Shown in pieces: positions 1-64,000 of a stretch of 64,000 nucleotides of DNA. The notes under the pieces were generated by a model. It was given only the letters and a program-made list of their open reading frames with translations. It was not told the DNA's origin and did not search any database. The translations under genes and the position numbers were made by a program. The stretch's first letter is position 1; each line of letters opens with the position of its first letter. Source of the DNA: an uncultured Lentisphaerota bacterium (GTDB lineage: Bacteria; Verrucomicrobiota; Lentisphaeria; Oligosphaerales; CAITYL01); NCBI GenBank assembly GCA_903921725.1, contig CAIXRA010000028.1, positions 61,051-125,050 of the forward strand, written 5' to 3'.

Positions 1-6
1 CGGTGT

Positions 7-2112
7 ATGATCAAGCCGATTGCACCAGATGACGACGGGTGGGACGCGCCGCCTTCCGGCGAGGATGAGATCATCCTCGAGGCGCCGCCGCCGCCCGATG
101 ATGCGCGCGCCGGGGCGTCCGTCCCCATGCCGGACGCGGGGACGGAGGCGTTCTTCGGGCCGGACTCGCCGTTGAAGGCGGCCCATTTCCACGGCGGCCG
201 GAACTACGAGCCGCGGCCGCAGCAGGCGGCGATGGCGCGCGCCGTGGCGCAGGCGCTGACGGAGGGGCGGCACCTGTGCGTCGAGGCGCCGACCGGCGTG
301 GGCAAGACCTTCGCCTACCTAGTTCCCGCGCTCTATTTCTCCTTGCGCCGCGGTCTGCCCACCGTGGTCAGCACGCACACCATCAGCCTCCAGGAACAGA
401 TCATGGAGAAGGACGTCCCCGTGCTGCGGAAGCTGCTGGGGTTCCCCTTCAAGGTGGCGCTGGCCAAGGGGCGCGGGAACTACGTCTGCCTGCGGCGGCT
501 GCACGCGGCGGTCGGGGCGCACCAGGATTACCTGCCGGGCGCGGACCTGCCGGAGCTGGAGCGTGTCTGGGAGTGGTCGAAGGGCACCGCCGACGGCTCG
601 CGCAGCGACCTGGATTTCGAGGTCTCCCACACTGTATGGGAGGCCGTGTACTGCGAGCCCGGGAACTGCCTCAACCAGCAGTGCCCGTTTTACCGCCAGT
701 GTTTCCTGATGAAGGCCCGTTTCCAGCTGCTGGACGCGAACCTGATCGTGGCCAACCACGCGCTGTTCTTTTCCGACATGGCGATGAAACGCGCCGCGGC
801 GGAGGCGGGCGGCGGCGCCGGGGCGGGCACCGCCGGCATTCTGCCGGAATACGGCGCGGTCGTGCTTGACGAGGGGCACACGGTCGAGGACACCTCCGCC
901 ATGCACCTCGGCCTGCGCGTGGCCTCCTACGGCGTGCGCAAGATGCTCCTGCGCCTCTACAACCAGGAGCGCAACCGCGGCCTGCTGCTCGGCTCCTCCC
1001 GCTCCGAAGTCCGCGCGGAGGTCGCCAAGGCGCTGGAGGCCTCCGACCGCCTCTTCTCGCGCATCCTGGAGTGGATGGACGGGCAGAAGGCGAACCCGCC
1101 GGCGTACGACGGCTCCTCGCTCATCCCCGACCTGCTCGGGGATTACCTGGACAATGTGGCGGAGGAGGTCGGCAAGCTCGCCAAGGCGGAGCCGGACGCC
1201 GGCCGCGCGCAGGAGCTGAAGGCGGTCGCCGGCCAGCTCGCCGAATACCGGCTGGGGCTCCACGCCTTCCTCAACCGCACGCTCGACGGGCACGTCTACT
1301 GGATCGAGCGCCACGGGCAGGCCGGCCGCAGCGTCGTGCTCAACGCCGTGCCGGTCGAGATCGCCCCGCGCCTGGAGCGCGAGCTGTTCGCGCAGCCGTT
1401 CACCGTCATCGTCACCAGCGCCACCCTCGCCGTGCGCGGGAAGCTCGACTATTTCCTGAAGCGCGTCGGCGCGTCGAAGGCGGAGACGCTCATGCTCGAC
1501 TCGCCGTTCGACTTCGCGCGCCAGGTCACGCTCTACACGCCGCTCGACATGCCGAAGCCGGACGCCCCCGGGTTCCTGTCCGCGGCCTGCGAAAAAATCC
1601 GGCATTTCCTGCTGGAGACCCGCGGGCACGCCTTCGTGCTGTTCACCAGCTACCGGATGATGCAGGAGGTCGCGGCGGAGCTGGACCACTTCTTCAAGAA
1701 CTCCCGCCTCGAGCTGCTCATGCAGGGGGCCGGTCTGCCGCGGACGCGACTGCTGGAGAAGTTCCGCACCACGCCGAACGCCGTGTTGTTCGGCACGGAC
1801 AGCTTCTGGACCGGCGTGGACGTGCCCGGCGACGCGCTCATCAACGTGATCATCGTCAAGCTGCCGTTCCAGGTCCCGGACCACCCGCTGGTCCTGGCGC
1901 GCTCCGAGGCCGTCGAACGCCGCGGCGGCAGCGCCTTCCGCGACTACGCGCTGCCCGAGGCGATCCTCAAGTTCCGCCAGGGGTTCGGCCGCCTGATCCG
2001 CAGCCGCGACGACCACGGCATCGTCGTCGTCCTCGACAACCGCATCTCCACCACCGGCTACGGCCGCATGTTCCTCGAGTCCCTCCCCGAATGCCGCCGC
2101 ATGGTGTTCTGA
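7..2112 (+). CDS. dinG: DinG/XPD-family ATP-dependent DNA helicase
   Basis: Superfamily 2 helicase of the DinG/YoaA/XPD group, expected to unwind DNA (or R-loop/damage intermediates) 5'-3' with ATP. Visible motifs are Walker A APTGVGKT at residues 94-101, Walker B/DExH box LDEGH near 287-291, and four to five cysteines (C161, C216, C221, C226, C232) where the family's iron-sulphur domain lies. The C-terminal helicase half has the GTDSFWTGVDVPG and QGFGRLIRS motifs. The 701-residue length fits the family. The box reads DEGH rather than the common DEAH. The first ATG is 6 bases from the window edge and the frame is open upstream, so the start is not proven. The first ~60 residues are acidic and proline-rich with no recognisable domain. 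The gene is followed by a repeat-filled gap. Confidence 0.9.
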   Translation: MIKPIAPDDDGWDAPPSGEDEIILEAPPPPDDARAGASVPMPDAGTEAFFGPDSPLKAAHFHGGRNYEPRPQQAAMARAVAQALTEGRHLCVEAPTGVGKTFAYLVPALYFSLRRGLPTVVSTHTISLQEQIMEKDVPVLRKLLGFPFKVALAKGRGNYVCLRRLHAAVGAHQDYLPGADLPELERVWEWSKGTADGSRSDLDFEVSHTVWEAVYCEPGNCLNQQCPFYRQCFLMKARFQLLDANLIVANHALFFSDMAMKRAAAEAGGGAGAGTAGILPEYGAVVLDEGHTVEDTSAMHLGLRVASYGVRKMLLRLYNQERNRGLLLGSSRSEVRAEVAKALEASDRLFSRILEWMDGQKANPPAYDGSSLIPDLLGDYLDNVAEEVGKLAKAEPDAGRAQELKAVAGQLAEYRLGLHAFLNRTLDGHVYWIERHGQAGRSVVLNAVPVEIAPRLERELFAQPFTVIVTSATLAVRGKLDYFLKRVGASKAETLMLDSPFDFARQVTLYTPLDMPKPDAPGFLSAACEKIRHFLLETRGHAFVLFTSYRMMQEVAAELDHFFKNSRLELLMQGAGLPRTRLLEKFRTTPNAVLFGTDSFWTGVDVPGDALINVIIVKLPFQVPDHPLVLARSEAVERRGGSAFRDYALPEAILKFRQGFGRLIRSRDDHGIVVVLDNRISTTGYGRMFLESLPECRRMVF

Positions 2113-2144
2113 GCCGGCGGGAGCCGGGGGATGATGCGTTTCGA

Positions 2145-2193
2145 GTTGCCTGTTGCGTGTTGCGCGTTGAACACGAAACACGAAACAGGCAAC
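2145..2193. repeat. Heptamer repeat (GTTGCGT family) with inverted second half
   Basis: Tandem heptamers of the GTTGCNT type are followed by ACGAAAC heptamers and AGGCAAC, so the second half is close to the reverse complement of the first. The same (GTTKCRT)n family occurs twice inside manA in this window, where it is translated. Confidence 0.75.
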
Positions 2194-2205
2194 GAACCCG
2201 CGCCG

Positions 2206-2218
2206 GGGCGGGACGCCC
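2206..2218. repeat. GGGC-N5-GCCC mini-hairpin, copy 1
   Basis: A GGGC(GGGAC)GCCC micro-palindrome. Further copies are seen at 2419-2431, 2441-2453, 16145-16157, 27307-27319 and 27436-27448. Two of them (2441 and 27436) continue into a CGCTCCCA-like tail. Confidence 0.6.
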
Positions 2219-2266
2219 GGCGGTGCTCCGCTGTTTTGGGAGTACGGCAAGAATGGCCGTGACTAA

Positions 2267-2407
2267 AGTAGCGCGGTGCTTCAGCCCGCGATTACTGGCA
2301 CCGTCCGGGGGGTGGGATGCGAAAAAAAGCGGACTCCATGCGGCGTTCCCATTCCAAAGGGCCGGCCCCATGCCAACGCATATCGCGGGCTGAAGCACCG
2401 CGTTACT
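2267..2407. repeat. Long inverted repeat (25 of 26 bases) around a 89-nt loop
   Basis: The left arm 2267-2292 and right arm 2382-2407 are reverse complements with one mismatch, sharing the core GCGGTGCTTCAGCCCGCG. The arrangement is that of a REP/BIME-like or MITE-like intergenic element. No ORF of its own is recognisable in the loop. Confidence 0.8.
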
Positions 2408-2418
2408 GATGTACCACC

Positions 2419-2453
2419 GGGCAGGATGCCCGGCGGAAGCGGGCGGGACGCCC
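2419..2453. repeat. Pair of GGGC-N5-GCCC mini-hairpins
   Basis: GGGC(AGGAT)GCCC at 2419-2431 and GGGC(GGGAC)GCCC at 2441-2453 lie back to back. A further CCGCC(tgaa)GGCGG hairpin follows near 2470. Together with the neighbouring elements this fills most of the 556-nt gap between dinG and fabG. Confidence 0.65.
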
Positions 2454-2529
2454 ACGCTCCCATCCTGCGGCCGCCTGAAGGCGGAACTACAAACGAACCG
2501 CTCCAACCTATTTCGCGCTCATTTTGTGG

Positions 2530-2668
2530 TCAACCCGTTCTCCGCGCCTCTGCGTCTCTGCGCGAGAAAAGCGTTTTGCGCGTGCGGTCTTGCTTCAGGA
2601 TCAGGTTCTGGAAGATGAGCCAGCCCATGCCGTTGTCGGCGGTGACGGTGATGGCGGACGGTTCCGGG
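2530..2668 (-). pseudogene. Short coding remnant downstream of fabG, running into repeat DNA
   Basis: Directly after the fabG stop, in another frame of the same strand, the sequence reads ITVTADNGMGWLIFQNLI with typical GC-rich codon choice for about 27 codons. The frame then continues into the intergenic repeat ctctgcgtctctgcgcgag (read as RRDAEARR) and stops at 2530. No start codon gives a reasonable protein, so it looks like the 3' end of a lost gene. I do not recognise its family. Confidence 0.35.
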
Positions 2669-3418
2669 TCACAGCCCGCCGGTAATCTCCAGCGTGGCGC
2701 CGGTGATGTAGGCGGCCTCCGCGGAGGCCAGGAACAGCACGGAGGAGGCGACCTCCTCCGCCTTGCCGAACCGCTTCATCGGCACCATGGCGCGGTAGGC
2801 GGCCGCGGTCTCCGCCGGCAGGTCGGCGATGAAGTCGGTCTCGATGAACCCCGGCGACACGCAGTTGACGGTGATGCCGCGGCGGGCGACTTCCTTGGAA
2901 AGCGAGCGGGTGAAGGCGACCTGGCCGGCCTTTGCCGCCGCGTAGTTGGCCTGCCCCTCGAACCCGAGCTTGCCGGAGGGGGAGGTGATGCTGATGATGC
3001 GGCCGGAGCGGTTGCGCATCATGAGCTGGACAGCGAACTTGGACATGGCGTAGGTGCCGCCCAGGTTCGTGTCGAGCACCTTCTGCCAGTCGTCGCGGGA
3101 GAGCATGCCGACCACGCCGTCGCGGCGGATGCCGGCGTTGTTGACCAGGATGTCGGGCTTCACGCCAGCGGCCTCGATTCCCTTGTAGAAATGCTCCACG
3201 GCGGCGTAGTCGCCGACATCGAAGCGGTGGAGCGTGAGGCGCCCCGCGAATTCCGCGCAGGCGGCCTGGAACGCCGCCGCGGCCGCCTCGTTGCCCGCAT
3301 AGGTGGCGTGGACGGCGGCGCCGGCCTTGAGCAGGGCCAGCGTGATGGCGGCGCCGATGCCGCGCGTGCCTCCGGTTACAATGGCCGTCCGCCCGGTGAA
3401 ATTGAACGTCGTTGTCAT
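2669..3418 (-). CDS. fabG: 3-oxoacyl-ACP reductase (short-chain dehydrogenase)
   Basis: A 249-residue classical SDR with NAD(P)H-binding TGGTRGIG near residue 15 and the structural NNAGIRRD motif. The Ser-Tyr-Lys catalytic set lies in ITSPSG and YAAAKAG, and a PGFIETDF segment follows. It would reduce 3-ketoacyl-ACP to 3-hydroxyacyl-ACP in fatty acid synthesis or a related polyketide-like pathway. No acyl carrier protein or ketosynthase gene lies beside it, so the exact substrate is open. The ATG at 3418 opens directly into the first beta strand. A TTCAAA-N17-TATAGT promoter lies about 80 bp upstream. Confidence 0.88.
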   Translation of the reverse strand: MTTTFNFTGRTAIVTGGTRGIGAAITLALLKAGAAVHATYAGNEAAAAAFQAACAEFAGRLTLHRFDVGDYAAVEHFYKGIEAAGVKPDILVNNAGIRRDGVVGMLSRDDWQKVLDTNLGGTYAMSKFAVQLMMRNRSGRIISITSPSGKLGFEGQANYAAAKAGQVAFTRSLSKEVARRGITVNCVSPGFIETDFIADLPAETAAAYRAMVPMKRFGKAEEVASSVLFLASAEAAYITGATLEITGGL

Positions 3419-3496
3419 GAAGCCTCGCGGTTCGTTGGCACCGGCGGCGCTCCGTGCTGTTCCGGAAAGGGAAACGCCGCCGCCGGCATGCCGGCT

Positions 3497-3525
3497 ACTA
3501 TAGCCCGGGGGGCGCGGATTTTGAA
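3497..3525 (-). promoter_or_regulatory. Sigma70-like promoter of fabG
   Basis: Reading the minus strand, -35 TTCAAA, 17-nt spacer, -10 TATAGT. The -10 is followed by AGCCG, as it also is upstream of the glycogen fusion gene. Confidence 0.6.
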
Positions 3526-3641
3526 CCGGCCTCCGCGGGAACCGGCAAAACCGTTGAATTGCGCAAAAGGCGCACGAAATTCCAAGCCGGAGGTTTCATG
3601 AAGCCGCGCACAGTGCGGACTCCGCATCCTGCGGCATGGTA

Positions 3642-4733
3642 TCACGCATCATCGGCCGCGGTTCCCTTCCGTGCCTTGCGGGTTCCGCTGACGGGGCCTT
3701 CGTGGAAGAACGACTGCGGCGTGGCGGCCTTTCGGATATTGCGCTCGAACAGTTCCGGCGCGCCCTTTTCCTCCGGCCCGTCCGCGGGATTGACGGTGAT
3801 GACGAGCGGGCGGTGGTCGGAGGCGATGTACCAGTCGGCGAAGCCGGGGATGAAGGTCCGTGCGAGGTCGATTTCCGGCAGCAGTCCGTGGCTGGCGAGT
3901 GCGTAGTCGATGCGGGAATAGTCGTCGGACTCGTCCTGAAGGTGGGTCCAGGCGAGCCCGGCGGCGTCCTGCGGGCGCAGGTCGAAGAGCTGCACCCGTG
4001 GATTGCGGGACCGGCGGCTGTAGAGCGTGGTGAGCGGGGAGCTGTCGGGCGAATCGTTGAAATCGCCCACGACGAGAACATTGGCGCCTGCGTCCTCCGC
4101 GAGGATGCCGGCGACCACATAGCGGAGCTGGCGCGCCTCGTAGCGGCGCATGTCGGTCTGCCCCAGCGGGTCGAACAGCTTGCTCTTCAGGTGCGCGGCG
4201 AGCAGGTGCAGCGTGTAGCCGTTGGGCCACTTGTAGACGACGTGGGCGAAGCCGCGCAGGACGGGCACGGAGCGGCCGTTGAGGTTGTAGCACTGGTTCA
4301 GCTCATGCCGTACTTCGGCGGGCTTGATCTTGGAGAGGATGCCGATGCGGCGTTCGAACTCCTGCTCCTTCTTCCGGCGCGCCGGATCCAGCGCGGGTTC
4401 CACCAGGGAGCGGAACGGATAATCCGCGCCGTTTTTCTTGAGCAGTCCGGCCAGTTCGTCGAGCGCGTCCCGCCCGCTCAGCTCGATGAGTACGGCGATG
4501 TCGGGGTTGAGCTTGCCGAGCATGGCGGCTACCATGGCGCGGGATTCGGGGGATTTGAGCTGCGGCTGCTTCAGCGAGGTGAAGTTGTAGAGGTTGTAGC
4601 TGACGATGCGGACGGGCTGGGGCGCGGCGGGTTTGGCGCCGTCCGCCTCCGCCGCCGGCGCGCGGAGCCCGCCGCCGGAAAGCAGCAGAAGCAGGGGGGC
4701 AAGGATCAGCCGCCGTGGGATGCCTGCGCGCAT
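3642..4733 (-). CDS. Secreted endonuclease/exonuclease/phosphatase-family hydrolase
   Basis: A 363-residue protein starting at MRAGIPRRL, with an N-terminal hydrophobic signal sequence (LILAPLLLLLSG) ending near an AEA site. It is therefore probably exported. The mature part shows the EEP (DNase I-like) signature: RIVSYNLYNF at the first strand, an ELSG Glu, VVGDFNDSP, and SDHRPLVIT with the catalytic Asp-His pair at the C-terminus. The fold covers nucleases and sugar or lipid phosphatases, and the substrate cannot be told. The ORF track extends it to 5189, but that part lies antiphase to rsfS on the same strand and is a shadow. It follows rsfS by about 80 nt and may be cotranscribed with nadD-rsfS. 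Confidence 0.8.
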   Translation of the reverse strand: MRAGIPRRLILAPLLLLLSGGGLRAPAAEADGAKPAAPQPVRIVSYNLYNFTSLKQPQLKSPESRAMVAAMLGKLNPDIAVLIELSGRDALDELAGLLKKNGADYPFRSLVEPALDPARRKKEQEFERRIGILSKIKPAEVRHELNQCYNLNGRSVPVLRGFAHVVYKWPNGYTLHLLAAHLKSKLFDPLGQTDMRRYEARQLRYVVAGILAEDAGANVLVVGDFNDSPDSSPLTTLYSRRSRNPRVQLFDLRPQDAAGLAWTHLQDESDDYSRIDYALASHGLLPEIDLARTFIPGFADWYIASDHRPLVITVNPADGPEEKGAPELFERNIRKAATPQSFFHEGPVSGTRKARKGTAADDA

Positions 4734-4815
4734 GTGTTTCCCAATCAAAGACAGGAAGGACGCCTGCCGGAGTTGCAGCGGACGCAGGGACGGGAAAGCG
4801 CCGCGCCGGCGCGGT

Positions 4816-5238
4816 TCATTTCCGCGGTCGTGCCGCGGGTTTCGGGCGCACCACTGGCTTGGGTTTGTCGAGTTCGATGACCGGATTGGCGGCGAACAGC
4901 TCGTCGATCTTGTAGAAACCGCGGAGATCCGGATGGAACAGGTGGACGAGGACGTCGCCGAAATCGGCGATGACCCAGCGGCTTTCCGGCGTGCCGGAGA
5001 GGGTGCGGCACTTGACGCCGTGTTCGGCCAGCCCCTTTTCCAGGTGCTTGGCCAAGGCGCGCAGATGCGGGTCTGACGTGCCGCTGGCGACAAGGTAGAA
5101 GTCGGCGAGGACGGAATTCCTGCGGACATCGTACAGGACGACCTCTTCGGCCTTGGCGTTCTCACAGATCTCGGCGGCGCGCCGGGCAACGGCTTCCGCG
5201 TCGGTCAGTCTCGGCTTGGTTTCCGTGGTTTCCGCCAT
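4816..5238 (-). CDS. rsfS: Ribosomal silencing factor RsfS
   Basis: A 140-residue protein of the Iojap/RsfS family, which binds L14 on the 50S subunit and blocks subunit joining when nutrients are short. Diagnostic stretches are VLYDVRRNSVLADFYLVASG, the GTPESRWVIADFGDVLVHLF core and the FY-x-ID-ELF segment. The C-terminus carries a lysine/proline/arginine tail (KPKPVVRPKPAARPRK) beyond the normal domain. It starts 2 nt after the nadD stop, the classic nadD-rsfS pairing. Confidence 0.92.
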   Translation of the reverse strand: MAETTETKPRLTDAEAVARRAAEICENAKAEEVVLYDVRRNSVLADFYLVASGTSDPHLRALAKHLEKGLAEHGVKCRTLSGTPESRWVIADFGDVLVHLFHPDLRGFYKIDELFAANPVIELDKPKPVVRPKPAARPRK

Positions 5239-5240
5239 GG

Positions 5241-5954
5241 TTACTCCTTCGTGGGCTCGTTGCGGTAGAGCGTGTGCAGTTCAATGTAGCGGATGACGGC
5301 TTCGGGGACAAGCCCGGCGAGCGTTTTCCCGTCGGCGATGAAGGCGCGGACCTCCGAGGAGGAGACGGGCAGCATGGCCGCGTCGAGGACGCTTGCCTGG
5401 AGCTTGTTCGCGTTGCGGTTGCCGAAGCAGTCGGCCAGCTCCGGGGTTTTCGGGTTCGCCACGCCGGGGCGCGGGTAGACAATGAAGTTGAATTGCGCGA
5501 CCAGTTCCTGGGCGCGGTGCCAGGTGTGCAGCTCGGCGAGGCAGTCCATGCCCATCAGGAAGACGATTTCGCGGCCGGGATAGGCGGCGCGCAGCATGTC
5601 GAGCGTGGTGATGGTGTAGGAGGGCTGGTCGTTCTTCTGCAGCTCGATGTCGGAGACGCTGAACTGCGGGAAGGGGCGGACGGCCTCCTCCAGCATCGCC
5701 AGGCGGTCGGCTCCGGGGGCCAGGCCGGCGTGCGGCTTGTGCGGGGGGATGCCGGCGGGGACGAACAGCACCTCGTCGGCCAGCCCCAGGCGCAGGACAT
5801 GTCCGGCGAGCGACAGGTGGCCGTTGTGCACCGGGTTGAAGGAGCCTCCGAACACGGCCACGCGGGAACGCACGGGTTTGGCGGGCAGCATGTCGGGCGC
5901 GGGCAGGGAAGGGGACGGGCGGAGCTTGTTCTGGGGGGCGTGGGTCGTGTTCAT
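5241..5954 (-). CDS. nadD: Nicotinate-nucleotide adenylyltransferase
   Basis: A 237-residue nucleotidyltransferase that adenylates nicotinate mononucleotide in NAD synthesis. The GGSFNPVHNGHL motif (the T/HxGH nucleotide-binding signature), FVPAGIPPHKP, and the SSSEVRAFIADGK (ISSTxIR-like) segment near the C-terminus are all present. The first ~30 residues before RVAVFGG are extra compared with the core family, so translation may begin later, at the methionine of MLPAKPVRS. The gene is directly upstream of rsfS. Confidence 0.92.
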   Translation of the reverse strand: MNTTHAPQNKLRPSPSLPAPDMLPAKPVRSRVAVFGGSFNPVHNGHLSLAGHVLRLGLADEVLFVPAGIPPHKPHAGLAPGADRLAMLEEAVRPFPQFSVSDIELQKNDQPSYTITTLDMLRAAYPGREIVFLMGMDCLAELHTWHRAQELVAQFNFIVYPRPGVANPKTPELADCFGNRNANKLQASVLDAAMLPVSSSEVRAFIADGKTLAGLVPEAVIRYIELHTLYRNEPTKE

Positions 5955-6135
5955 GTGCGCTTTCTGGCTTTATCCTGACGTTGGGCTAAAATATAGCCTC
6001 TGGAACGGAAATAGTAAGGGGAGGGCGGGAACGTAACATGGAACGCGGAAGGCGGACGGCGGAACGCACGTTGCACGGCCGGGCGCAGGCCCGCCTCCCA
6101 TCAGCCACAAACCCACGGACTACACCCCACAAACC

Positions 6136-7008
6136 ATGCCTCACACCCTGACCATCACGACGCCGGCCAAGATTAACCTCTATCTCGAGATTCTCGGGAG
6201 GCGGCCGGACGGCTACCACGAAATCCGCACGGTTTTCCTGCCGCTGCCGGAATTGACGGACACGCTCGCGCTGGAGCCCGGAGCGCCCGGCATCCGCCTG
6301 GCCTGCGACAACCCGGAGGTGCCGGCGGACGGGCGGAACTTGGTTTGGAAGGCCGCGGAACGGTTTGCGGCGGCGGCCGGGGTTGCGCCGGCGTGGAGCT
6401 TCCGGCTTGAGAAACGGATTCCGGCCTCGGCCGGCCTCGGCGGCGGGAGTTCCGACGCGGCGGTGGCCCTGCGTATTCTCAATACCCTGCACGGCAACGT
6501 ACTGCCGATGGAGGTGCTGCGCGCTCTGGCGGTCCGGCTCGGCGCGGATGTCCCGCTGTTTCTGGATCCGGCCCCCGCCGTGGGTACGGGCATCGGCGAG
6601 CTTTTGCGGCCGCTGCCGCCGGTGCGTCCCCTGCCGCTGGTGCTGGTGAATCCGCTGTTCCCGGTGGCGACGGTGTGGGCGTACCGGAATGCGGGGCTTG
6701 TGCCGCGGCCGCCCGCGCCGCCGTTGGAACCGCTGCTGGCCGCGCTGGCAGACCCCGCCGCGCCGCTGGAGGCGGTGGCGGCCGGCAGCTGCAACGCGCT
6801 GGAACACGCCGTCTGCCGCAAGTTTCCGGTGCTGGCGATTCTCCGGGAGCGGCTGATGGACCTCGGCTGCCTGGCCGCGCATGTCAGCGGCAGCGGCGGC
6901 ACGGTCTACGGCATCTGCCCGCCGGGACGCCAGGAGGAGATCCGGGCCCGCATCGAAACCGGAGCCGGAATGCCGCTGTGGACGTTCGCCACGGTTGCGG
7001 GCGAGTAA
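6136..7008 (+). CDS. ispE: 4-diphosphocytidyl-2-C-methyl-D-erythritol kinase
   Basis: A 290-residue GHMP kinase of the non-mevalonate (MEP) isoprenoid pathway, phosphorylating the 2-hydroxyl of CDP-ME. It shows the N-terminal PAKINLYL with catalytic Lys, GRRPDGYHEI, and the ATP-binding IPASAGLGGGSSDAA at about residues 95-108. GADVPLF with the catalytic Asp and the C-terminal HVSGSGGTVYG glycine loop are also present. Divergent from nadD across about 180 nt that contains purine-rich ggaacg-type repeats. The start is the ATG giving the expected short N-terminus. Confidence 0.93.
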   Translation: MPHTLTITTPAKINLYLEILGRRPDGYHEIRTVFLPLPELTDTLALEPGAPGIRLACDNPEVPADGRNLVWKAAERFAAAAGVAPAWSFRLEKRIPASAGLGGGSSDAAVALRILNTLHGNVLPMEVLRALAVRLGADVPLFLDPAPAVGTGIGELLRPLPPVRPLPLVLVNPLFPVATVWAYRNAGLVPRPPAPPLEPLLAALADPAAPLEAVAAGSCNALEHAVCRKFPVLAILRERLMDLGCLAAHVSGSGGTVYGICPPGRQEEIRARIETGAGMPLWTFATVAGE

Positions 7009-7016
7009 CGCCATTG

Positions 7017-7040
7017 CTGAATCCGGCCGCCGGATTTCAG
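7017..7040. terminator. Hairpin between convergent ispE and kinase genes
   Basis: CTGAA-TCCGG / CCGGA-TTTCAG stem with a short CCG loop and a small bulge, lying 8 nt after the ispE stop and 55 nt beyond the convergent kinase stop. No clear T tract, so a bidirectional terminator is only likely. Confidence 0.4.
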
Positions 7041-7095
7041 GTTCAAGCAGGACTCCGGCGTTCCGCATCCAAAATCAGAAAACGGAAATCCGCCA

Positions 7096-8379
7096 TCAAT
7101 CCTCGTCCGGCGTGTCCAGCAGGGCATTGACGCCCTTGTAGAAATCACATCCGCCCTGGGCGCGCAGCGTGCAGGGCTGGAGGCCGCTGATGATGCGGTC
7201 GCGGAGCGCATGGAGCCTGACGCGCTGGTCGTACATGATCCGCATGACGTCTCGGACTGCATCCTGGACATGGGCGATGCTCTGGAAGCGCCGGCTGCGC
7301 TGGGGTTCCAGGCATTTGCGGATGACGCCGCCCAGCTCGTCGCGCCCGGGCTTGTACTTGCTCACGGGGATGATTTCGCCGCGCTTCTTCAGCGTCAGCA
7401 TCTTGTCCAGCGGCAGGGTGGGGTCGAAGGGCGGATGGAGGGTGACGGCCTCGTAGAGGGTGCAGCCGTAGCCGTAGATGTCGGAGCGCTCGTCCACCTT
7501 GTCGCCGTCGATGAACTGTTCGGGCGCCATGTGCACCGGGGAGCCGAGGAAGCTGGAGTCGTTGACCCGCCGCGCGTTGTCATAGATGTCGTGGATGCCG
7601 GGCAGGCGTCCCTTGGGGAAACGGATGCGGCCGGTGTCCGGGTCGGAGCTCGGCTTCTCCTCCTCGACCTTGGCGATGCCCCAGTCGATGAGGTAGACCT
7701 CGCCATGCTCGCCGACGAGGATGTTGGCGGGTTTCACATCCTGATGCACGACGCCGCGGGAATGGGCGTAGGCAAGGGCGTCGCCCACCTTGAGGAAGGC
7801 GCTGATCCGCTCGGAGAGTTTGCCGAATTTCCGGGCAATGACGGCGTTCCGCTTGCGGAGGCCGATGATGATGTCAAGGAAAGTGTGCCCGCGCTCCACC
7901 ATCTGCATGGTGAAGAACGGCTGGTTGGAGAGCGGGTCGATGCCGCAGTCGTAGATGGGGACGATGTTCGGGTGCTGGAGCTGCGAGGTGACCTGCGCCT
8001 CGTGGATGAAGCGGCAGACGTCCAGCGGCCGGCTGCCCTCCGGCAGAATCTTCATGGCGACCGGGCGGCAGAGGTGCAGATCGGCCGCGCGGAAGACCCG
8101 CGACATGCCGCCGACACCGATTTCACCGGCGTACACATAGCGCTCCCGTGTAAGCCATTCCCGGAACTGGTCGTTGGAGAAGTTGTCCGTCCCGGAGTCG
8201 GGGGCTGCCGGAGAATCCGCCGCTTTGCCGATGGTGGCTGGCCGCGCCGCCATCTCGCGGTTTTCCTTGCGGTTGGCGCGCCCCAGCATGGAGAGCAGGT
8301 TGTGGAGGTCGGCCTCCGAAACGTGCTCGACGGTTTTTCCGGTCTTTGCCTGTTGGGATTTTTTTGGAGGCCTGCCCAT
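7096..8379 (-). CDS. Serine/threonine protein kinase (Hanks type, soluble)
   Basis: A 427-residue protein with an ~85-residue polar N-terminus followed by a full Hanks-type kinase domain. The domain shows the glycine loop GVGGMSRVF, VAMK (ATP Lys), the catalytic loop HQDVKPANIL, DWG in place of DFG, and APEQF. The catalytic loop is HQD, not HRD, so this is a non-RD kinase unlikely to depend on classic activation-loop phosphorylation. No membrane segment or C-terminal sensor domain is present. The ORF track starts at 8394. I prefer the second ATG (MGRPPKK), which is preceded at good distance by GAAGGG. The substrate is unknown. Confidence 0.87.
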   Translation of the reverse strand: MGRPPKKSQQAKTGKTVEHVSEADLHNLLSMLGRANRKENREMAARPATIGKAADSPAAPDSGTDNFSNDQFREWLTRERYVYAGEIGVGGMSRVFRAADLHLCRPVAMKILPEGSRPLDVCRFIHEAQVTSQLQHPNIVPIYDCGIDPLSNQPFFTMQMVERGHTFLDIIIGLRKRNAVIARKFGKLSERISAFLKVGDALAYAHSRGVVHQDVKPANILVGEHGEVYLIDWGIAKVEEEKPSSDPDTGRIRFPKGRLPGIHDIYDNARRVNDSSFLGSPVHMAPEQFIDGDKVDERSDIYGYGCTLYEAVTLHPPFDPTLPLDKMLTLKKRGEIIPVSKYKPGRDELGGVIRKCLEPQRSRRFQSIAHVQDAVRDVMRIMYDQRVRLHALRDRIISGLQPCTLRAQGGCDFYKGVNALLDTPDED

Positions 8380-8451
8380 GTTGCGCCCTTCCATTCTTGC
8401 CGGCGGCGGCGCCGGTCGTTTCGTCTGGTGAAATCCAGGGTCCGTGAAGCT

Positions 8452-10146
8452 TCAGAAAAGCCCCGTGACCCGTCCTTCCGCGTCAATGTCAATCCTGCGG
8501 TATCCGGGCGTGGAGCCCAGCCCCGGCATGGTTTTCATCTCCCCCGCCAGTACATAGACGAAACCCGCGCCGGCCGAAACCTTCACGTCCGTCACCGGGA
8601 ATTCATAACCCTGCGGGCTGCCTTTGCGGCTTGGGTCGTGCGAGAGCGAAAGGTGCGTTTTGGCCACGCACACCGGCAGTCCGCCGAAGCCGAGCGCCTC
8701 CAGGCGGGCCAGCGCCTTTTCCGCCGCCGGGGCGTAGGAAACCGTCGCAGCCCCGTAGAGTCCGGTGCAGAGCGCCGCAATCTTCTCCGCGAGCAGCCTC
8801 TCCGCCTCATAGTAGAAACGGCACGGGTGCGGGTTCTCCGCCGCCTTCACCACCGCCTCGGCCAGCGCGAGGCCGCCCTCGCCGCCCTTCGCCCACAGCT
8901 CGCTGATCTCCGCCGCGCAGGCGCCCGCCGCGAGGGCGCGTTCACGCACAAACTCAAGCTCCTCCGGGTGGTCCGTGCCGAAGCGGTTGATGGCGACGAC
9001 CGCCGGCAGGCCGGTTTTCCGCACGTTCCGGATGTGCGTCTCCAAGTTGCAGATCCCCTTTTCCAGGGAGGCGATATCCTTTTCCAGAAGCGCCGCCGGA
9101 AGCGGTTTCCCCGGCACGATGCGGAACGCGCCGGAGTGCATTTTCAGCGCCCGGACGCTGGCTACGATCACCGCGCAGTCCGGCATCATCCCGCTTGCCC
9201 GGCATTTGATGTCAATGAATTTCTCGAATCCCATGTCTGCCCCGAAGCCGGCCTCCGTCACCGTGTAGTCCGCCAGCTTCAGCGCCATGCGGTCGGCGAT
9301 GATGGAGCTGTTGCCGTGCGCGATGTTCGCAAAGGGGCCGGCGTGCACGAAGGCGGGCGCGCCCTCCAGCGTCTGCATGAGCGTCGGTTTCACCGCGTCC
9401 GTCATCAGGGCCGCCATCGCCCCGGCGGCGCCGAGATCCTCCGCGGTGAGCGGGCGGCCCTCGCGGCTGTAGGCGAAGATCATCCGCCCGAGCCGCCGGC
9501 GCAGGTCGTGGAGGTCCTCCGCCAGCGCCAGGATGGCCATGACCTCGCTGGCGACGGTGATGTCGAAGCCGGTTTCGCGCGGGACGCCGTTCTCCGGGCC
9601 GCCGAGGCCGACCACGACCTCCCGCAGCGCGCGGTCGTTCATGTCCACCACGCGCCGCACCACAACCGCGTGCGGATCAATGCCCAGCGGATTCTTCAGC
9701 AGCAGCGAACTGTCCGCCGCCGCGCAGAGCAGGTTGTGCGCCGCGCCCACGGCATGAATGTCGCCCGTGAGGTGGAGGTTGAAATCCTCCATCGGTACGA
9801 CCTGGCTGTAGCCGCCGCCGGCCGCGCCGCCCTTGATCCCAAACACAGGTCCCATCGAGGGTTGCCGGAGGCAGACGATGGCGCGCCGCCCGATCCGGTT
9901 CAACGCCTGCGCCAGCCCCACGGTCGTGACCGTCTTGCCCTCGCCGAGCGGCGTCGGGGTGACGGCCGTGACCACGACATACCTGCCGCGCGGGCGGTCC
10001 GCCAGGCGTTTCAGGATGGAAAGCGAGACCTTTCCCTTGAACCAGCCGTGCGGTTCCAGCTCGTCGCGGAGAATGCCCCATTCGGCGGCAAGATCGGCGA
10101 CCGGGCGGACGGCGGCGGCGCGGGCGATGTCGAGGTCGGAAAGCAT
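8452..10146 (-). CDS. fhs: Formate--tetrahydrofolate ligase
   Basis: A 564-residue ligase joining formate to tetrahydrofolate with ATP, giving 10-formyl-THF for one-carbon metabolism. It shows the nucleotide-binding TPTPLGEGKTVTTVGL, the SMGPVFGIKGGAAGGG loop, FANIAHGNSS, and the C-terminal GEMKTMPGLG. Length is normal for the family. The ORF reaches 10233, but the extra 29 residues are unlike family N-termini. The ATG at 10146 (MLSDLDIARAA) has GGAGG about 12 nt upstream. The neighbours are unrelated, so no acetogenesis cluster is indicated. Confidence 0.93.
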   Translation of the reverse strand: MLSDLDIARAAAVRPVADLAAEWGILRDELEPHGWFKGKVSLSILKRLADRPRGRYVVVTAVTPTPLGEGKTVTTVGLAQALNRIGRRAIVCLRQPSMGPVFGIKGGAAGGGYSQVVPMEDFNLHLTGDIHAVGAAHNLLCAAADSSLLLKNPLGIDPHAVVVRRVVDMNDRALREVVVGLGGPENGVPRETGFDITVASEVMAILALAEDLHDLRRRLGRMIFAYSREGRPLTAEDLGAAGAMAALMTDAVKPTLMQTLEGAPAFVHAGPFANIAHGNSSIIADRMALKLADYTVTEAGFGADMGFEKFIDIKCRASGMMPDCAVIVASVRALKMHSGAFRIVPGKPLPAALLEKDIASLEKGICNLETHIRNVRKTGLPAVVAINRFGTDHPEELEFVRERALAAGACAAEISELWAKGGEGGLALAEAVVKAAENPHPCRFYYEAERLLAEKIAALCTGLYGAATVSYAPAAEKALARLEALGFGGLPVCVAKTHLSLSHDPSRKGSPQGYEFPVTDVKVSAGAGFVYVLAGEMKTMPGLGSTPGYRRIDIDAEGRVTGLF

Positions 10147-10263
10147 GCGGGGGTGGAACCTCCATTCAGAGCCGGTTTCCGATGGTTGCGATGCCTGTTG
10201 GCGTACTCTATCGCGCCGTAACAGGTTCTGCAATCCATCCAGTGCATGTCCGGCGGCGGCGTA

Positions 10264-11106
10264 TTACTCGGGGGTGTCGCCGCCGGCCGTTTCCAGGGGA
10301 GCCGCGTTGACGGGGACGATGACGCCGACAAAGCGGGAGAGGCCGAAATCGGCGGCCGGCGCGAGCAGTACTTCTGCGTAGGCCGTATTGGCGACATGCG
10401 CGGCCCGGCCATCCTCCCATGTCGTAATCTTCCCCACCGGAAGGCCCGCGGGCATGGAGCCGCCAAGGCCGGAGGTGACAATGGGCTGGCCCGCCCTGTA
10501 GCCGGCGTCGCGCGGGAGGAAGGTCACCAGGCATACCGGCGCCTCCTGCCATTTCTGGTTTTCCCGTCCGTGCAGGACGCCGACGGCGTTGGCGGCGGCG
10601 GGGATGGAGACGCTGACGCGACAGGCGGAGTCCGCCAGCGTGAGCACCAGCGCGGTATGCGGGGTCACTTCGGCCACGCGCCCGATGAGCTGGTTGCCCG
10701 TGAGCACGGCGGCGCCTTGGCGGATGCCGTCGTTGGACCCCATCCCGATGCGGAAGCGGCGGTTCCAGGAAACGGGGTCGCGGGCGGTGACCGGGGCGGC
10801 GCGGACGCGCCAGTTCGGGGGCGGTGCCAGGTTGAAGCAGGCGCGGAGTTCGCGGTTCTCCTTCAGTGCGGCCTGTGCGGCTGCGAGCTGGACGCGCAGG
10901 TTTTGTTCCACGCGCCTGGAGGCGTCGAGCTGCGCGCGCTCGGCGGAGGTCAGGCCGGCGGCAGTCGTATTGGCGGCGGCGGTCTTGCCCTGGAGGAGGG
11001 GGGCCATGGTACCGGCGATTCCCGCGCGGATGCGGGGCTGGGTGGTGGCGGCGGAGAGGAGGGCGATGACGGCCAGGAGGCTGAGCCAGAAGAGCAGTCG
11101 GCGCAT
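10264..11106 (-). CDS. mreC: Rod shape-determining protein MreC
   Basis: A 280-residue protein with an N-terminal membrane segment (LLFWLSLLAVIALLSAA), a predicted coiled coil (about 55-90) and the MreC beta-barrel region with NDGIRQGAAVLT, LIGRV and VTSGLGGSMPAGLPVG. MreC links MreB filaments to periplasmic cell-wall synthases in the elongasome. Unusually, neither mreB nor mreD is next to it. It starts 5 nt after the stop of a GAF/SpoIIE phosphatase gene and is likely cotranscribed with it. The ORF track's extension to 11667 is a shadow of that gene. Confidence 0.85.
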   Translation of the reverse strand: MRRLLFWLSLLAVIALLSAATTQPRIRAGIAGTMAPLLQGKTAAANTTAAGLTSAERAQLDASRRVEQNLRVQLAAAQAALKENRELRACFNLAPPPNWRVRAAPVTARDPVSWNRRFRIGMGSNDGIRQGAAVLTGNQLIGRVAEVTPHTALVLTLADSACRVSVSIPAAANAVGVLHGRENQKWQEAPVCLVTFLPRDAGYRAGQPIVTSGLGGSMPAGLPVGKITTWEDGRAAHVANTAYAEVLLAPAADFGLSRFVGVIVPVNAAPLETAGGDTPE

Positions 11107-11111
11107 GGCGG

Positions 11112-12569
11112 TCACTCTCCCGGCGGCGCGGCGGTTCGGGCGGCGGCTGTGTGCGGCTTCGGGCGCGCGACCAGCAGGAGCGTCTGGTCGTCGGCCTGCG
11201 GCTCCTCGCCGGTGAATTCTTTGATCTCGTCGAGGATGAGCGCGCCCATCTGCTCCGGCGGCAGGTCGTTCCCGTTCCAAATCTTGTAGAGGCGATCCAG
11301 GCCGTATTCCTCTCCGGCCTCGTTGAGCGCCTCCGTGATGCCGTCGGAGAAGAGCAGGATGGAGGTGCCGGGCTCGAAGGCGAAGGAGAGGGTGTCGAAG
11401 CGCGGCTCGAACTCTTCGGGGAGGAGGCCGAGGGCGGGGCCTTTCGGCTTGATGATGCGGGTGGAACCGTCGGGCATGCGGGTGAGGAGTTCGGTGTGCC
11501 CGGCGCGTGCGTATTCGCAGACGTGGTTCTGTCGGTCGATGAGGAGGATGGCGAGGGTGACGAAGTGGCTGCGGTCGGAATCGCGGTACAGGTGCCGGTT
11601 CAGGCTGGCCAGGAACTGCTCCATCATGGTGAAGCGCTCCGCCTCGGCCTTGGCGAAGCTCTGGCACATGGCCATGAGCATGCTGGCGGGGACGCCCTTG
11701 CCGCTGGCGTCGGCCACCAGGATCATCGTGCGGTACTCGTCCATCTCGATGAAGTCGTAGAAGTCGCCGCCGACCTCGTTGGCGGAGCGGCTGAAGGCGT
11801 GGATGCGGTAGTCGCCGAGGGACGGGATGTCGTCCGGCAGGAGCGATGCTTGGATCTGCCGCGCCAGGTCGAGTTCCTGGACGATGCGCTGCTGGCGGGT
11901 GCGTTCGCCGTAGATGTTGACGAGGTGGCTCGCCATGGCCGCCTGATAGGAGAGGTTCTCGAGCGTGCGCAGGTCGTTCGCGGTGAAGTTGCGCCCCGGC
12001 TGCTTGCAGTTGACCGCCGCCACGACGCCGGTGAGCCGGTTCTCCACGAACATCGGCACGGCGATCAGCGTGCGCACGTCGCGCGGCAGCTTCTGATCAT
12101 CGGGAAGCAGCTCGGCGTCGTCGACCAGCAGGCTGCGCTGAAGTTCGGCGACGCGGCCGATGACGCCTTCGCCGACCGGGATCTTCTCCCGCCGCAACGG
12201 TTCGCCCTGCCCGGAGGGCGTCTTCGCCTGGAGCATGTTGGCCGAGCGGCGGAGCGGGGGGAACATGCCGGCCACGGCGCTGGCATGGAGGCTTCGCACG
12301 TCCTTGTCCTCGACGAGCTGGAAGATGCAGAGCGACTCGGCGTCCAGCACGTCACCCAGGTAATGCGCCACCAGCTCCATGGCGCGCTCGCTGTCGCCGG
12401 CGGTGGAGAGGCTGGTGGTGAAGATGCTGAGGAAGTCCATGACCTCCTTGCGCTGGCGCACGGAATTGCGCAGCCGTGCCTTCACCTCCTCCATGCGGGT
12501 GTGGTAGACCCGGAGGAGGAAGGTCAACAGCAGGAGCAGGACGATCAGTATGCCAGCCAGCAGGTTCAT
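11112..12569 (-). CDS. GAF-domain PP2C phosphatase (SpoIIE/RsbU type), membrane anchored
   Basis: 485 residues: one N-terminal transmembrane helix (LLAGILIVLLLLLTFLL), a GAF sensor domain at about 60-215, a connecting helix, and a PP2C/SpoIIE phosphatase domain at about 240-470. The phosphatase metal sites are visible in EVGGDFYDF, VADASGKGVPAS, FSDGITEA and ADDQTLLLV. Enzymes of this type dephosphorylate anti-sigma-factor antagonists in partner-switching pathways. No STAS or anti-sigma kinase gene lies beside it, so the partner is unknown. Close coupling to mreC suggests a link to envelope growth, which is inference. Confidence 0.87.
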   Translation of the reverse strand: MNLLAGILIVLLLLLTFLLRVYHTRMEEVKARLRNSVRQRKEVMDFLSIFTTSLSTAGDSERAMELVAHYLGDVLDAESLCIFQLVEDKDVRSLHASAVAGMFPPLRRSANMLQAKTPSGQGEPLRREKIPVGEGVIGRVAELQRSLLVDDAELLPDDQKLPRDVRTLIAVPMFVENRLTGVVAAVNCKQPGRNFTANDLRTLENLSYQAAMASHLVNIYGERTRQQRIVQELDLARQIQASLLPDDIPSLGDYRIHAFSRSANEVGGDFYDFIEMDEYRTMILVADASGKGVPASMLMAMCQSFAKAEAERFTMMEQFLASLNRHLYRDSDRSHFVTLAILLIDRQNHVCEYARAGHTELLTRMPDGSTRIIKPKGPALGLLPEEFEPRFDTLSFAFEPGTSILLFSDGITEALNEAGEEYGLDRLYKIWNGNDLPPEQMGALILDEIKEFTGEEPQADDQTLLLVARPKPHTAAARTAAPPGE

Positions 12570-12661
12570 GTCGTGTTGCGGAGCCGAAGTCTGAGGTTCA
12601 GGCGGGTTGATTGCGCGCCTCCGCGCCGCGGAAGGTGTCGCGTTCGAAAAAATCCCGCTAC

Positions 12662-12667
12662 ACTATA
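12662..12667 (-). promoter_or_regulatory. Possible -10 box of the phosphatase-mreC operon
   Basis: TATAGT on the minus strand, 93 nt before the phosphatase start and overlapping the rsmG stop codon TAG. No convincing -35 hexamer is visible at 16-18 nt, so support is the recurring TATAGT motif alone. Confidence 0.35.
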
Positions 12668-13400
12668 GACCCGCTTGCCCGGAATTTCCCGCCGGCCGGC
12701 GGAAGATAAAAAACTGCCGCTGCCCCGCGCCGCACGGCAGCCCGATGACATCCGAGATGGTCATGGAAAGCCCGTATTTTGTCGCCTCGCGTCTTGCCAG
12801 TTCCCAACTGTCCTTCACGGCGACGGGGGTCGAGTACACCAGCAGCGGCGCGCCCGGCGCCAGGAGCTGCCGCGATTCCTTCACCAGGTTTTCCGGGCTC
12901 GAAACAGCCCGCGCGACGACGGCGCCGTAGCGGCCCGCGTGTTCCGGAAGCCGGCCGACCTCGCGCGCCTGGCGTCCGATGACGCGGCAGTGCGTGAATC
13001 CCAGCGCGGCAGTCTCCGCTTCCAGAAATTCCACCTTTTTCGAGTTTACCTCGATGCCGTCCAGGCGCAGGGCCGGGTTCGCCCAGCCCAGCGGGAAATA
13101 GGGGAAGCCCGCGCCGCAGCCGACGTCCGCCGCGTGCAGCGGGGAGGAAAGCAGTTCCGGCAGGACCAGTCCAGCCGCCAAGCTGTCGGCGACATGCTTG
13201 AGCCAGAACTCGGCGCGGCCGGTGATGCGCGTGAGGTTCGTGTGGCGGTTGAACTCCTCCAGGTCGGCGTGGAACCGTTCCATCACCTCCCGGCGGCTGC
13301 GGAAGGCGCCGCCCGCGCCGCAGCGGTCGAGGAACTGTTCCAGCTCCGCCCAGTCGGGTTCGGGTGGCGGCAAAACGGCGGCGACGATCCCGGCGGTCAT
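12663..13400 (-). CDS. rsmG: 16S rRNA (guanine-N7)-methyltransferase RsmG (GidB)
   Basis: A 245-residue SAM-dependent methyltransferase that modifies the G527-equivalent base of 16S rRNA. It shows FNRHTNLTRIT, LKHVADSLA, the SAM-binding ADVGCGAGFPYFPL and VVARAVSSPENL, in normal order and length. The ORF track runs to 14354, but the true start is the ATG at 13400, which overlaps the stop of the upstream membrane protein gene in an ATGA tetranucleotide. The family's usual mnmG (gidA) neighbour is absent. Confidence 0.9.
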   Translation of the reverse strand: MTAGIVAAVLPPPEPDWAELEQFLDRCGAGGAFRSRREVMERFHADLEEFNRHTNLTRITGRAEFWLKHVADSLAAGLVLPELLSSPLHAADVGCGAGFPYFPLGWANPALRLDGIEVNSKKVEFLEAETAALGFTHCRVIGRQAREVGRLPEHAGRYGAVVARAVSSPENLVKESRQLLAPGAPLLVYSTPVAVKDSWELARREATKYGLSMTISDVIGLPCGAGQRQFFIFRRPAGNSGQAGL

Positions 13401-13960
13401 GGCGTGGCGGATCCCCGCATGAGATTGAAGGTGGCGGCCAGCAGGAAGACGAGCGCGGTGAGCGTGGCGGTACCGGCGGCAATCCGGCGCACGCCCGGAC
13501 GTAGCGCGGCGCGTTCCAGCAGGTCGCGGAAGCGCCATGGCGCCGCCATCAGCAGCACGCCGGCGACGGCGCAGAGGTAGCAGACGGCGGAGAAGGCGGG
13601 CCGCGCCGGGAGATGATTGTCGAACGCGCCCTGGAGCAGTTGCGGCGCCAGCAGCATCAGCACTCCGCCGAGTGCGCGGGTCAGCAGGAAGTCGAGGTAC
13701 AGGCAGGCCAGCACCGTCAGCACCGGCACCAGCAGCCAGACGAAGGGCATGTAGCGGGCGAGGCCGCCCTCCAGCAAAACCTGGGCCTGCCACGCCGAGA
13801 AGGCGAGCGACCCCAGTGCCAGAAAGGTGCCGGCCACTCGTTCGCGCGGCAATGTCTTCCAAAGGTCCGGCCGTCGCGCGGCGCCGATGCCGAACACGGC
13901 GGCCAGAACGAGCAGGACGCCCGCCGCAAGCAGACTGCTGAGTGTGAAGCCGATGGTCAT
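13397..13960 (-). CDS. Hypothetical polytopic membrane protein
   Basis: 187 residues with about five to six hydrophobic helices (for example LAAGVLLVLAAVFGIGAA and VWLLVPVLTVLACLYLDFLL). Short charged loops and a final helix near VFLLAATFNLMRG. No catalytic motif is recognisable and I cannot assign a family. It overlaps rsmG by 4 nt (ATGA), so the two are translationally coupled. Base composition matches its neighbours. Confidence 0.75.
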   Translation of the reverse strand: MTIGFTLSSLLAAGVLLVLAAVFGIGAARRPDLWKTLPRERVAGTFLALGSLAFSAWQAQVLLEGGLARYMPFVWLLVPVLTVLACLYLDFLLTRALGGVLMLLAPQLLQGAFDNHLPARPAFSAVCYLCAVAGVLLMAAPWRFRDLLERAALRPGVRRIAAGTATLTALVFLLAATFNLMRGSATP

Positions 13961-14112
13961 GGGGGCCCTTGTGAGGATGCAGCCTTTGCTTGCGGAGTCC
14001 GCAAGACGGCCGGTGAAAAGTGAAGGAAAACATAGCCGAACTCACAGGGCTTTCAATTTGCGTCGCGTTTTCTCTCGCGCGCGATGGCACACGTGTCCCG
14101 CGCCATGTCAGC

Positions 14113-14140
14113 TTGCGCGAAGGAAAACCCATGGTATAGT
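14113..14140 (+). promoter_or_regulatory. Sigma70-like promoter of the leuA leader
   Basis: TTGCGC, 16-nt spacer, TATAGT. It lies about 40 nt upstream of the leader peptide ATG and 240 nt upstream of leuA. Confidence 0.65.
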
Positions 14141-14178
14141 GGGGACAGTCTGGAAGATCACCGGGGCGTCGATCCATC

Positions 14179-14238
14179 ATGAAACGACATGCGGAAAACC
14201 TTCGACTTAGAGGCCTGCGGCCGTCCCCTTGGGGATGA
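14179..14238 (+). CDS. Putative leucine-rich leader peptide of leuA (19 aa)
   Basis: A 20-codon ORF reading M-K-R-H-A-E-N-L-R-L-R-G-L-R-P-S-P-W-G, with three leucine codons in eight (CTT, CTT, CTG). It lies between the TATAGT promoter and a terminator hairpin, 142 nt before leuA. Size, leucine codons and position are those of attenuation leader peptides of branched-chain amino acid operons. There is no obvious Shine-Dalgarno sequence. Too short for the ORF track. Confidence 0.6.
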   Translation: MKRHAENLRLRGLRPSPWG

Positions 14239-14306
14239 GGCTCATGGAACGCCACCCAGCGTTTTTCCTGTGAAGCCTGCATCCTCCGACGGTTGCAGGT
14301 TTTTTT
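14213..14306 (+). promoter_or_regulatory. Attenuator-like leader of leuA with alternative pairing
   Basis: The hairpin CCTGCA...TGCAGG at 14276-14299 is followed by seven T (14300-14306), an intrinsic terminator form. The leader segment 14213-14225 (GCCTGCGGCCGTC), which covers the third leucine codon, can pair over 13 positions (three G-U) with 14288-14300, the 3' arm of that terminator. A second small hairpin AACGC/GCGTT sits at 14248-14263. Mutually exclusive folds linked to leucine codons are typical of attenuation. The sign of control cannot be read from the sequence. Confidence 0.6.
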
Positions 14307-14380
14307 GTTGTGGTGGCCGATGTCCGGCAACCCGGCCGTGAATCCTGAATGCAAGCAAGACCAATAGGGAGAAAACGGAT

Positions 14381-16057
14381 ATGAAACCGCGCTACGCCTG
14401 TCCGAAGCCCGTCAAGGTTTCCCGCCGCAAATGGCCCAGCCGCATGCTGCGCCAGAGCCCGGTCTGGTGCGCCGTCGACCTGCGCGACGGCAACCAGGCG
14501 CTGCCGAACCCCATGACCCCGGTCCAGAAGAAGCGCTATTTCCAGCTCCTGATCCAGATCGGCTTCAAGGAGATCGAGGTCGGCTTCCCGTCCGCCTCCG
14601 CCGACGACTTCCAGTTCTGCCGCGACCTCATCGAGCAGAACCTGATTCCGGAGGACGTGACGATTTCCGTGCTGACCCAGGCCCGCGAACACCTCATCAG
14701 CAAGACGCTTGACGCGCTGAAGGGGGTCCGCCGCGCCGTCGTTCACGTCTACACCGCCACCAGCGAACTGCACATGAAGTTCGTGTTTGGCAAGACGGCG
14801 GAGGAGACCAAGGCGATGGCGCTGGATGCCGTGCGTCTGATCCGCGACGGCAGCCGTACGAAGCTCGCCGGGAGCGAGATCCTGCTGGAGTTCTCCCCCG
14901 AGGAGTTCACCGACACCGACCTCGACTTTGCGGTGGACATCTGCGACTCCGTCATCGAAACCTGGCAGCCGAAGCCGGGCGAGAAGGTGATCCTGAACCT
15001 CCCCGCCACTGTCGAGCGCCGCCTGCCGAACCAGTACGCAGACATGATCGAGGAGTTCATGTATCGCCAGAAGCGCGGCGAGCAGAGCATCATCTCGCTC
15101 CATGCGCACAACGACATGGGTTCGGCGGTCGCCGCCACCGAGATGGCGCTGCTGGCCGGCGCGCACCGCGTCGAGGGCACGCTCTTCGGCCACGGCGAGC
15201 GCTGCGGCAACGTGGACCTCATCACGCTCGTGCTCAACCTCCAGTATCTCGGCGTCAACACCGGGCTGACTTTCGGCAACATCGAGACGCTCCGCGACGA
15301 GCTGGTCGAGCTGAGCGGCATCGGCGTGCATCCGCGCCATCCGTACGCCGGCGAGCTGGTCTTCACCGCCTTCTCCGGGTCGCATCAGGACGCCATCCAC
15401 AAGGGGCTGATGAACGCCGACGCGCTCACGAAACATTTCGGCGCCTGGAAGGTGCCGTATCTGCACATCGACCCGCGCGACCTCGGCCGCAGCTTCGAGA
15501 AGTTCATCCGCATCAACAGCCAGTCCGGCAAGGGAGGCATCGCCTACGTCCTCCAGCAGGAAAGCGGCATCCATCTGCCGCGGCCGTTGCTCCAGGATTT
15601 CAGCGCCTCCGTCCAGGCGTTTGCCGACAAGGCCGGGCGCGAGGTCGAGGCTTCCGAACTCATCGGGCTTCTCCGCGCGAAGTATGTGCTGCAGGACAGC
15701 CCGCTGCGCCTGCTCAACTACTGGCCGCGGCCGACCGCCGCCGACCCGACCCGGATCGAGGGCGAGGTTCACGCGGATTTCAATGGCCAGGCGTACACGC
15801 TATCCGCCGCCGCCCAAGGGCCGATCGCCGCCTTTGTGCGCGCCATGCAGCAGCTCCCGCTGCCGTTCACCTTCAAGCTGGACGAATACGAGGAGGACTC
15901 CATCGGCTCCGACGAGGACGCCGAGGCCGTCACCTTCGTGAAGCTCTCGAACTCCGCCGGCCAGTCGCGCTACGGCATCGGCTTCGGCGTGAACATCGAC
16001 CAGGCCGCAGTCCGCGCCATCGTTTCGGCCCTCAACGGGTTGCTGAACGGGAAGTGA
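14381..16057 (+). CDS. leuA: 2-isopropylmalate synthase
   Basis: 558 residues, first committed enzyme of leucine synthesis (acetyl-CoA plus 2-oxoisovalerate). The catalytic TIM barrel shows VDLRDGNQALPNP, HAHNDMGSAVAATEMA, the metal-binding His residues and GHGERCGNVD. The C-terminal region (about 430-558) is the LeuA allosteric dimer domain, ending VSALNGLL. Length and the KPRYACPK-type N-terminus fit the longer LeuA2-like subfamily. GGGAG lies 9-10 nt before the ATG. A leucine leader and attenuator lie upstream and a strong terminator follows. Confidence 0.93.
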   Translation: MKPRYACPKPVKVSRRKWPSRMLRQSPVWCAVDLRDGNQALPNPMTPVQKKRYFQLLIQIGFKEIEVGFPSASADDFQFCRDLIEQNLIPEDVTISVLTQAREHLISKTLDALKGVRRAVVHVYTATSELHMKFVFGKTAEETKAMALDAVRLIRDGSRTKLAGSEILLEFSPEEFTDTDLDFAVDICDSVIETWQPKPGEKVILNLPATVERRLPNQYADMIEEFMYRQKRGEQSIISLHAHNDMGSAVAATEMALLAGAHRVEGTLFGHGERCGNVDLITLVLNLQYLGVNTGLTFGNIETLRDELVELSGIGVHPRHPYAGELVFTAFSGSHQDAIHKGLMNADALTKHFGAWKVPYLHIDPRDLGRSFEKFIRINSQSGKGGIAYVLQQESGIHLPRPLLQDFSASVQAFADKAGREVEASELIGLLRAKYVLQDSPLRLLNYWPRPTAADPTRIEGEVHADFNGQAYTLSAAAQGPIAAFVRAMQQLPLPFTFKLDEYEEDSIGSDEDAEAVTFVKLSNSAGQSRYGIGFGVNIDQAAVRAIVSALNGLLNGK

Positions 16058-16074
16058 CGCCCGTCATTTGGATA

Positions 16075-16116
16075 AACGGGAGCGCCGGCACATTGCCCGC
16101 GCTCCCGTTTTCTTTC
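16075..16116 (+). terminator. Intrinsic terminator of leuA
   Basis: Perfect 11-bp stem AACGGGAGCGC / GCGCTCCCGTT with a 13-nt loop, followed by TTCTTTC, starting 18 nt after the leuA stop. Confidence 0.8.
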
Positions 16117-16144
16117 AAGGGCCAATCAAGCGCATCCAGATACC

Positions 16145-16157
16145 GGGCAGGGTGCCC
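16145..16157. repeat. GGGC-N5-GCCC mini-hairpin
   Basis: GGGC(AGGGT)GCCC followed by GCCGGCGCTC. Same family as the copies near 2.2-2.45 kb and 27.3-27.45 kb. It abuts the 3' end of the GH3 remnant. Confidence 0.55.
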
Positions 16158-16165
16158 GCCGGCGC

Positions 16166-16470
16166 TCACTTCAATTCAAACTCCGCCGTCCTGTCACCCG
16201 CCATCACCCCGAACATGCCGGGTTCGGTCACCCATTTCCGGTCGATGCCCCAGAACCCGAGGTCGGGGCGCCGGAGGGTGAAGGTCACCGTTTTGGACTC
16301 GCCGGGTTCAAGGTGGATCTTCTCGATTCCCTTGAGCATTTTGACATAGGGCGCGACCGAAGCGACTCGATCACGGACATAAAGCAGGACCGCCTCGTCC
16401 CCGCCCCGTTTTCCCGTGTTGGTGACCTTGACTGAGACGGGATGTCGGCCACCGCGGCGACTTGCGGGGA
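16166..16470 (-). pseudogene. C-terminal remnant of a GH3 beta-glucosidase (Fn3-like domain)
   Basis: No ORF of useful length starts here, but the minus-strand frame ending in TGA at 16166 reads about 92 residues of a fibronectin type III-like domain. Segments include VKVTNTGKRGGDEAVLLYVRD, KMLKGIEKIHL and LEPGESKTVTFTL. This is the conserved C-terminus of glycoside hydrolase family 3 beta-glucosidases/xylosidases. The catalytic domains are absent, and upstream the frame enters sequence next to the end of the 991-residue protein. It is a relic of a lost glycosidase gene in a carbohydrate locus. Confidence 0.75.
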
Positions 16471-16560
16471 TGTAACTGCGTTTTTCCCTGCATGGCCTGT
16501 TTTTTCCAGAACATTAAGGTAACGCGCAACATCGGCATGGCGGTCGGATACGTCTCCGGT

Positions 16561-19536
16561 TCAGCGCAACTCTTCGGGAACACCGCCGGGACCGAACCAG
16601 GCGAGGCCGGCCGGAAGTTCGCCGGCTGCTGCGCCGGACTTGAACCCAACCCGGACTTTGGCGGCGGCGGCCAAGTTAAAGTGGACGCGGCTGACCACGG
16701 CTTCGGACGGGGTCACCACCAGTACGCCGTCCTTCATCTCCGCCGTGCAGTTCCAAGCGGCGAGCGAACCGTCGGCGCGCCGGATGACATAGGCGTTGCC
16801 GACAGCGACCTCGCCAAGGCATTTGAAGATTTCGTGGACGTCGTTGTCGCAGCAGCCGCCGTCGTTGTTGCCCCAGTAGCCGGTGACCCAGGTGTTGGGC
16901 GGGGCCTTGTACCAGCCGGAGAGCATCGGCATATACTGTTCGCCGATGATCCGGTTGGCATGACGCCCCTTGCCGGGCTTCTGCGGGTCGGGCTCGAAGA
17001 CGCCGGCGCGGATGTAGGGGTTGGGGACGAACGCCCAGCGCAGTTCGCCGCTTTGGCCGTCGATGAGCTGGACGCAGGACCCCAGAGCGTTCATCGCCTG
17101 CCGCAGGTAATCCTCCCGGCCCGTGAGCTGGTAGAGATACCAGAGGCCGTAAATCCGCCAGCCCGACCAGCCGTGGGGCGAGTTGAACATGTTGGCCTTC
17201 GCCAGGACATCGTACTGCGCCTCCCAGAAGCGGAGCGAGCCGCCGTTCATGCGGCTGTCGGGGATCAGGATCTGCGAGAGGCAGCGGTGCCCGGAGGCTA
17301 TTTTCTCGGCGGCCTCCAAGTATTTCCGCCGCCGGGCCGGATCGGTCTGGAGCAGGGCGAACATCGAGAGCTGGGTGTAGCTGCATGCAATCATGCCGTC
17401 TTCGTAGGTCAGCTCGCCTTCGGTGTCGATGTTGTCGAGATTCTTGGCCAGATCGTCCATCGCCCGTGTCACCGATGTGTAATGGCGGTCGTAGCGCTCT
17501 TTCCACTTCGGGTCGGCGGCGGCCAGCGTTTTTTCCTGCGCCATCACCTCCATGATCGACTTGGCGATATAGACGACCGAGGTGTAGTGGGTGTGGCGGT
17601 TGCGGTAGGCGCCGTCGGCCCCTTGCTTGGTCATCATGAAATCGGCCAGCGCGGAGGCGAACTCCAGGTCGCGGATGTCGCGGGTCGCGGCGTAGCGGCA
17701 GGCCAGAAGTCCGGCCATGCAGGCGTGGTTCTGGATGCGGTCCTGCCAGGAGGTCGGCAGCATCTTCTTCAGGTCGTACATCAGCGGCATGAGTTCCTGG
17801 AACTTCGCCTCCGCCTGCGCGTCCACCGCGGGATCCGGCATCAGGCGCCGCGCCTGGAAGGCGGGGAAGAACCCGTACCATGACTCGGTGTGCGACGAGG
17901 CCTTCTGCGGCTTGGCCACCGCCTCCGCCCGCGCACGGTCGAGGTACCACGACCACGGCCGCCGCACGGTGATCTTCGCCTCCGAAATCTTCCCTTTCCT
18001 GTCCGTCACTACAAGCGTGTAGACGCCGGGGGCCGTGAGGACATCGCTGCATGTCATATAGACGCCTGTTTCCGTATTGCAGCGATCCATTGTGGCCTCT
18101 TTGCCATCCGGACCGGCAAGGATCAGGGATTTCAGGCCGGAAAGGGCAAAGACCGTGCCGGTGACTCTTTCGCCAGCCTCGAGTGTGTAGCGGTTGAGCT
18201 CGAACATCGGCGCCAACGCCAGCTCCGACGCCTTGATGGCGACCTGGTCGAGGCTGCCGCACGGCGCCAGGCACACCCGCCAGCTCTTCGTCTCGCCCGG
18301 GGCCAGCGTGTCGAGCCCCTGTGGGTGGCGCTCCGGCAGCGGTCCGGCGTTGAGCAAGTCGAGGTTGAGTGTGAAGATGCGGTGGCCGCCGCCGTTGTAG
18401 TCGACGCTCCAGGAGGCGACGGCGTCGGGCGAGGCAATCACCAGAATCCGGCCGTCGGGCGCCATCGCGTAGCCCCAGAAATGGGTTTTCTCGCAGCGCA
18501 GCAGGGTGGGGAAGAAGCGGCTGTTCCAGTCGGGCCATTTCTCCATCCAGGTGTCGAGGCCGAGCTTGATTCCGGCGGTCTCCGGCTTCCACGGCTTGCC
18601 GGTGCTGTTGGTTGCGGAGGCGACGATGGCCGTCCGCCCGTCCTTTTCCTGCCGGTACTCGATGCGGAAGCGGATGCCGTCGCGTACGACCTCGTAGGCG
18701 GGCTTGCCGGCTTCAACCTGGCGCAGGCGCAGCTGTTTCTCGCCACCGTCCCAACGACCGTACCAGGCGGGTCCGGCATGGCTGTCGGAGCGGAACTGCA
18801 CCGGCTGCAGCCTGCCGTCGCCGAAGTCGCCGGAGAAGGCGCGGATTCGTCCGGAGCGGTCGAGTTCGGCCTGCCATGGCTTGTCGCCAATCTTCACTCC
18901 AGGTTCCCGCACCGCCCCGACGGTCGGCGTTCCGGCGGCCTTGAATTCTTCGAACATCACCGGCATCCCGTAGGTGCGGACACCGATGGCGGCAATGTCG
19001 GGCAGGCAGTCCGCCAGCTCCTCCTCGACCAGCCAGGCGGGTTCAGCCCCGCCGTCCGGCCAGACCTTCATCCGCACCAACCCCTCGGCGGCTTCGACCT
19101 TCATGGTGTGCCACTTGCCGGGCGGCAGCTCTTTCCGGACGGTTGTCCGGTTGAAGAATCCGATCTCGCATTCGCCGACCGGCAAGTCCGGCGCGCGAAA
19201 GATGATCATCGAGTAAAGCCGTTTGCCCCGATCCTTGCCGTAGAGGGCGATCGCCGCCGATGCCCACTCCGGAGCCGCGCCCTTTTCCGGCATCAAACAA
19301 CGGACTTGTGCCGACAGGCTGGCGTCGGCATTGCCGAGCGCCAGTGGCGCGGCCACCGCGCCGGCGACAATGGTGCGTGCGTCAATCGCCCGCACACTGG
19401 CGGCCCCATGGTTGTCGACGCCTTCCAGCTTCTGGAAATCCGCCAGCGTTGCCGGTGCTTCAAGCGCCGCCGCACACGCCGTGGCGCAGGCCAGGCACAG
19501 GGCGGGAAGGAACAGCAGGGGCAGGGCTCGGCGCAT
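16561..19536 (-). CDS. Large secreted carbohydrate-active protein, likely (alpha/alpha) toroid
   Basis: 991 residues with an N-terminal signal sequence (LPLLFLPALCLACATACAAA). Residues ~25-210 resemble a laminin-G/LamG-like sandwich (YSMIIFRAPD, PPGKWHTMKVEA). A beta-rich region follows to ~530. The C-terminal ~430 residues are helical with aromatic-rich repeats (RNRHTHYTSVVYIAKS, NSPHGWSGWRIYGLWYLYQ) typical of (alpha/alpha)n-barrel lyases and glycosidases. I cannot assign a CAZy family, and no catalytic residues are claimed. A TTGACG-N16-TATGGT promoter and a palindrome precede it, an AraC gene lies upstream and a GH3 relic downstream. Together these suggest an inducible polysaccharide-utilisation locus. 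Confidence 0.7.
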   Translation of the reverse strand: MRRALPLLFLPALCLACATACAAALEAPATLADFQKLEGVDNHGAASVRAIDARTIVAGAVAAPLALGNADASLSAQVRCLMPEKGAAPEWASAAIALYGKDRGKRLYSMIIFRAPDLPVGECEIGFFNRTTVRKELPPGKWHTMKVEAAEGLVRMKVWPDGGAEPAWLVEEELADCLPDIAAIGVRTYGMPVMFEEFKAAGTPTVGAVREPGVKIGDKPWQAELDRSGRIRAFSGDFGDGRLQPVQFRSDSHAGPAWYGRWDGGEKQLRLRQVEAGKPAYEVVRDGIRFRIEYRQEKDGRTAIVASATNSTGKPWKPETAGIKLGLDTWMEKWPDWNSRFFPTLLRCEKTHFWGYAMAPDGRILVIASPDAVASWSVDYNGGGHRIFTLNLDLLNAGPLPERHPQGLDTLAPGETKSWRVCLAPCGSLDQVAIKASELALAPMFELNRYTLEAGERVTGTVFALSGLKSLILAGPDGKEATMDRCNTETGVYMTCSDVLTAPGVYTLVVTDRKGKISEAKITVRRPWSWYLDRARAEAVAKPQKASSHTESWYGFFPAFQARRLMPDPAVDAQAEAKFQELMPLMYDLKKMLPTSWQDRIQNHACMAGLLACRYAATRDIRDLEFASALADFMMTKQGADGAYRNRHTHYTSVVYIAKSIMEVMAQEKTLAAADPKWKERYDRHYTSVTRAMDDLAKNLDNIDTEGELTYEDGMIACSYTQLSMFALLQTDPARRRKYLEAAEKIASGHRCLSQILIPDSRMNGGSLRFWEAQYDVLAKANMFNSPHGWSGWRIYGLWYLYQLTGREDYLRQAMNALGSCVQLIDGQSGELRWAFVPNPYIRAGVFEPDPQKPGKGRHANRIIGEQYMPMLSGWYKAPPNTWVTGYWGNNDGGCCDNDVHEIFKCLGEVAVGNAYVIRRADGSLAAWNCTAEMKDGVLVVTPSEAVVSRVHFNLAAAAKVRVGFKSGAAAGELPAGLAWFGPGGVPEELR

Positions 19537-19563
19537 GGGTGGTCTCCGGGGTGGTGCGGATTC

Positions 19564-19580
19564 ACGATCGCTGGGATCGT
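19564..19580. promoter_or_regulatory. Operator-like palindrome in the CAZyme promoter
   Basis: ACGATC-N5-GATCGT, immediately downstream of the -10 box and over the expected transcription start. It is a candidate binding site, possibly for the adjacent AraC protein (inference). Confidence 0.4.
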
Positions 19581-19583
19581 TTT

Positions 19584-19611
19584 ACCATAAGCCTGGCCGC
19601 ATGCGCGTCAA
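19584..19611 (-). promoter_or_regulatory. Sigma70-like promoter of the secreted CAZyme gene
   Basis: On the minus strand, TTGACG, 16-nt spacer, TATGGT, giving a start about 40 nt before the gene's ATG. Confidence 0.6.
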
Positions 19612-19703
19612 TGATGCGGGGATGGTAGAGTTCTTCAATTGGTGGGACAAATCTTACCGGTAAAAGGCAGTCCTGTTCATCGTGGGATTGCCCGGCGGTA
19701 AAA

Positions 19704-20567
19704 TCAGTCCCGGCGGCGGAAGGCGCCGGGGCTGGCGCCTATTGCGCGGTGGAAGGTTCGCGAGAACGAATATGGCGAATCGTAGCCGACGAGGGCGGCG
19801 ATGCGGGCCAGCGGATAATCCGTTCCCGAGAGCAGTTCGCGGGCACGGGCCAAGCGAAGGGCGGTGAGTTTCTGAAGCGGCGTCAGTTGATCGTGTTCCT
19901 GCACAATCCGCCGGAATTGCGCGGGTGACAGGCTGAACTGCTGCGCGAGCTCGGGTACTGTCCATGGACGGGCCAGCTGGTTGTCAACTTCCTGCCACAG
20001 CATGTCGAGCCGTTTCCGCTCCGCCGTCCGGCGCGCATCCATGGCCGGCCGGAGAAGACGGTCGAAGTGGATGGCGACGAGTTCGGCCAGCGCTCCGGCC
20101 GCCGTCGCATCTAAATCCTGCCGGAGCGTTTCCCGGATATACTCTTCGGCCATGGCGATACACACGGTGAAATCGATGTCGGTGCGGCGGGTCACCTGCG
20201 CTGGCATCGCATAGCTGGCCGGATTGTCCTCCTTGATGTGGACCCATCCGATTTTCCAGCCCTCGGGCGCCGCCTGGTAGCGGTACGGATTCCGTGCCGG
20301 AAGCAGCCATGCCTCGCCCGGAAGCATGTTGCATTCGCTTCCCGGAGTCTGCAGGATCCCGCGCCCGCCAAGAATGAAGATGACGACATGTTCGTGAAAA
20401 TTGGGCCGCCCCATTTCATACGGGGCCTTTAGGTCGCTGATGCCAGCGTGGCTGAAGCCGCGTTGCACCAGCGGTCGGGAATACGGCCTGTGGACAGGGA
20501 GGAACCGCTCGACGCACCCTGGCGGGATGATGAACGATGTTGTTATTGTTTTGACTTTTTCTGTCAT
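19704..20567 (-). CDS. AraC-family transcriptional regulator
   Basis: 287 residues: an N-terminal cupin-like ligand-binding domain (FHEHVVIFILGGRGIL, LLPARNPYRY) at about 40-130 and a C-terminal pair of helix-turn-helices at about 190-285. The second HTH has the family signature ARIAALVGYDSPYSFSRTFHRAIGASPGAFRR. Such proteins usually activate catabolic genes on binding a sugar. It is same-strand and 167 nt upstream of the secreted carbohydrate-active protein gene, so that gene is the likely target. The effector is unknown. Confidence 0.88.
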   Translation of the reverse strand: MTEKVKTITTSFIIPPGCVERFLPVHRPYSRPLVQRGFSHAGISDLKAPYEMGRPNFHEHVVIFILGGRGILQTPGSECNMLPGEAWLLPARNPYRYQAAPEGWKIGWVHIKEDNPASYAMPAQVTRRTDIDFTVCIAMAEEYIRETLRQDLDATAAGALAELVAIHFDRLLRPAMDARRTAERKRLDMLWQEVDNQLARPWTVPELAQQFSLSPAQFRRIVQEHDQLTPLQKLTALRLARARELLSGTDYPLARIAALVGYDSPYSFSRTFHRAIGASPGAFRRRD

Positions 20568-20828
20568 TTTAAGCCCCCGCGTTCACCGTTATGATAATCC
20601 CTGCCAGTCAATTTTCCTGCGGTTCCGGGTATTTTCTTGCAGGCCAATCATGCCATCATCCGGCAAGAAGGCAGACACGGAAGAAAATGTTGTGTTCCGG
20701 AGCCCCTCTTCCATCTCGTATCGGACACCCGCCACCCGCCGCCGTAACCGGCATGGAAATTATTTCGTGCCGCGATATATTCCGGCTAATAATCATTTGG
20801 TACTCTCGCCTGTAAAAACGGTGGCGTC

Positions 20829-22514
20829 ATGCTTGAAAATCTGTACATCCGGAATTTGGCGGTGGTGTCCGAACTGGAGATTGAGTTCGGCCCGGGATTG
20901 AACACGGTCACCGGCGAGACGGGCGCCGGGAAATCGCTGATTCTCGGCGCGCTGCAGCTGCTGCTTGGCGAACGCGCCAGCCCCTCTGTCATCCGCCAGG
21001 GCGAGAGCCAGTGCGAAATCTCCGCGGGCTTCCGGATGGACGCGGCGCCGGCGGGGCTGAAAACGGCGCTCGCCGCGTTCTTCGATGAGCACGGCGTGGC
21101 GGCGGACGGCGAGGGCGGCCTGCTCCTGCGCCGGGTCATCGCCGCCGCCGGCACCAGAAATTATATCAACTCATCTCCGGTCACGCTGCAGCTCCTCAAG
21201 GAACTCGGCGACCTGCTAATCGACATCCACGGCCCGAATGACCACCAGTCGCTCCTCCAGCCACGATGCCAGCTCGGACTCCTGGACGCCTTTGCTGTGA
21301 ACGGGAAGAAACTCGATGCCTGCGCGGCGGCGTTTTCGACGCTGACGGAGAAGCGGGCGGCGCTGGAACGGCTACTCGGGGAGCACCTGTCGCCGCAGGA
21401 GGAGGAGTTCTGCCGCTTCCAGCTCGTCGAAATCGACAAGGCGAAGCCGGAGCCGGGTGAGGATGCGGAAATCGGCGCACGCCACACGATTGTCGCGCAC
21501 CGCCGCACGCTGCTCCAGGCCTGCCAGCAGGCGCGCCAGGGGCTGACGGAGGCGGGCGACGCCGCGGCGGTGGAGACGCTCCGCCTCGCGCTCCAGCAGC
21601 TCCGCGAGGTGGCGGAGATCGACCCGGAGAACGGTGGTCCGTTCCGCGAGCGGCTGGAACAGCTCGTCGAACAGGTCGAAGAGATCAGTTCCGACGTGGA
21701 GCGCTACGCGGACTCGCTCGACCTCGACGAGACCGAGTTGGCGCGCGTCGAGGAGCGCCTCGGTGTCCTCCAGAAGCTGAAGCGCAAATACGGCCCGACG
21801 CTGGAGGACGTGCTCAAGACGGCGGAGTCGCTGCGGGAGAAACTCGACGGTGTCGAGAAGCGTCAGGAGCGCGTTGCCGTGCTGGAGGCGGAGTGTGCGG
21901 CGCTGGAGACGGCGCATCTGGCCGCGTGCCGGGAGTTGCGGAGTTCGCGCGAAACCGCCTCCGGCAAGCTCGCCAAGGCGATTACCGGCAAGCTGCAGAA
22001 GCTCGGATTCGCCCAAGGCGTCTTCGAGGTGCGGCTGGCGGACGCGGCGCCCGGCGCCCACGGCATGGACGCCGCGGAGTTCTGCTTCGCGCCGAACCCC
22101 GGCGAAAAACTGCTCCCGCTCCGCCAGATCGCCAGCAGCGGCGAGATGGCGCGTGTCATGCTCGCCGTGAAGACCATCCTCAGCCACGCCGACCAAGTGC
22201 CGATGCTGGTGTTTGATGAGGTGGACGCGAACATCGGCGGGCGCATCGCCGTCATGGTCGCCGACGAGATGCGCGCCATCGCCGCCTCGCACCAGGTGAT
22301 GTGCATCACGCACCTGCCGCAGATCGCGGCGGCGGGTGCCCGCCACTACCGCGTCAGCAAGGGCTACGCCGACGGCCGCACCTGGACGCAGATGGAGCTG
22401 CTCGACCGGGCCGGCCGCGAGGAGGAGATCACCCGCATGCTCGGCGCCGCCGGCGATTCCCAGGCCGCCCTGGCCCACGCCCGGGAGATGCTGAAAGGCG
22501 CCCGGGAGGAGTGA
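20829..22514 (+). CDS. recN: DNA repair protein RecN
   Basis: 561-residue SMC-like ATPase acting in recombinational repair of double-strand breaks. It shows MLENLYIRNLAVV, Walker A GETGAGKS near residue 35, INSSPVTL, and HGPNDHQSLLQP (the family's HGQxxHQ motif). A central coiled-coil region lies around 150-370. The signature and Walker B segment read QIASSGEMARVMLAVK and LVFDEVDANIGG. Length matches RecN. About 260 nt without recognisable genes separates it from the divergent AraC gene. Confidence 0.94.
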   Translation: MLENLYIRNLAVVSELEIEFGPGLNTVTGETGAGKSLILGALQLLLGERASPSVIRQGESQCEISAGFRMDAAPAGLKTALAAFFDEHGVAADGEGGLLLRRVIAAAGTRNYINSSPVTLQLLKELGDLLIDIHGPNDHQSLLQPRCQLGLLDAFAVNGKKLDACAAAFSTLTEKRAALERLLGEHLSPQEEEFCRFQLVEIDKAKPEPGEDAEIGARHTIVAHRRTLLQACQQARQGLTEAGDAAAVETLRLALQQLREVAEIDPENGGPFRERLEQLVEQVEEISSDVERYADSLDLDETELARVEERLGVLQKLKRKYGPTLEDVLKTAESLREKLDGVEKRQERVAVLEAECAALETAHLAACRELRSSRETASGKLAKAITGKLQKLGFAQGVFEVRLADAAPGAHGMDAAEFCFAPNPGEKLLPLRQIASSGEMARVMLAVKTILSHADQVPMLVFDEVDANIGGRIAVMVADEMRAIAASHQVMCITHLPQIAAAGARHYRVSKGYADGRTWTQMELLDRAGREEEITRMLGAAGDSQAALAHAREMLKGAREE

Positions 22515-22530
22515 AGCTGGGGCGACGGGG

Positions 22531-22560
22531 CGATAACCATCGACAACCACCGATAATCGT
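22531..22560. repeat. Decamer tandem repeat (CGATAACCAT-like, 3 copies)
   Basis: CGATAACCAT, CGACAACCAC and CGATAATCGT in register, between the recN stop and the U32 promoter. One of several short-period tandem repeats in the window. Confidence 0.55.
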
Positions 22561-22613
22561 CGGGGGATTGCGATGGGGATTTGCGGGTGCCGGGCGGTTC
22601 CGATTTTTGGCAT

Positions 22614-22619
22614 TATAAT
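22614..22619 (+). promoter_or_regulatory. -10 box TATAAT of the U32 peptidase gene (possible leaderless start)
   Basis: Perfect TATAAT ending 6 nt before the ATG at 22626, so transcription would begin at or within the start codon. No good -35 hexamer and no Shine-Dalgarno sequence are present. Confidence 0.5.
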
Positions 22620-22625
22620 TCCCGC

Positions 22626-24950
22626 ATGCAGAGATCCATGGGCAAACCCGAAATCCTCGCCCCGGCCGGGGGGCCCGCGGCGCTGGCCGCCGCCGTCGCC
22701 GCGGGGGCGGATGCGGTCTATTTCGGGCTGAAGCAGCTCAACGCGCGGCGCGGCGCGGAGAATTTCCTGCCGGAGACGCTTCCGGAAACGCTGCGCACGC
22801 TGCATGCGGCGGGCGCCCGCGGCTACCTGACGCTGAACATCGATCTGGCTCAGCGCGAGCTCGGCCTAGCCGCGCGCCAGCTTGAACTGGCGCGGCAGTC
22901 GGGCGTCGACGCGGTGCTGGTGCGCGATCCGGCGCTGCTGGCGCTCGTCCCGCTGTTCCCGGAACTGGAGTTCCATTTCAGCACGCAGGCGGGTGTCTCG
23001 TCGAGCGCCGGCGTGCACGCCGCGAAGGAGCTGGGGATCCGGCGCGTGGTGCTGGCGCGGGAGATGAGCCTGGAGGAAATCCGGGCGGCGTCGGCGGTGG
23101 AGGGCGTGGAGACGGAGGTTTTCGTGCAGGGCGCGCTCTGCTTCTGCGCTTCAGGGCGCTGTCTGATGTCGAGCTGGGTCGGCGGACGCAGCGGCAACCG
23201 CGGCGCCTGCACCAGCCCGTGCCGCGTTTCCTGGACGATCAACGGCAAACCGGCCGGACGTCCGCTTTCCATGCACGACCTGAGCCTGGCGGACAAGCTG
23301 GACGCGCTGGCGGCGGCCGGGGTGCGCTCCTTCAAGATCGAAGGCCGGCTGAAAAAACCCGAGTGGGTCGCGCAGGCGGTGGCGCTCTACCGCAGGGCGT
23401 TGGAGAAGGAGACGGCAGAACGGAAAAACGGAAAAACGGAAGAAACAAATGGCGCAGCGGCGCTCGGCGCCTACACCGGCCGCAAGATGACCGCCGGCTT
23501 CCTCGACGGCATGCGGCGCAAGCTCACAGGCACCTCCGGGCGTGTGGCGGCGGAGAACCGGTGTGACGGTGAAGAACCGGCTTTCGCCAACGTCCGGCCG
23601 GTCGGGACCGATGATGAATCGCCCGTTGCCGCCACACCGTCACACGGCCACACCGCCACACTCTTGATGGGGATTACCGTGACCGTTGCCGCCGATGCGA
23701 AAGGCGGCCTGGTCTGGCGCTTCACCTTCGGCGGACATTCCAAAGAGGTGCGGACTCCGCCGCAGCCGGTGAAGAAGCCGGACCGTTCGGCGGACCTCGC
23801 GGAGATCGGGGAACGGCTTGCCGCCGCCGTGCCGAAGGGCGTGCCGTTCGCCGGAATTTCAGCAGTCCGGGGGTGCCATTCCCCGGCCTTGCGATGTGAT
23901 GCAAACGACATGCGGCAGGCTCAAAAGAAGGCTGGAGCCGGACAACCGGAACAATCGAGCGCGAATGGCGAGCGCGAACCTTCAATCCGGCTTCCGCGCA
24001 GCACGGCGAACAAGCTTGCGGACGAGCTGGCGGCCTTCATCCGGCTGGCGCAGAAGGAGCCGGACGGCCAGGTGCGCATCGAACTGCCCGCGGCGGTGAA
24101 GGCGCGTCTGGCGCCCGGCACCCCGCATCCGGAAAACCGGCGCACGCTTGGCGACCGCCCGAACCGTGTCCGCCTCGCCGCCGCTCAGGTTGCGGAGTTC
24201 GCACGCGCGGTGCCGGATGTGGAACTGATTGTGGAACAGGCGGATGCGCCGCTGCTGAAGGCGGCTGATTCTGCTGTAAATCCGCCGGCGTATGCGGCGG
24301 ATGGGATCGATAAGCAAGCACCGCCACACCGCCACACCGCCATACTGCCACACCGGCTCATCGTCGCCCTCCCGCAGGTTTTCTATGAGGCGGAGATTCC
24401 GCAGCTGGAGGCGCTACTGCGGCTTTGCGCGGCGCACGGCGTCCGCGTCGAGGCGAACAGTTGGGACGGCTGGTGGCTGGCGCGGAAATGGAACTGCCGC
24501 ATGGAGGCCGGTCCGGGGCTGATGGCGCTGAATGGAATGGCGGCGTCCGAGCTGCACCGCCTCGGCTGCGAAACGGCCATGCTCTCGGTCGAGGCGGACC
24601 GCGGTCAACTGGAGGACGCCTGCGCGGCCTGTGGCGCGCCGCTGTCGCTGGTCGTCTACGGGCGTCCGGTGCTGATGCACACCCGCGTCTGGTTCCCGGA
24701 TTCGCTGGCGGACGGCGCGGCGTTCACCGACGCCCGCGGCGGCGCGATGCGCATGTGGCGCGGCGGCGCATCCACGTTCCTCCTGCGCCCGGCCGAGCCG
24801 TTCGATCTCTGCGGACTCCGCAATGGGAAGATCCGCGTCCGGCATCTCGTCGCCGACCTGGTCGCCGCCCCCGATCCGCTGAAGGAATGGCGCAATCTCG
24901 GCAAGAATCCCGCCGCGCCCACCTTCAACTACGCCCGCACGCTGCGGTGA
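22626..24950 (+). CDS. U32-family peptidase (with C-terminal DUF3656-like region)
   Basis: 774 residues. The N-terminal TIM-barrel-like U32 domain reads PEILAPAGGPAALAAAVAAG and ADAVYFGLKQLNARRGAENF. The U32 cysteine signature is seen as GALCFCASGRC, SSWVGGRSGNRGACTSPCR. Members include collagenase-like proteases and the RNA hydroxylation factors RlhA/TrhP, so the biochemical role is open. The second half is longer than usual because short repeats are translated in frame: ACGGAAAA octamers near 23418-23445 and two blocks of CCGCCACA octamers at 23629 and 24321. The ORF track starts at 22581, but a TATAAT box at 22614 favours ATG 22626 or 22638. Confidence 0.82.
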   Translation: MQRSMGKPEILAPAGGPAALAAAVAAGADAVYFGLKQLNARRGAENFLPETLPETLRTLHAAGARGYLTLNIDLAQRELGLAARQLELARQSGVDAVLVRDPALLALVPLFPELEFHFSTQAGVSSSAGVHAAKELGIRRVVLAREMSLEEIRAASAVEGVETEVFVQGALCFCASGRCLMSSWVGGRSGNRGACTSPCRVSWTINGKPAGRPLSMHDLSLADKLDALAAAGVRSFKIEGRLKKPEWVAQAVALYRRALEKETAERKNGKTEETNGAAALGAYTGRKMTAGFLDGMRRKLTGTSGRVAAENRCDGEEPAFANVRPVGTDDESPVAATPSHGHTATLLMGITVTVAADAKGGLVWRFTFGGHSKEVRTPPQPVKKPDRSADLAEIGERLAAAVPKGVPFAGISAVRGCHSPALRCDANDMRQAQKKAGAGQPEQSSANGEREPSIRLPRSTANKLADELAAFIRLAQKEPDGQVRIELPAAVKARLAPGTPHPENRRTLGDRPNRVRLAAAQVAEFARAVPDVELIVEQADAPLLKAADSAVNPPAYAADGIDKQAPPHRHTAILPHRLIVALPQVFYEAEIPQLEALLRLCAAHGVRVEANSWDGWWLARKWNCRMEAGPGLMALNGMAASELHRLGCETAMLSVEADRGQLEDACAACGAPLSLVVYGRPVLMHTRVWFPDSLADGAAFTDARGGAMRMWRGGASTFLLRPAEPFDLCGLRNGKIRVRHLVADLVAAPDPLKEWRNLGKNPAAPTFNYARTLR
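23629..23660. repeat. Octamer tandem repeat CCGCCACA x4 inside the U32 gene
   Basis: CCGCCACA, CCGTCACA, CGGCCACA, CCGCCACA in perfect 8-nt register. Upstream GTGTGGCGG and GGTGTGACGGTG (near 23540-23572) form inverted matches to it. Confidence 0.75.
24321..24352. repeat. Octamer tandem repeat CCGCCACA x4 inside the U32 gene, second block
   Basis: CCGCCACA twice, then CCGCCATA and CTGCCACA, translated in frame as PPHRHTAILPH. Confidence 0.75.
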
Positions 24951-25043
24951 CCCCGATTCACTCCTCGGTTGCAACGCAAACGGGGCGGAGCATGCTCAAC
25001 AAAACAGAGCCGTCCGCTGGCTGGGCATCCGCATGTGTACCGC

Positions 25044-25760
25044 TCAACTTTTCTTTCGGATCAACTTTCCTATACCAATGCCGATTAATCCGAAGATGAG
25101 GTAGAGGAAGAAAAACTTCACACCGGTGAGCAGGACAACCGGACGGCCTGTGATGTCGCTGTAGATGAGTGCGCCAATGAAGATAACGCCCATTGCCGGT
25201 ATTGCGGTTCTCCAGCGGATGTTGCCTCGCTTGTTCATGAACAACAGAAAGAGCAGGGGGGAGACAACCTGGCCGACGCAGGAACCCCAAGCAACTGCGG
25301 GAGATGTTGCCCGCATCAATATGGCCGCCGCGACAAGTGCGATTCCTTCGCCGCCGACCAAAACTCCGCCAACAAACCAGGGGTAGTTCCTTTCCGCCCA
25401 CAGTCCGTCTTTCTCCTGCTCCTGCCCGCTGTTCGGCATCCGTTGCTCATTTGCCAGATTCTCTTCTTGTCCAAAAGTCTCGGCGACCGCTTTGCTTGAA
25501 CCGGCCTCGCCGGTTCCGACGCTATTATCAGCATTGCCTGCGTTTCGGCTGGCACCTTCCGCCTGGCCCTTTGCCTTTGTGGCGTTGTCGTGGCACAGAA
25601 AGGAGCAGTAGCCTGACCGGCACCATAGGTTGTATTGCGCGTTGCCGATCATCTTTTCAACCTGCACCTTGCGAAGGCGTATGGCGCAGCCCGGGCAGGT
25701 CTTTTCCGATAGAATGTCGCCGTCCGTGCCCGTTGTTTTCTGCAATTCAGCATCCATCAT
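25044..25760 (-). CDS. Zinc-ribbon plus membrane hypothetical protein
   Basis: 238 residues, not a family I recognise. The N-terminus holds CPGC followed after ~25 residues by CRSGYCSFLC, a plausible zinc ribbon. Residues ~60-125 are polar, Gln/Glu/Ala-rich and probably disordered. The C-terminal half has about four membrane helices (FVGGVLVGGEGIALVAAAIL, VGQVVSPLLFLLFM, IPAMGVIFIGALIYS, FFFLYLIFGLIGIGIGKLI) and ends IRKKS. Base composition is more AT-rich than the surroundings, suggesting recent acquisition. A possible small zinc-ribbon gene overlaps its start by 14 nt. Confidence 0.7.
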   Translation of the reverse strand: MMDAELQKTTGTDGDILSEKTCPGCAIRLRKVQVEKMIGNAQYNLWCRSGYCSFLCHDNATKAKGQAEGASRNAGNADNSVGTGEAGSSKAVAETFGQEENLANEQRMPNSGQEQEKDGLWAERNYPWFVGGVLVGGEGIALVAAAILMRATSPAVAWGSCVGQVVSPLLFLLFMNKRGNIRWRTAIPAMGVIFIGALIYSDITGRPVVLLTGVKFFFLYLIFGLIGIGIGKLIRKKS

Positions 25761-25944
25761 CTTTACGGCTCCATTTTAGCGTTTTGATTGTCATCGGTTG
25801 CCGTCGACATGATTTTGGACATCCAATCGCAAAGGTCGGCTTGCTGGCCCGGAACCGTCCGCGGACGGTATTTTTATACTGTACCGTGCTGGAAGACGCG
25901 CCGCAACTGATGCATATCCAAGCGGCGGCCGTATTGGCTTCCAC
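25747..25944 (-). CDS. Possible small zinc-ribbon protein (GTG start)
   Basis: A 65-residue frame from GTG at 25944 with WICISCG, then GCPKSC about 30 residues later, a C-x2-C ... C-x3-C spacing resembling small zinc-ribbon proteins. It ends 14 nt inside the next gene on the same strand. There is no ATG and no clear ribosome binding site, so it could also be a degraded gene end. Confidence 0.35.
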   Translation of the reverse strand: MEANTAAAWICISCGASSSTVQYKNTVRGRFRASKPTFAIGCPKSCRRQPMTIKTLKWSRKDDGC

Positions 25945-26012
25945 TCGGACTTGCCGGCGGCGTTGATTTTCCGGGTTAGGCGTCCATAGTCGGCGGGGAG
26001 TGGAGGCGAGCG

Positions 26013-27362
26013 TTGGACATGGACACGAAAAGACCGACATCCTGGTTGGAGCCGTTGCCGCTGGGGGGCGGGGGGAACGCCCTGCCGTGCCGGATACTGC
26101 CGGGGCCGATGGAGGGGATCACGGACGGTTCCTTCTGCCGGGTGATGTCGGCCCGGGGGCTGGTGCGCGCCTGGGTGACGCCGTTCGTCCGTATCTCGAC
26201 GGCGGTGCCGCGGCTGGCGCGGCTGCGCGAACGGCTGGAGCCGTTCGGGTTGGGAAGCGAAAACGCAGAACACAGAACGCATAACGGAAAAACGGAAGAA
26301 CGGAAAAATAGACCCCCGGCCGCAGACCCCGGTCCTCGGACCACAGACCACGGCCCCCGGACCACAGGCCACGGGCACGGGGCCGCAGACCACGGTTCCC
26401 GTGCCACAGGCCACGGTCCCTGGGCAGAAGGCCACGGGCGGCACCCTGCGGACTTCCCCCGGCCGCCGGTGGTCGTCCAGCTCATGGGGCTGGACATTCC
26501 GCTGCTGGCGGAGACGGCGAAGCGCGTGGCGGAGCTCGGCGCGGCCGGGGTTGACCTGAACTGCGCATGTCCGAGCAAGGTGGTGCTGTCGAACGGAGCG
26601 GGTGGGGCACGGTTGCGGGATCCGGCGTGGATCCGGGAGGCGCTGTGCGCGCTCCGCAAGGCGGTGCCGGAGCTGGGGGTGAGCGTCAAGCTGCGTTCCG
26701 GCTTTGCGGACTCCGCGGCGGAGCTGCCGGGAATCGTGGCGGCGGTGCGGGAGGCGCGCCCGGATTTTGTGATGATGCATTTCCGCACGGTGCAGGAGGA
26801 GTACCGCGAGGTGCGGGACGGCTGGGACCGGCTGGCGCGGGCGAAGGAGCTGCTCGGCGACGGCATACCGCTTCTCGGCGCGGGCGACGTCGTCTCCGCG
26901 GCGGCGGCGTTGAATCTGTGGCGGCAGACGGGGGTGGACGGCGTGACGCCGGCGCGCGGGCTGCTGCGGAATCCCTGGCTGCTGCGGGAGATCGAAGCGA
27001 TGTGCGGCGGAGAGGTGGAGCGGTGTGGCTGTGTGACGGTGAAACTGCGTGGCGGTCAAAACAAAAAACCGCATGGTTCCGCCACTGCCACACCGCCACA
27101 CCGCCACGCCGTTACTCTGTCACACCACGCAGAGTTTCTTCGGGAGCTGGTTGCGGTCAGCGCGGAGACCGGGGAGTGGCGGCGCGGGTTTGTGCTGGAA
27201 CTGGCGCGGAACCTGTTCGGCGTTGACGCCGAACTGTTTACGGGGCTCGCAAAAGCCGTTGATGCCGGCGCGATGCTGAAGCTCCTGGAACAGGAGGCCG
27301 GAGGGAGGGCGTCACGCCCGGCGTGCAAGGCTGGGGCTGCGGGCTTCCCGCCTGGCAGCTGA
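26013..27362 (+). CDS. dus: tRNA-dihydrouridine synthase with in-frame repeat insertions
   Basis: 449-residue FMN-dependent Dus-family enzyme reducing uridines in tRNA D-loops. It shows LPGPMEGITDGSFCRV, VVVQLMGLD, DLNCACPSKVVLSNGAGGARL with the expected catalytic Cys, SVKLRSGF, FVMMHFRTVQEEY and LGAGDVVSA. It is ~100 residues longer than usual because residues ~85-150 are encoded by tandem repeats (AACGCAG and ACGGAARA units, then 17 heptamers) and ~330-380 by CCGCCACA octamers. The last ~20 residues (GGRASRPACKAGAAGFPPGS) also come from dispersed-repeat DNA. The start is TTG 26013, with GGAGG 6 nt before, or ATG 26019. The Dus subfamily (A, B or C) is not resolved. Confidence 0.85.
   Translation: MDMDTKRPTSWLEPLPLGGGGNALPCRILPGPMEGITDGSFCRVMSARGLVRAWVTPFVRISTAVPRLARLRERLEPFGLGSENAEHRTHNGKTEERKNRPPAADPGPRTTDHGPRTTGHGHGAADHGSRATGHGPWAEGHGRHPADFPRPPVVVQLMGLDIPLLAETAKRVAELGAAGVDLNCACPSKVVLSNGAGGARLRDPAWIREALCALRKAVPELGVSVKLRSGFADSAAELPGIVAAVREARPDFVMMHFRTVQEEYREVRDGWDRLARAKELLGDGIPLLGAGDVVSAAAALNLWRQTGVDGVTPARGLLRNPWLLREIEAMCGGEVERCGCVTVKLRGGQNKKPHGSATATPPHRHAVTLSHHAEFLRELVAVSAETGEWRRGFVLELARNLFGVDAELFTGLAKAVDAGAMLKLLEQEAGGRASRPACKAGAAGFPPGS
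26319..26437. repeat. 17 in-register heptamers (21-nt higher-order unit) inside dus
   Basis: Consecutive 7-mers of the types RCCRCAG, RCCACGG and NCCCSGG recur in that order, giving a 21-nt unit repeated about 5.7 times. They are translated as heptapeptides such as TTDHGPR, TTGHGHG, AADHGSR and ATGHGPW. Preceded at 26262-26309 by AACGCAG-like heptamers and ACGGAARA octamers. Confidence 0.9.
27021..27126. repeat. CCGCCACA-family octamers with inverted left arm, inside dus
   Basis: The right side 27079-27126 holds CCGCCACT, CCGCCACA, CCGCCACG, CCGTTACT and CTGTCACA. The left side 27021-27055 (GGTGTGGC, GTGTGACGGTG, GTGGCGG) is its partial inverted copy. It is translated through in frame. Confidence 0.7.
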
Positions 27363-27448
27363 TTTCCCGCGGCGACTTCAGCCTGACGGCCAAAGTCGGC
27401 GCGGCTTTGCAGCTTTGCACCCCGCCAGTTGCGCCGGGCTGGAAGCCC
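27307..27448. repeat. Two GGGC-N5-GCCC mini-hairpins at the dus 3' end
   Basis: GGGC(GTCAC)GCCC at 27307-27319, inside the last codons of dus, and GGGC(TGGAA)GCCC at 27436-27448, followed by GCGCTCCCA. The stretch between dus and ilvD shows nothing else recognisable. Confidence 0.55.
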
Positions 27449-27508
27449 GCGCTCCCACGTCAACGCTCAGCCGGCGCAGCCGGCTTGAACGTCCATTAAA
27501 CAGGCGGG

Positions 27509-29356
27509 TCAGCGGAGGAGTCGCGAAATGTCGCGCGCCGCGCCCTTGGCGGCCGAGGTCGCCATCAGGCCGTACGCCTGCAGCGACTCGGACACCACGC
27601 GCTCGCGTTTCGGCTTCCAGCCGGCGGCGTCCTTCGCGGTGCGGCGCCGGGCGATTTCCGCTTCGGGAACGGCGAGCGTGATGCCGCGGCTCGGGATGTC
27701 GATGACGATTTTGTCGTTTTCCTCGACCAGCCCGATCAGTCCGCCCTCGGCCGCTTCCGGCGAGACATGGCCGATGGAAAGACCGGAGGTGCCGCCGCTG
27801 AAACGACCGTCCGTAATCAGCGCGCACTGTTTGTCCATATGCAGCGACTTGAGGTAACTGGTCGGGTAGAGCATCTCCTGCATGCCAGGCCCGCCGCGCG
27901 GCCCCTCGTAGCGGATGACGACGACGTCGCCCGGCTGGAGCGTGCCGCCGAGGATCAGCTCGATCGCCGCCTCCTGCGAGTCGCAGACCCGCGCCCGGCC
28001 CTCGAAATGGAAGATGCTCGGGTCGACGCCGGCGGTCTTCACGATGCAGCCTTCCTCCGCCAGGTTGCCGTAAAGCACGTTCAGGCCGCCTTCCTTCGTG
28101 TAGGCGTGGGCGAAATCGCGGGTGACGCCGGTCTCGGCGTCGAGGTCGGCCTCGGGATACATCTCGTTCTGCGCGAAGCCGGTGAGGCAGAACTTGCCGC
28201 CCGGAGCCGCCAGCGCGCGCTGTTTCGCCTCCTCCGTCAGTTCGGGGGCCTTTCCGCGGATATCGTTCCTGCGGACCTGCAGCCCCATCGCGTCGCCGGA
28301 CACCGTCGGGCACGCCTCGTTGATTTTTCCGTGGCGCATCAGCTCGCCCATGATGACGGGGATGCCGCCGGCGCGGTTGACGTCTTCCATGTGGAACTTG
28401 CTGCTCGGCGCGACCTTGCAGATGCAGGGCACCTGGCGCGAGAGGCGGTCGATGTCCTTCATCGTGAAATCGACTCCGGCGGCGCGGGCCACGGCGAGGA
28501 TGTGCAGCACGGTGTTGGTGGAGCCGCCCATGGCGATGTCCACGTTCATCGAGTTCTCGAACGCGGCCTTGGATGCGATGGCGCGCGGGAGCACGGAGGC
28601 GTCGCCCTTCAGGTACCAGGCGTTCGCCATTTCGACGATGCGCGCGGAGGCGGTGCGGAACAGTTCCTTGCGCAGCGCGTGCGTGGCCAGCAGCGAGCCG
28701 TTGCCCGGAAGCGCCATGCCGAGCGCCTCCGCCAGGCAGTTCATGGAGTTGGCGGTGAACATGCCGGAGCAGGAGCCGCAGGTCGGGCAGGCCCGGTTTT
28801 CGACCTCGCGCAGGTCGGCGTCCGACACGTTCTTGTCGGCGGCCATGACCATCGCGTCGATCAGATCCAGCTTCACTTCGCCCTTGGACGTCGTGGCGCG
28901 GCCGGCCTCCATCGGGCCGCCGGCGACGAAGATGGAGGGGATGTTCAGGCGCATGGAGGCCATGAGCATTCCCGGCGTGATCTTGTCGCAGCTCGAGATG
29001 CAGATCATGGCGTCGGCGACGTGCGCGTTGCACATGTACTCCACGGAGTCGGCGATCAGCTCGCGGCTCGGTAGCGAGTACAGCATGCCGCCGTGCCCCA
29101 TGGCGATGCCGTCGTCAATCGCGATGGTGTTGAACTCCAGCCCGACGCCGCCGGCCTCCTCAATCATCTTCTTGATCATCTGGCCGTAGCTGTGGAGGTG
29201 CATGTGACCCGGCACGAACTGGGTGAAGGAGTTCACGATGGCGATGATCGGCTTGCCGAAATCGCCCTCCTTCACGCCGTTGGCCCGCCAGAGCGCCCGC
29301 GCCCCCGCCATCTTCCGCCCCTCAAAGGTCTGCGCACTGCGAAATTTGCCTGACAT
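27509..29356 (-). CDS. ilvD: Dihydroxy-acid dehydratase
   Basis: 615 residues, iron-sulphur dehydratase converting 2,3-dihydroxy acids to 2-oxo acids in valine, isoleucine and leucine synthesis. It shows [43 protein letters not shown] with cluster-binding cysteines, [12 protein letters not shown], and the C-terminal [19 protein letters not shown]. Length is standard. The product feeds LeuA and IlvE, both also in this window but at separate loci. A 9-nt tandem repeat lies 30-74 nt upstream of the ATG, replacing an ordinary promoter region. Confidence 0.95.
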
Positions 29357-29385
29357 GATGTACCTCTTTCTTCTGGCGATATGCC

Positions 29386-29430
29386 CGATCGGTCCGATCG
29401 GTCCGATCCGTCGGATCGGTCGGATCCGAC
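29386..29430. repeat. Nonamer tandem repeat (CGATCGGTC x5) upstream of ilvD
   Basis: CGATCGGTC twice, then CGATCCGTC, GGATCGGTC and GGATCCGAC in exact 9-nt register. It lies in the 79-nt gap between ilvD and the end of rpsA, and is self-complementary enough to form hairpins. Confidence 0.8.
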
Positions 29431-29435
29431 AATGT

Positions 29436-30935
29436 TCAATCCAGCTTCAGCTTGTCGAGGGCACCGAAGGCGCTGGCGATGCTGCCAAGCGGGCCGTCGG
29501 CCTTCGGCTGGGCCTGGCGGTACTCGCTGTAGGCGGCCTCTTCCTCGTCCACCTCGTTGCCCTTTTCGGCCACGCCGGGAAGCGCCAGGGAGATGCGTTC
29601 GCCATCGACCACGTTCACCAGCACCTTCACTTCCTTGCCGGGGCCGAACTGGCCGTGCATCTGGCGCATGCGCGCCGGGCCGTCGGCCAGCCCCATGCGG
29701 CTGATGTGCAGCAGGCCGGTCCGTCCACCGGGCAGACGGATGAACGCGCCGAAATCTTTCAGCGACTCCACCGTGCCGGCCAGTTCCGCGCCGGGCACGA
29801 TCGAAGCGAGCTGCCGCGCCGTCTCCTCCCGCGCCGCCATCTCCTCCGCGTTGATGGAGGTCACGGACAGTGAGAGGCGCCGCTTTTCGTAGTCCACGTT
29901 TTCAATCTGCACCTCGACCGGATCCCCTTCCTTCACCGCCTCGCTGGCGTGATTCAGGCGTCGGCCGCGGCCGAGCTTGCCAATCGGGATCAGCCCCTCC
30001 AGCCCCGGCTCCAGCTCGACGAACGCGCCGAATTCCATCGTCTTCGAGATGCGGCCCGCATGCTTCGTGCCCTGGGTGTATTTGTCGATGAGCGTGGTCC
30101 AGGGATCGGTCTCGGCTACGCGCAGGCTCAGGGAGATGCGCTTCTTCTCCCAGTCGATGTCGCGCACCATCACGGTCACCCGCTGCCCCACCGTCACCAC
30201 GTCCTCGGCCTTCACGCCGCGCTTCCAGGCCAGCTCGCCCAGCGGCACCAGCCCGTCAATCCCGCCGATGTCCACAAACACGCCGAACGGCATCAGCTTC
30301 TTCACCGTGCCCTCGAGCCGGTCGCCGACGTGCAGCGAGTTCTTCATCTCTTCGCGCGCCACCTCCTGCTCCGCCTCCAGAAGCGGACGGCGGACGACGA
30401 CCAGGCGGTAGCCGTCATCGGAGTATTCGCGCACCTGGAACAGGAACTTCTGGCCGATGTAAACCGCGGCGTCCGCCTTGGAGATGTCGATCTGCGAGAA
30501 CGGGCAGAACCCCTCGTGCGTGCCGACCTGGACGGTGTAGCCGCCCTTGGTCTCGGCCATGACGCGCCCCTCGACCGGCACCTTCGCGTTCAGGGCGTCC
30601 ATCAGCGACGAATCGGCCGTCTCGCCGGACATGCGCTTGGTCAGGCGGATCTCGCCGGTCACGTCGTTGAAGCGGACGCACATCGCCTCGATGGTGTCGC
30701 CGACCTTGACCGTGGGCTTACCTTCCTTGTCCAGCACCTCGGCGCGGTCGAGCATGGCCTCGCAGAGCGCGTTGACGTCGATGAACACCGTCTTTGCGTC
30801 GATCGCCGTGATCGTGCCCGTGACCTTGTCGCCGGCGTAGATGCGGGTCGTCTCGCGCTTCGCCTTCGCGCCCTTGCCCGCATCAAAAGCCGCCAGCATC
30901 GCGCCAAAGTCCATCGTGTCGTTCGAGTCTGCCAT
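29436..30935 (-). CDS. rpsA: 30S ribosomal protein S1 (multi-S1-domain RNA-binding protein)
   Basis: 499 residues from [10 protein letters not shown], with an acidic lead-in and about five S1/OB-fold repeats. Recurring cores are [76 protein letters not shown] and [29 protein letters not shown]1 helps the 30S subunit load mRNAs, including weak-SD ones. This copy has about five domains rather than the six of enterobacterial S1. The ORF track begins 13 residues earlier (MQPTTNQ). A perfect TTGACA -35 occurs upstream near 31023-31028, with only a weak -10. Confidence 0.85.
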
Positions 30936-31047
30936 GGTGTCAGGTTCCGTTTGTTGGTTGGTTGTCGGTTGCACTGAGATTGCTTGGTTTTAATCTTGGT
31001 GAGCTTAATGACTTTAGTGACCTGTCAATCATGTCAGAAAACGGTCT

Positions 31048-32301
31048 TCACTTTTCTGTTTTCTGGTTCGGCCGGGCGCGGACAATCTCCGTGCCGGGGG
31101 CGGTTAATTCGATGGCGGCCTCCGCCAGGCAGGCGGGCCAGAGCCAGATGCTGCCGCGCGGGGCGTCGAAGGCCTCGCCCTGCGGAGTCCGCAGCTTTGC
31201 GGCGCCGTTCAGGACGAGCAGGAGCGAAACGGCACCGTCGGACGCGGACTCCGCAACGCCGCCGGCAGCGCCGGAAATGATTTCGACCTGGAACTCCGGC
31301 GTCGGCGGCACGAAGGCGCGGACGGACACGGAAGCGTTTCGTGTTTCGTGTTGCGTGTTGCATGTTTGCGGGAAAAGCCGCTGCACGCCGGCCTGGGAGT
31401 AGGTGAGCATGTTTAGCAGCACGTCGGTGTCCACAAACTTCGGCGTCAGGCCGGCGCGGACGACGTTGTCGGAGTTGGCCATGCACTCGATGATCGTGCC
31501 GCGGAGGTAGGCATGCGGTTCGTTGGCGCCGAGGTAGATGCACTCGCCCGGTTCCAGATGCACCAGATTCAGGAAATAGAGCGAGAGCAGCCCGGCGTCG
31601 TCCGGGTACTGCGCCGCAAGCCGGAGGAACCAGCCGTCGTGCGGAGTCCGCACGGCGAGTCCGCCAATCTCGGCGGCCAGCGCGCGGACGGTTGCCGTGA
31701 CGGCTTCCTTCGGCGCGCGGAAAATGGCGGCGTAGGCGGCGCGGAGCCAGTAATCCGTTTCATGTTGCGTGTTGCGTGTTGCGTGTTGGGAGGAAAACTC
31801 GTCCAGAAACGCGCCGAGGGATTTGAGGCGTGCGGCGTCCTTGCGGATGTCGGCGGCGGGGCGGAACTGCGCCAGGGCGTCGAACGGCGTGACGGCGACG
31901 GCGATTTCCGGTTTCGGGTTGGGGTCCGGATAATTTTTGGGATCCCGCGCATGCAGGCACTTGGCGAGTTCCACATCAGGATGCGCCTGGATGGAAAGCG
32001 CCCGGCTGCAGCTCAGCACCTTGAGCAGGAATGGCAGGCCCGGCCGTCCAGTAGATTTCCCCGCCGTTCCCCCAAGCACGGCTTCGGGGTTTGCTCCAAT
32101 AAAATCAGTGAGCACCGTGCCGTCCGGCAGCCTTGCGGGCAGGCTCGGATGCGCGCCGATCCAGAGTTCGGCGAACGGCTGTCCGTCTCCGGCGGGGAGG
32201 CCGAGGAGGCCGGCGATGAACGGCGTCCGGCCGTTTTCCGCCCTTTCCCCCCAGGGGTACGGCTGCACGCCGCAGGTCAGTTTGATGAACGAGGGTTTCA
32301 T
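31048..32301 (-). CDS. manA: Mannose-6-phosphate isomerase, class I, with in-frame heptamer insertions
   Basis: 417-residue type I phosphomannose isomerase interconverting mannose-6-P and fructose-6-P (zinc enzyme). Motifs: CGVQPYPWGE, ELWIGAHPSLPA, KVLSCSRALSIQAHPD, NYPDPNPKPEIAVA, LGANEPHAYLRGTIIECMANSDNVVRAGLT. Two blocks, FSSQHATRNTQHETD and QTCNTQHETRNAS, are encoded by (GTTKCRT)n heptamer repeats and have no counterpart in the family. They fall in loops between conserved segments and keep the frame. The ORF track starts at a GTG (32316). I prefer ATG 32301 (MKPSFIKLT). Confidence 0.9.
   Translation of the reverse strand: MKPSFIKLTCGVQPYPWGERAENGRTPFIAGLLGLPAGDGQPFAELWIGAHPSLPARLPDGTVLTDFIGANPEAVLGGTAGKSTGRPGLPFLLKVLSCSRALSIQAHPDVELAKCLHARDPKNYPDPNPKPEIAVAVTPFDALAQFRPAADIRKDAARLKSLGAFLDEFSSQHATRNTQHETDYWLRAAYAAIFRAPKEAVTATVRALAAEIGGLAVRTPHDGWFLRLAAQYPDDAGLLSLYFLNLVHLEPGECIYLGANEPHAYLRGTIIECMANSDNVVRAGLTPKFVDTDVLLNMLTYSQAGVQRLFPQTCNTQHETRNASVSVRAFVPPTPEFQVEIISGAAGGVAESASDGAVSLLLVLNGAAKLRTPQGEAFDAPRGSIWLWPACLAEAAIELTAPGTEIVRARPNQKTEK
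31336..31363. repeat. Heptamer repeat (GTTKCRT x4) inside manA
   Basis: GTTTCGT, GTTTCGT, GTTGCGT, GTTGCAT in register on the plus strand, with a degenerate fifth unit. Translated on the minus strand as NTQHETR. Confidence 0.8.
31757..31791. repeat. Heptamer repeat (GTTKCRT x5) inside manA
   Basis: GTTTCAT, three GTTGCGT, then GTTGGGA. Translated as QHATRNTQHETD. Same family as the intergenic copy at 2145-2193. Confidence 0.8.
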
Positions 32302-32380
32302 GTCATTCCAAAACACGGCGGAACGGCCCCGCTTTTTCTTGGGAAAAGCGCAATATAATGCGGGATTTGCGGATTGGTGC

Positions 32381-33676
32381 TCAGCGCCCCGAAGCGGGGC
32401 GTGCCGGCAGGAGCGCCGCCTCCGCCGGGAGGTCGGGGATGCCGGCGGCCGGCGTCCCCTTATACTCCGGGATCAGGCGGACCAGGCGGAACCCAAGCAT
32501 GTTGCCGTGGGAGAGGGGCGGAAGCCGCGAGCGGGTGGCGGAGCGCGAATCCTCGGCTTTCGTGCACCAGTTGCCGCCGCGGATGACGCGGTATTCGGTG
32601 AACTCCTTGAACGAGTCGAGCAGCGCCGGCGGCGGCGGCGGGGCGCCCGGATCCCGCGGGTACGGCGCGAACTTGTCCATGCACCACTCCCAGACGTTCC
32701 CGTGCAGGTCAAACAGTCCGTAGGCGTTGGGCAGGCGGCGGCCGACCACGTTCGGCTGCCGGGCGTTGTTCTCCACGAAATCCGCGTAATGCTCCAGCCG
32801 CAGCGGGTCGTCGCCGAAACAGAAGGCGCTCTTCGTCCCGGCGCGGCAGGCGTACTCCCACTCCGCCTCGAACGGCAGGCGGTAGGTGCCGACGCGGACG
32901 TTCTCCTTCTCGGCGAGCGCCTTGGCGAACGCCAGCGTGTCCGCCCACGTCACCTCCTCGACGGGCTGCCCGCGCACGGCAATCGCGGCGGCGGCGGCCT
33001 TTGCTCGGACCTCGCTGATGAAAACCGTATTTTTGGGCAGGACCGGCGCATGTGAATACGAGGGGTTTTCCGGCATGAGCTTCGACCACTGTTCCTGTGT
33101 GATCTCGCAGACGCTCATGTAGAACGGGAGATACACGTTGACGGTGTGTTGCGATTCCCCTTCCCAGCGCTCCGTTTCGGTTTCCGGGCTGCCCATGACG
33201 TAGCTGCCCGGCGGGATTAGGCGCAGGCGGATGCCCAGTGAGTTCTCCACTTCGACGGGCAGGGCGCTGGCCTTGGAAAATTCAATCTGCCGGGCTTGCG
33301 CCTCCGCGCTTCCCGGGGCGAGGCGGACGGTCGAGGGCATCATCGGCGGCGCGACCTCCTTCAGGCCGATCAGGATCACGCCGAGGTTGCCCAGCACCGG
33401 CCCCGGGACCGGCTTGGGCGGCGGGACGAACGCTGGCACCGCGCGCGGTGCCGGTACGGCCTGGTGGAGCGAGACCGCGATCACGGCGAGCAGCACGATG
33501 ATGAACACCAGCCAGGACACGACCCGCAGCTGCCGCCACAGGTACGCAGAGGTGGGAACCGGCGGCTTCACGATCTTCGGGGGGCCGCGCCGCGGCTTCT
33601 TGATGTGGATGCCGCCGTGCGCCCCGCTCGGAGGAGGGGTGGAGTCCGTTTTTTTTCCACTTTCCTGCGTTTCCAT
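32381..33676 (-). CDS. Membrane-anchored SUMF1/FGE-fold protein
   Basis: 431 residues: a cytoplasmic N-terminus rich in Lys/Pro, one transmembrane helix (VVSWLVFIIVLLAVIAVSL, about 52-70), a proline-rich linker, then a formylglycine-generating-enzyme-type domain at about 145-415. Domain marks are GSYVMGSPE, EITQEQWSKLM, YRLPFEAEWEYACRAG, NAYGLFDLHGNVWEWCMD and YRVIRGGNWC. In true FGE a second cysteine follows the RGG motif. Here the position reads EDSRSATR, so sulfatase activation is unlikely and a binding or structural role is more probable. It lies 80 nt downstream of the LptG-type gene. Confidence 0.8.
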   Translation of the reverse strand: METQESGKKTDSTPPPSGAHGGIHIKKPRRGPPKIVKPPVPTSAYLWRQLRVVSWLVFIIVLLAVIAVSLHQAVPAPRAVPAFVPPPKPVPGPVLGNLGVILIGLKEVAPPMMPSTVRLAPGSAEAQARQIEFSKASALPVEVENSLGIRLRLIPPGSYVMGSPETETERWEGESQHTVNVYLPFYMSVCEITQEQWSKLMPENPSYSHAPVLPKNTVFISEVRAKAAAAAIAVRGQPVEEVTWADTLAFAKALAEKENVRVGTYRLPFEAEWEYACRAGTKSAFCFGDDPLRLEHYADFVENNARQPNVVGRRLPNAYGLFDLHGNVWEWCMDKFAPYPRDPGAPPPPPALLDSFKEFTEYRVIRGGNWCTKAEDSRSATRSRLPPLSHGNMLGFRLVRLIPEYKGTPAAGIPDLPAEAALLPARPASGR

Positions 33677-33756
33677 TTGTCCAAGGCTCCCATGAAATCC
33701 AATGCCCGCTCACCCGGCGGTCTCCGTGCGGCGTGCCGCGCGTGGATGGCGGCGCT

Positions 33757-34887
33757 TCAGTTCCTCCGGCGCAGCTCACGCAGTCCCCAGACCGCGAGCA
33801 GGAGCGTCGGGAGCGTCCCGGCAAACGCAGCCGGAACCAGCCCCTTGCGTCCGAGCAGCAGGAAGAACTGGCTGACCACATAATACAGGACCAGCACCAG
33901 CAGCGCGCCGGCAAAGCCGCGCATGCGGCTGCCGCGGTGCGAGCCGAGGGAGAGCGCAACCCCGAGCAGCGCCGCGCCGAGGCAGGAAAGCGGCGCGGAA
34001 AAACGGTACCAGACCGCCGTCATGAACCCGTTCCGCGTGCTGGCCGGAAGGCCGGGGTTGTTCCGCATGAGCTGGAACATCTCGGCGATGGAGAGGTTTT
34101 CCACGCTCTTTAGGCTGCCGGCGATGTCGTCGGGGGATTCGGTGAGTTCCGGACAGTCCAGGGCGGCGAAGTCCGCGCCGGCGTCCTTCGGCTGTTCGCC
34201 GGTCGTATCGTATTCGGTGCGGTGCCCGTTCTCCAGGTGCCAGTGGCCGTCCTGGTAGACGGCGGCGGCGGCGCGGATGTCCCACAGCACGCGGCGGTCG
34301 GGGCGGAACTGCGTGATCAGCACCCCCTCCTGCCTGCCGTTTTCCGCAAACTTTTCCACGAACCAGTCGCGGCCGCCGCGGGAATAGCGTGCGGCGAGCT
34401 GCTTGCGGGCGCCGGCGACGAAGCCGGGCTCGGTCAGCTGGTGGATGAGCGTGTCGGCCTTCGCCGTCGCCGTGGGGGCCACCCATTCGACCAGGAAAAA
34501 CGAGAGCGCCGAAAACGCCACCGCCACCATCCAGACCGGCAGGAACGCCGTCGTCATCGAGACGCCGGCGGCGCGGATGGCGGAGACCTCGTGGTTCCGG
34601 ACAAAATTGCCGACGATGTAGCCGCACGACAGGAGGATGGACATCGGCAGGATGTTGACCATGTTCTGCGGCTGGCGGAGTACCAAATAGCCCAGGACGT
34701 CGGACAGCCCCGCCTTCGCCCCGACCAGGTCCGACAGCGTGTTGAAGACGTCAATCACCAGAAACAGCAGCATGAAGCCGCCCAGGCAGCAGCCGAGCGC
34801 CAGCAGGAACTCGCCGGCCACATGGCGGAAAAGAATCGGCGAAAGACGCCGGCCGTGCTGCACGGAAAAATCATGGGGGGTGGTCAT
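33757..34887 (-). CDS. LptF/LptG-family LPS export permease (YjgP/YjgQ)
   Basis: 376 residues of the YjgP/YjgQ family, the membrane subunits of the LptB2FG transporter that extracts lipopolysaccharide from the inner membrane. Three N-terminal helices (GCCLGGFMLLFLVIDVFNTL; the PQNMVNILPMSILLSCGYIVGNF coupling-helix segment) and NHEVSAIRAAGVS are present. A periplasmic jellyroll-like region lies at about 130-290, followed by three C-terminal helices. Whether it is LptF or LptG cannot be decided, and the partner and lptB are not in the window. It overlaps the upstream RDD gene by 4 nt (ATGA). Confidence 0.85.
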   Translation of the reverse strand: MTTPHDFSVQHGRRLSPILFRHVAGEFLLALGCCLGGFMLLFLVIDVFNTLSDLVGAKAGLSDVLGYLVLRQPQNMVNILPMSILLSCGYIVGNFVRNHEVSAIRAAGVSMTTAFLPVWMVAVAFSALSFFLVEWVAPTATAKADTLIHQLTEPGFVAGARKQLAARYSRGGRDWFVEKFAENGRQEGVLITQFRPDRRVLWDIRAAAAVYQDGHWHLENGHRTEYDTTGEQPKDAGADFAALDCPELTESPDDIAGSLKSVENLSIAEMFQLMRNNPGLPASTRNGFMTAVWYRFSAPLSCLGAALLGVALSLGSHRGSRMRGFAGALLVLVLYYVVSQFFLLLGRKGLVPAAFAGTLPTLLLAVWGLRELRRRN

Positions 34888-35594
34888 GGCTGGATCCGTT
34901 CGGCGGTGTCGGGGATGATGCGGGTGCGGATGACGCGCGTTCCGGTCAGTTCATCGGCCAGGGATCGGCCCTGCGCCCGGAACAGCGCTGTCGGCAGCAG
35001 GACGGCGCCGAGCCCGGCCGTGGTCAGGGCGGTGATGAACGCGCGGTCCGCCCACAGTTCGCGGAGATTCTCCGTGCAGCAGATCAGCCCCCAGAACCAC
35101 TGGCCGGCCGTCTGGCCGCGGAGGGCGAGGCTGGCGGCAAGGTACAGGAGGGCGCCGGCATACCAGCAGGCCATCCAGAGGACGGCGGCGGTGCGGGACG
35201 CGGGGCCCCCGCAGAGCCAGGCGGCCGCCAGCCCCCAGGCGCAGACCACCAGAAGATCGGTCAGCCCCGCGGCCAGCCGGAGCGAGACGGGGGCGGGGGA
35301 GAAGCGGATTCCCTCATCGCCCAGGCGGCTGGAAACCATTCCCACGAAAGCCGGCGGCCGCTCCTTCGGCGGGGCCGCATTTTCTTTTTCCGGCGCGGAA
35401 GCTTGACAATACCCGGAGAGGAATGGATATTCCACCGCTTTTTTCCATCGGCGGAGAGAGGCGTCGCAAACCGTGCAACCGGCATCCAGGCCTCCGCTGC
35501 CGGCCAGCGCCTCCAGTTCCGTACGGGAAAAGGGCCCCCGTTCGGTGCCGTCCGTGCAGCGGACGCAATACAGTGTTACATTGGTGCCAGGCAA
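34884..35594 (-). CDS. GYF-like plus RDD-family membrane protein
   Basis: About 236 residues. The N-terminal ~50 residues (LYCVRCTDGTERGPFSRTELEALA) look like a GYF_2-type module that binds proline-rich or membrane partners. A ~45-residue linker follows. Then an RDD-family membrane region with about four helices (LRLAAGLTDLLVVCAWGLAAAW, LWMACWYAGALLYLAASLALRGQTAGQWFWGL) and the C-terminal RSLADELTGTRV. The start is uncertain: TTG 35594 has GGGAGG five bases before it, whereas ATG 35657 lacks an SD. The ORF track's extension to 36983 is antisense to other genes. Overlaps lptG by 4 nt. Confidence 0.72.
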   Translation of the reverse strand: MPGTNVTLYCVRCTDGTERGPFSRTELEALAGSGGLDAGCTVCDASLRRWKKAVEYPFLSGYCQASAPEKENAAPPKERPPAFVGMVSSRLGDEGIRFSPAPVSLRLAAGLTDLLVVCAWGLAAAWLCGGPASRTAAVLWMACWYAGALLYLAASLALRGQTAGQWFWGLICCTENLRELWADRAFITALTTAGLGAVLLPTALFRAQGRSLADELTGTRVIRTRIIPDTAERIQP

Positions 35595-35726
35595 TCGTGC
35601 CTCCCGTGACAAAATGCCGCTCCGGAAACTTGCAAGCAGGCGAAGTACCGGTAACATAACAAAAAATCGGCCAAAGGAAAACCGGACGTGAAGATTTGCC
35701 GGACACCGGGAAAAGGGGATCAACAC

Positions 35727-36125
35727 ATGAGCGACTGCCCGAAAGATCTGCATTACACCCAGAACCATGTTTGGATCCGCGACGAAACCAAAGGGAAAAA
35801 ACGCGGCGCACGCATCGGTGTCACGGAGGAGCTGGCCAATCGTCTCGGCCATCTGCTCGGCGTGGACATGCCGATGGTCGGCGACGAACTGGAGATGGAC
35901 AATCCGTGCGTCCACTTCCACCGCACGAAGAACAGCATCTACGACCTGCCTGCGCCGCTCACCGGCCGCGTCACCGCCATCAACAAGGACGTCCTCGACG
36001 ATCCGGCCCTGATTGCGCTCGGCCCCTACCGGAACTGGCTCTACTGCATGGAATACGACGAGGACGAGGAATTCGAGATGCTTCTCTCCGTCCAGCAGTA
36101 TAGCTCTTACCTCGACAGCTTGTGA
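35727..36125 (+). CDS. GcvH-like lipoyl-domain protein (orphan)
   Basis: 132 residues with the fold and layout of glycine cleavage H protein: LHYTQNHVWIRDE at the start, RIGVTEELANRLG, then HRTKNSIYDLPAPLTGRV. The Lys in RTKN aligns with the lipoylated Lys of the usual ESVKA motif, whose surrounding residues have diverged. The C-terminal NWLYCMEYDE replaces the usual GWL(I/L)KI segment. No gcvT, gcvP or lipoate ligase gene is adjacent. It may serve a glycine cleavage complex encoded elsewhere or another lipoyl-dependent system. AAGGGGA sits about 9 nt before the ATG. Confidence 0.72.
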   Translation: MSDCPKDLHYTQNHVWIRDETKGKKRGARIGVTEELANRLGHLLGVDMPMVGDELEMDNPCVHFHRTKNSIYDLPAPLTGRVTAINKDVLDDPALIALGPYRNWLYCMEYDEDEEFEMLLSVQQYSSYLDSL

Positions 36126-36245
36126 TCCTGCTCCGCGCGCCCCGCCAACCCTCCGCACCCCCGCCACACCACCGTCGGGACGGACCCTAAAAGTGGGGGC
36201 GGGGTGGTGCCGGATTTTTCCACGCAATCTGGATTCCCCCGCATC

Positions 36246-37028
36246 ATGCCGCTCCCAGACCCGATTACATTCCGGTACGCACCGCCTCCCCCGGCCGTGG
36301 CTGCCGGACTTTCCACGGGTCCCCGGAACCGCGCGGAACCGGCGCTCCATTTCTGCTTTGCCGGACTGCTGGCCGGGCTGCTGGTCTGGACCGGGCAGCA
36401 CTTTTCCGTCACCCCCTGGCAGGGCTGGACCGCCTACCTCGTCCTGCCGCCCGCGGCGGCCGCCGGGATCGGGCTGATCCTGCTTCCCGAGGTGCCGCAT
36501 CCCTGCCGCCGGCGCACGCCCCTGCGCCTGACGAGCGCCCTGGTTCTTGCCGGCCTTTCCCCGTTCATCGTCTGGTGGTTCCGCATGCCCGGCCAGATTT
36601 ACTTCACCGTCTGTGCGCATGCGGCCATGCTCGCCGCCGGCTGGTTCCTCTTTGAATGCGCCGGCTGGCTGCACGCCTTCTTTGCCGGACGCCACCGCCC
36701 GCTCCTCGCCGCCTGCGCCTGGTTTACCCAGTTCCTTTCTTACTTCGGCTTCATCCTCATCGTCGCCGTGGTTCCCATTCTCTACCTCCTCCGCTGCGCC
36801 ATTCTCTGGTGGAAGGAGATGCACGGAGAGGCCGGCACCGTCATGGATGCCTGGGCGCGGCTCTCCGAACCGACCATCCGCACCGCCATGCTGCTCCCCG
36901 GCCTTTCCCTGCTGATTCTCCTGTTCCTGGCCCGGATCATGCCGGCGCGCCCGCCGCCCGTCCTGTCCGCGCTTTCCAACCACGAACCGCTGCCCGCTTC
37001 CCCCATCAAGGAGACCGAAGCCCCATGA
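36246..37028 (+). CDS. Hypothetical six-helix membrane protein
   Basis: 260 residues with about six hydrophobic helices (FCFAGLLAGLLVWTGQHF, YLVLPPAAAAGIGLILLP, LVLAGLSPFIVWWF, FTVCAHAAMLAAGWFLF, FLSYFGFILIVAVVPILYLL, MLLPGLSLLILLFLARIM). The termini are polar. No family is recognised. The ORF track starts at 36204. The ATG at 36246 is chosen because upstream sequence looks non-coding. It overlaps pyrF by 4 nt (ATGA), so the two are coupled. Confidence 0.7.
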   Translation: MPLPDPITFRYAPPPPAVAAGLSTGPRNRAEPALHFCFAGLLAGLLVWTGQHFSVTPWQGWTAYLVLPPAAAAGIGLILLPEVPHPCRRRTPLRLTSALVLAGLSPFIVWWFRMPGQIYFTVCAHAAMLAAGWFLFECAGWLHAFFAGRHRPLLAACAWFTQFLSYFGFILIVAVVPILYLLRCAILWWKEMHGEAGTVMDAWARLSEPTIRTAMLLPGLSLLILLFLARIMPARPPPVLSALSNHEPLPASPIKETEAP

Positions 37029-37717
37029 GAAACGCCGCCGAAATCGCCGTCGCCCTGGATGTCGACACCCTGCCGGAAGCCTTCGACCTCGTCCGCCGCA
37101 TCGGCCCCTCCGTCACCTGGTACAAGGTCGGCAAACAGCTCTTCACCCAGCACGGACCCGAGACCGTCCGCATGCTCAAGGCCGAGGGCAAGAAAGTCTT
37201 TTTGGACCTCAAGTACCACGACATCCCGAACACCGTCGGCCAGGCCGTCCGCGCCGCCGCCGCCATCGGCGCCGACCTCACCAACGTCCACGCCTTCGGC
37301 GGGCCCGAAATGCTCGCCGCCGCCGCCAAGGCCGCGACGGAGACCGGCATCAAGGCAATCGCGGTCACCGTTCTCACCAGCATGGACGCCGCGCAGCTCC
37401 AGGCCGTCGGCGTCAACGCCACCCCCGCCGAACAGGTGCTCCGTCTCGCGCGCCTTACCAAAACCGCCGGCATGCACGGCATTGTCTGTTCCGCGCTCGA
37501 AATCGGACTGATGCGCGGCGAGTTCGGCCGCGACTTCCTCCTCGTCGTCCCCGGCATCCGCCCCGCCGGCTCCGACAAGGGCGACCAGAAGCGCGTCATG
37601 ACCCCGCGCGACGCCGTCCGCGCCGGCGCCAACATCCTCGTCATCGGCCGCCCCATCACCGGCGCCGCCGACCCCGCCAAGGCCGCCGCCGACATCCTCG
37701 CCGACATGCGCAACTGA
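37025..37717 (+). CDS. pyrF: Orotidine 5'-phosphate decarboxylase
   Basis: 230-residue class I OMP decarboxylase, the last step of UMP synthesis. It shows IAVALDVDTLPEAF, WYKVGKQLF, the catalytic FLDLKYHDIPNTV charge network, and ADLTNVHAFGG. VPGIRPAGSDKGDQKRVMTP and the phosphate-binding ILVIGRPIT follow. Length is typical. It starts inside the stop of the upstream membrane protein gene. The next 150 nt are a repeat element. Confidence 0.95.
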   Translation: MRNAAEIAVALDVDTLPEAFDLVRRIGPSVTWYKVGKQLFTQHGPETVRMLKAEGKKVFLDLKYHDIPNTVGQAVRAAAAIGADLTNVHAFGGPEMLAAAAKAATETGIKAIAVTVLTSMDAAQLQAVGVNATPAEQVLRLARLTKTAGMHGIVCSALEIGLMRGEFGRDFLLVVPGIRPAGSDKGDQKRVMTPRDAVRAGANILVIGRPITGAADPAKAAADILADMRN

Positions 37718-37725
37718 AGACACTT

Positions 37726-37848
37726 TTCACCACGAAGGACACGAAGAGCACGAAGATCAGGCAAAACGACAAAGTCTTGCAGACGACTTAACGTTATCCA
37801 TTGCCGGAAGATGTTTCTCTTCGTGATCTTCGTGCCCTTCGTGGTGAA
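37726..37848. repeat. Inverted-repeat element built of CACGAAGGA nonamers
   Basis: The left arm 37726-37759 consists of nonamers (CACGAAGGA, CACGAAGAG, CACGAAGAT) after TTCAC. The right arm 37824-37848 is its reverse complement lacking one nonamer. About 65 nt of unrelated, AT-richer loop lies between them. It starts 9 nt after pyrF and ends 26 nt before the next gene. Confidence 0.8.
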
Positions 37849-37873
37849 TCTCATTCGCAACAAGGGGCCTTCC

Positions 37874-39322
37874 ATGAAAGCAAAAACGGGATGCCTGTGG
37901 GGCTGCGGCGGCCTTCTGGGGCTGCTCCTGCTCGCCTGGGGGGCGCTGCTCGTCCTCCAGCACACCGTCGCGAAATGGCCCGACCCCGTCCCCGGCGTCC
38001 GCCTCGAACCGTCCCGCCCCATCCTCGCCGAAGCCGGCGTCAAGCCCGACAACGCCTTCTACTACATCCGGCAGTGGAAGGACGTAAAGCCGGCCGACTC
38101 TCCAGCAGATGAATCTCTGCGCTGGCCGGCCTGTGGCCTCGCTGGAAGCCCATATCCGATATTCGAACGAGCCATAGCGGACAACGCTGAAAACCTTGCT
38201 CTTTACCAAAAGGCGGCTACCCTGCCGAATTGTCAGGTCGTCACGCCGCAAAAAATATTGACCGAATTACCCGAGATCAAAGTCAAATGGCACATTATTC
38301 TGCTCTGCTATCGTGCAGAAAAGGCTGCGGCTATAAGAGACTGGTCGTCCTCTTTGGATGATCTCCGCACCGCTTTGGTTGTATCCAGCCATCTCAGCCG
38401 TGGCGGCGTGCTGATTCACAGGTTGTGCAGCATTTATGGTCACAAATCCACCACTGCCAGCCTCCGCCGAATTGCGCAGGAACGGAATCCACCTGTGGCG
38501 TTCCAGAAAACAATGGACGCCGTTCTTGCTGAAACGGCACGCACAATGGAGCCGATAGAGGAAACCGTGCGGCAAGAGTGGTTGATGACGCACTCTTCGT
38601 TCAATGAGTTCTATAGGGACGGCAATCCGCCCGTTTTGTGGGCGTACGAGCACGGCTTGACGGCCCCCATCGGCAGCTCTCCATGCCGTTCTCTACAGAT
38701 GCTGGATTCTGTTTTTTCTTTGGCCATCAATGGACTCGAAAGGGGGGATGAACGCGTCATCCAAACCGCCATAGACATGACATACAGCCGAAGTGCTGAC
38801 ACGTTGAATAGCGCCCTCTTGGGCGTTCCTCCACCGCTGACAAGCCGACAAGAGATGCGGTGGGAAAGGATACGCATGCTCAGCAATCCGGTAGCGGAAC
38901 AGTTTCTTGCAGCTTTTCTGGGTTCTTCCATGTACAGCATCAAGGTCACACTTGACCGCTCCCTCCTCGAGCGCGCCGACCTCGACAGCACCCGGCTGGT
39001 GCTTGCCGTACGGCGCTGGGAGCTCGAGCACGGCGGCAAGCCGCCCGCCGCCTTGGCCGAGCTGGTGCCGGGCTATATTCCCGCCGTCCCCGAGGACCCG
39101 TTCAGCCCGAGGCACGAACCGTTCCGCTACCGCAGCGACGGCATGTCCTGGGCCGTGTACAGCGTCGGCGAGGACGGCAAGGACGGCGGCGGCCGCTATT
39201 CCCAGCTCGACCGGGAAGACAAGAAGCTGCACCCGTCCGAACTGGATCTGGTTTTCGCCTCCGACGAATTCCAGAAGAAACGCACCCGCTACGAAGAACA
39301 ACAGGCGAAAACAAAAAAGTGA
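37874..39322 (+). CDS. Hypothetical single-helix protein of mosaic composition
   Basis: 482 residues from MKAKTGCLWG: an N-terminal membrane helix (GLLGLLLLAWGALLVLQ) then a large extracytoplasmic part. The C-terminal ~110 residues (LVLAVRRWELEHGGKPPAALAELVPGYIPAVPEDPFS... YRSDGMSWAVYSVGEDG) resemble the pseudopilin-like tails of conserved PVC/planctomycete proteins. Codon use changes sharply: the first ~75 codons and the last ~125 are GC-rich, while the middle (about 38110-38950) is AT-richer with rare codons. This suggests allele replacement. The gene is bracketed by repeat elements. Function unknown. Confidence 0.65.
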   Translation: MKAKTGCLWGCGGLLGLLLLAWGALLVLQHTVAKWPDPVPGVRLEPSRPILAEAGVKPDNAFYYIRQWKDVKPADSPADESLRWPACGLAGSPYPIFERAIADNAENLALYQKAATLPNCQVVTPQKILTELPEIKVKWHIILLCYRAEKAAAIRDWSSSLDDLRTALVVSSHLSRGGVLIHRLCSIYGHKSTTASLRRIAQERNPPVAFQKTMDAVLAETARTMEPIEETVRQEWLMTHSSFNEFYRDGNPPVLWAYEHGLTAPIGSSPCRSLQMLDSVFSLAINGLERGDERVIQTAIDMTYSRSADTLNSALLGVPPPLTSRQEMRWERIRMLSNPVAEQFLAAFLGSSMYSIKVTLDRSLLERADLDSTRLVLAVRRWELEHGGKPPAALAELVPGYIPAVPEDPFSPRHEPFRYRSDGMSWAVYSVGEDGKDGGGRYSQLDREDKKLHPSELDLVFASDEFQKKRTRYEEQQAKTKK

Positions 39323-39326
39323 AAGC

Positions 39327-39520
39327 ATCCGCAGATTACACGGATTTCGCAGATGATGAGGCGGGAGCCACAAAGCCGTGAGAGCGGCTTCCCCTAATCT
39401 GCGCAATCGGTGTAATCTGTCGATAAAACGCCCCTCCCTCCTTATTTTGTACCCATTTTGTGTTATTTTGTGGTTACCCCCCCTCCCCATCTGCGAAATC
39501 GGTGTAATCTGTGGATGATT
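39327..39520. repeat. Three CAGATTACA-type repeats between the mosaic gene and thiE
   Basis: One copy at 39327-39358 (GCAGATTACACGGATTTCGC) and two in the opposite direction at 39395-39427 and 39489-39520 (CTGCGAAATCGGTGTAATCT). ATTTTGTG-type short repeats lie at 39438-39474. The last copy ends 5 nt before the thiE ATG. Confidence 0.8.
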
Positions 39521-39525
39521 CTCCC

Positions 39526-40143
39526 ATGAACGTCGACTACACGCTTTATCTCGCCACCGACCGGACGATTCTCGGCGCGCGCTCCCTGGAGGCGGCCGTC
39601 GAGGAGGCGGTCCGGAACGGCGTCACCGTCGTCCAGCTCCGGGAGAAGGCGTGCGCCTCGGGCGAGTTCTACGAGATCGGGCGCCGCCTGCTGGCGGTCA
39701 CCCGGCGCTGCGGCGTGCCGCTGATCATCAACGACCGGCTGGACATCCTGCTGGCGCTGGACGCGGACGGGCTGCACGTCGGCCGCGGCGACCTGCCGCT
39801 CGGCCGGGCGCGCGCCCTGACGCCGGGGAAGATCCTCGGCTACTCCGTGCACTCCGTCGCCGACCTGCGCCACGCCGAGGCGTGCGGCGCGGACTACGTC
39901 GGCATCGGCCCGGCGTTCCCGACGGGGACCAAGCCGGACGCGGCGGCCGCGCTCGGCGTGGCGGGGGTTGCGGAGATCGCACGCGCGGCGTCGATCCCGT
40001 GCGTCGCCATCGGCGGCATCCACGCGGGCAACGCGGCGGCGGTGAAGGCGGCGGGCGTCTCCGGCGTCTGCGTCATCTCCGCCATCCTTGGCGCGGCGGA
40101 AATCGACAAGGCGGCGCGCGGACTCCGCGCGGCCCTGGGCTGA
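39526..40143 (+). CDS. thiE: Thiamine-phosphate synthase
   Basis: 205-residue TIM-barrel enzyme coupling HMP-diphosphate and thiazole phosphate. It shows VVQLREK, PLIINDRLDILLALDADGLHVGRGDLP, GYSVHS, ADYVGIGPAFPTGTKPDA and VAIGGIHAGN. No TPP riboswitch is visible. The upstream sequence is dispersed-repeat DNA right up to the ATG, leaving no Shine-Dalgarno. The ORF track GTG at 39511 lies inside the repeat, so ATG 39526 is preferred. It is convergent with the giant gene (8 nt apart), and no other thi genes are nearby. Confidence 0.9.
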   Translation: MNVDYTLYLATDRTILGARSLEAAVEEAVRNGVTVVQLREKACASGEFYEIGRRLLAVTRRCGVPLIINDRLDILLALDADGLHVGRGDLPLGRARALTPGKILGYSVHSVADLRHAEACGADYVGIGPAFPTGTKPDAAAALGVAGVAEIARAASIPCVAIGGIHAGNAAAVKAAGVSGVCVISAILGAAEIDKAARGLRAALG

Positions 40144-40151
40144 ATCGGGCA

Positions 40152-43100
40152 TCACCGACGGTTGCGCCGGTGCCCGAGCAGCGCGAGGGCTCCGATGGCG
40201 AGCAGGCCAAGCGTACCGGGTTCGGGGACGTAATTGAGGATGATGGAACCGCCGGATTGGGTGACGGAGAAGCTGTTGGGACCGACGGCATTGTTGTCCG
40301 TGAATTTGTCGGTCTTGATGAGGATGGCGTTTGCGTTGAAGCCATGGACGGCGCTTGCCGTGGCGATGGTCCAGCTGTAGCTGGAGGCGGGGTTCCAGCC
40401 GGTCACGCCGCCGATGCCGGTGATGTCGAGCAGGAACGGGTTCTGGGCGGTCGCATTGAGCGTCAGCTCGCCCGTAATCTGCAGGAAATCGAATCCGGGC
40501 GACTTCCCGGTCAGGTTCTTGCCGTCCTGCGAGCCGGTGCCGGATACGGTGTCCAGCTGCCACTGCATGGCGCCGCCGGAGTTCAGGAGCACGTTGCCAT
40601 TCACCGAAAGGGCGCCGACGCCGTTGTTGACGCCGCCGTCGCCCGGAGCGAGCGTGCCGCCGTTTTCAATCGTCGCGCCGCCCACCGTGCCGGAGCCGGT
40701 GAGGATGGCGCCAGCGTTGACGGCGGCCGTGCTGAGCAGCGAGCCGTTGACCTTGAGCACGCCGTCGTTGACCGTGGTGGCGCCGGTGTAGGTGCCGCTG
40801 CCCGTGACGGCCAGGGTGCCGGCGCCGGTCTTGGTGATGCCGAATCCGTTGCCGGAGAGTGTCCCGGAGAGGGTGAGGGTGTCGGCGGCATGGCTCACGG
40901 CGAAGCCGGAATTTCCAGCCAGAATCATCGGTGCTGAAATTTCATGGCTGCCGTTGGCATCCGTGACGGAAGCCGGGCCACCGTTGCCCTTGAGTGTCAG
41001 CGCGCCGCCGGTTCCCCGCGCAACGGTGTAGGAGTAGGAGGCATTGTTGAAGGTGACGGCACTCAGGCTTGGGTTTGCACCGTTGAGGCTGATGGTGGCG
41101 GGCGCGGAGATGGCGCCGCCGAACGTTGCGGTGTCGTTGGCGCTGAGGGTGCCGTCCAGGCCTGGCACGCCGCCGGCGTAGGTCCAGTTGCCGAAGGCGT
41201 CGGCATTGTTGCCCCAGCTGCCGCCGCCGACAATGTTCCAGACACCCTGTCCGGTGTAGGCGAAGCCGGTGACGGCGACGGTCTGCGGTGCCAGGGCGGT
41301 GTCGGCAAGCCCGCTGGCGGCGACGGCCTGGGAGGTGAAGTTGACCGCCACGCTGCCGCTCTTCTCGCCGGCCGTGTTGTCGGAGATGCCGACAATCATG
41401 CTACTGCCGTTGCTGGAGCCGCCGGCCATGCCGGTGACGGAACCGGTGGCGGTGATGCCCGCATCCGGCGTGCCGAAGCTGCCGGCCAGCGATTCGGTGA
41501 AGTCGCCCGCGGCGGTGGTGTTGGCCACGGTCAGCGTCCGCGTGCCGAAGTCGCCGCCAGCGTGGATTCTGCCGAGGTTGACCGCGGGGGTGACGGTGGC
41601 GACCGCGTAGTTGTACATGTCCACATAGATGGCCTTGTCGGCCGTCACGTCATGCAGCGCCCAGTGGTAGGCGGGCAGGCCGCTGACCGTGGCAAAAGAG
41701 CCGATGGTGGAGCCGGTGTAGGTGAAGAGCTTGTAGGAGCCGGGGCCGACGCTGCCCCGGCTGTTGGCGCCGGCGTTGTCGGTCAGGTTCAGGTTGCCGC
41801 CGAGATAGATGTCGCCGGTGACGTTGACGCGGTCGCTGATGCCGGGGTGTGCATGATCCGCACCCGGCGTCCCCATCTCGAAGTCGGCGTTTCCAGTCAG
41901 TGTCAGGGTGGTCGAGACGCCGAGCGTGCCGATGCCGAAATTTCCGGGGGAGAGCGTGCCGTTGCTGTCCACCGTCATGGCGCCGGTGGTGCCGGTGCCG
42001 GTAAGGGTCGCGCCGGTTTTGACGATGGTGGTGCCGGAACCGGCGATGGAACCGTTCACGGTCAGGACGCCCGCCTCCACCGTCGTCGTGCCGGTGTAGC
42101 TGCTGGTGCCGGTGAGGATCAGAGTGCCGGTGCCGGCCTTGGTGAAGCCGCCCGTGCCGCCGTTGTTGGCGATGACGCCGCCGTAAGTCAGTGTTTTGGT
42201 TCCGAGCACATCGATGGTTCCCGCGCCGGTGGGGCCGACGGCGATGCCGCGGTTGGCGTTGAGCGTGAAGGTTTCGGTTGCCGTGAGCGAGGCGCCGGCG
42301 TCAATCACCAAGCTGCCCGGCGTGGCCAGCGTGGGATCCGCGCCCAAGTTTCGGTCCTGGCTGATGGAAAGCACGCCCTGCAGGATGGTGGTCGTCCCGG
42401 TATATGTACTGGTGCCGGTGAGCGTCAGGAGGCCCGTGCCGGTCTTGGCGAGGGAGGTGGTGCCGCTGCCGTTTTCAATCACGCCTCCGAACGCGCCGGT
42501 CTGGTTGTTGGCGCCTGTGGTCAGGGTGGCCGGGCCGGTTCCCGTGTTGCTCACGGTGCCCGAGCCGGAGAGGCCGTTGACGGTGATGCTGGTGTTGTTG
42601 AGGTCGAGCGTGCTGTTGAGCACGAGATTTCCCTTGCCGTCGCCGTAGGGGATGGCTGAAACGCCGCCGACCTTCAGGGAACCCGCGGAAACCACCGTGT
42701 CGCCCGAGTAGCTGTTGGAGCCGCCCAAGGTCACCGTGCCGAGGCCGGTTTTGGTCAGGCCACCGATGCTGGATCCATTGTTGGCGATGATGCCATTGTA
42801 GGTCAGCGTCTGGTTCAGCGCCGCGTCCAGAATGCCGTAGCCGCTGCCGGAGGCGGGGCCGACGGCGATGCCGCGGTTGGCGTTGATTTCAAATGTGTTG
42901 GTTGCGGAGATCCCGCCGCCGTTGAGCACGATATTACCCGGAGTCGGCGACGCGGGAATGGCACCCAAGGCGCCGTAGGAGGTGATTGCCAGGAGGCCGC
43001 CGGTGACCGTTGTGCCGCCGGAATAACTGTTGGCGCGAGTCAGCGTCACGGTGCCTGTGCCGGTCTTGGTCAGGCCGATGGTGCCGAGGCCATCGTCAAT

Positions 43101-46100
43101 CGTGCCGCCGAAGCTGCCTGAGCCGCCGCTGGCGCCTGTGGTGAGGATGACCGATGTGACGCTGTTATTGGTGATGGAGCCTGTGCCCGCGAGGCCGTCG
43201 ATGGCGATTACTTTCCCGTTCAGATCCAATGCGCCGCCATTGTTGATCGTCAGCGTGCTGTGCGATGAAAGGCCCGCGTTGCTCCCCATGGAGAGCGTGC
43301 CCTGCGCGATGGTCGTGGCGCCGGAGAAGGTGCTGGTTCCCGACAAGGTCAGGATGCCGGTGCCGGCCTTGGTCAGACCGATGGTTCCCGCGCCGTCCAA
43401 GATGTTGCCGCTGAAGGTGCTGGTCTGGTCATTGGCGCCAGCCGAGAGGATGGAGGCGCCCTGGCTGTTGGTCAACGTGCCGGAGCCGGAGAGGCCATTG
43501 ACGGTGATGCTGTTGCCGCCGAGGTCGAGCGTACCGGCGGAGGCGAGCGAGAGATTGCCCTTGTAGGCGCCGTAGGGGATGGCGGCCGCGTTGCCGATCT
43601 TCAGCGTTCCGGCGGAAATCGTGGTGGAACCTGAATAGGTGTTGACGCCGCCGAGGGTTTCGGTGCCGGAGCCGATCTTGGCCAGAGAGATCGTGCCGTT
43701 GCCGTCCTGCACGATGCCGGTGAAGAGCGCGGAGGCGTTGTTGCCGCCGACGGTGAAGGTCACCGGCGAGTACAGGCTGTTGGTCACCGTACCGGCACCG
43801 GACAGGCCATTTACGGTCAGGCTCAGGTTGTTGACGTCCAGTGTTCCGGCGGCGGCGATGGCGACGTTCCCTTTGCCGCTGCCGGAGGGGATGGCGGCGG
43901 CATCGGTCACCTGGAGGATGCCCGTGGAGATGGTCGTGTCGCCGGAATAGGTGTTGGTGGTGGAGAGAACCATGGAACCGGCGTTGGCCTTGGTCAGGCC
44001 GCCGGATCCGGAAATCACGCTCTGCACAATGGCGTTGCCGTTGCCGCCGACGGTGAAGGTGCCGGCCGTGATGATGGCACCTGTCTGCAGCGTCAGCGTC
44101 TTCCCGGCCGTTGCCACATCCACCCCGCCGCCGCCGGCATTGACGGTGAATCCGCGGGTGTAAGCCTGGTCGGCACTGCCCGTATAGGAAAGTGTTCCCG
44201 TGTTGGTGGCGTCGCCAAGGATGATGGGGCTGGAGCCCGTGCCGAGCTTGCCCCCGACACCGATGTCGGCGGCGCTGACGGCCCCGTTGCTGATCGTTGT
44301 CGTGCCGCTGTAGGTGTTGACGCCGGTGAGGGTCAGCGTGCCGCTGCCGCTCTTGTTTAGGGAGAGGGTCCTGGTTCCGTCGGCGATGACGCCGCCAAAG
44401 GTGCTCGAACTGCCGGCAGCTCCGGCGGTCAGCGTGGCGTTGGAAGCACCGTTGTTGTTGATGGTGCCGGTGCCGAGCAGGCCGTCCATGGTGACGTTAT
44501 ACCCGTTGACGTCCAGGGTGCCGGCTGTGCTGATTGTGACCGTGCTGTTGCCGGAGAGGCCCGTTGAGCTGCCCATCGCCAGGGTGCCGGTTGAGATCGT
44601 GGTCGCACCGGAGTAGCTGCTGGTGCCGGAAAGTGTCAGCGTGCCGGTTCCGGTCTTGGTCAGCGCCAAGGTGCCTCCGATGCTGCTCCCGTTCAGGATG
44701 TTGCCGGCGAAGGTGCTGGTCTGGTCGTTGGCGCCCGCGGTCAGGACGATTGCACTGGCCGTGTCGGTGGAGATTGTGCCGGAGCCGGACAATCCGTTGA
44801 CCGTGAGGCTGTTGTCCAGGTCGAGCGTACCGTTCACAATCACGTTGCCTTTGCCGATGCCGGACGGAAGGGCGGCCACGTTGGCGATTTCCAACGTGCC
44901 GACGGAGACGGTGGTGTCGCCGGAATAGCTGTTGGCGCCGACCAGCGTCAGCGTGCCGGAACCAATTTTGGCGAAGGCGACGGTTCCGTTGCCGTCCTGG
45001 ATGACGCCGCCGAAGCTGCTGGTGGCGTTGCCGCCGCCTGCGGTGAAGAGCACCGCGCCGTTCAGGCTGTTGGTGACGGTACCCGTGCCGGTTAGGCCGT
45101 TGACCGTGGGGCTGAAGTTGTTCAGATCCAGCGTGGTGCCGGTCGCCAGAGAGAGGTTGCCCTTGCCGATGCCGGACGGAACCGCCGCCACGTTGCCGAT
45201 CTGGAGCGTGCCACCTTGGACATCGGTAAGCCCCGAGTAGCTGTTGCTGCCGGAAAGGGTGAGGGTTCCCGCAGCCGCCTTCGTCACGCCGCCCGATCCG
45301 GAAATCACACTGGAAACGGCCGTGTTGCCCGCACCCTCAAAGAGAATGGAGCCGCCGCTGGAAAGGTCGACGCCTCCCGTACTCACGGTGAGCAGGGTCC
45401 CGGCCGTGAATGACTCCACTTCGCCGCCGCCCGCATTGACCGTAAGCCCGCGGGTGAAGGAGGCGCTTGCCCCCGTGTAATACAGCGCACCCACCGTGCT
45501 TGCGCCGCCGAGAACCACCGGCGAGGAGGCACTGCCCAAATTGCCGCCGGAGGCCAGGTTGGATACGCTGATTTTGCCGCTGCTGATTGTGGTCGTGCCG
45601 GTGTAGCTGCTGTTGCCCGACAGCGTCAGCGTGCCGGTGCCGGTCTTGGCCAGGCTCACCGTGCCCAAGCCGTTGGTGATGGCGCCGGAGAAGGTGCTGC
45701 TCTGGTCGTTGGCGCCCACGGTGATGCCCGCCGCGCCGGCCACGTTGCTGGTGACGGAGCCAGCACCGCTCAGGCCGTTGATGGTGATGGCGTTGCCGTT
45801 GAGGTCGAGCGTGCCGGCCAGGCTGACGTTGCCCTTATTGGTGCTGTAGGGGATGGCGTAGGCGTTGGCGACCTTGAGCGTGCCGCTACTGATCGTCGTG
45901 TCGCCCGCATAGGTGTTGGAGCCGCCCAGTACGAGCGTGCCGGTGCTGCTCTTGGTCAGGCCGCCGGTGGTGATGCCGGCGTTGGCGATGATGCCGTTGT
46001 AGGTCAGCGTTTTTCCGGAAGCAACGGAGATGGAGGCGGCCGTGGCGCCATTAATGGCTATGCCGCGGTTTGCCGAAAGAGTCACGTCGTTGGTGGTGCT

Positions 46101-49100
46101 GGCCAGTGTTGCGCCGCTCGCAATGGTGATGCTGCCCGGCGTGGGAGAATTGGGGGTGAAGCCCAGGGCGGCATCCGAGGTGACGGCCAGGCTACCGACG
46201 CTGATGGTCGTCACACCGGAGTAGGTGCTGGAGCCGCCCGAAAGCGTCAGCGTGTTGCTGCCGATCTTGGTCAGACTGACGGTGCCGTTGCCGTTGTTGA
46301 GGGCGCCGCTGAAGGTGCTATTGCCGTTGGTGGTGTCCACGGTCAGCCCCACTGTGCCGGACTGGAAGTTGGTGACGGTACCGGCACCGCTCAGGCTGTT
46401 GAGCGTGGGGCTGTGGTTATTGAGATCCAGGGTGCCGGTGACGGTGGTGGATCCCTTGCCGGTGCCGTAGGGGATGGCATTGTCGGTGCCGAGCGTCACG
46501 GTGCCGGCGCCGATGGTGGTGGCACCGCTGTAGGTGTTTGTTGCCGACATGGTCAGGGTTCCTGTGCCGTTCTTGGTGAACAGGCCGGTGCCCGTAATGG
46601 CACTGGTTCCGAAGGTGACGTTGTTGCCGTTGGTATCGATTGTGGCGCCGCCGGCCGACGTAGTCGTGACGGCTCGCGCGGTGATGTCGGGCGCGTTGAC
46701 GCCGAGGCCGGCGGCGTATTGTAGCGTGCCGCCGTTGAAGCTGATGGCTGCGGTGTCCGCGCCCAGGTTGTTCAGCGCGGAGAAGACCACCGTGCCGCCG
46801 TTGAGGTTGGTCGCGCCGGAGTAGCTGTTGCTGCCGGAGAGCGTCAGCGTGCCGGTGTTGATCTTGGTCAGGGTGCCGGTGCCGGAGACGTTGTTGGCGA
46901 TGATGCCGGCGTAGGTGAGGTTGTAGCCGTTGGTGTCAATCGTGCCGGCACCGGATCCGCTGGAGGGGCCGACGGCGATGCCGCGGTTGGCGTTTAGCGT
47001 GCCGGTGGCGCGCAGCTGGAGGGTGCCGTTGTCCAGCACCAGCTTGCCGGGTGTCGGGGAGCCGGGAGCGACGCCAAGCGACCCGTCGCCCGCCGTAGCC
47101 GATCCGTAGGAAAGAACCGCACCGCCAGTCACCGTGGTTTTTCCCGTAAACGAATGGGTGCCGGAAAGGATTACCGAGCCGTTGCCGTTGGACAGGCCGG
47201 AACCGACCTGGAGGTCGTTGTTGCCAGAGAGAACATTGTTGGCCGAAATCGTCAGAGTACCGGCGCCGCCGCCGAGCCGGTATGTGCTGCCGGCGCCGAC
47301 GGTCAGGGCGCCGCCAAACGTGCCGGTGGATGCGCTGCCCAGGAACCAGTACCCCTGGCCGGCGCCGGAACCGAACGTGCTCAAGTTAATGGCGCTGTTG
47401 TAGCTGATGCCGCTGTTGAGTCCAAGAACGCCGCCGTAGCTGCCCGTGCCGTCGATGATCATGCCGGTCAGGTCGGCCGCCGTGAGGCCGGTGTTGGAGG
47501 TGCCGATGCCGCCCAGGGCGCCGCTGGTGCTGTTGACGGTGATGGTCTGGCTGCCGCCCTTGTTGCTGGTGCTGCTTAGGGAAAGGTTGGCACCGGCGGT
47601 AACCGTGACGTTGTTGGAACTGGAGTTCGCGCCGAGGGGCGTTCCGCTGGTGGCGGTCACATTCAGCAGGCCGGTGCCGACAACCGTTCCGCCGCTGTAA
47701 TCGTTGGCTGTTCCGGAGATCTGGAGAACGCCCGTACCCGCCTTGTTGAGCGTTCCAGAGCCGGAAATCACGCCGGCTTCCGTGTAGGTGACGCCCGGAT
47801 CCACGACGATGGTCGAATAGGCGTCCGTGAGGGCGATATTCCGGGGCGAGGAGGTGATGGTGGCGGTGACTTTCAGCGTACCATTGCCGATGGAGAGCTG
47901 GCCGCCGGTGGCGCCCAGCGCGACATCCTTGCTGATGGCCAAGGTGCCGCCGCTGATGGTCGTGCCGCCCGTGTAGGAGCTTGTGCCGGTCAAGGTCTGC
48001 GTGCCCGTGCCGCTCTTGACCAGTGCCAGCACGCCGGCGGCACCGTCGTTGATGGCACTGGCATAGGTGTAGGTGGCGCTGTTGTTGATGGTCAGGGTGG
48101 CCGTCCCGGATGCGCCGTTTTCGACGATTGGCGAGCCGGCTGTCGTGTTGGTCTGTAAGCCGGCAATGGTCACGCTGTTGCCGTTGAGTTGGAGCTTGGT
48201 CGCCGCCGTCGCGCCGGAGCCGAATGTTACCGTATTCGTACCCGTCGCATTGATTGCCCCGGCGTTGGCCAGCTGCAGGACGCCACCGGTGTTGATTGTC
48301 ACCCCGTTGGTGAAGGTGTTGTTGCCGGAAAGCGTCAACGTGCCCGTGCCGTTCTTGGCCAAGGCGAAGTTGTTTTCATTGGAGTTCGGCCCGCCCAGAA
48401 TGCCGTCGAACGTTGAATTGGCCGAGCTGTCGTACGTCAGCGTGACCGCCGTGCCGCTTCCATTGACAATGTGGTTGCCGGTTCCCGTTCCGGCCGTGGC
48501 AAGACCGGCCACCGTCTGACTGCGGCCCGACAGGCTGAGGATGCCGCTGGTATTGGTCGTGGCATCACCCAGCGTAAGGGTGGTAGCGACAGGCAGGCGG
48601 TTGTTGCCTGACCCAAGAGCCAGCGTCCCGTTTTTGATTATCGTTGTCCCGGTATACGTGTTGGATCCACCAAGCGTCTGGGTGCCCGTGCCAATCTTGA
48701 CGAGACTGACCGTGCCGCTGCCGTTTGAGATGACGCCAGTATAGGACAACCCGTTCGCATTGTTCTCCCCAATCGAAAGCGTCAGGGCGCCCGCTACACC
48801 GCTACTGATGCCGCCGGCGCCGGAAAGTCCATTAATGGTGATGCTGTTGCCGTTAAGATCCAGCGCGCCGGTCAAGCTGACATTTCCTTTCCCCGTGCCA
48901 AAGGGGATGGCTGAAAGATTGTTGAGTTTCAGCACGCCGGCCGTGACGGTGGTGAGGCCGGAATAGCTGTTCGAGCCGGAGAGCGTCAGCGTGCCCGCTG
49001 TCACCTTGTTGATGCCGAGCGTGCCGGTGCCGTCCTGGATGGTGCCGGAAAAGATCGACGTGGTATTGTTGTTGTTCACGGAGATTGTTTGGCCTGTGGC

Positions 49101-52100
49101 GCCGTTGTTGAGTATGACGCCAGATCCCGACAATCCGTTGATGGTGGGGGTCTTACCGTTGACGTCGAGCGTGCCGTCGACCTGTACATTGCCGTTTCCG
49201 GTGCCGTTGGGGATGGCGGCGGCGGAGCCCAAGGCCAGCACGCCCGCCGAAATCGTCGTGTTGCCGGTGTAGGTGTCGGAACCGGAAAGCGTCAGCGTGC
49301 CCGAACCACTCTTGACCAGGCTAAAATTATTTTCGTTGTTCCCCGGCCCGCCGAGAATGGCGGCAAGTGTGCTACTGACGGGAATGTTGAGTGTCAGCGT
49401 TGAGGCGGTCAGACTGCCGTTGACCACGCGATTGGTGCCGCCGCCAAATTTCACCAGGCCGGCCAGTTCCTGGTTTTTTCCGTTGAGCTTCAGTATGCCG
49501 CTGGTTATTGAACCGCCCAGCGTCAGGCTGGTACCGACGGGTAGCGCGTTGGACGTTCCCAGTGCCACATAACCTTCCAAAATGGTCGTCGTGCCGGTGT
49601 AGGTGCTGGTGCCGGAAAGCGTCAGCGTGCCGGCGCCGCTCTTGATTAGGCTGCCAGTGCCGGAGCCGTTGCTGGCAATCACGCCGCCGTAGGTCAGCGC
49701 GGTGCCGGAGGTCACGTCAATCGTGCCGGAGCTGCTGCCGCTGGAAGGGCCGAGCAGCACGCTGTGGGCACTGCCAAGTGTGAAGCTGCTGTTGGCCGAG
49801 AGCGTGCCGCCATTCAGCGTGATGCTGTTGGTTGCGCCGCCGAGGTTGTTGTCGCGCCCGACCGAGAGCACGCCGTTGGAAACGGTCGCGCCGCCCAAAT
49901 ATGTGTTGACGCCGGACAGCGTCAGCGTGCCGGTTCCCGACTTGATCAGCGCCAGATTGTTTTCGTTGGTTCCGCCGCCGCCGAGAATGCCGGAAAAGCT
50001 GGTGGCGCCGGCGGTGCTGATCGTGAGGGCGGAAAGGGCCGCATTGCCGCCGGTGACGCGGTTGGCCGTGCCGTTTCCCGTAGTCGCCAAGCCCGCAAGC
50101 GTCTGCGCGTTTCCATCGAGCCGCAACGTGCCGCTGGTGTTGGCCGAGGAATCGCCCAGCGTCACCGTGGTGCCGCTGGGGATGCTGTTTGCCGCACCCA
50201 GTGCCAGCGTCCCGTACTTCACCATGGTGGCGCCACCGTAACTGTTGATTCCGGAAACTGTCAGCGTGCCGGATCCGGTCTTGGTAAGGCTACCGGTTCC
50301 GGAGATGGCGCTGGAAATGGCGGTGTTGCCGGAACCGCCGACCGTGAAGGCGCCGGATGTGGCGATGCCGCCCGTGGCAACGGTCAGCAGATTGCCGGCC
50401 GTCACCGTATCCAGCTCGCCGCCAGCCGCCGTCACCGTAAGGCCGCGACTGAATGTCTCACCGTTGCCAGTGTAGGAAAGGATGCCACCGCCAAGGGTTA
50501 CGGCCGTCGCGCCGCCGCCGAGCCCGGAGAGAGCGGAGATGCTGAGCGTGCCGGCATTGATTGCGGTCGTGCCGGTGTAGGTATTGGAGCCAGAAAGCGT
50601 CAGCGTGCCCGCGCCAGACATGACAAGGTTGAAATTGCTTTCGTTGAGTCCCGGCCCGCCCAAAATGCCGGCAAACGTACTGCTGACAGCCGGGGCCAGC
50701 GTCAGGGAAACCGCAGTGGCGCTGCCGTTGATGATGCGGTTTCCCGTGCCCGTTCCCGCCTTGGCGAGGCCGGTCAGCGTTTGGGCAAATCCGTTGAGCT
50801 GCAGGACACCGCTGGTGTTGGTGGTGCCGTCGCCCAACGTCAGCACGGTTGTCGTCGGCAGAGCGCTGGCGGCCCCCAGTATGATGGCGCCGTTCTTGAT
50901 GATAGTGGTGCCGGTGTAGGTGTTGGCATTGGAAAGGGTCAGTGTGCCGGTGCCGGTCTTGGCCAGGTTGAGTGTGCCGCCGGTACCGGTGTTGTTGGCA
51001 ATCAGGCCGGCAAAGGTGGTGCTGGCGTCGCCGCTGCCCACGGTGATGGTCTTGACCGTGGCGGCGCGGTTGTTGACCACCTTGCCCAGCACGGCCCCGG
51101 TCGTGCCGGAGAGGCCGTTGATGGTGAGGTCGTAGCCGTTGATGTCGAGGAGGCCGGCGGCGGCACCGCCGTTGAGGATGACGTTGCCCGTGCCCGCCCC
51201 GGAGGGCAGGGACAGCGCCGAACCCGCCTGCAGGGCGCCGGCGGAGATGGTGGTGGTGCCAGTATAGATGTTGGCGCCGGAGAGGGTCAGCGTCCCGGTG
51301 CCGGTCTTGGTCACGGAAAGCGCGCCGCCGCCCGCGCCGTTCTGCAGGATGCCGGCGAAGGTGCTGTTGGCGGACTGGCTCACGGTCAGCGTGGCGGCCG
51401 AAGCGCTTGCGTTTTCAATCACGACCGTGCCCGGCGTGGCGTTGGTCGCCAGCGCGCCGATGGTGACGCTGTTGCCGTTGAGCTGCAGCCGCGTGGTGGT
51501 GGGCGCCGCCGCGCCGAAGGTGACGCTGTTGGGTATCGAGCTGTTGAGCGCGCCCAAGTTGGCAAGCTGGAGCGTGCCGCCGCCGATGGTCACTCCGCCG
51601 GTGAACGTGTTATTGCCGCCGAGCGTCAGTGTGCCGGTGCCGGCTTTGGCCAGGGTCAGCGTCCCGCTGCCGTTCTGGATCGCGCCCGAGAAGCTGCCGG
51701 AGGCGTTGTTGTTGCCCGCCGTCAGGGTGATGGCGCCGGCGGCCCCGCTGGTGATGATACCGGCGCCGGATCCGGAAAGGCCGTTGACGCTGGCGCCGAA
51801 ACCGTAGAGGTCAAGCGTGCCGTTCACGGTGAGGTTTCCTTTGCCGGAGCCGGACGGAAGCGCCGCGGCATTGCCCAGGCGGATGGTGCCCGCCGAAATC
51901 AAGGTGTCGCCCGTGTAGGCGTTGACGCCGGAGAGGGTCAGCGTCCCCGCGCCTGTTTTGGTCAGGCCACCCGTCCCGCTCACGCCGTTGCTGGTGATGA
52001 TGCCGCCGTAGGTCAGGGTCTGCCCCGAGGCCACTTCGATCGTGCCGGAACCGATGCCGCTCGTCGGCCCAATCTTGATGCCGCGGTTGGTGTTGAGCGT

Positions 52101-52799
52101 AAAGCCTTGAGTCACCGCCAGCGTGCCGTTGGAGTCGATGACCAGGCTACCGGCCGTGGCAGTTCCAGGAGCCGCGCCAAGGTTGGCGTCGGAGCTGATG
52201 TAAATTGTTCCGTTGGTGATGCTTGTTGTTCCAGTGTATGTGTTGGTGCCGGAGAGGGTCAGCGTCCCCGTGCCGGTCTTGGCCAGGCCGCCGCCGCCGC
52301 TGCCGACAATACCGGAAATCGTCGTCGCGCCGGATCCGCCGACGGTCAGCAGGTTGGCGCCGTTGACGACATTTGCGCTGATGGTGAGAAGGCTGGAGGA
52401 GTTGTTGGTCCACGACTGGGCCGCGCCCAGCGCGATGCCGCCGGCACCCGAGATGGTGGCCGCACCCGCATGGGCGGACATGACGATGCCATTGTTGCCC
52501 AGCGTAAGGGTGTTGTTTGCGGACAGCGTTAAGGCGGCGGTGGTGGTCGATCCGTCGCCAATCTGAATGCCGTTGACGGAACGGGCGGCGTCCACCGCCG
52601 GCTGCTGGGCATAGGAAGTGCCGTCGAACTGGGCAATGTCGCTTGTGAGGTCGTTCGTCGGCGCGGTGCCGCCGAGCCAGTTCGCGCCGCTGCTCCACGC
52701 CGTCGAGCCAGCCGTGCTGCTGAACGTGAGCACGCTTGCTGAAGCGGCTCCCGCGGCCAGTCCGGCCAGCGCTGCAAATAGAATCCACGCATGTCTCAT
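40152..52799 (-). CDS. Giant autotransporter-repeat surface protein with PEP-CTERM anchor
   Basis: 4215 residues. Signal peptide MRHAWILFAALAGLAAGAASA, then about 33 copies (my count) of a beta-helical module whose core reads LTKTGTGTLTLSGSNTYTG, often followed by AIPxGxGKGN and GTLDLNGxxxTINGLSG. This is the autotransporter-associated beta-strand repeat. From ~3700 a non-repeat stretch (NLGRIHAGGDFGTRTLTV; WNPASSYSWTIATA) precedes the tail VPEPGTLGLLAIGALALLG then basic residues, a PEP-CTERM sorting signal. No autotransporter beta-barrel is present, so surface display would depend on exosortase rather than self-export. I noticed no cysteine. Likely a long adhesin or sheath fibre. Large ORFs on the plus strand here are antisense shadows. 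Confidence 0.88.
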   Translation of the reverse strand: MRHAWILFAALAGLAAGAASASVLTFSSTAGSTAWSSGANWLGGTAPTNDLTSDIAQFDGTSYAQQPAVDAARSVNGIQIGDGSTTTAALTLSANNTLTLGNNGIVMSAHAGAATISGAGGIALGAAQSWTNNSSSLLTISANVVNGANLLTVGGSGATTISGIVGSGGGGLAKTGTGTLTLSGTNTYTGTTSITNGTIYISSDANLGAAPGTATAGSLVIDSNGTLAVTQGFTLNTNRGIKIGPTSGIGSGTIEVASGQTLTYGGIITSNGVSGTGGLTKTGAGTLTLSGVNAYTGDTLISAGTIRLGNAAALPSGSGKGNLTVNGTLDLYGFGASVNGLSGSGAGIITSGAAGAITLTAGNNNASGSFSGAIQNGSGTLTLAKAGTGTLTLGGNNTFTGGVTIGGGTLQLANLGALNSSIPNSVTFGAAAPTTTRLQLNGNSVTIGALATNATPGTVVIENASASAATLTVSQSANSTFAGILQNGAGGGALSVTKTGTGTLTLSGANIYTGTTTISAGALQAGSALSLPSGAGTGNVILNGGAAAGLLDINGYDLTINGLSGTTGAVLGKVVNNRAATVKTITVGSGDASTTFAGLIANNTGTGGTLNLAKTGTGTLTLSNANTYTGTTIIKNGAIILGAASALPTTTVLTLGDGTTNTSGVLQLNGFAQTLTGLAKAGTGTGNRIINGSATAVSLTLAPAVSSTFAGILGGPGLNESNFNLVMSGAGTLTLSGSNTYTGTTAINAGTLSISALSGLGGGATAVTLGGGILSYTGNGETFSRGLTVTAAGGELDTVTAGNLLTVATGGIATSGAFTVGGSGNTAISSAISGTGSLTKTGSGTLTVSGINSYGGATMVKYGTLALGAANSIPSGTTVTLGDSSANTSGTLRLDGNAQTLAGLATTGNGTANRVTGGNAALSALTISTAGATSFSGILGGGGTNENNLALIKSGTGTLTLSGVNTYLGGATVSNGVLSVGRDNNLGGATNSITLNGGTLSANSSFTLGSAHSVLLGPSSGSSSGTIDVTSGTALTYGGVIASNGSGTGSLIKSGAGTLTLSGTSTYTGTTTILEGYVALGTSNALPVGTSLTLGGSITSGILKLNGKNQELAGLVKFGGGTNRVVNGSLTASTLTLNIPVSSTLAAILGGPGNNENNFSLVKSGSGTLTLSGSDTYTGNTTISAGVLALGSAAAIPNGTGNGNVQVDGTLDVNGKTPTINGLSGSGVILNNGATGQTISVNNNNTTSIFSGTIQDGTGTLGINKVTAGTLTLSGSNSYSGLTTVTAGVLKLNNLSAIPFGTGKGNVSLTGALDLNGNSITINGLSGAGGISSGVAGALTLSIGENNANGLSYTGVISNGSGTVSLVKIGTGTQTLGGSNTYTGTTIIKNGTLALGSGNNRLPVATTLTLGDATTNTSGILSLSGRSQTVAGLATAGTGTGNHIVNGSGTAVTLTYDSSANSTFDGILGGPNSNENNFALAKNGTGTLTLSGNNTFTNGVTINTGGVLQLANAGAINATGTNTVTFGSGATAATKLQLNGNSVTIAGLQTNTTAGSPIVENGASGTATLTINNSATYTYASAINDGAAGVLALVKSGTGTQTLTGTSSYTGGTTISGGTLAISKDVALGATGGQLSIGNGTLKVTATITSSPRNIALTDAYSTIVVDPGVTYTEAGVISGSGTLNKAGTGVLQISGTANDYSGGTVVGTGLLNVTATSGTPLGANSSSNNVTVTAGANLSLSSTSNKGGSQTITVNSTSGALGGIGTSNTGLTAADLTGMIIDGTGSYGGVLGLNSGISYNSAINLSTFGSGAGQGYWFLGSASTGTFGGALTVGAGSTYRLGGGAGTLTISANNVLSGNNDLQVGSGLSNGNGSVILSGTHSFTGKTTVTGGAVLSYGSATAGDGSLGVAPGSPTPGKLVLDNGTLQLRATGTLNANRGIAVGPSSGSGAGTIDTNGYNLTYAGIIANNVSGTGTLTKINTGTLTLSGSNSYSGATNLNGGTVVFSALNNLGADTAAISFNGGTLQYAAGLGVNAPDITARAVTTTSAGGATIDTNGNNVTFGTSAITGTGLFTKNGTGTLTMSATNTYSGATTIGAGTVTLGTDNAIPYGTGKGSTTVTGTLDLNNHSPTLNSLSGAGTVTNFQSGTVGLTVDTTNGNSTFSGALNNGNGTVSLTKIGSNTLTLSGGSSTYSGVTTISVGSLAVTSDAALGFTPNSPTPGSITIASGATLASTTNDVTLSANRGIAINGATAASISVASGKTLTYNGIIANAGITTGGLTKSSTGTLVLGGSNTYAGDTTISSGTLKVANAYAIPYSTNKGNVSLAGTLDLNGNAITINGLSGAGSVTSNVAGAAGITVGANDQSSTFSGAITNGLGTVSLAKTGTGTLTLSGNSSYTGTTTISSGKISVSNLASGGNLGSASSPVVLGGASTVGALYYTGASASFTRGLTVNAGGGEVESFTAGTLLTVSTGGVDLSSGGSILFEGAGNTAVSSVISGSGGVTKAAAGTLTLSGSNSYSGLTDVQGGTLQIGNVAAVPSGIGKGNLSLATGTTLDLNNFSPTVNGLTGTGTVTNSLNGAVLFTAGGGNATSSFGGVIQDGNGTVAFAKIGSGTLTLVGANSYSGDTTVSVGTLEIANVAALPSGIGKGNVIVNGTLDLDNSLTVNGLSGSGTISTDTASAIVLTAGANDQTSTFAGNILNGSSIGGTLALTKTGTGTLTLSGTSSYSGATTISTGTLAMGSSTGLSGNSTVTISTAGTLDVNGYNVTMDGLLGTGTINNNGASNATLTAGAAGSSSTFGGVIADGTRTLSLNKSGSGTLTLTGVNTYSGTTTISNGAVSAADIGVGGKLGTGSSPIILGDATNTGTLSYTGSADQAYTRGFTVNAGGGGVDVATAGKTLTLQTGAIITAGTFTVGGNGNAIVQSVISGSGGLTKANAGSMVLSTTNTYSGDTTISTGILQVTDAAAIPSGSGKGNVAIAAAGTLDVNNLSLTVNGLSGAGTVTNSLYSPVTFTVGGNNASALFTGIVQDGNGTISLAKIGSGTETLGGVNTYSGSTTISAGTLKIGNAAAIPYGAYKGNLSLASAGTLDLGGNSITVNGLSGSGTLTNSQGASILSAGANDQTSTFSGNILDGAGTIGLTKAGTGILTLSGTSTFSGATTIAQGTLSMGSNAGLSSHSTLTINNGGALDLNGKVIAIDGLAGTGSITNNSVTSVILTTGASGGSGSFGGTIDDGLGTIGLTKTGTGTVTLTRANSYSGGTTVTGGLLAITSYGALGAIPASPTPGNIVLNGGGISATNTFEINANRGIAVGPASGSGYGILDAALNQTLTYNGIIANNGSSIGGLTKTGLGTVTLGGSNSYSGDTVVSAGSLKVGGVSAIPYGDGKGNLVLNSTLDLNNTSITVNGLSGSGTVSNTGTGPATLTTGANNQTGAFGGVIENGSGTTSLAKTGTGLLTLTGTSTYTGTTTILQGVLSISQDRNLGADPTLATPGSLVIDAGASLTATETFTLNANRGIAVGPTGAGTIDVLGTKTLTYGGVIANNGGTGGFTKAGTGTLILTGTSSYTGTTTVEAGVLTVNGSIAGSGTTIVKTGATLTGTGTTGAMTVDSNGTLSPGNFGIGTLGVSTTLTLTGNADFEMGTPGADHAHPGISDRVNVTGDIYLGGNLNLTDNAGANSRGSVGPGSYKLFTYTGSTIGSFATVSGLPAYHWALHDVTADKAIYVDMYNYAVATVTPAVNLGRIHAGGDFGTRTLTVANTTAAGDFTESLAGSFGTPDAGITATGSVTGMAGGSSNGSSMIVGISDNTAGEKSGSVAVNFTSQAVAASGLADTALAPQTVAVTGFAYTGQGVWNIVGGGSWGNNADAFGNWTYAGGVPGLDGTLSANDTATFGGAISAPATISLNGANPSLSAVTFNNASYSYTVARGTGGALTLKGNGGPASVTDANGSHEISAPMILAGNSGFAVSHAADTLTLSGTLSGNGFGITKTGAGTLAVTGSGTYTGATTVNDGVLKVNGSLLSTAAVNAGAILTGSGTVGGATIENGGTLAPGDGGVNNGVGALSVNGNVLLNSGGAMQWQLDTVSGTGSQDGKNLTGKSPGFDFLQITGELTLNATAQNPFLLDITGIGGVTGWNPASSYSWTIATASAVHGFNANAILIKTDKFTDNNAVGPNSFSVTQSGGSIILNYVPEPGTLGLLAIGALALLGHRRNRR
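40155..40229 (-). other. PEP-CTERM sorting signal
   Basis: The final 25 codons encode the VPEP motif, a hydrophobic helix (GTLGLLAIGALALLG) and a basic end (HRRNRR), the tripartite exosortase substrate signal. No exosortase gene is in the window. Confidence 0.88.
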
Positions 52800-52837
52800 G
52801 GGAAATCCCCTCCCGAAAAACCGAGCATCATCTTAAG

Positions 52838-52852
52838 CGCAATGCAATTGCG
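52838..52852. promoter_or_regulatory. Palindrome in the giant gene's leader
   Basis: CGCAAT-GCA-ATTGCG, perfect 6-bp arms, 39 nt before the start codon within an AT-rich untranslated stretch. It may be an operator or an RNA hairpin near the ribosome site. Confidence 0.4.
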
Positions 52853-52981
52853 TGACCTGTAAGCCATCTGCAAAACATTCTGAGCAAGGACAAAAAAGCT
52901 ACGCCAAACGCTCCGGCCCCCTTCGAAAAGACGCTGGCGAGCCTTGATGTGAATCTATGCCTGTATTGACATTTCGAGCAC

Positions 52982-53008
52982 AATATACCGAACTTAGGCA
53001 AAAGTCAA
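52982..53008 (-). promoter_or_regulatory. Candidate promoter of the giant surface protein gene
   Basis: On the minus strand, TTGACT, 15-nt spacer, TATATT, in the AT-rich part of the 309-nt gap. It implies a ~180-nt 5' untranslated region. Apart from this and the palindrome I see nothing in the gap. Confidence 0.45.
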
Positions 53009-53108
53009 GTGGCGAAGGGGCGCGCACTCCATCCGCCACGGCATGCCATGGGCTTCAATGTGAAGGAGAAGGCGGGGGCGTCTCCAAGACAGGCGCCGGG
53101 GCGGGAGT

Positions 53109-54623
53109 TTACCGCTGGTGTTTTTCGAGAAACCGACGGAGCGCCTCGCGCGTGGTGATGCCGGCGTCGGCCGCGTTGGTCTCCGGCCGGCGGAGCAGGG
53201 CGCGGAGCAGGGGAAAACGTCCGCCGCCGCCTGCCGCCGCGTAGCTGTTGAACGCCACCGGGATGCGGTGGTCTTCCGGCAGCGGCCGACCGTCGGCTCC
53301 GCGGATTGCATAGGATCCATCCGGGCTGCGTACCGCGCGCAGGCCGCTGAGGCCGCCCCGGGGGCTCACACCGCGTTCACTCACCGCGCCGTCCTGCTCC
53401 GTCAGCACGCGGCCAATCTCGGCCGGAGTCAGTTGCGCGACGACAATGCCGTTCTCGAACGGCAGCAGGCGGAAGAGGTCGAAGCCGGTGACTGCGCCCG
53501 CCCCAAGTCCGCCATCCGTGAACTTGCCATGCACCGCGGCGCCGGCGCCGGTTGCCGCCATCATGGCGCGGCCGATCAGCTCCGAGCTTCCGCAGTCCGC
53601 GCCCGGCGTGCCGGTTCCGGAGACGGGCAGGGGGACGGAGCCGGCAACTTGCCGGGCGGACTGTGCGGCGAGGCTGCGGAGTTCGCGCGTGGCCGCCCCG
53701 AGCGCCGCGTCGGGCGGGATGTCCGCCCCGGCGGCGCGGAGTTCGGATTGGATGTCCCAGACCTCATGCTTTGCCACATCCACCTTCAGTCTCACCACGC
53801 CAAATGCGGAGGCATTGCAGTCGGCCTGCACATACCAAGTTCTGGAACCGATCTTCCTGCCCGGCACCGGCTGGTGCGTGTGTCCGCCGAGGATGAGGTC
53901 GATTTCCGGGAAGCGCCGGGCGATTTCCGCCAGTTCGTTCACGCCGCGCGGATCGTTCGGGAGCCAGCCCTGGTGCGCGGCAAGAACAATTACATCGGGT
54001 TTGGCACGATGGACTTCAGGAAGGATGCGTGCAACGGTGGCGAGCGCTTTTTCAACGCGGAATCCGGGTACGGCGCCGCTCCAGAACCACTGGTCGAGAT
54101 AACTGGCGGTGACGCCGATGACGGCGATGCGCGCACCGCCGCGTTCAAACAGTTTCCATGCCGGCAGGCGGCGGTACCGGCCCGGCGCGGTGGCATCCGC
54201 AAGCTCAAGGTTGCCGGCAAGGCAGCAGCCGTTCATTTCCCGGACGAATTCATGGAGGCGCGGCAGGCCGTAGTCGAATTCGTGGTTGCCGGGGACCCAG
54301 GCGTCGTACCCGAGCGTCTTCAGCGCCGCGAGGCCGGTTCCGCCGTGCGACTCCGCCGCGTCGAAGGTGCCCTGCGTCGTGTCGCCGCAGTCAATCAGCA
54401 GCGTGTGGTCGGCCCCGGCTACCGCGCGTTCGTTCCGGATGAGCGTGGCGAGACGCAGCCAGCCGCCGGACTTGTTGTCCGCGGCTGAATGTTCCAAATG
54501 CCCGTGGAGGTCGGTTGTGACCAGGATTTCAAGGGCGACGGCTGGCGGTGGCGCGGCGGGGCTGCACCCGGCGGCGGACAGCAGGGCGAGCAGGAACGCA
54601 AGATGGCGCAACGTCAGGGTCAT
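53109..54623 (-). CDS. 5'-nucleotidase/UDP-sugar hydrolase-family lipoprotein
   Basis: 504 residues with a lipoprotein signal (LLALLSAAGC, acylated Cys20). An N-terminal metallophosphoesterase domain shows VTTDLHGHLEH, DCGDTTQGT, VPGNHEFDYG, AAHQGW and GGHTHQPVPG, all metal ligands present. A C-terminal 5'-nucleotidase domain (about 320-500) ends in FNSYAAAGGGGRFP, the substrate-aromatic loop. Such enzymes release phosphate and nucleosides from extracytoplasmic nucleotides or related esters. The exact substrate is unknown. Apparently monocistronic, next to the giant surface protein. Confidence 0.88.
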   Translation of the reverse strand: MTLTLRHLAFLLALLSAAGCSPAAPPPAVALEILVTTDLHGHLEHSAADNKSGGWLRLATLIRNERAVAGADHTLLIDCGDTTQGTFDAAESHGGTGLAALKTLGYDAWVPGNHEFDYGLPRLHEFVREMNGCCLAGNLELADATAPGRYRRLPAWKLFERGGARIAVIGVTASYLDQWFWSGAVPGFRVEKALATVARILPEVHRAKPDVIVLAAHQGWLPNDPRGVNELAEIARRFPEIDLILGGHTHQPVPGRKIGSRTWYVQADCNASAFGVVRLKVDVAKHEVWDIQSELRAAGADIPPDAALGAATRELRSLAAQSARQVAGSVPLPVSGTGTPGADCGSSELIGRAMMAATGAGAAVHGKFTDGGLGAGAVTGFDLFRLLPFENGIVVAQLTPAEIGRVLTEQDGAVSERGVSPRGGLSGLRAVRSPDGSYAIRGADGRPLPEDHRIPVAFNSYAAAGGGGRFPLLRALLRRPETNAADAGITTREALRRFLEKHQR

Positions 54624-54810
54624 CGGCTTGGTGAAACTTTCGGATTGTCCTGTCAGCGGAACGGAAAAAGTCTCCGTTTGTTGTGTTGCCGCCGACTTTC
54701 CTCAACGCATGCCGGCGTACACAGTCCTGCGGACTCCGCACCACCGGTGCAAACCGGCGCGTGTCGCTCGCTCCTGCCCTCATTGGCGGCGGACTGTGTG
54801 CGGGAAACGG

Positions 54811-54844
54811 CACCGGCCACGGGGCGTGCGCCTCGTGGCCGGTG
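54811..54844. terminator. Perfect 11-bp hairpin after the glycogen fusion gene
   Basis: CACCGGCCACG / CGTGGCCGGTG with a 12-nt loop, 42 nt beyond the fusion gene's stop and upstream of the nucleotidase gene. No T tract follows in either direction, so it may act as a pause or mRNA 3'-end stabiliser rather than a classic terminator. Confidence 0.45.
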
Positions 54845-54885
54845 TGCGCGGAATGTTTGTTCGATTCTGATGCCGGGAGTTCCGG

Positions 54886-57800
54886 TCACGCCCAGATGAC
54901 CATCCCCATCTCTTCCTTGCAGGCGAGGTTCTCGTTGTAGGGCATGATGCGGATGCCGTAGGCGTAGCTGCCCTTTTCCTTGGCGGGCAGGGTCACGGTA
55001 TAGGTCACGATCCGGCCCTGCGGCGCGCCTTCGGCGGCCATCGGGAATATCTTCGGGTTCTTGACCTGCTGCTTGGCGTCGGCCGGGCCGAACACCAGGT
55101 CCACGCTGACCTCTTCCGGCTTGAATTCGCCGAGGTCGAGTCGGACGGTGGCGGTGACCTTGTTGCCGAGCTGGATGACGCCGTCCTCCGGCCCCGCCAG
55201 CGCGATGTCGAGGATGTGGAGGGACGAGAAGTTGCCGGCGGCGCGGCGCTTCCAGTCGGCCAGCCCACGGGCGAGCTTGCCCTTGTCGGCGGCGAGGGTG
55301 CGCCCGCGCTCGGCGGTGGGTTTGTAGATCTGCGTGAAGTAATCGAGCAGCATGCGGTTGGTGTTGAAGGCCGGGATATTGGTCTCCATCGAGCGGCGCA
55401 TGACGTGGAGCCAGCCCTCGGGCAGCCCCTTGTTGTTGCGCTGGTAGAAGAGCGGGACGATGGTGTCCTCCAGCAGCGCGTAGAGGTGGTTGGTCTCGGG
55501 CGCGTCGTTGGAGATGGTGTCCTCGTCCACTTCCGCCGCGGGGGTGCCGATGGTCCAGCCGTTCTCAGGCTTCTCGCCCTCGCACCACCAGCCGTCGGCG
55601 ACGCTGAGGTTGATGCCGCCGTTGACCGGGGCTTTCTGGCCGGAGGTGCCGCTGGCCTCATACGGGCGGCGCGGGGTGTTCATCCAGACGTCCACGCCGG
55701 AGACGAGCTTCTTGGCGACGGCCAGATCGTAGTTCTCGACGAACACGATGCGGCCGGCGAAGCGCTTGTCCTGACTGATGTGGACGACCTGGCGGACGAG
55801 GTCGGCCCCGTGCATGTCCTTCGGGTGCGCCTTGCCGGCAAAGATGATCTGCACGGGGCGTCGCGGGTTGTTGACGATGCGGTCGAGCCGGTCCAGATCC
55901 TGGAACAGGAGGTAGGCGCGCTTGTACGGGGCGAAGCGGCGGGCAAAGCCGATGGTGAGCGTGGAGCCGCGCAGGCGGGAGACGACATCCTCGCGGGCAA
56001 GGTCGCAATCCTTGGTCGGCACCCAGTGCTCGGAGACATGCTCGCGGACGAAGGCGATGAGCTGCTGGCGCAGGTTGCACTTGACCTCCCAGAGGGTCTG
56101 GTCGGGGATGTTGTGGACCTTGGCCCACTTTTCGGGCACGAGCAGGTCGTTGATCCAGTCCACGCCGAGATAGGTGTCGAGCAGCGCGCGCATTTCCGGC
56201 GCGACAAAGGTCGGCATGTGCACGCCGTTGGTGACATGGCCGATGGGGACCATGGAGCGGTGCATGCCGTTCCAGACGCGCTCCCACATCTTGCGCGACA
56301 TGCGGCCGTGCAGCTCGCTGACGCCGTTGGACATGGCGGCGGCCTTGAGCGCCAGGATCGTCATGATGAACGGCTGGTTCTCGCCGGAGTCGAGGCGTCC
56401 CAGCTCGAAGAAGCGCTCGGGGGTGATGCCGGTTTCCTTGATATAGCTGGTGAAGTAGTGCTGGATCAGGTCGCGCGGGAAGCGTTCGTTGCCGGCCTCC
56501 ACCGGCGTGTGCGTGGTGAAGGCGGTCTGGCTCTTGACCAGCTCCTTGGCCTCGTCGAACGACATGCCGTTGGCCTTCATCGAGTGCCGGATGTTTTCGA
56601 AGATGAGGAACGCGGAGTGCCCCTCGTTGAGATGGAAGACGCTGGGCGTGACGGCCAGCCGGCGGAGCATGCGCGCACCGCCGATGCCGAGGAGAATCTC
56701 CTGCTCGACACGGACGCGTTCATCGCCGACGTAGAGCTGGCCGGTGATGGCGCGGTCCTGCTCGGTGTTCGCCGCCAGGTCGCTGTCCAGCAGGTAAAGC
56801 GTGATGCGGCCGACGGCGAGCTTCCAGATCGTTGCGTAGAGCGTGCGGCCGGGGAGTTCGACGGAAACCATGGTCGGCGCGCCGTTGTCGTCGCGGATCT
56901 GGCGGATCGGCATGTCGCCATAGCGGTTCTCGATGTACTCGGGGACCTGGTTGCCGTTCTCGTCGATCCGCTGCGAGAAATAGCCGTTCTTGTAGAAGAG
57001 GCCGACGGCGACGAGCGGGATGTTCAGGTCGCTGGCCGACTTCAGGTGGTCGCCGGAGAGGATTCCCAGGCCGCCGGAGTAGATCGGGAACGACTCGTGG
57101 ATGCCGAACTCCATGGAGAAATAAGCGACGGGGTGCGCCCAACTGATTGCATCGGTCTTCGGCAGCGCCGGATTGATGGCGGGCTCCTTCATGTAGGCGT
57201 CGAAGTCGGCCATCACCGCGCTGTAGAGGCGGGCGTAGCCTTCGTTGCCGGCCAGCTCGGCCAGGCGCGCCGCGGGGACCTGGTCCAGCAGCCGGACCGG
57301 GTTGTGGCGCGTGGTCTCCCAGAGGAACGGGTCGATGCGCGAGAACAGCTCGACGCCGCGCGGCTGCCAGCACCACCAGAAGTTATAGGCCAGCTCCCGG
57401 AGGCGGGCGAGCGGCTTCGGCATCTTGGTCTCGACCACGAAGGAGCGGAAGTGCGGCTGCATGGAGCTGGTGGCCTGCAGAACCTGCGCGCCGGCGGCCT
57501 GGGCGGCGACCTGCCGCACGCCGCGCTTCTCGGCGGAGCGCAGGGCGCCCTCGTAGGCGTCCAGATAGTGCGCGTAGAAATCGCTCCAGCAGGCGCGCTC
57601 GGCGATGCGGCGGGCGTTGACGCGCTGCGCCTGCGTGTCCGCCTCGTCCCACGCCATGAAGTCCTTCAGGATGACGGTGAGGGAGTTGACGGCGTCGTCC
57701 GAACTGTGGCTCATGCGTGGGATGACGTACACGCCGGGATGCGTTTCGGGGGTGCCGATCTGCTTGACCCAGAGGCCGAAGCCGGCAAGGTCGGTGGAGA

Positions 57801-59133
57801 CCGTCGGCACCGCGTACGCCACGCTTTCCAGCGGGGTGTAGCCCCACGGCTCGTACTTGGACGGGAACACGCCGAAGTCGCACCCCGCCAGCAGGTCGTA
57901 GTAATGCGAGTTGAAGACGCCGTCGTTTTCGCTGAGATAGACGGGGCAGAAGATGACATTCACGCGGTCGTTCGGCTGGTTCGTCAGGCGCAGCTGCATG
58001 CAGGACATGAGGATCGGGTCGTTGTTCTCGTTCGGCAGGCGGTGCGTGCAGATCGTGGGGGCCCACGGCTGGTTGCCGCCGTGCCGCATCTCCATGTGCC
58101 CGCCGATGACGAACGCGAAGGCGACGATGTGCTGCGTCTCGGGGATGGTCTCCTTGACCTTGGCCAGCGCCTGGAGGAACACGTCCACTCCCTTGTTCGC
58201 GAATTCGTAGCGCCCGGAGATCACCAGAAGGCGGCTGTTTTCCGGAATGTCGCGGCCGAGGAATTTTTTGGCGAAATCAAGCAGCTTCCGGCGGGCGTCG
58301 ATGGCGCCGTTGCGCTCCACGGCCAGGTTGGGGATCTCTTCGAGGTTGATGCCGTTCTCCGTCACCATCGGCTTGCGCCCCAGCAGCTTGTGCGCCTCCC
58401 GCGCCGTGATGTCGCTCACCGCCGTGAACGTGTCCGCCTCCCGGGCGCTGACGTGCTCGATGGAGTGCTTGGCGATGACATTGTAGTTCTTCGCCTCCTC
58501 GATCGGGGAGACCGAGTCCAGCTCCGCGTACAGGTCGCGCCCGGCGCCCATCATGGAACGCCCGAGCACCGTGGCGTGCGTGGTGAAGACGGTGCCGACG
58601 TACGGCGCCTTCTCCTTCAGCTGCAGAAGCCCGGCGCCGCACATCCATTCGTGGAACTGCGCCAGGATGCGGGTGTTCGCCTGTTCGCCGCCGTTCGTCA
58701 GGCGCTTGGCGATGGCCGCAATGACCTCGCCGCAGGCCGTGCTGAAGAGAACCGGCTCGATGTAGTCCCAGCCGCCGGCGATGGAGTCCACGCCGAACTT
58801 CTCCCACAGGTGGAACAGCACCTGGTCCTTGTTGTAGCGGCCGTTGTCGTGGACCAGGATCACCTTCGGCCGGCCCGGAATCGTCCAGCGGCCGAAGCGG
58901 CAGTCAAACCCCTTGATCGCCAGCAGTTCGCGGATCTCGCGCCAGCACGCCTCGTCCGTCTCCTCAAACTCGATGTTCTGCGGCAGATACGGGCCGATCA
59001 TGTAATAGTTGTCGCCGAACTCCTTCAGCGCCTGGCCGGCTTTGCTGCGCAGGACGGTGTGGATACCGCCGACCTTGTTGCAGACTTCCCAACTGACCTC
59101 GAAAAGATGCGTATTTTTGAGCTTGGAAGCCAT
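54886..59133 (-). CDS. Glycogen synthase (GT3) / alpha-glucan phosphorylase (GT35) fusion
   Basis: 1415 residues. Residues ~8-570 are a GT3-type (animal/fungal-like) glycogen synthase: HLFEVSWEVCNKVGGIHTVL, GDNYYMIGPY, and the E-x7-E motif in SKYEPWGYTPLE. Residues ~590-700 form a DUF3417-like lead-in (ARLRELAYNFWWCWQPRG), and ~700-1290 a short-type alpha-glucan phosphorylase. The phosphorylase shows YFSMEFGIHESFPIYSGGLG, HLNEGHSAF and EASGTSGQKAPVNGGINLS with the PLP-binding Lys. A C-terminal beta-sandwich-like domain follows. One polypeptide thus holds the enzymes that extend and degrade glycogen. ATG 59133 (MASKLKN) has GGAG 9 nt upstream. The longer ORF is not supported. Confidence 0.88.
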   Translation of the reverse strand: MASKLKNTHLFEVSWEVCNKVGGIHTVLRSKAGQALKEFGDNYYMIGPYLPQNIEFEETDEACWREIRELLAIKGFDCRFGRWTIPGRPKVILVHDNGRYNKDQVLFHLWEKFGVDSIAGGWDYIEPVLFSTACGEVIAAIAKRLTNGGEQANTRILAQFHEWMCGAGLLQLKEKAPYVGTVFTTHATVLGRSMMGAGRDLYAELDSVSPIEEAKNYNVIAKHSIEHVSAREADTFTAVSDITAREAHKLLGRKPMVTENGINLEEIPNLAVERNGAIDARRKLLDFAKKFLGRDIPENSRLLVISGRYEFANKGVDVFLQALAKVKETIPETQHIVAFAFVIGGHMEMRHGGNQPWAPTICTHRLPNENNDPILMSCMQLRLTNQPNDRVNVIFCPVYLSENDGVFNSHYYDLLAGCDFGVFPSKYEPWGYTPLESVAYAVPTVSTDLAGFGLWVKQIGTPETHPGVYVIPRMSHSSDDAVNSLTVILKDFMAWDEADTQAQRVNARRIAERACWSDFYAHYLDAYEGALRSAEKRGVRQVAAQAAGAQVLQATSSMQPHFRSFVVETKMPKPLARLRELAYNFWWCWQPRGVELFSRIDPFLWETTRHNPVRLLDQVPAARLAELAGNEGYARLYSAVMADFDAYMKEPAINPALPKTDAISWAHPVAYFSMEFGIHESFPIYSGGLGILSGDHLKSASDLNIPLVAVGLFYKNGYFSQRIDENGNQVPEYIENRYGDMPIRQIRDDNGAPTMVSVELPGRTLYATIWKLAVGRITLYLLDSDLAANTEQDRAITGQLYVGDERVRVEQEILLGIGGARMLRRLAVTPSVFHLNEGHSAFLIFENIRHSMKANGMSFDEAKELVKSQTAFTTHTPVEAGNERFPRDLIQHYFTSYIKETGITPERFFELGRLDSGENQPFIMTILALKAAAMSNGVSELHGRMSRKMWERVWNGMHRSMVPIGHVTNGVHMPTFVAPEMRALLDTYLGVDWINDLLVPEKWAKVHNIPDQTLWEVKCNLRQQLIAFVREHVSEHWVPTKDCDLAREDVVSRLRGSTLTIGFARRFAPYKRAYLLFQDLDRLDRIVNNPRRPVQIIFAGKAHPKDMHGADLVRQVVHISQDKRFAGRIVFVENYDLAVAKKLVSGVDVWMNTPRRPYEASGTSGQKAPVNGGINLSVADGWWCEGEKPENGWTIGTPAAEVDEDTISNDAPETNHLYALLEDTIVPLFYQRNNKGLPEGWLHVMRRSMETNIPAFNTNRMLLDYFTQIYKPTAERGRTLAADKGKLARGLADWKRRAAGNFSSLHILDIALAGPEDGVIQLGNKVTATVRLDLGEFKPEEVSVDLVFGPADAKQQVKNPKIFPMAAEGAPQGRIVTYTVTLPAKEKGSYAYGIRIMPYNENLACKEEMGMVIWA

Positions 59134-59242
59134 ATGTGCCGTCTCCGGAAGAATCATGTTGAACGGTTGGGCGGTGCGGGGGTCGGTAATCGGCTTGCCC
59201 CAACGCCTGTGCGCGCCCCGGCGGAAGCCGGAACACGCGGCT

Positions 59243-59248
59243 ACTATA
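59243..59248 (-). promoter_or_regulatory. -10 box of the glycogen fusion gene
   Basis: TATAGTAGCCG on the minus strand about 110 nt before the start, matching the fabG promoter over 11 bases. The -35 region has no good hexamer, which may mean activator dependence. Confidence 0.4.
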
Positions 59249-59366
59249 CCGCGCAGAACAGCCGGCCGCCACCCCTTTTTCATTGCAAAACAGGTGCCCG
59301 CGCGGTACATTCCCGCACATTTTGGAACTACGAAAACCGTTTCCCGCGTGGTGAAGGAACAGGCGC

Positions 59367-60098
59367 ATGCCATACCGCGTGCTGACAACCGAACAACTGG
59401 CCGACTACCTCCATGTGGCGGCGGCGGATATCGAGACGCTGGTGCTCCGGCGCGAGATTCCGTTCGAGCGCCAGGGGAGCCGCATCCTGTTCCGCCGGCA
59501 GGAGATCGACGAGTGGGCCTCCCGCCGCCTGCTGGGACTCTCCGGCAAACGGCTGGAAACATACCATCAGGACAGCTCCGCCGGCGTCCGCAAACAGTTG
59601 GACACGGCCGCCGCCATCGTCACCGAACTGCTTCCCGCCGGTTTCATCGAACCGGCGCTGAACGCCAAAACACGCGCCTCCGTCATCCGCGACACTGCCG
59701 CCCTCGCGGAGCGAACCGGCCTCGTGACGGATGCCGCGGAGCTGGCCGCCGGCCTCCGCGACCGTGAGAATCTCTGCTCCACCGCGATGCCCGGCGGTTT
59801 TGCGCTCCTCCACCCGCGGCAGCACGACCCCTACATGTTCGAGCGCTCCTTCGTCATGCTGGTGCGGACGCCGCAGCCGCTGCCGTTCGGCGCCCCCGAC
59901 GGCGGCGAGACGCGCCTCTTCTTCCTCGTCTGCTGCCAGGAGGACCGGCTGCATCTCCATGTCCTCGCCCGCCTCAGCATGATGTGCGCGCAGACGGAGC
60001 TGCTGGCCTACCTGCGCGCCGCCACGACCCGCGATGAAATGGCCGAGGCGGTTGCTGAAGCCGAGCAGAAGGTCCTGCAGACACTGAAGCAGGAGTAG
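59367..60098 (+). CDS. Excisionase-type HTH fused to PTS EIIA (PtsN-like) domain
   Basis: 243 residues. Residues 1-58 form a MerR/excisionase-type helix-turn-helix (LTTEQLADYLHVAAADIETLVLRREIPF...GSRILFRRQEIDEW). Residues ~75-240 resemble a fructose/nitrogen-type EIIA domain, with the phosphorylatable His149 in GGFALLHPR and the LARLSMMC segment. This suggests a DNA-binding or scaffold protein controlled by PTS phosphorylation. No EI, HPr or permease gene is near. It is divergent from the glycogen fusion gene over 233 nt, so regulation of glycogen metabolism is a reasonable guess. Confidence 0.78.
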   Translation: MPYRVLTTEQLADYLHVAAADIETLVLRREIPFERQGSRILFRRQEIDEWASRRLLGLSGKRLETYHQDSSAGVRKQLDTAAAIVTELLPAGFIEPALNAKTRASVIRDTAALAERTGLVTDAAELAAGLRDRENLCSTAMPGGFALLHPRQHDPYMFERSFVMLVRTPQPLPFGAPDGGETRLFFLVCCQEDRLHLHVLARLSMMCAQTELLAYLRAATTRDEMAEAVAEAEQKVLQTLKQE

Positions 60099-60197
60099 GG
60101 AGTTTTTATCCTGTTCGTGAAGCGAAACGGCCGAGGGACGCGCGGGCCATCATGCGGGTGCGGCGGAAAACTAGGATAAACAGAGGGAACGGATGCG

Positions 60198-61313
60198 ATG
60201 AGCGATGCGCGGATGGAGAAGCTGGCCAGGCTGCTGGTTGAATATTCGGTGGCGGTGCAGCCGGGGGAGAAGGTGCTGATCGACACCGCCGAGGTGCCGC
60301 CGGAGATGGCGTGCCTGCTGGTGCGGGAAACCGCCGCTCGCGGCGGCATCCCCTTTGTCGAGACCGGAACCAGTCCGCGGGCGCGCCGGGAGCAGCTGCT
60401 GCATCCCTCCGAGGAGATGTTCCGCACGCTCGGCCGCCGCGACCTGGCGTTCATGAAGGAGATGAACTGCACGATCTCGTTGCGCGGCAGCCAGAACATC
60501 ACGGAGCTTGCGGATGTGCCGGAGGCGACGATGAAGCTGGCCGGTGAGCACTGGTGGCGCCCCGTCAGCGACTGGCGCGTCAACAATACCAAATGGTGCG
60601 GGCTGCGCTGGCCGACCCCTTCCATGGCCCAGCTCGCCGGGATGAGCACGGCGGCGTTCGAGGATTTCTATTTCGACGTCTGCACGATGGATTATGCGAA
60701 GATGGCGCGCGCCGAGGAGGCGCTGGTGCAGCGCATGCAGGCCGCGGACTGTGTCCGCATCACGGGGCCGGGCACCGACCTGACCTTCTCCGTGAAGGGG
60801 ATTCCGGCCGTTCCGTGCTGCGGACGCCGCAACATCCCTGACGGCGAAGTGTACACGGCCCCGGTGCGCGGCACGGTTGAGGGAGTCATCCAGTACAACG
60901 TGGCATCGACCTACAACGGCCGGGTTTTCAACGACGTGCGGCTGTTGTTCCGCGGCGGGAAGATCGTGGAGGCGACGGCGTCCGACAGTGCGGCGTTGAA
61001 TGCCATTCTCGACACGGACGCCGGAGCGCGGGAGATCGGGGAGTTCGCCCTCGGCGTGAACCCGCGGATCACCCGGCCGATGAATGACACGCTTTTCGAT
61101 GAAAAGATTGCCGGCTCGCTGCATGTGACGCCGGGGCAGGCCTACTCGAAGGCCGACAATGGGAACCGATCCAAAATCCACTGGGATCTGGTGCTCATTC
61201 AGACGCCGGAATATGGCGGCGGGGAAATCCGCTTCGACGGCGAACTAATCCGCAAGGACGGCCGCTTCGTGCCGGAATGCCTGCAGGGGTTGAACCCGGA
61301 ACGGCTGGCCTGA
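60198..61313 (+). CDS. Aminopeptidase, M29 family
   Basis: 371-residue metallo-aminopeptidase of the AmpS/PepS/T (M29) type, cytosolic, releasing N-terminal residues from peptides. It shows ARLLVEYSVAVQPGEKVLI, MKEMNCTISLRGSQN, ITGPGTDLTFSV, NIPDGEVYTAP, EFALGVNPRI and the metal-site stretch DTLFDEKIAGSLHVTPG...NRSKIHWDLV. Length is normal. It follows the HTH-EIIA gene by 99 nt and could share its transcript. Confidence 0.88.
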   Translation: MSDARMEKLARLLVEYSVAVQPGEKVLIDTAEVPPEMACLLVRETAARGGIPFVETGTSPRARREQLLHPSEEMFRTLGRRDLAFMKEMNCTISLRGSQNITELADVPEATMKLAGEHWWRPVSDWRVNNTKWCGLRWPTPSMAQLAGMSTAAFEDFYFDVCTMDYAKMARAEEALVQRMQAADCVRITGPGTDLTFSVKGIPAVPCCGRRNIPDGEVYTAPVRGTVEGVIQYNVASTYNGRVFNDVRLLFRGGKIVEATASDSAALNAILDTDAGAREIGEFALGVNPRITRPMNDTLFDEKIAGSLHVTPGQAYSKADNGNRSKIHWDLVLIQTPEYGGGEIRFDGELIRKDGRFVPECLQGLNPERLA

Positions 61314-61316
61314 CGG

Positions 61317-63215
61317 TCAGCGCACGGCCTCCGCCGGTGCGATTGCGGACGCCATCCGGCAAAGTTCATCCAGATGGAACGGCTTGACGAGCACCGGCGG
61401 GGTGCCTGCAAGTGCTTGGAGCTTGCGCGCGGTCATCGGGTCACCGGTGACAAAAAGGAAGCGGCCGGCAATGTCGGAGTGCGTGCGCTTCAGCTGTTCC
61501 CACAAGGCGATGCCGTCGCCGTCCGGCATGCACACGTCGCAGATGATGAGGTCGGGAGTCTGCCGCCGGATTTTTTCCCCGGCGTCCGCGATGCTGCCGG
61601 AAGCGGTGGTGCTCCAGCCATGCCTGCGCAGGGCCGCGACCGTCATCTCCAGGACGGCCGGTTCGTCATCGACGACCAGCACGAAGCCCCTGGTGCCCGT
61701 AGCGGCGGCCGTGCTCGCGTTCTTCCGCTCATCCGGCACGGTCCGCTTGCCGGCGCCCGCCCCGATGGGGAGGCGGATGGAAAACCGGCTGCCTTTTCCG
61801 ACTTCGGTCTTGACGGAAACATCGCCGCCGTGGCTGCGGATGATTTCCTGTGAAACGGTGAGGCCGAGGCCGGTGCCCTGGTCGTCGCTCTTGGTGGTGA
61901 AGAACGGGTCGAAGATGTGTGGCAGGAGGTGTGGGGGGATGCCGGGGCCGTTGTCGGCAATCTCGATGAGGAGTTCGCGGCCGTCGTTGCAGACGGAGGT
62001 GGCGACGGTAATCTGCGGGGCGATGACCCTGGCGTCCCGCATGGCCTGGACCGCGTTGATGATCAGGTTCATGAATACCTGCTGGATCTGGTATTCGTCC
62101 AGCTCCATCACGGGAATCGATTCGGCGTACCGCCGCTGGACGGCAATGCTGTTGGTGCGGAAGTTGTAGGAGAGCAGGGAGAAGCAGCGCTCCAGGAGTT
62201 CGTGGACGTCCGCCGGTCCGCGGCGGTTGGTGCGCTGACGGCTGAAGTTCAGGAGATTTTCCACGATGCACGCCGTGCGCGACGCTTCCCGTTCAAGGAT
62301 ATTCAGGTTGTGCTCAAGTTCTTCCTTGGAGATGCGCGGATCCCGGCACAGCTCCGAAAACCCGAGAACGGCGGACAGCGGGTTGTTCAGTTCGTGCGCG
62401 ACGCCGGAGATCAGCTGCCCCAGCGCAGCCAGCTGCTCGGAACGGTACAGCTGCCGTTCCATCCGTTTCCGTTCGGTAAAATCCCGGAGCACGACGATTT
62501 TGCTGCGGTTTTTCCCGCCGTCATTTTCCACGATGGTCAGGATGCAGTGGATGTGCAGGCTGCCACCGGTTGCCCGGGCGCAGACCAGGTCCTCGTCAAC
62601 CGGCGTCCAAGCCTCAAGGATGGCGGCAATGCGTCTGCCGTCCTCCGCGCCCAACAGTCCTTCGGCTAGGGCGTGCCGCATGTTTTGATCCGGAAGCAGG
62701 CCCAGTTTCTCCCGCGCCGCCCGGTTGCTGAACGTGATGTGGTTTTTGCTGTCCAAAATCAGGATCATGTCGCTGGAATGGCTCATCACATTCTGGAGGT
62801 TTTCCAAGAACTGGGCCTGGTTGCGCGCCTCCTCCATGTTTTTTGAAAATTCGGAATGGATGCGGTTCAGCGACTGGGTCAGGGATATGAGCTCGTTCTG
62901 GATCCGGATCTCGTCTGGTTTTGCTCCCGCATGCAACGCGGGCGGCGCGAGGCGGTCAAGGGCGGCGCTGGTTTCCGAAAGATGGCGCAGGGTTGAGCCG
63001 AAGGAGCGCAGGACGACAAAGCCGCAGGCCAGCGATGCGGCGACAAAGGCGATGAGTGCGCCGATTTCAACTGTGGCGAGGGTCGAGCCGGCCGCCTCGT
63101 AAAACAGGAGCCAGATGCGGAAAATGGCGAGAATCGGCAGGACGGCAAGCAGGGAGAAGGACACCCACAGCAGCGCCTGAAAATTCCGATGGAACAAGGA
63201 TGCTGGTCGTGCCAT
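61317..63215 (-). CDS. Hybrid sensor histidine kinase with C-terminal receiver
   Basis: 632 residues: two N-terminal membrane helices (about 14-38 and 50-70) with almost no periplasmic loop, a HAMP-like/coiled linker, a PAS domain at about 140-255 (DMILILDSKNHITFSNRAA), HisKA with His274 in SGVAHELNNPLSAVLG, HATPase_c (NLIINAVQAM, IADNGPGIPP, GTGLGLTVSQEI), and a receiver domain at ~505-625 (VLVVDDEP, phosphoacceptor in IICDVCMPDGDG, VKPF). The small loop suggests membrane or cytoplasmic sensing. No partner regulator is adjacent. The promoter at 63312-63340 is strong. Confidence 0.92.
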   Translation of the reverse strand: MARPASLFHRNFQALLWVSFSLLAVLPILAIFRIWLLFYEAAGSTLATVEIGALIAFVAASLACGFVVLRSFGSTLRHLSETSAALDRLAPPALHAGAKPDEIRIQNELISLTQSLNRIHSEFSKNMEEARNQAQFLENLQNVMSHSSDMILILDSKNHITFSNRAAREKLGLLPDQNMRHALAEGLLGAEDGRRIAAILEAWTPVDEDLVCARATGGSLHIHCILTIVENDGGKNRSKIVVLRDFTERKRMERQLYRSEQLAALGQLISGVAHELNNPLSAVLGFSELCRDPRISKEELEHNLNILEREASRTACIVENLLNFSRQRTNRRGPADVHELLERCFSLLSYNFRTNSIAVQRRYAESIPVMELDEYQIQQVFMNLIINAVQAMRDARVIAPQITVATSVCNDGRELLIEIADNGPGIPPHLLPHIFDPFFTTKSDDQGTGLGLTVSQEIIRSHGGDVSVKTEVGKGSRFSIRLPIGAGAGKRTVPDERKNASTAAATGTRGFVLVVDDEPAVLEMTVAALRRHGWSTTASGSIADAGEKIRRQTPDLIICDVCMPDGDGIALWEQLKRTHSDIAGRFLFVTGDPMTARKLQALAGTPPVLVKPFHLDELCRMASAIAPAEAVR

Positions 63216-63311
63216 GCTTGATTTTCCCCTTCGCCCCGCTGTTCGTCACAAAAACGAACAACGCCCTTGGGCCATGGACAAACAACGCATTCTCCACCAA
63301 AAGTCAATAGG

Positions 63312-63340
63312 ACTATAAAACACAAAGCAATATTATGCAA
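63312..63340 (-). promoter_or_regulatory. Sigma70-like promoter of the hybrid histidine kinase
   Basis: On the minus strand, TTGCAT, 17-nt spacer, TATAGT, giving a start about 90 nt before the kinase ATG in a clearly AT-rich intergenic stretch. The best promoter match in the window. Confidence 0.75.
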
Positions 63341-63402
63341 CCGGAACGAATGGGACGATAGGAACACCCAGCCGGACCGGTGGAGCAAACGGCTGCGTCT
63401 CG

Positions 63403-64000
63403 TCAAATTTTCCAGCACCATCCATGGGTGTCCGCCAGATCGCCATACTGGATGCCGGTAATCTGCCGGTACAGGCGTTCCAGCGTCGGACCGCAGCCCT
63501 CCGCCGGCCCCGTCGTGTAGGAGCGGCCGCCGCGCACGACCTCGCATACCGGCGTGATGACCACCGCCGTGCCGCACGCCGCCACTTCGGCCATTTCCGC
63601 AATCTCTTCAAACGGCACCGGGCGCGCCTCGACCGGAATCCCCAGGTCGCGGGCAATCTGCTGGAGGCTGTCGTTGGTGATGCTCGGCAGGATGGAGGGT
63701 GATTGGGGGGTGACGTAGCGGCCGCCCTTGGTGATCCCCACGAAATTGGAGGTGCCGAACTCCTCGATGTACTTGTGCTCGCGCGCATCCAGGTAGAGCT
63801 CGACGGGGAACCCCCGGTCGTGCGCCACCATGTGCGGCTCCATGCTGGCGCCGTAATTTCCGCCCGCCTTCACGTTGCCCGTGCCCATCGGCGCCGCGCG
63901 GTCATAGTCGTCCAGCACCACCGCGCGCACCGGCTTGAAGCCGCCCTTGTAATAAGCACCCACCGGCATGACCATGACAAGGAAATGGTACTCGTCCGCC
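63403..64000 (-). CDS. ilvE: Branched-chain amino acid aminotransferase (5' end outside window)
   Basis: The C-terminal ~198 residues of a fold-type IV PLP aminotransferase. The frame is open to the window edge (upstream residues read ADEYHFLVMVMPVGAYYKGG), so the ATG of the ORF track at 63975 is internal. Seen are MGTGNVKAGGNYGAS with the PLP Lys, EFGTSNFVGI, PSILPSITNDSLQQIA, EEIAEMAEVAACGTAVVITPV and a normal end. It transaminates 2-oxo acids to leucine, isoleucine and valine, completing the pathway represented here by ilvD and leuA. Confidence 0.92.
   Translation of the reverse strand, partial: ADEYHFLVMVMPVGAYYKGGFKPVRAVVLDDYDRAAPMGTGNVKAGGNYGASMEPHMVAHDRGFPVELYLDAREHKYIEEFGTSNFVGITKGGRYVTPQSPSILPSITNDSLQQIARDLGIPVEARPVPFEEIAEMAEVAACGTAVVITPVCEVVRGGRSYTTGPAEGCGPTLERLYRQITGIQYGDLADTHGWCWKI

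Follow-up and report, generated by a model that had tools for sequence, protein, structure and literature searches.

Tandem repeats of 7-8 bp within a tRNA-dihydrouridine synthase gene and other genes of an uncultured Oligosphaerales bacterium

Repeats with units of 7-8 bp are usually viewed as intergenic elements or as on/off switches. The stretch of DNA analysed here (64,000 nt, hereafter the window) belongs to a draft genome of an uncultured Oligosphaerales bacterium, a MAG of 3.18 Mb in 82 contigs that is about 95% complete, and it contains a long array of such units inside the reading frame of a conserved RNA-modification enzyme. The question that arises is how the array came to be there, and whether the enzyme makes use of it or merely tolerates it.

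The dus gene and its inserts

The dus gene (window 26013-27362, forward strand; start at TTG 26013 or ATG 26019) encodes a DusC-like tRNA-dihydrouridine synthase of 449 residues, which matches the Pfam family PF01207 (Dus) with E 6e-35. Its closest relative in the PDB, by sequence and by fold, is E. coli DusC, the top Foldseek matches being 4bf9, 4bfa and 4yco. The protein scores below the NCBI equivalog cut-offs for DusA, DusB and DusC alike, with a best score of 115.7 bits against a cut-off of 293 (DusB) and 97.9 against 395 for DusC; hence the label 'DusC-like', which leaves the exact subfamily undecided. Named homologues are mostly from Lentisphaeria or Victivallales MAGs, together with Oligosphaera ethanolica, which is of the same order as the host. 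The catalytic cysteine of the N-C-x-C-P-S motif is present, in the form NCACPSK, and is invariant across the alignment, and the equivalent E. coli cysteine is seen in the PDB alignment. Indeed, all invariant alignment columns and core residues are kept, and as judged from its sequence the gene looks functional.

Set within this gene is a composite repeat block, insert 1, which spans residues 79-151 (73 residues; window 26247-26465, forward strand). It consists of three AACGCAG-type heptamers (26262-26283), about three AACGGAAA-type octamers (26284-26310), whose unit family has 108 exact 15-mer matches genome-wide, and a GACCACG-type array (26319-26437), the 119 nt of which are exactly 17 in-register heptamers. 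When the array is compared with itself at lags of 7, 21 and 63 nt, identity reaches 0.57, 0.745 and 0.786, respectively, against 0.33 in a set of 5000 resamples from an order-1 Markov model; the corresponding z values are 5.1, 8.2 and 7.1, and the highest identity in any resample was 0.50, 0.51 and 0.55. In other words, the heptamers are organised at higher levels: three types follow one another in fixed order (consensus RCCRCAG / RCCACGG / TCCCCGG) to give a 21-nt unit, and two 63-nt copies make up a super-period, TRF detecting the array at periods of both 21 and 63. Because the units have diverged, the array went undetected when the window was scanned by strict autocorrelation, and it was TRF and the lag-21 comparison that recovered it.

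An earlier sequence-only reading of this DNA had described the 17 in-register heptamers, the 21-nt unit with its three types in fixed order and the AACGCAG heptamers and AACGGAAA octamers ahead of them, all of which are confirmed by these measurements. The same reading placed the array in frame within dus, just before a conserved strand and adding about 60 residues to the protein, and this also holds. The open reading frame is stop-free across the whole block, where it encodes ...PRTTDHGPRTTGHG..., all three parts are read in a single open frame, and the insert lies between the helix of residues 68-78 and the strand of residues 153-159. In a protein search over 60 relatives, from which 28 orthologues were extracted for loop comparison, the match is split, running up to about query residue 78 and resuming from about 149-152. 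The block, whose absence from close relatives the earlier reading had anticipated, is missing from all 28 of those aligned; at its site most relatives have a loop of 4-5 residues and two genomes of the same family one of about 12, which puts the net gain at about 60-68 residues. Insert 1 is, therefore, a lineage-specific insertion.

An AlphaFold model built with 33 sequences gives a pLDDT of at least 90 for 294 residues and, apart from the termini, below 50 for residues 94-142 and most of 341-364. The protein is thus predicted to be an intact TIM-barrel enzyme with a disordered loop that holds most of insert 1, and the catalytic core, as modelled, is unaffected by the insert. Between the two 63-bp copies of the array, seven of nine codon differences are nonsynonymous, which would fit tolerance and, at the level of sequence, offers no hint that the insert peptide itself is constrained. 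As single-stranded DNA, insert 1 shows no excess folding relative to shuffles (z = -0.2), and structure was accordingly rejected as its function.

Two features go beyond what the earlier reading had reported, namely a second insert in dus and the presence of similar arrays in dozens of the host's remaining genes. Insert 2, at about residues 336-373 (window 27018-27131, forward strand), is an inverted pair of CCGCCACA-type octamers which is missing from relatives, forms a DNA hairpin (z = -4.0) and sits in the linker between the barrel and the C-terminal helical domain. Octamers of the CCGCCACA type often occur as inverted pairs giving hairpins within genes, as they do here and in MurG (L113:8086-9348), and the resulting inserts are about 35-40 residues long. 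A second, DusB-like gene of the host (G000:C28:34102-35196) carries AACGCAG and AACACGC arrays at residues 240-268, which precede the C-terminal domain and are in position the counterpart of insert 2. Closer at hand, the U32-family gene adjoining dus (window 22581-24950, forward strand) has in-frame arrays at 23409-23449 (AACGGAAA), 23629-23661 and 24315-24360 (CCGCCACA), and the phosphomannose isomerase gene (31051-32301, reverse strand) has two in-frame AACACGC arrays (31331-31371 and 31753-31795). The intergenic families are exemplified in the window by a 9-bp GATC-type array at 29375-29431, between an ilvD-like gene (27509-29356, reverse strand) and the next gene (29438-30935, reverse strand).

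Related arrays across the genome

With the insert 1 block as query, 38 similar places are found in the host genome. The exact 15-mer AACGGAARAACGGAA occurs 108 times in the host; the two same-family genomes have 30 and 4 copies, and the remaining genomes of the order none. The sister genome G001 is among the carriers of the octamer family. Arrays were surveyed in 1.90 Mb of the host (G000; about 60% of the genome), 0.40 Mb of O. ethanolica (G014) and 0.22 Mb of G001, with repeat unit families picked by eye and coding sequences predicted by a home-made hexamer model in which arrays were masked and an open frame was required. At a strict threshold the host contains 24 7-bp and 26 8-bp arrays per Mb, as against none of either in a Markov shuffle at the same threshold. 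In all, the sampled 1.90 Mb holds 210 arrays of 7-8 bp, of which 100 lie in coding sequence and affect 57 of the 1374 predicted genes (about 4%). The sequence-only reading had taken a coding array to be exceptional, a view that gives way before these counts and before the heptanucleotides already known within genes of Geobacter metallireducens (PMC2700814).

The host's units, of 7 and 8 bp, fall into about ten families, among them AACACGC, AACGCAG, AAGGCAG, GACCACG, AAAATCG, AACGGAAA and CCGCCACA, with heptamers and octamers equally common. Array-bearing genes confirmed by Pfam encode, among others, UvrD-type helicases, IspH (LYTB), the second Dus, PrmC, a PBP transglycosylase/transpeptidase, NamZ, MurG (glycosyltransferase 28), an RluD-type pseudouridine synthase, an M20 peptidase, a TatD DNase and phosphomannose isomerase. 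In the four cases where O. ethanolica orthologues were compared (MurG, UvrD, RluD and an FAD-dependent protein), alignment gaps fall at the array sites. Arrays are distributed evenly along the length of genes. Most of those in genes other than dus have a period of 7 or 8 without the 21-nt super-period, and some other host arrays are near perfect, unlike the diverged array of dus.

The piling up of families seen in dus is a recurrent feature. In 34 cases two 7-8-bp arrays are separated by no more than 100 bp, compared with 2.7 expected at random and a maximum of 9 in 500 simulations, and 22 of the 34 pairs join different families. The simplest reading of these composite blocks is that permissive loops gather repeated insertions. 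The order AACGCAG, AACGGAAA, GACCACG is common to dus and to an acyl-CoA-ligase-like gene on C11. A shared ancestral composite element was considered for these two genes and set aside, given that the spacing and the intervening sequence differ, and copying from one to the other is not claimed.

Several further observations concern the distribution of individual families. AACACGC has 17 exact matches in the host and 22 in a distant, class-level relative (G053) and is absent from the two genomes of the same family, a patchiness like that of the TAACTGA repeats discussed below. The RNase P RNA gene (C11:113352-113741) is preceded, at a distance of about 50 bp, by an array of ACAGGCA/AACACGC-type heptamers (G000:C11:113257-113302). 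The 10-bp arrays of the ATCGACGGTT type, for example G000:C25:116161-116298 and C6:89147-89266, have a stop on one strand and are outside coding sequence in 18 of the 19 sampled. The cultured O. ethanolica (G014 C1:1-400000) is rich in arrays with 9-bp units, of the GATCSGWCS type and GTCCACCAC, which reach 70 per Mb, and it has arrays with 10-bp units as well; by the home-made gene model, 26 of 28 nine-mer arrays are without a coding flank. The pattern GATCSGWCSGATCSGWCSGATC has 435 matches in the O. ethanolica genome and 402 in a genome of the same genus (G039), and is present in 19 of 60 genomes.

Orientation, translation and possible origins

Evidence that arrays in genes are translated comes from their orientation. 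Within coding sequence 89 are in the sense and 11 in the antisense orientation (p = 2.5e-16), or 50:4 with one vote per gene, whereas those between co-directional genes are unbiased at 31:34 (Fisher p = 9e-9 for coding versus intergenic). A family-free test on strict arrays gives the same result, with A-rich to T-rich ratios of 57:6 in coding sequence and 12:10 in intergenic DNA, against 52.5% A-rich among random coding windows. Stop codons are not the cause of this bias, since most units are stop-free on both strands. Rather, the favoured orientation, which is T-free in most families, encodes hydrophilic residues, and the opposite one hydrophobic or Cys-rich peptides; AACACGC, for instance, reads NTQHATR on its favoured strand (mean hydropathy -2.0) and ACCVLRV on the other (+2.1). 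Families with T on both strands are scarce in coding sequence (AACGTTC 1/42, ATCGACGGTT 1/19), the exception being AAAATCG, which contains T, yet lies in coding sequence in 4/4 cases. The frequent arrangement of CCGCCACA in inverted pairs accounts for the weaker orientation of that family (11:6). That the bias is confined to coding sequence suggests, as far as sequence can, that arrays in genes are translated and filtered by purifying selection on the protein. An earlier strict scan found 26 arrays with open coding flanks in the same frame and two frame-shifted on the same strand; these data agree with selection for frame, with the proviso that the gene model itself favours open frames, such that the frame statistic, though not the orientation statistic, is partly built in.

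Insert 1 is likely to be one instance among many in which 7-8-bp repeat families found throughout the genome have entered host genes, where they are translated and tolerated. In this DusC-like enzyme, a surface loop permissive of insertion would have gathered three families, AACGCAG, AACGGAAA and GACCACG, and the insert would be translated as a hydrophilic, disordered loop. Arrays may grow and diverge through replication slippage and point mutation, slippage having been proposed for 7-nt units elsewhere (PMC4679880), and purifying selection at the protein level would leave as survivors only in-frame insertions with hydrophilic peptides. The arrays are, then, probably tolerated rather than functional. 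The sequence-only reading had pointed out that a 21-nt unit permits changes of copy number without loss of frame, which is arithmetically correct; recent slippage, on the other hand, is at odds with units that are only 57% identical at lag 7. Slippage and point mutation would explain how arrays grow and decay, though not how a single unit comes to be present at many sites. Spread driven by a reverse transcriptase (group II intron, DGR or retron) was rejected, there being no RVT_1 gene in the host genome (about 95% complete). With regard to mobile hairpins of the RAYT/REP type, the genome contains three matches to the transposase family Y1_Tnp, for which no link to the arrays was seen. It is conceivable, if unlikely, that words of 7-8 bp, few in kind, are written into the genome, within genes as well as between them, by an active mechanism directed by sequence, which would so provide a general supply of new disordered loops, in which case the similar order of families in dus and the C11 acyl-CoA-ligase-like gene would reflect the writing mechanism and not mere tolerance of the site. 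Units without T on one strand would then be words readable stop-free in all frames and giving hydrophilic peptides.

Other accounts differ from that of tolerated insertion either in what they take the orientation to mean or in what they take insert 1 to do. It is quite unlikely that the bias stems from transcription or RNA effects, such as a preference of insertion for the non-template strand, RNA structure or avoidance in transcripts, and not from the encoded peptide; orientation does track the coding strand, in favour of such effects, but arrays in gaps of <400 bp between co-directional genes, many of them presumably transcribed, are unbiased (13:13 for T-free families), and transcription-linked orientation was rejected as the main cause because the intergenic arrays show none. 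Insert 1 might instead extend the function of Dus and be kept by positive or purifying selection, perhaps as an arm, rich in His and Arg, that touches tRNA or some further partner; this idea is suggested by an insert that is long, charged, in frame and near the surface of an RNA-binding enzyme whose gene is otherwise intact. Such a functional extension is very unlikely, however, given that similar arrays occur in enzymes as unrelated as UvrD, MurG, IspH, ManA and RluD, that the insert is predicted to be disordered and is found in none of the relatives, and that the internal copies of the array differ mostly nonsynonymously.

Simple sequence repeat (SSR) contingency loci are well known, and a unit length that is not a multiple of three invites the idea that gain or loss of 7 bp shifts the frame and switches Dus on and off by phase variation. 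Such loci have near-perfect units, whereas the lag-7 identity in dus is 0.57, and with units so diverged slippage would be rare; moreover, the best short period of the array is 21 nt, and arrays occur at an even density over the length of genes with no concentration near the start, all of which makes a switch highly improbable. That the 82-contig draft contains an assembly artefact here, or a decaying pseudogene, is barely credible in view of the many independent loci and families with intact frames, the retention of invariant Dus residues, the absence of such arrays from Markov shuffles and the occurrence of the octamer family in the sister genome. Finally, an insert that interrupts a conserved gene might never form part of the working protein, being excised as an intron or an intein or skipped as a translational bypass element. 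The probability of this is close to negligible: the frame is open and stop-free across the insert, the orientation bias implies that the encoded residues matter, the lack of an RVT_1 gene means that there is no self-encoded group II intron machinery, and the insert has no unusual fold as single-stranded DNA.

That 7-8-bp arrays are present in some 4% of the genes sampled, among them genes of core enzymes, has several consequences. Strand orientation offers a simple genomic test for translation and protein-level filtering of inserts, so the entry of new disordered segments into conserved enzymes becomes testable, and interest is revived in the way short repeats of identical sequence come to be seeded at many positions of one genome. 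Annotators, meanwhile, should be aware that protein phrases such as NTQHATRNTQHAT or ERKNGKTEERKNG are repeat DNA.

Comparison with known repeat systems

The STRRs (short tandemly repeated repetitive sequences) of heterocystous cyanobacteria are degenerate tandem heptamers, dispersed in several families per genome by a mechanism that is unknown, and have been described mainly from intergenic DNA. The sequence-only reading had invoked them, aptly as far as the DNA is concerned, for the host arrays are likewise imperfect tandem units of ~7 bp at many unrelated loci. Unlike the cyanobacterial STRRs and the heptamers of Xanthomonas, though, they are not mainly intergenic, 100 of the 210 being in coding sequence. 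The GGGNATC-type G-rich heptamers of Xanthomonas and Nostoc form dispersed arrays that are found on either strand of the chromosome, with about 180 in each Xanthomonas genome (PMC4692102, where SSR contingency loci are also reviewed), whereas the host arrays have a single orientation when they enter genes, and G-tracts are lacking from most of their families. In Geobacter metallireducens, heptanucleotide tandem elements (consensus GGACCGG, 49 copies) occur within genes too, as one family of fixed four-unit design for which a regulatory RNA role was proposed (PMC2700814); the host, by comparison, has about ten families, mixed composite blocks and an orientation tied to the coding strand. The TAACTGA repeats of Beggiatoaceae are dispersed direct heptamers, patchy across phyla and mainly intergenic, upstream of start codons, and limits set by coding on their orientation have been noted (PMC4679880). 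TAACTGA has stops in one orientation, whereas most host units are stop-free on both strands.

At the level of the protein, the parallel is with the palindromic elements of Rickettsia (RPE), mobile-element-like palindromic units of about 150 bp that lie in frame in many unrelated metabolic genes and add peptide segments compatible with function (PMC10969869). The host arrays are similarly in frame in unrelated protein genes (57 coding sequences, with gaps in the orthologues of Dus, MurG, UvrD and RluD); they differ from RPEs in being short tandem arrays without a ~150-bp palindrome, only the CCGCCACA inverted pairs forming hairpins. Literature searches found no description of the host's repeats in Lentisphaerae. 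The overall picture is that the host arrays resemble RPEs at the protein level and heptamers of the Geobacter, Xanthomonas and Beggiatoaceae type at the DNA level, such that no single definition covers them fully, while their scale, their composite blocks and their orientation signature look new.
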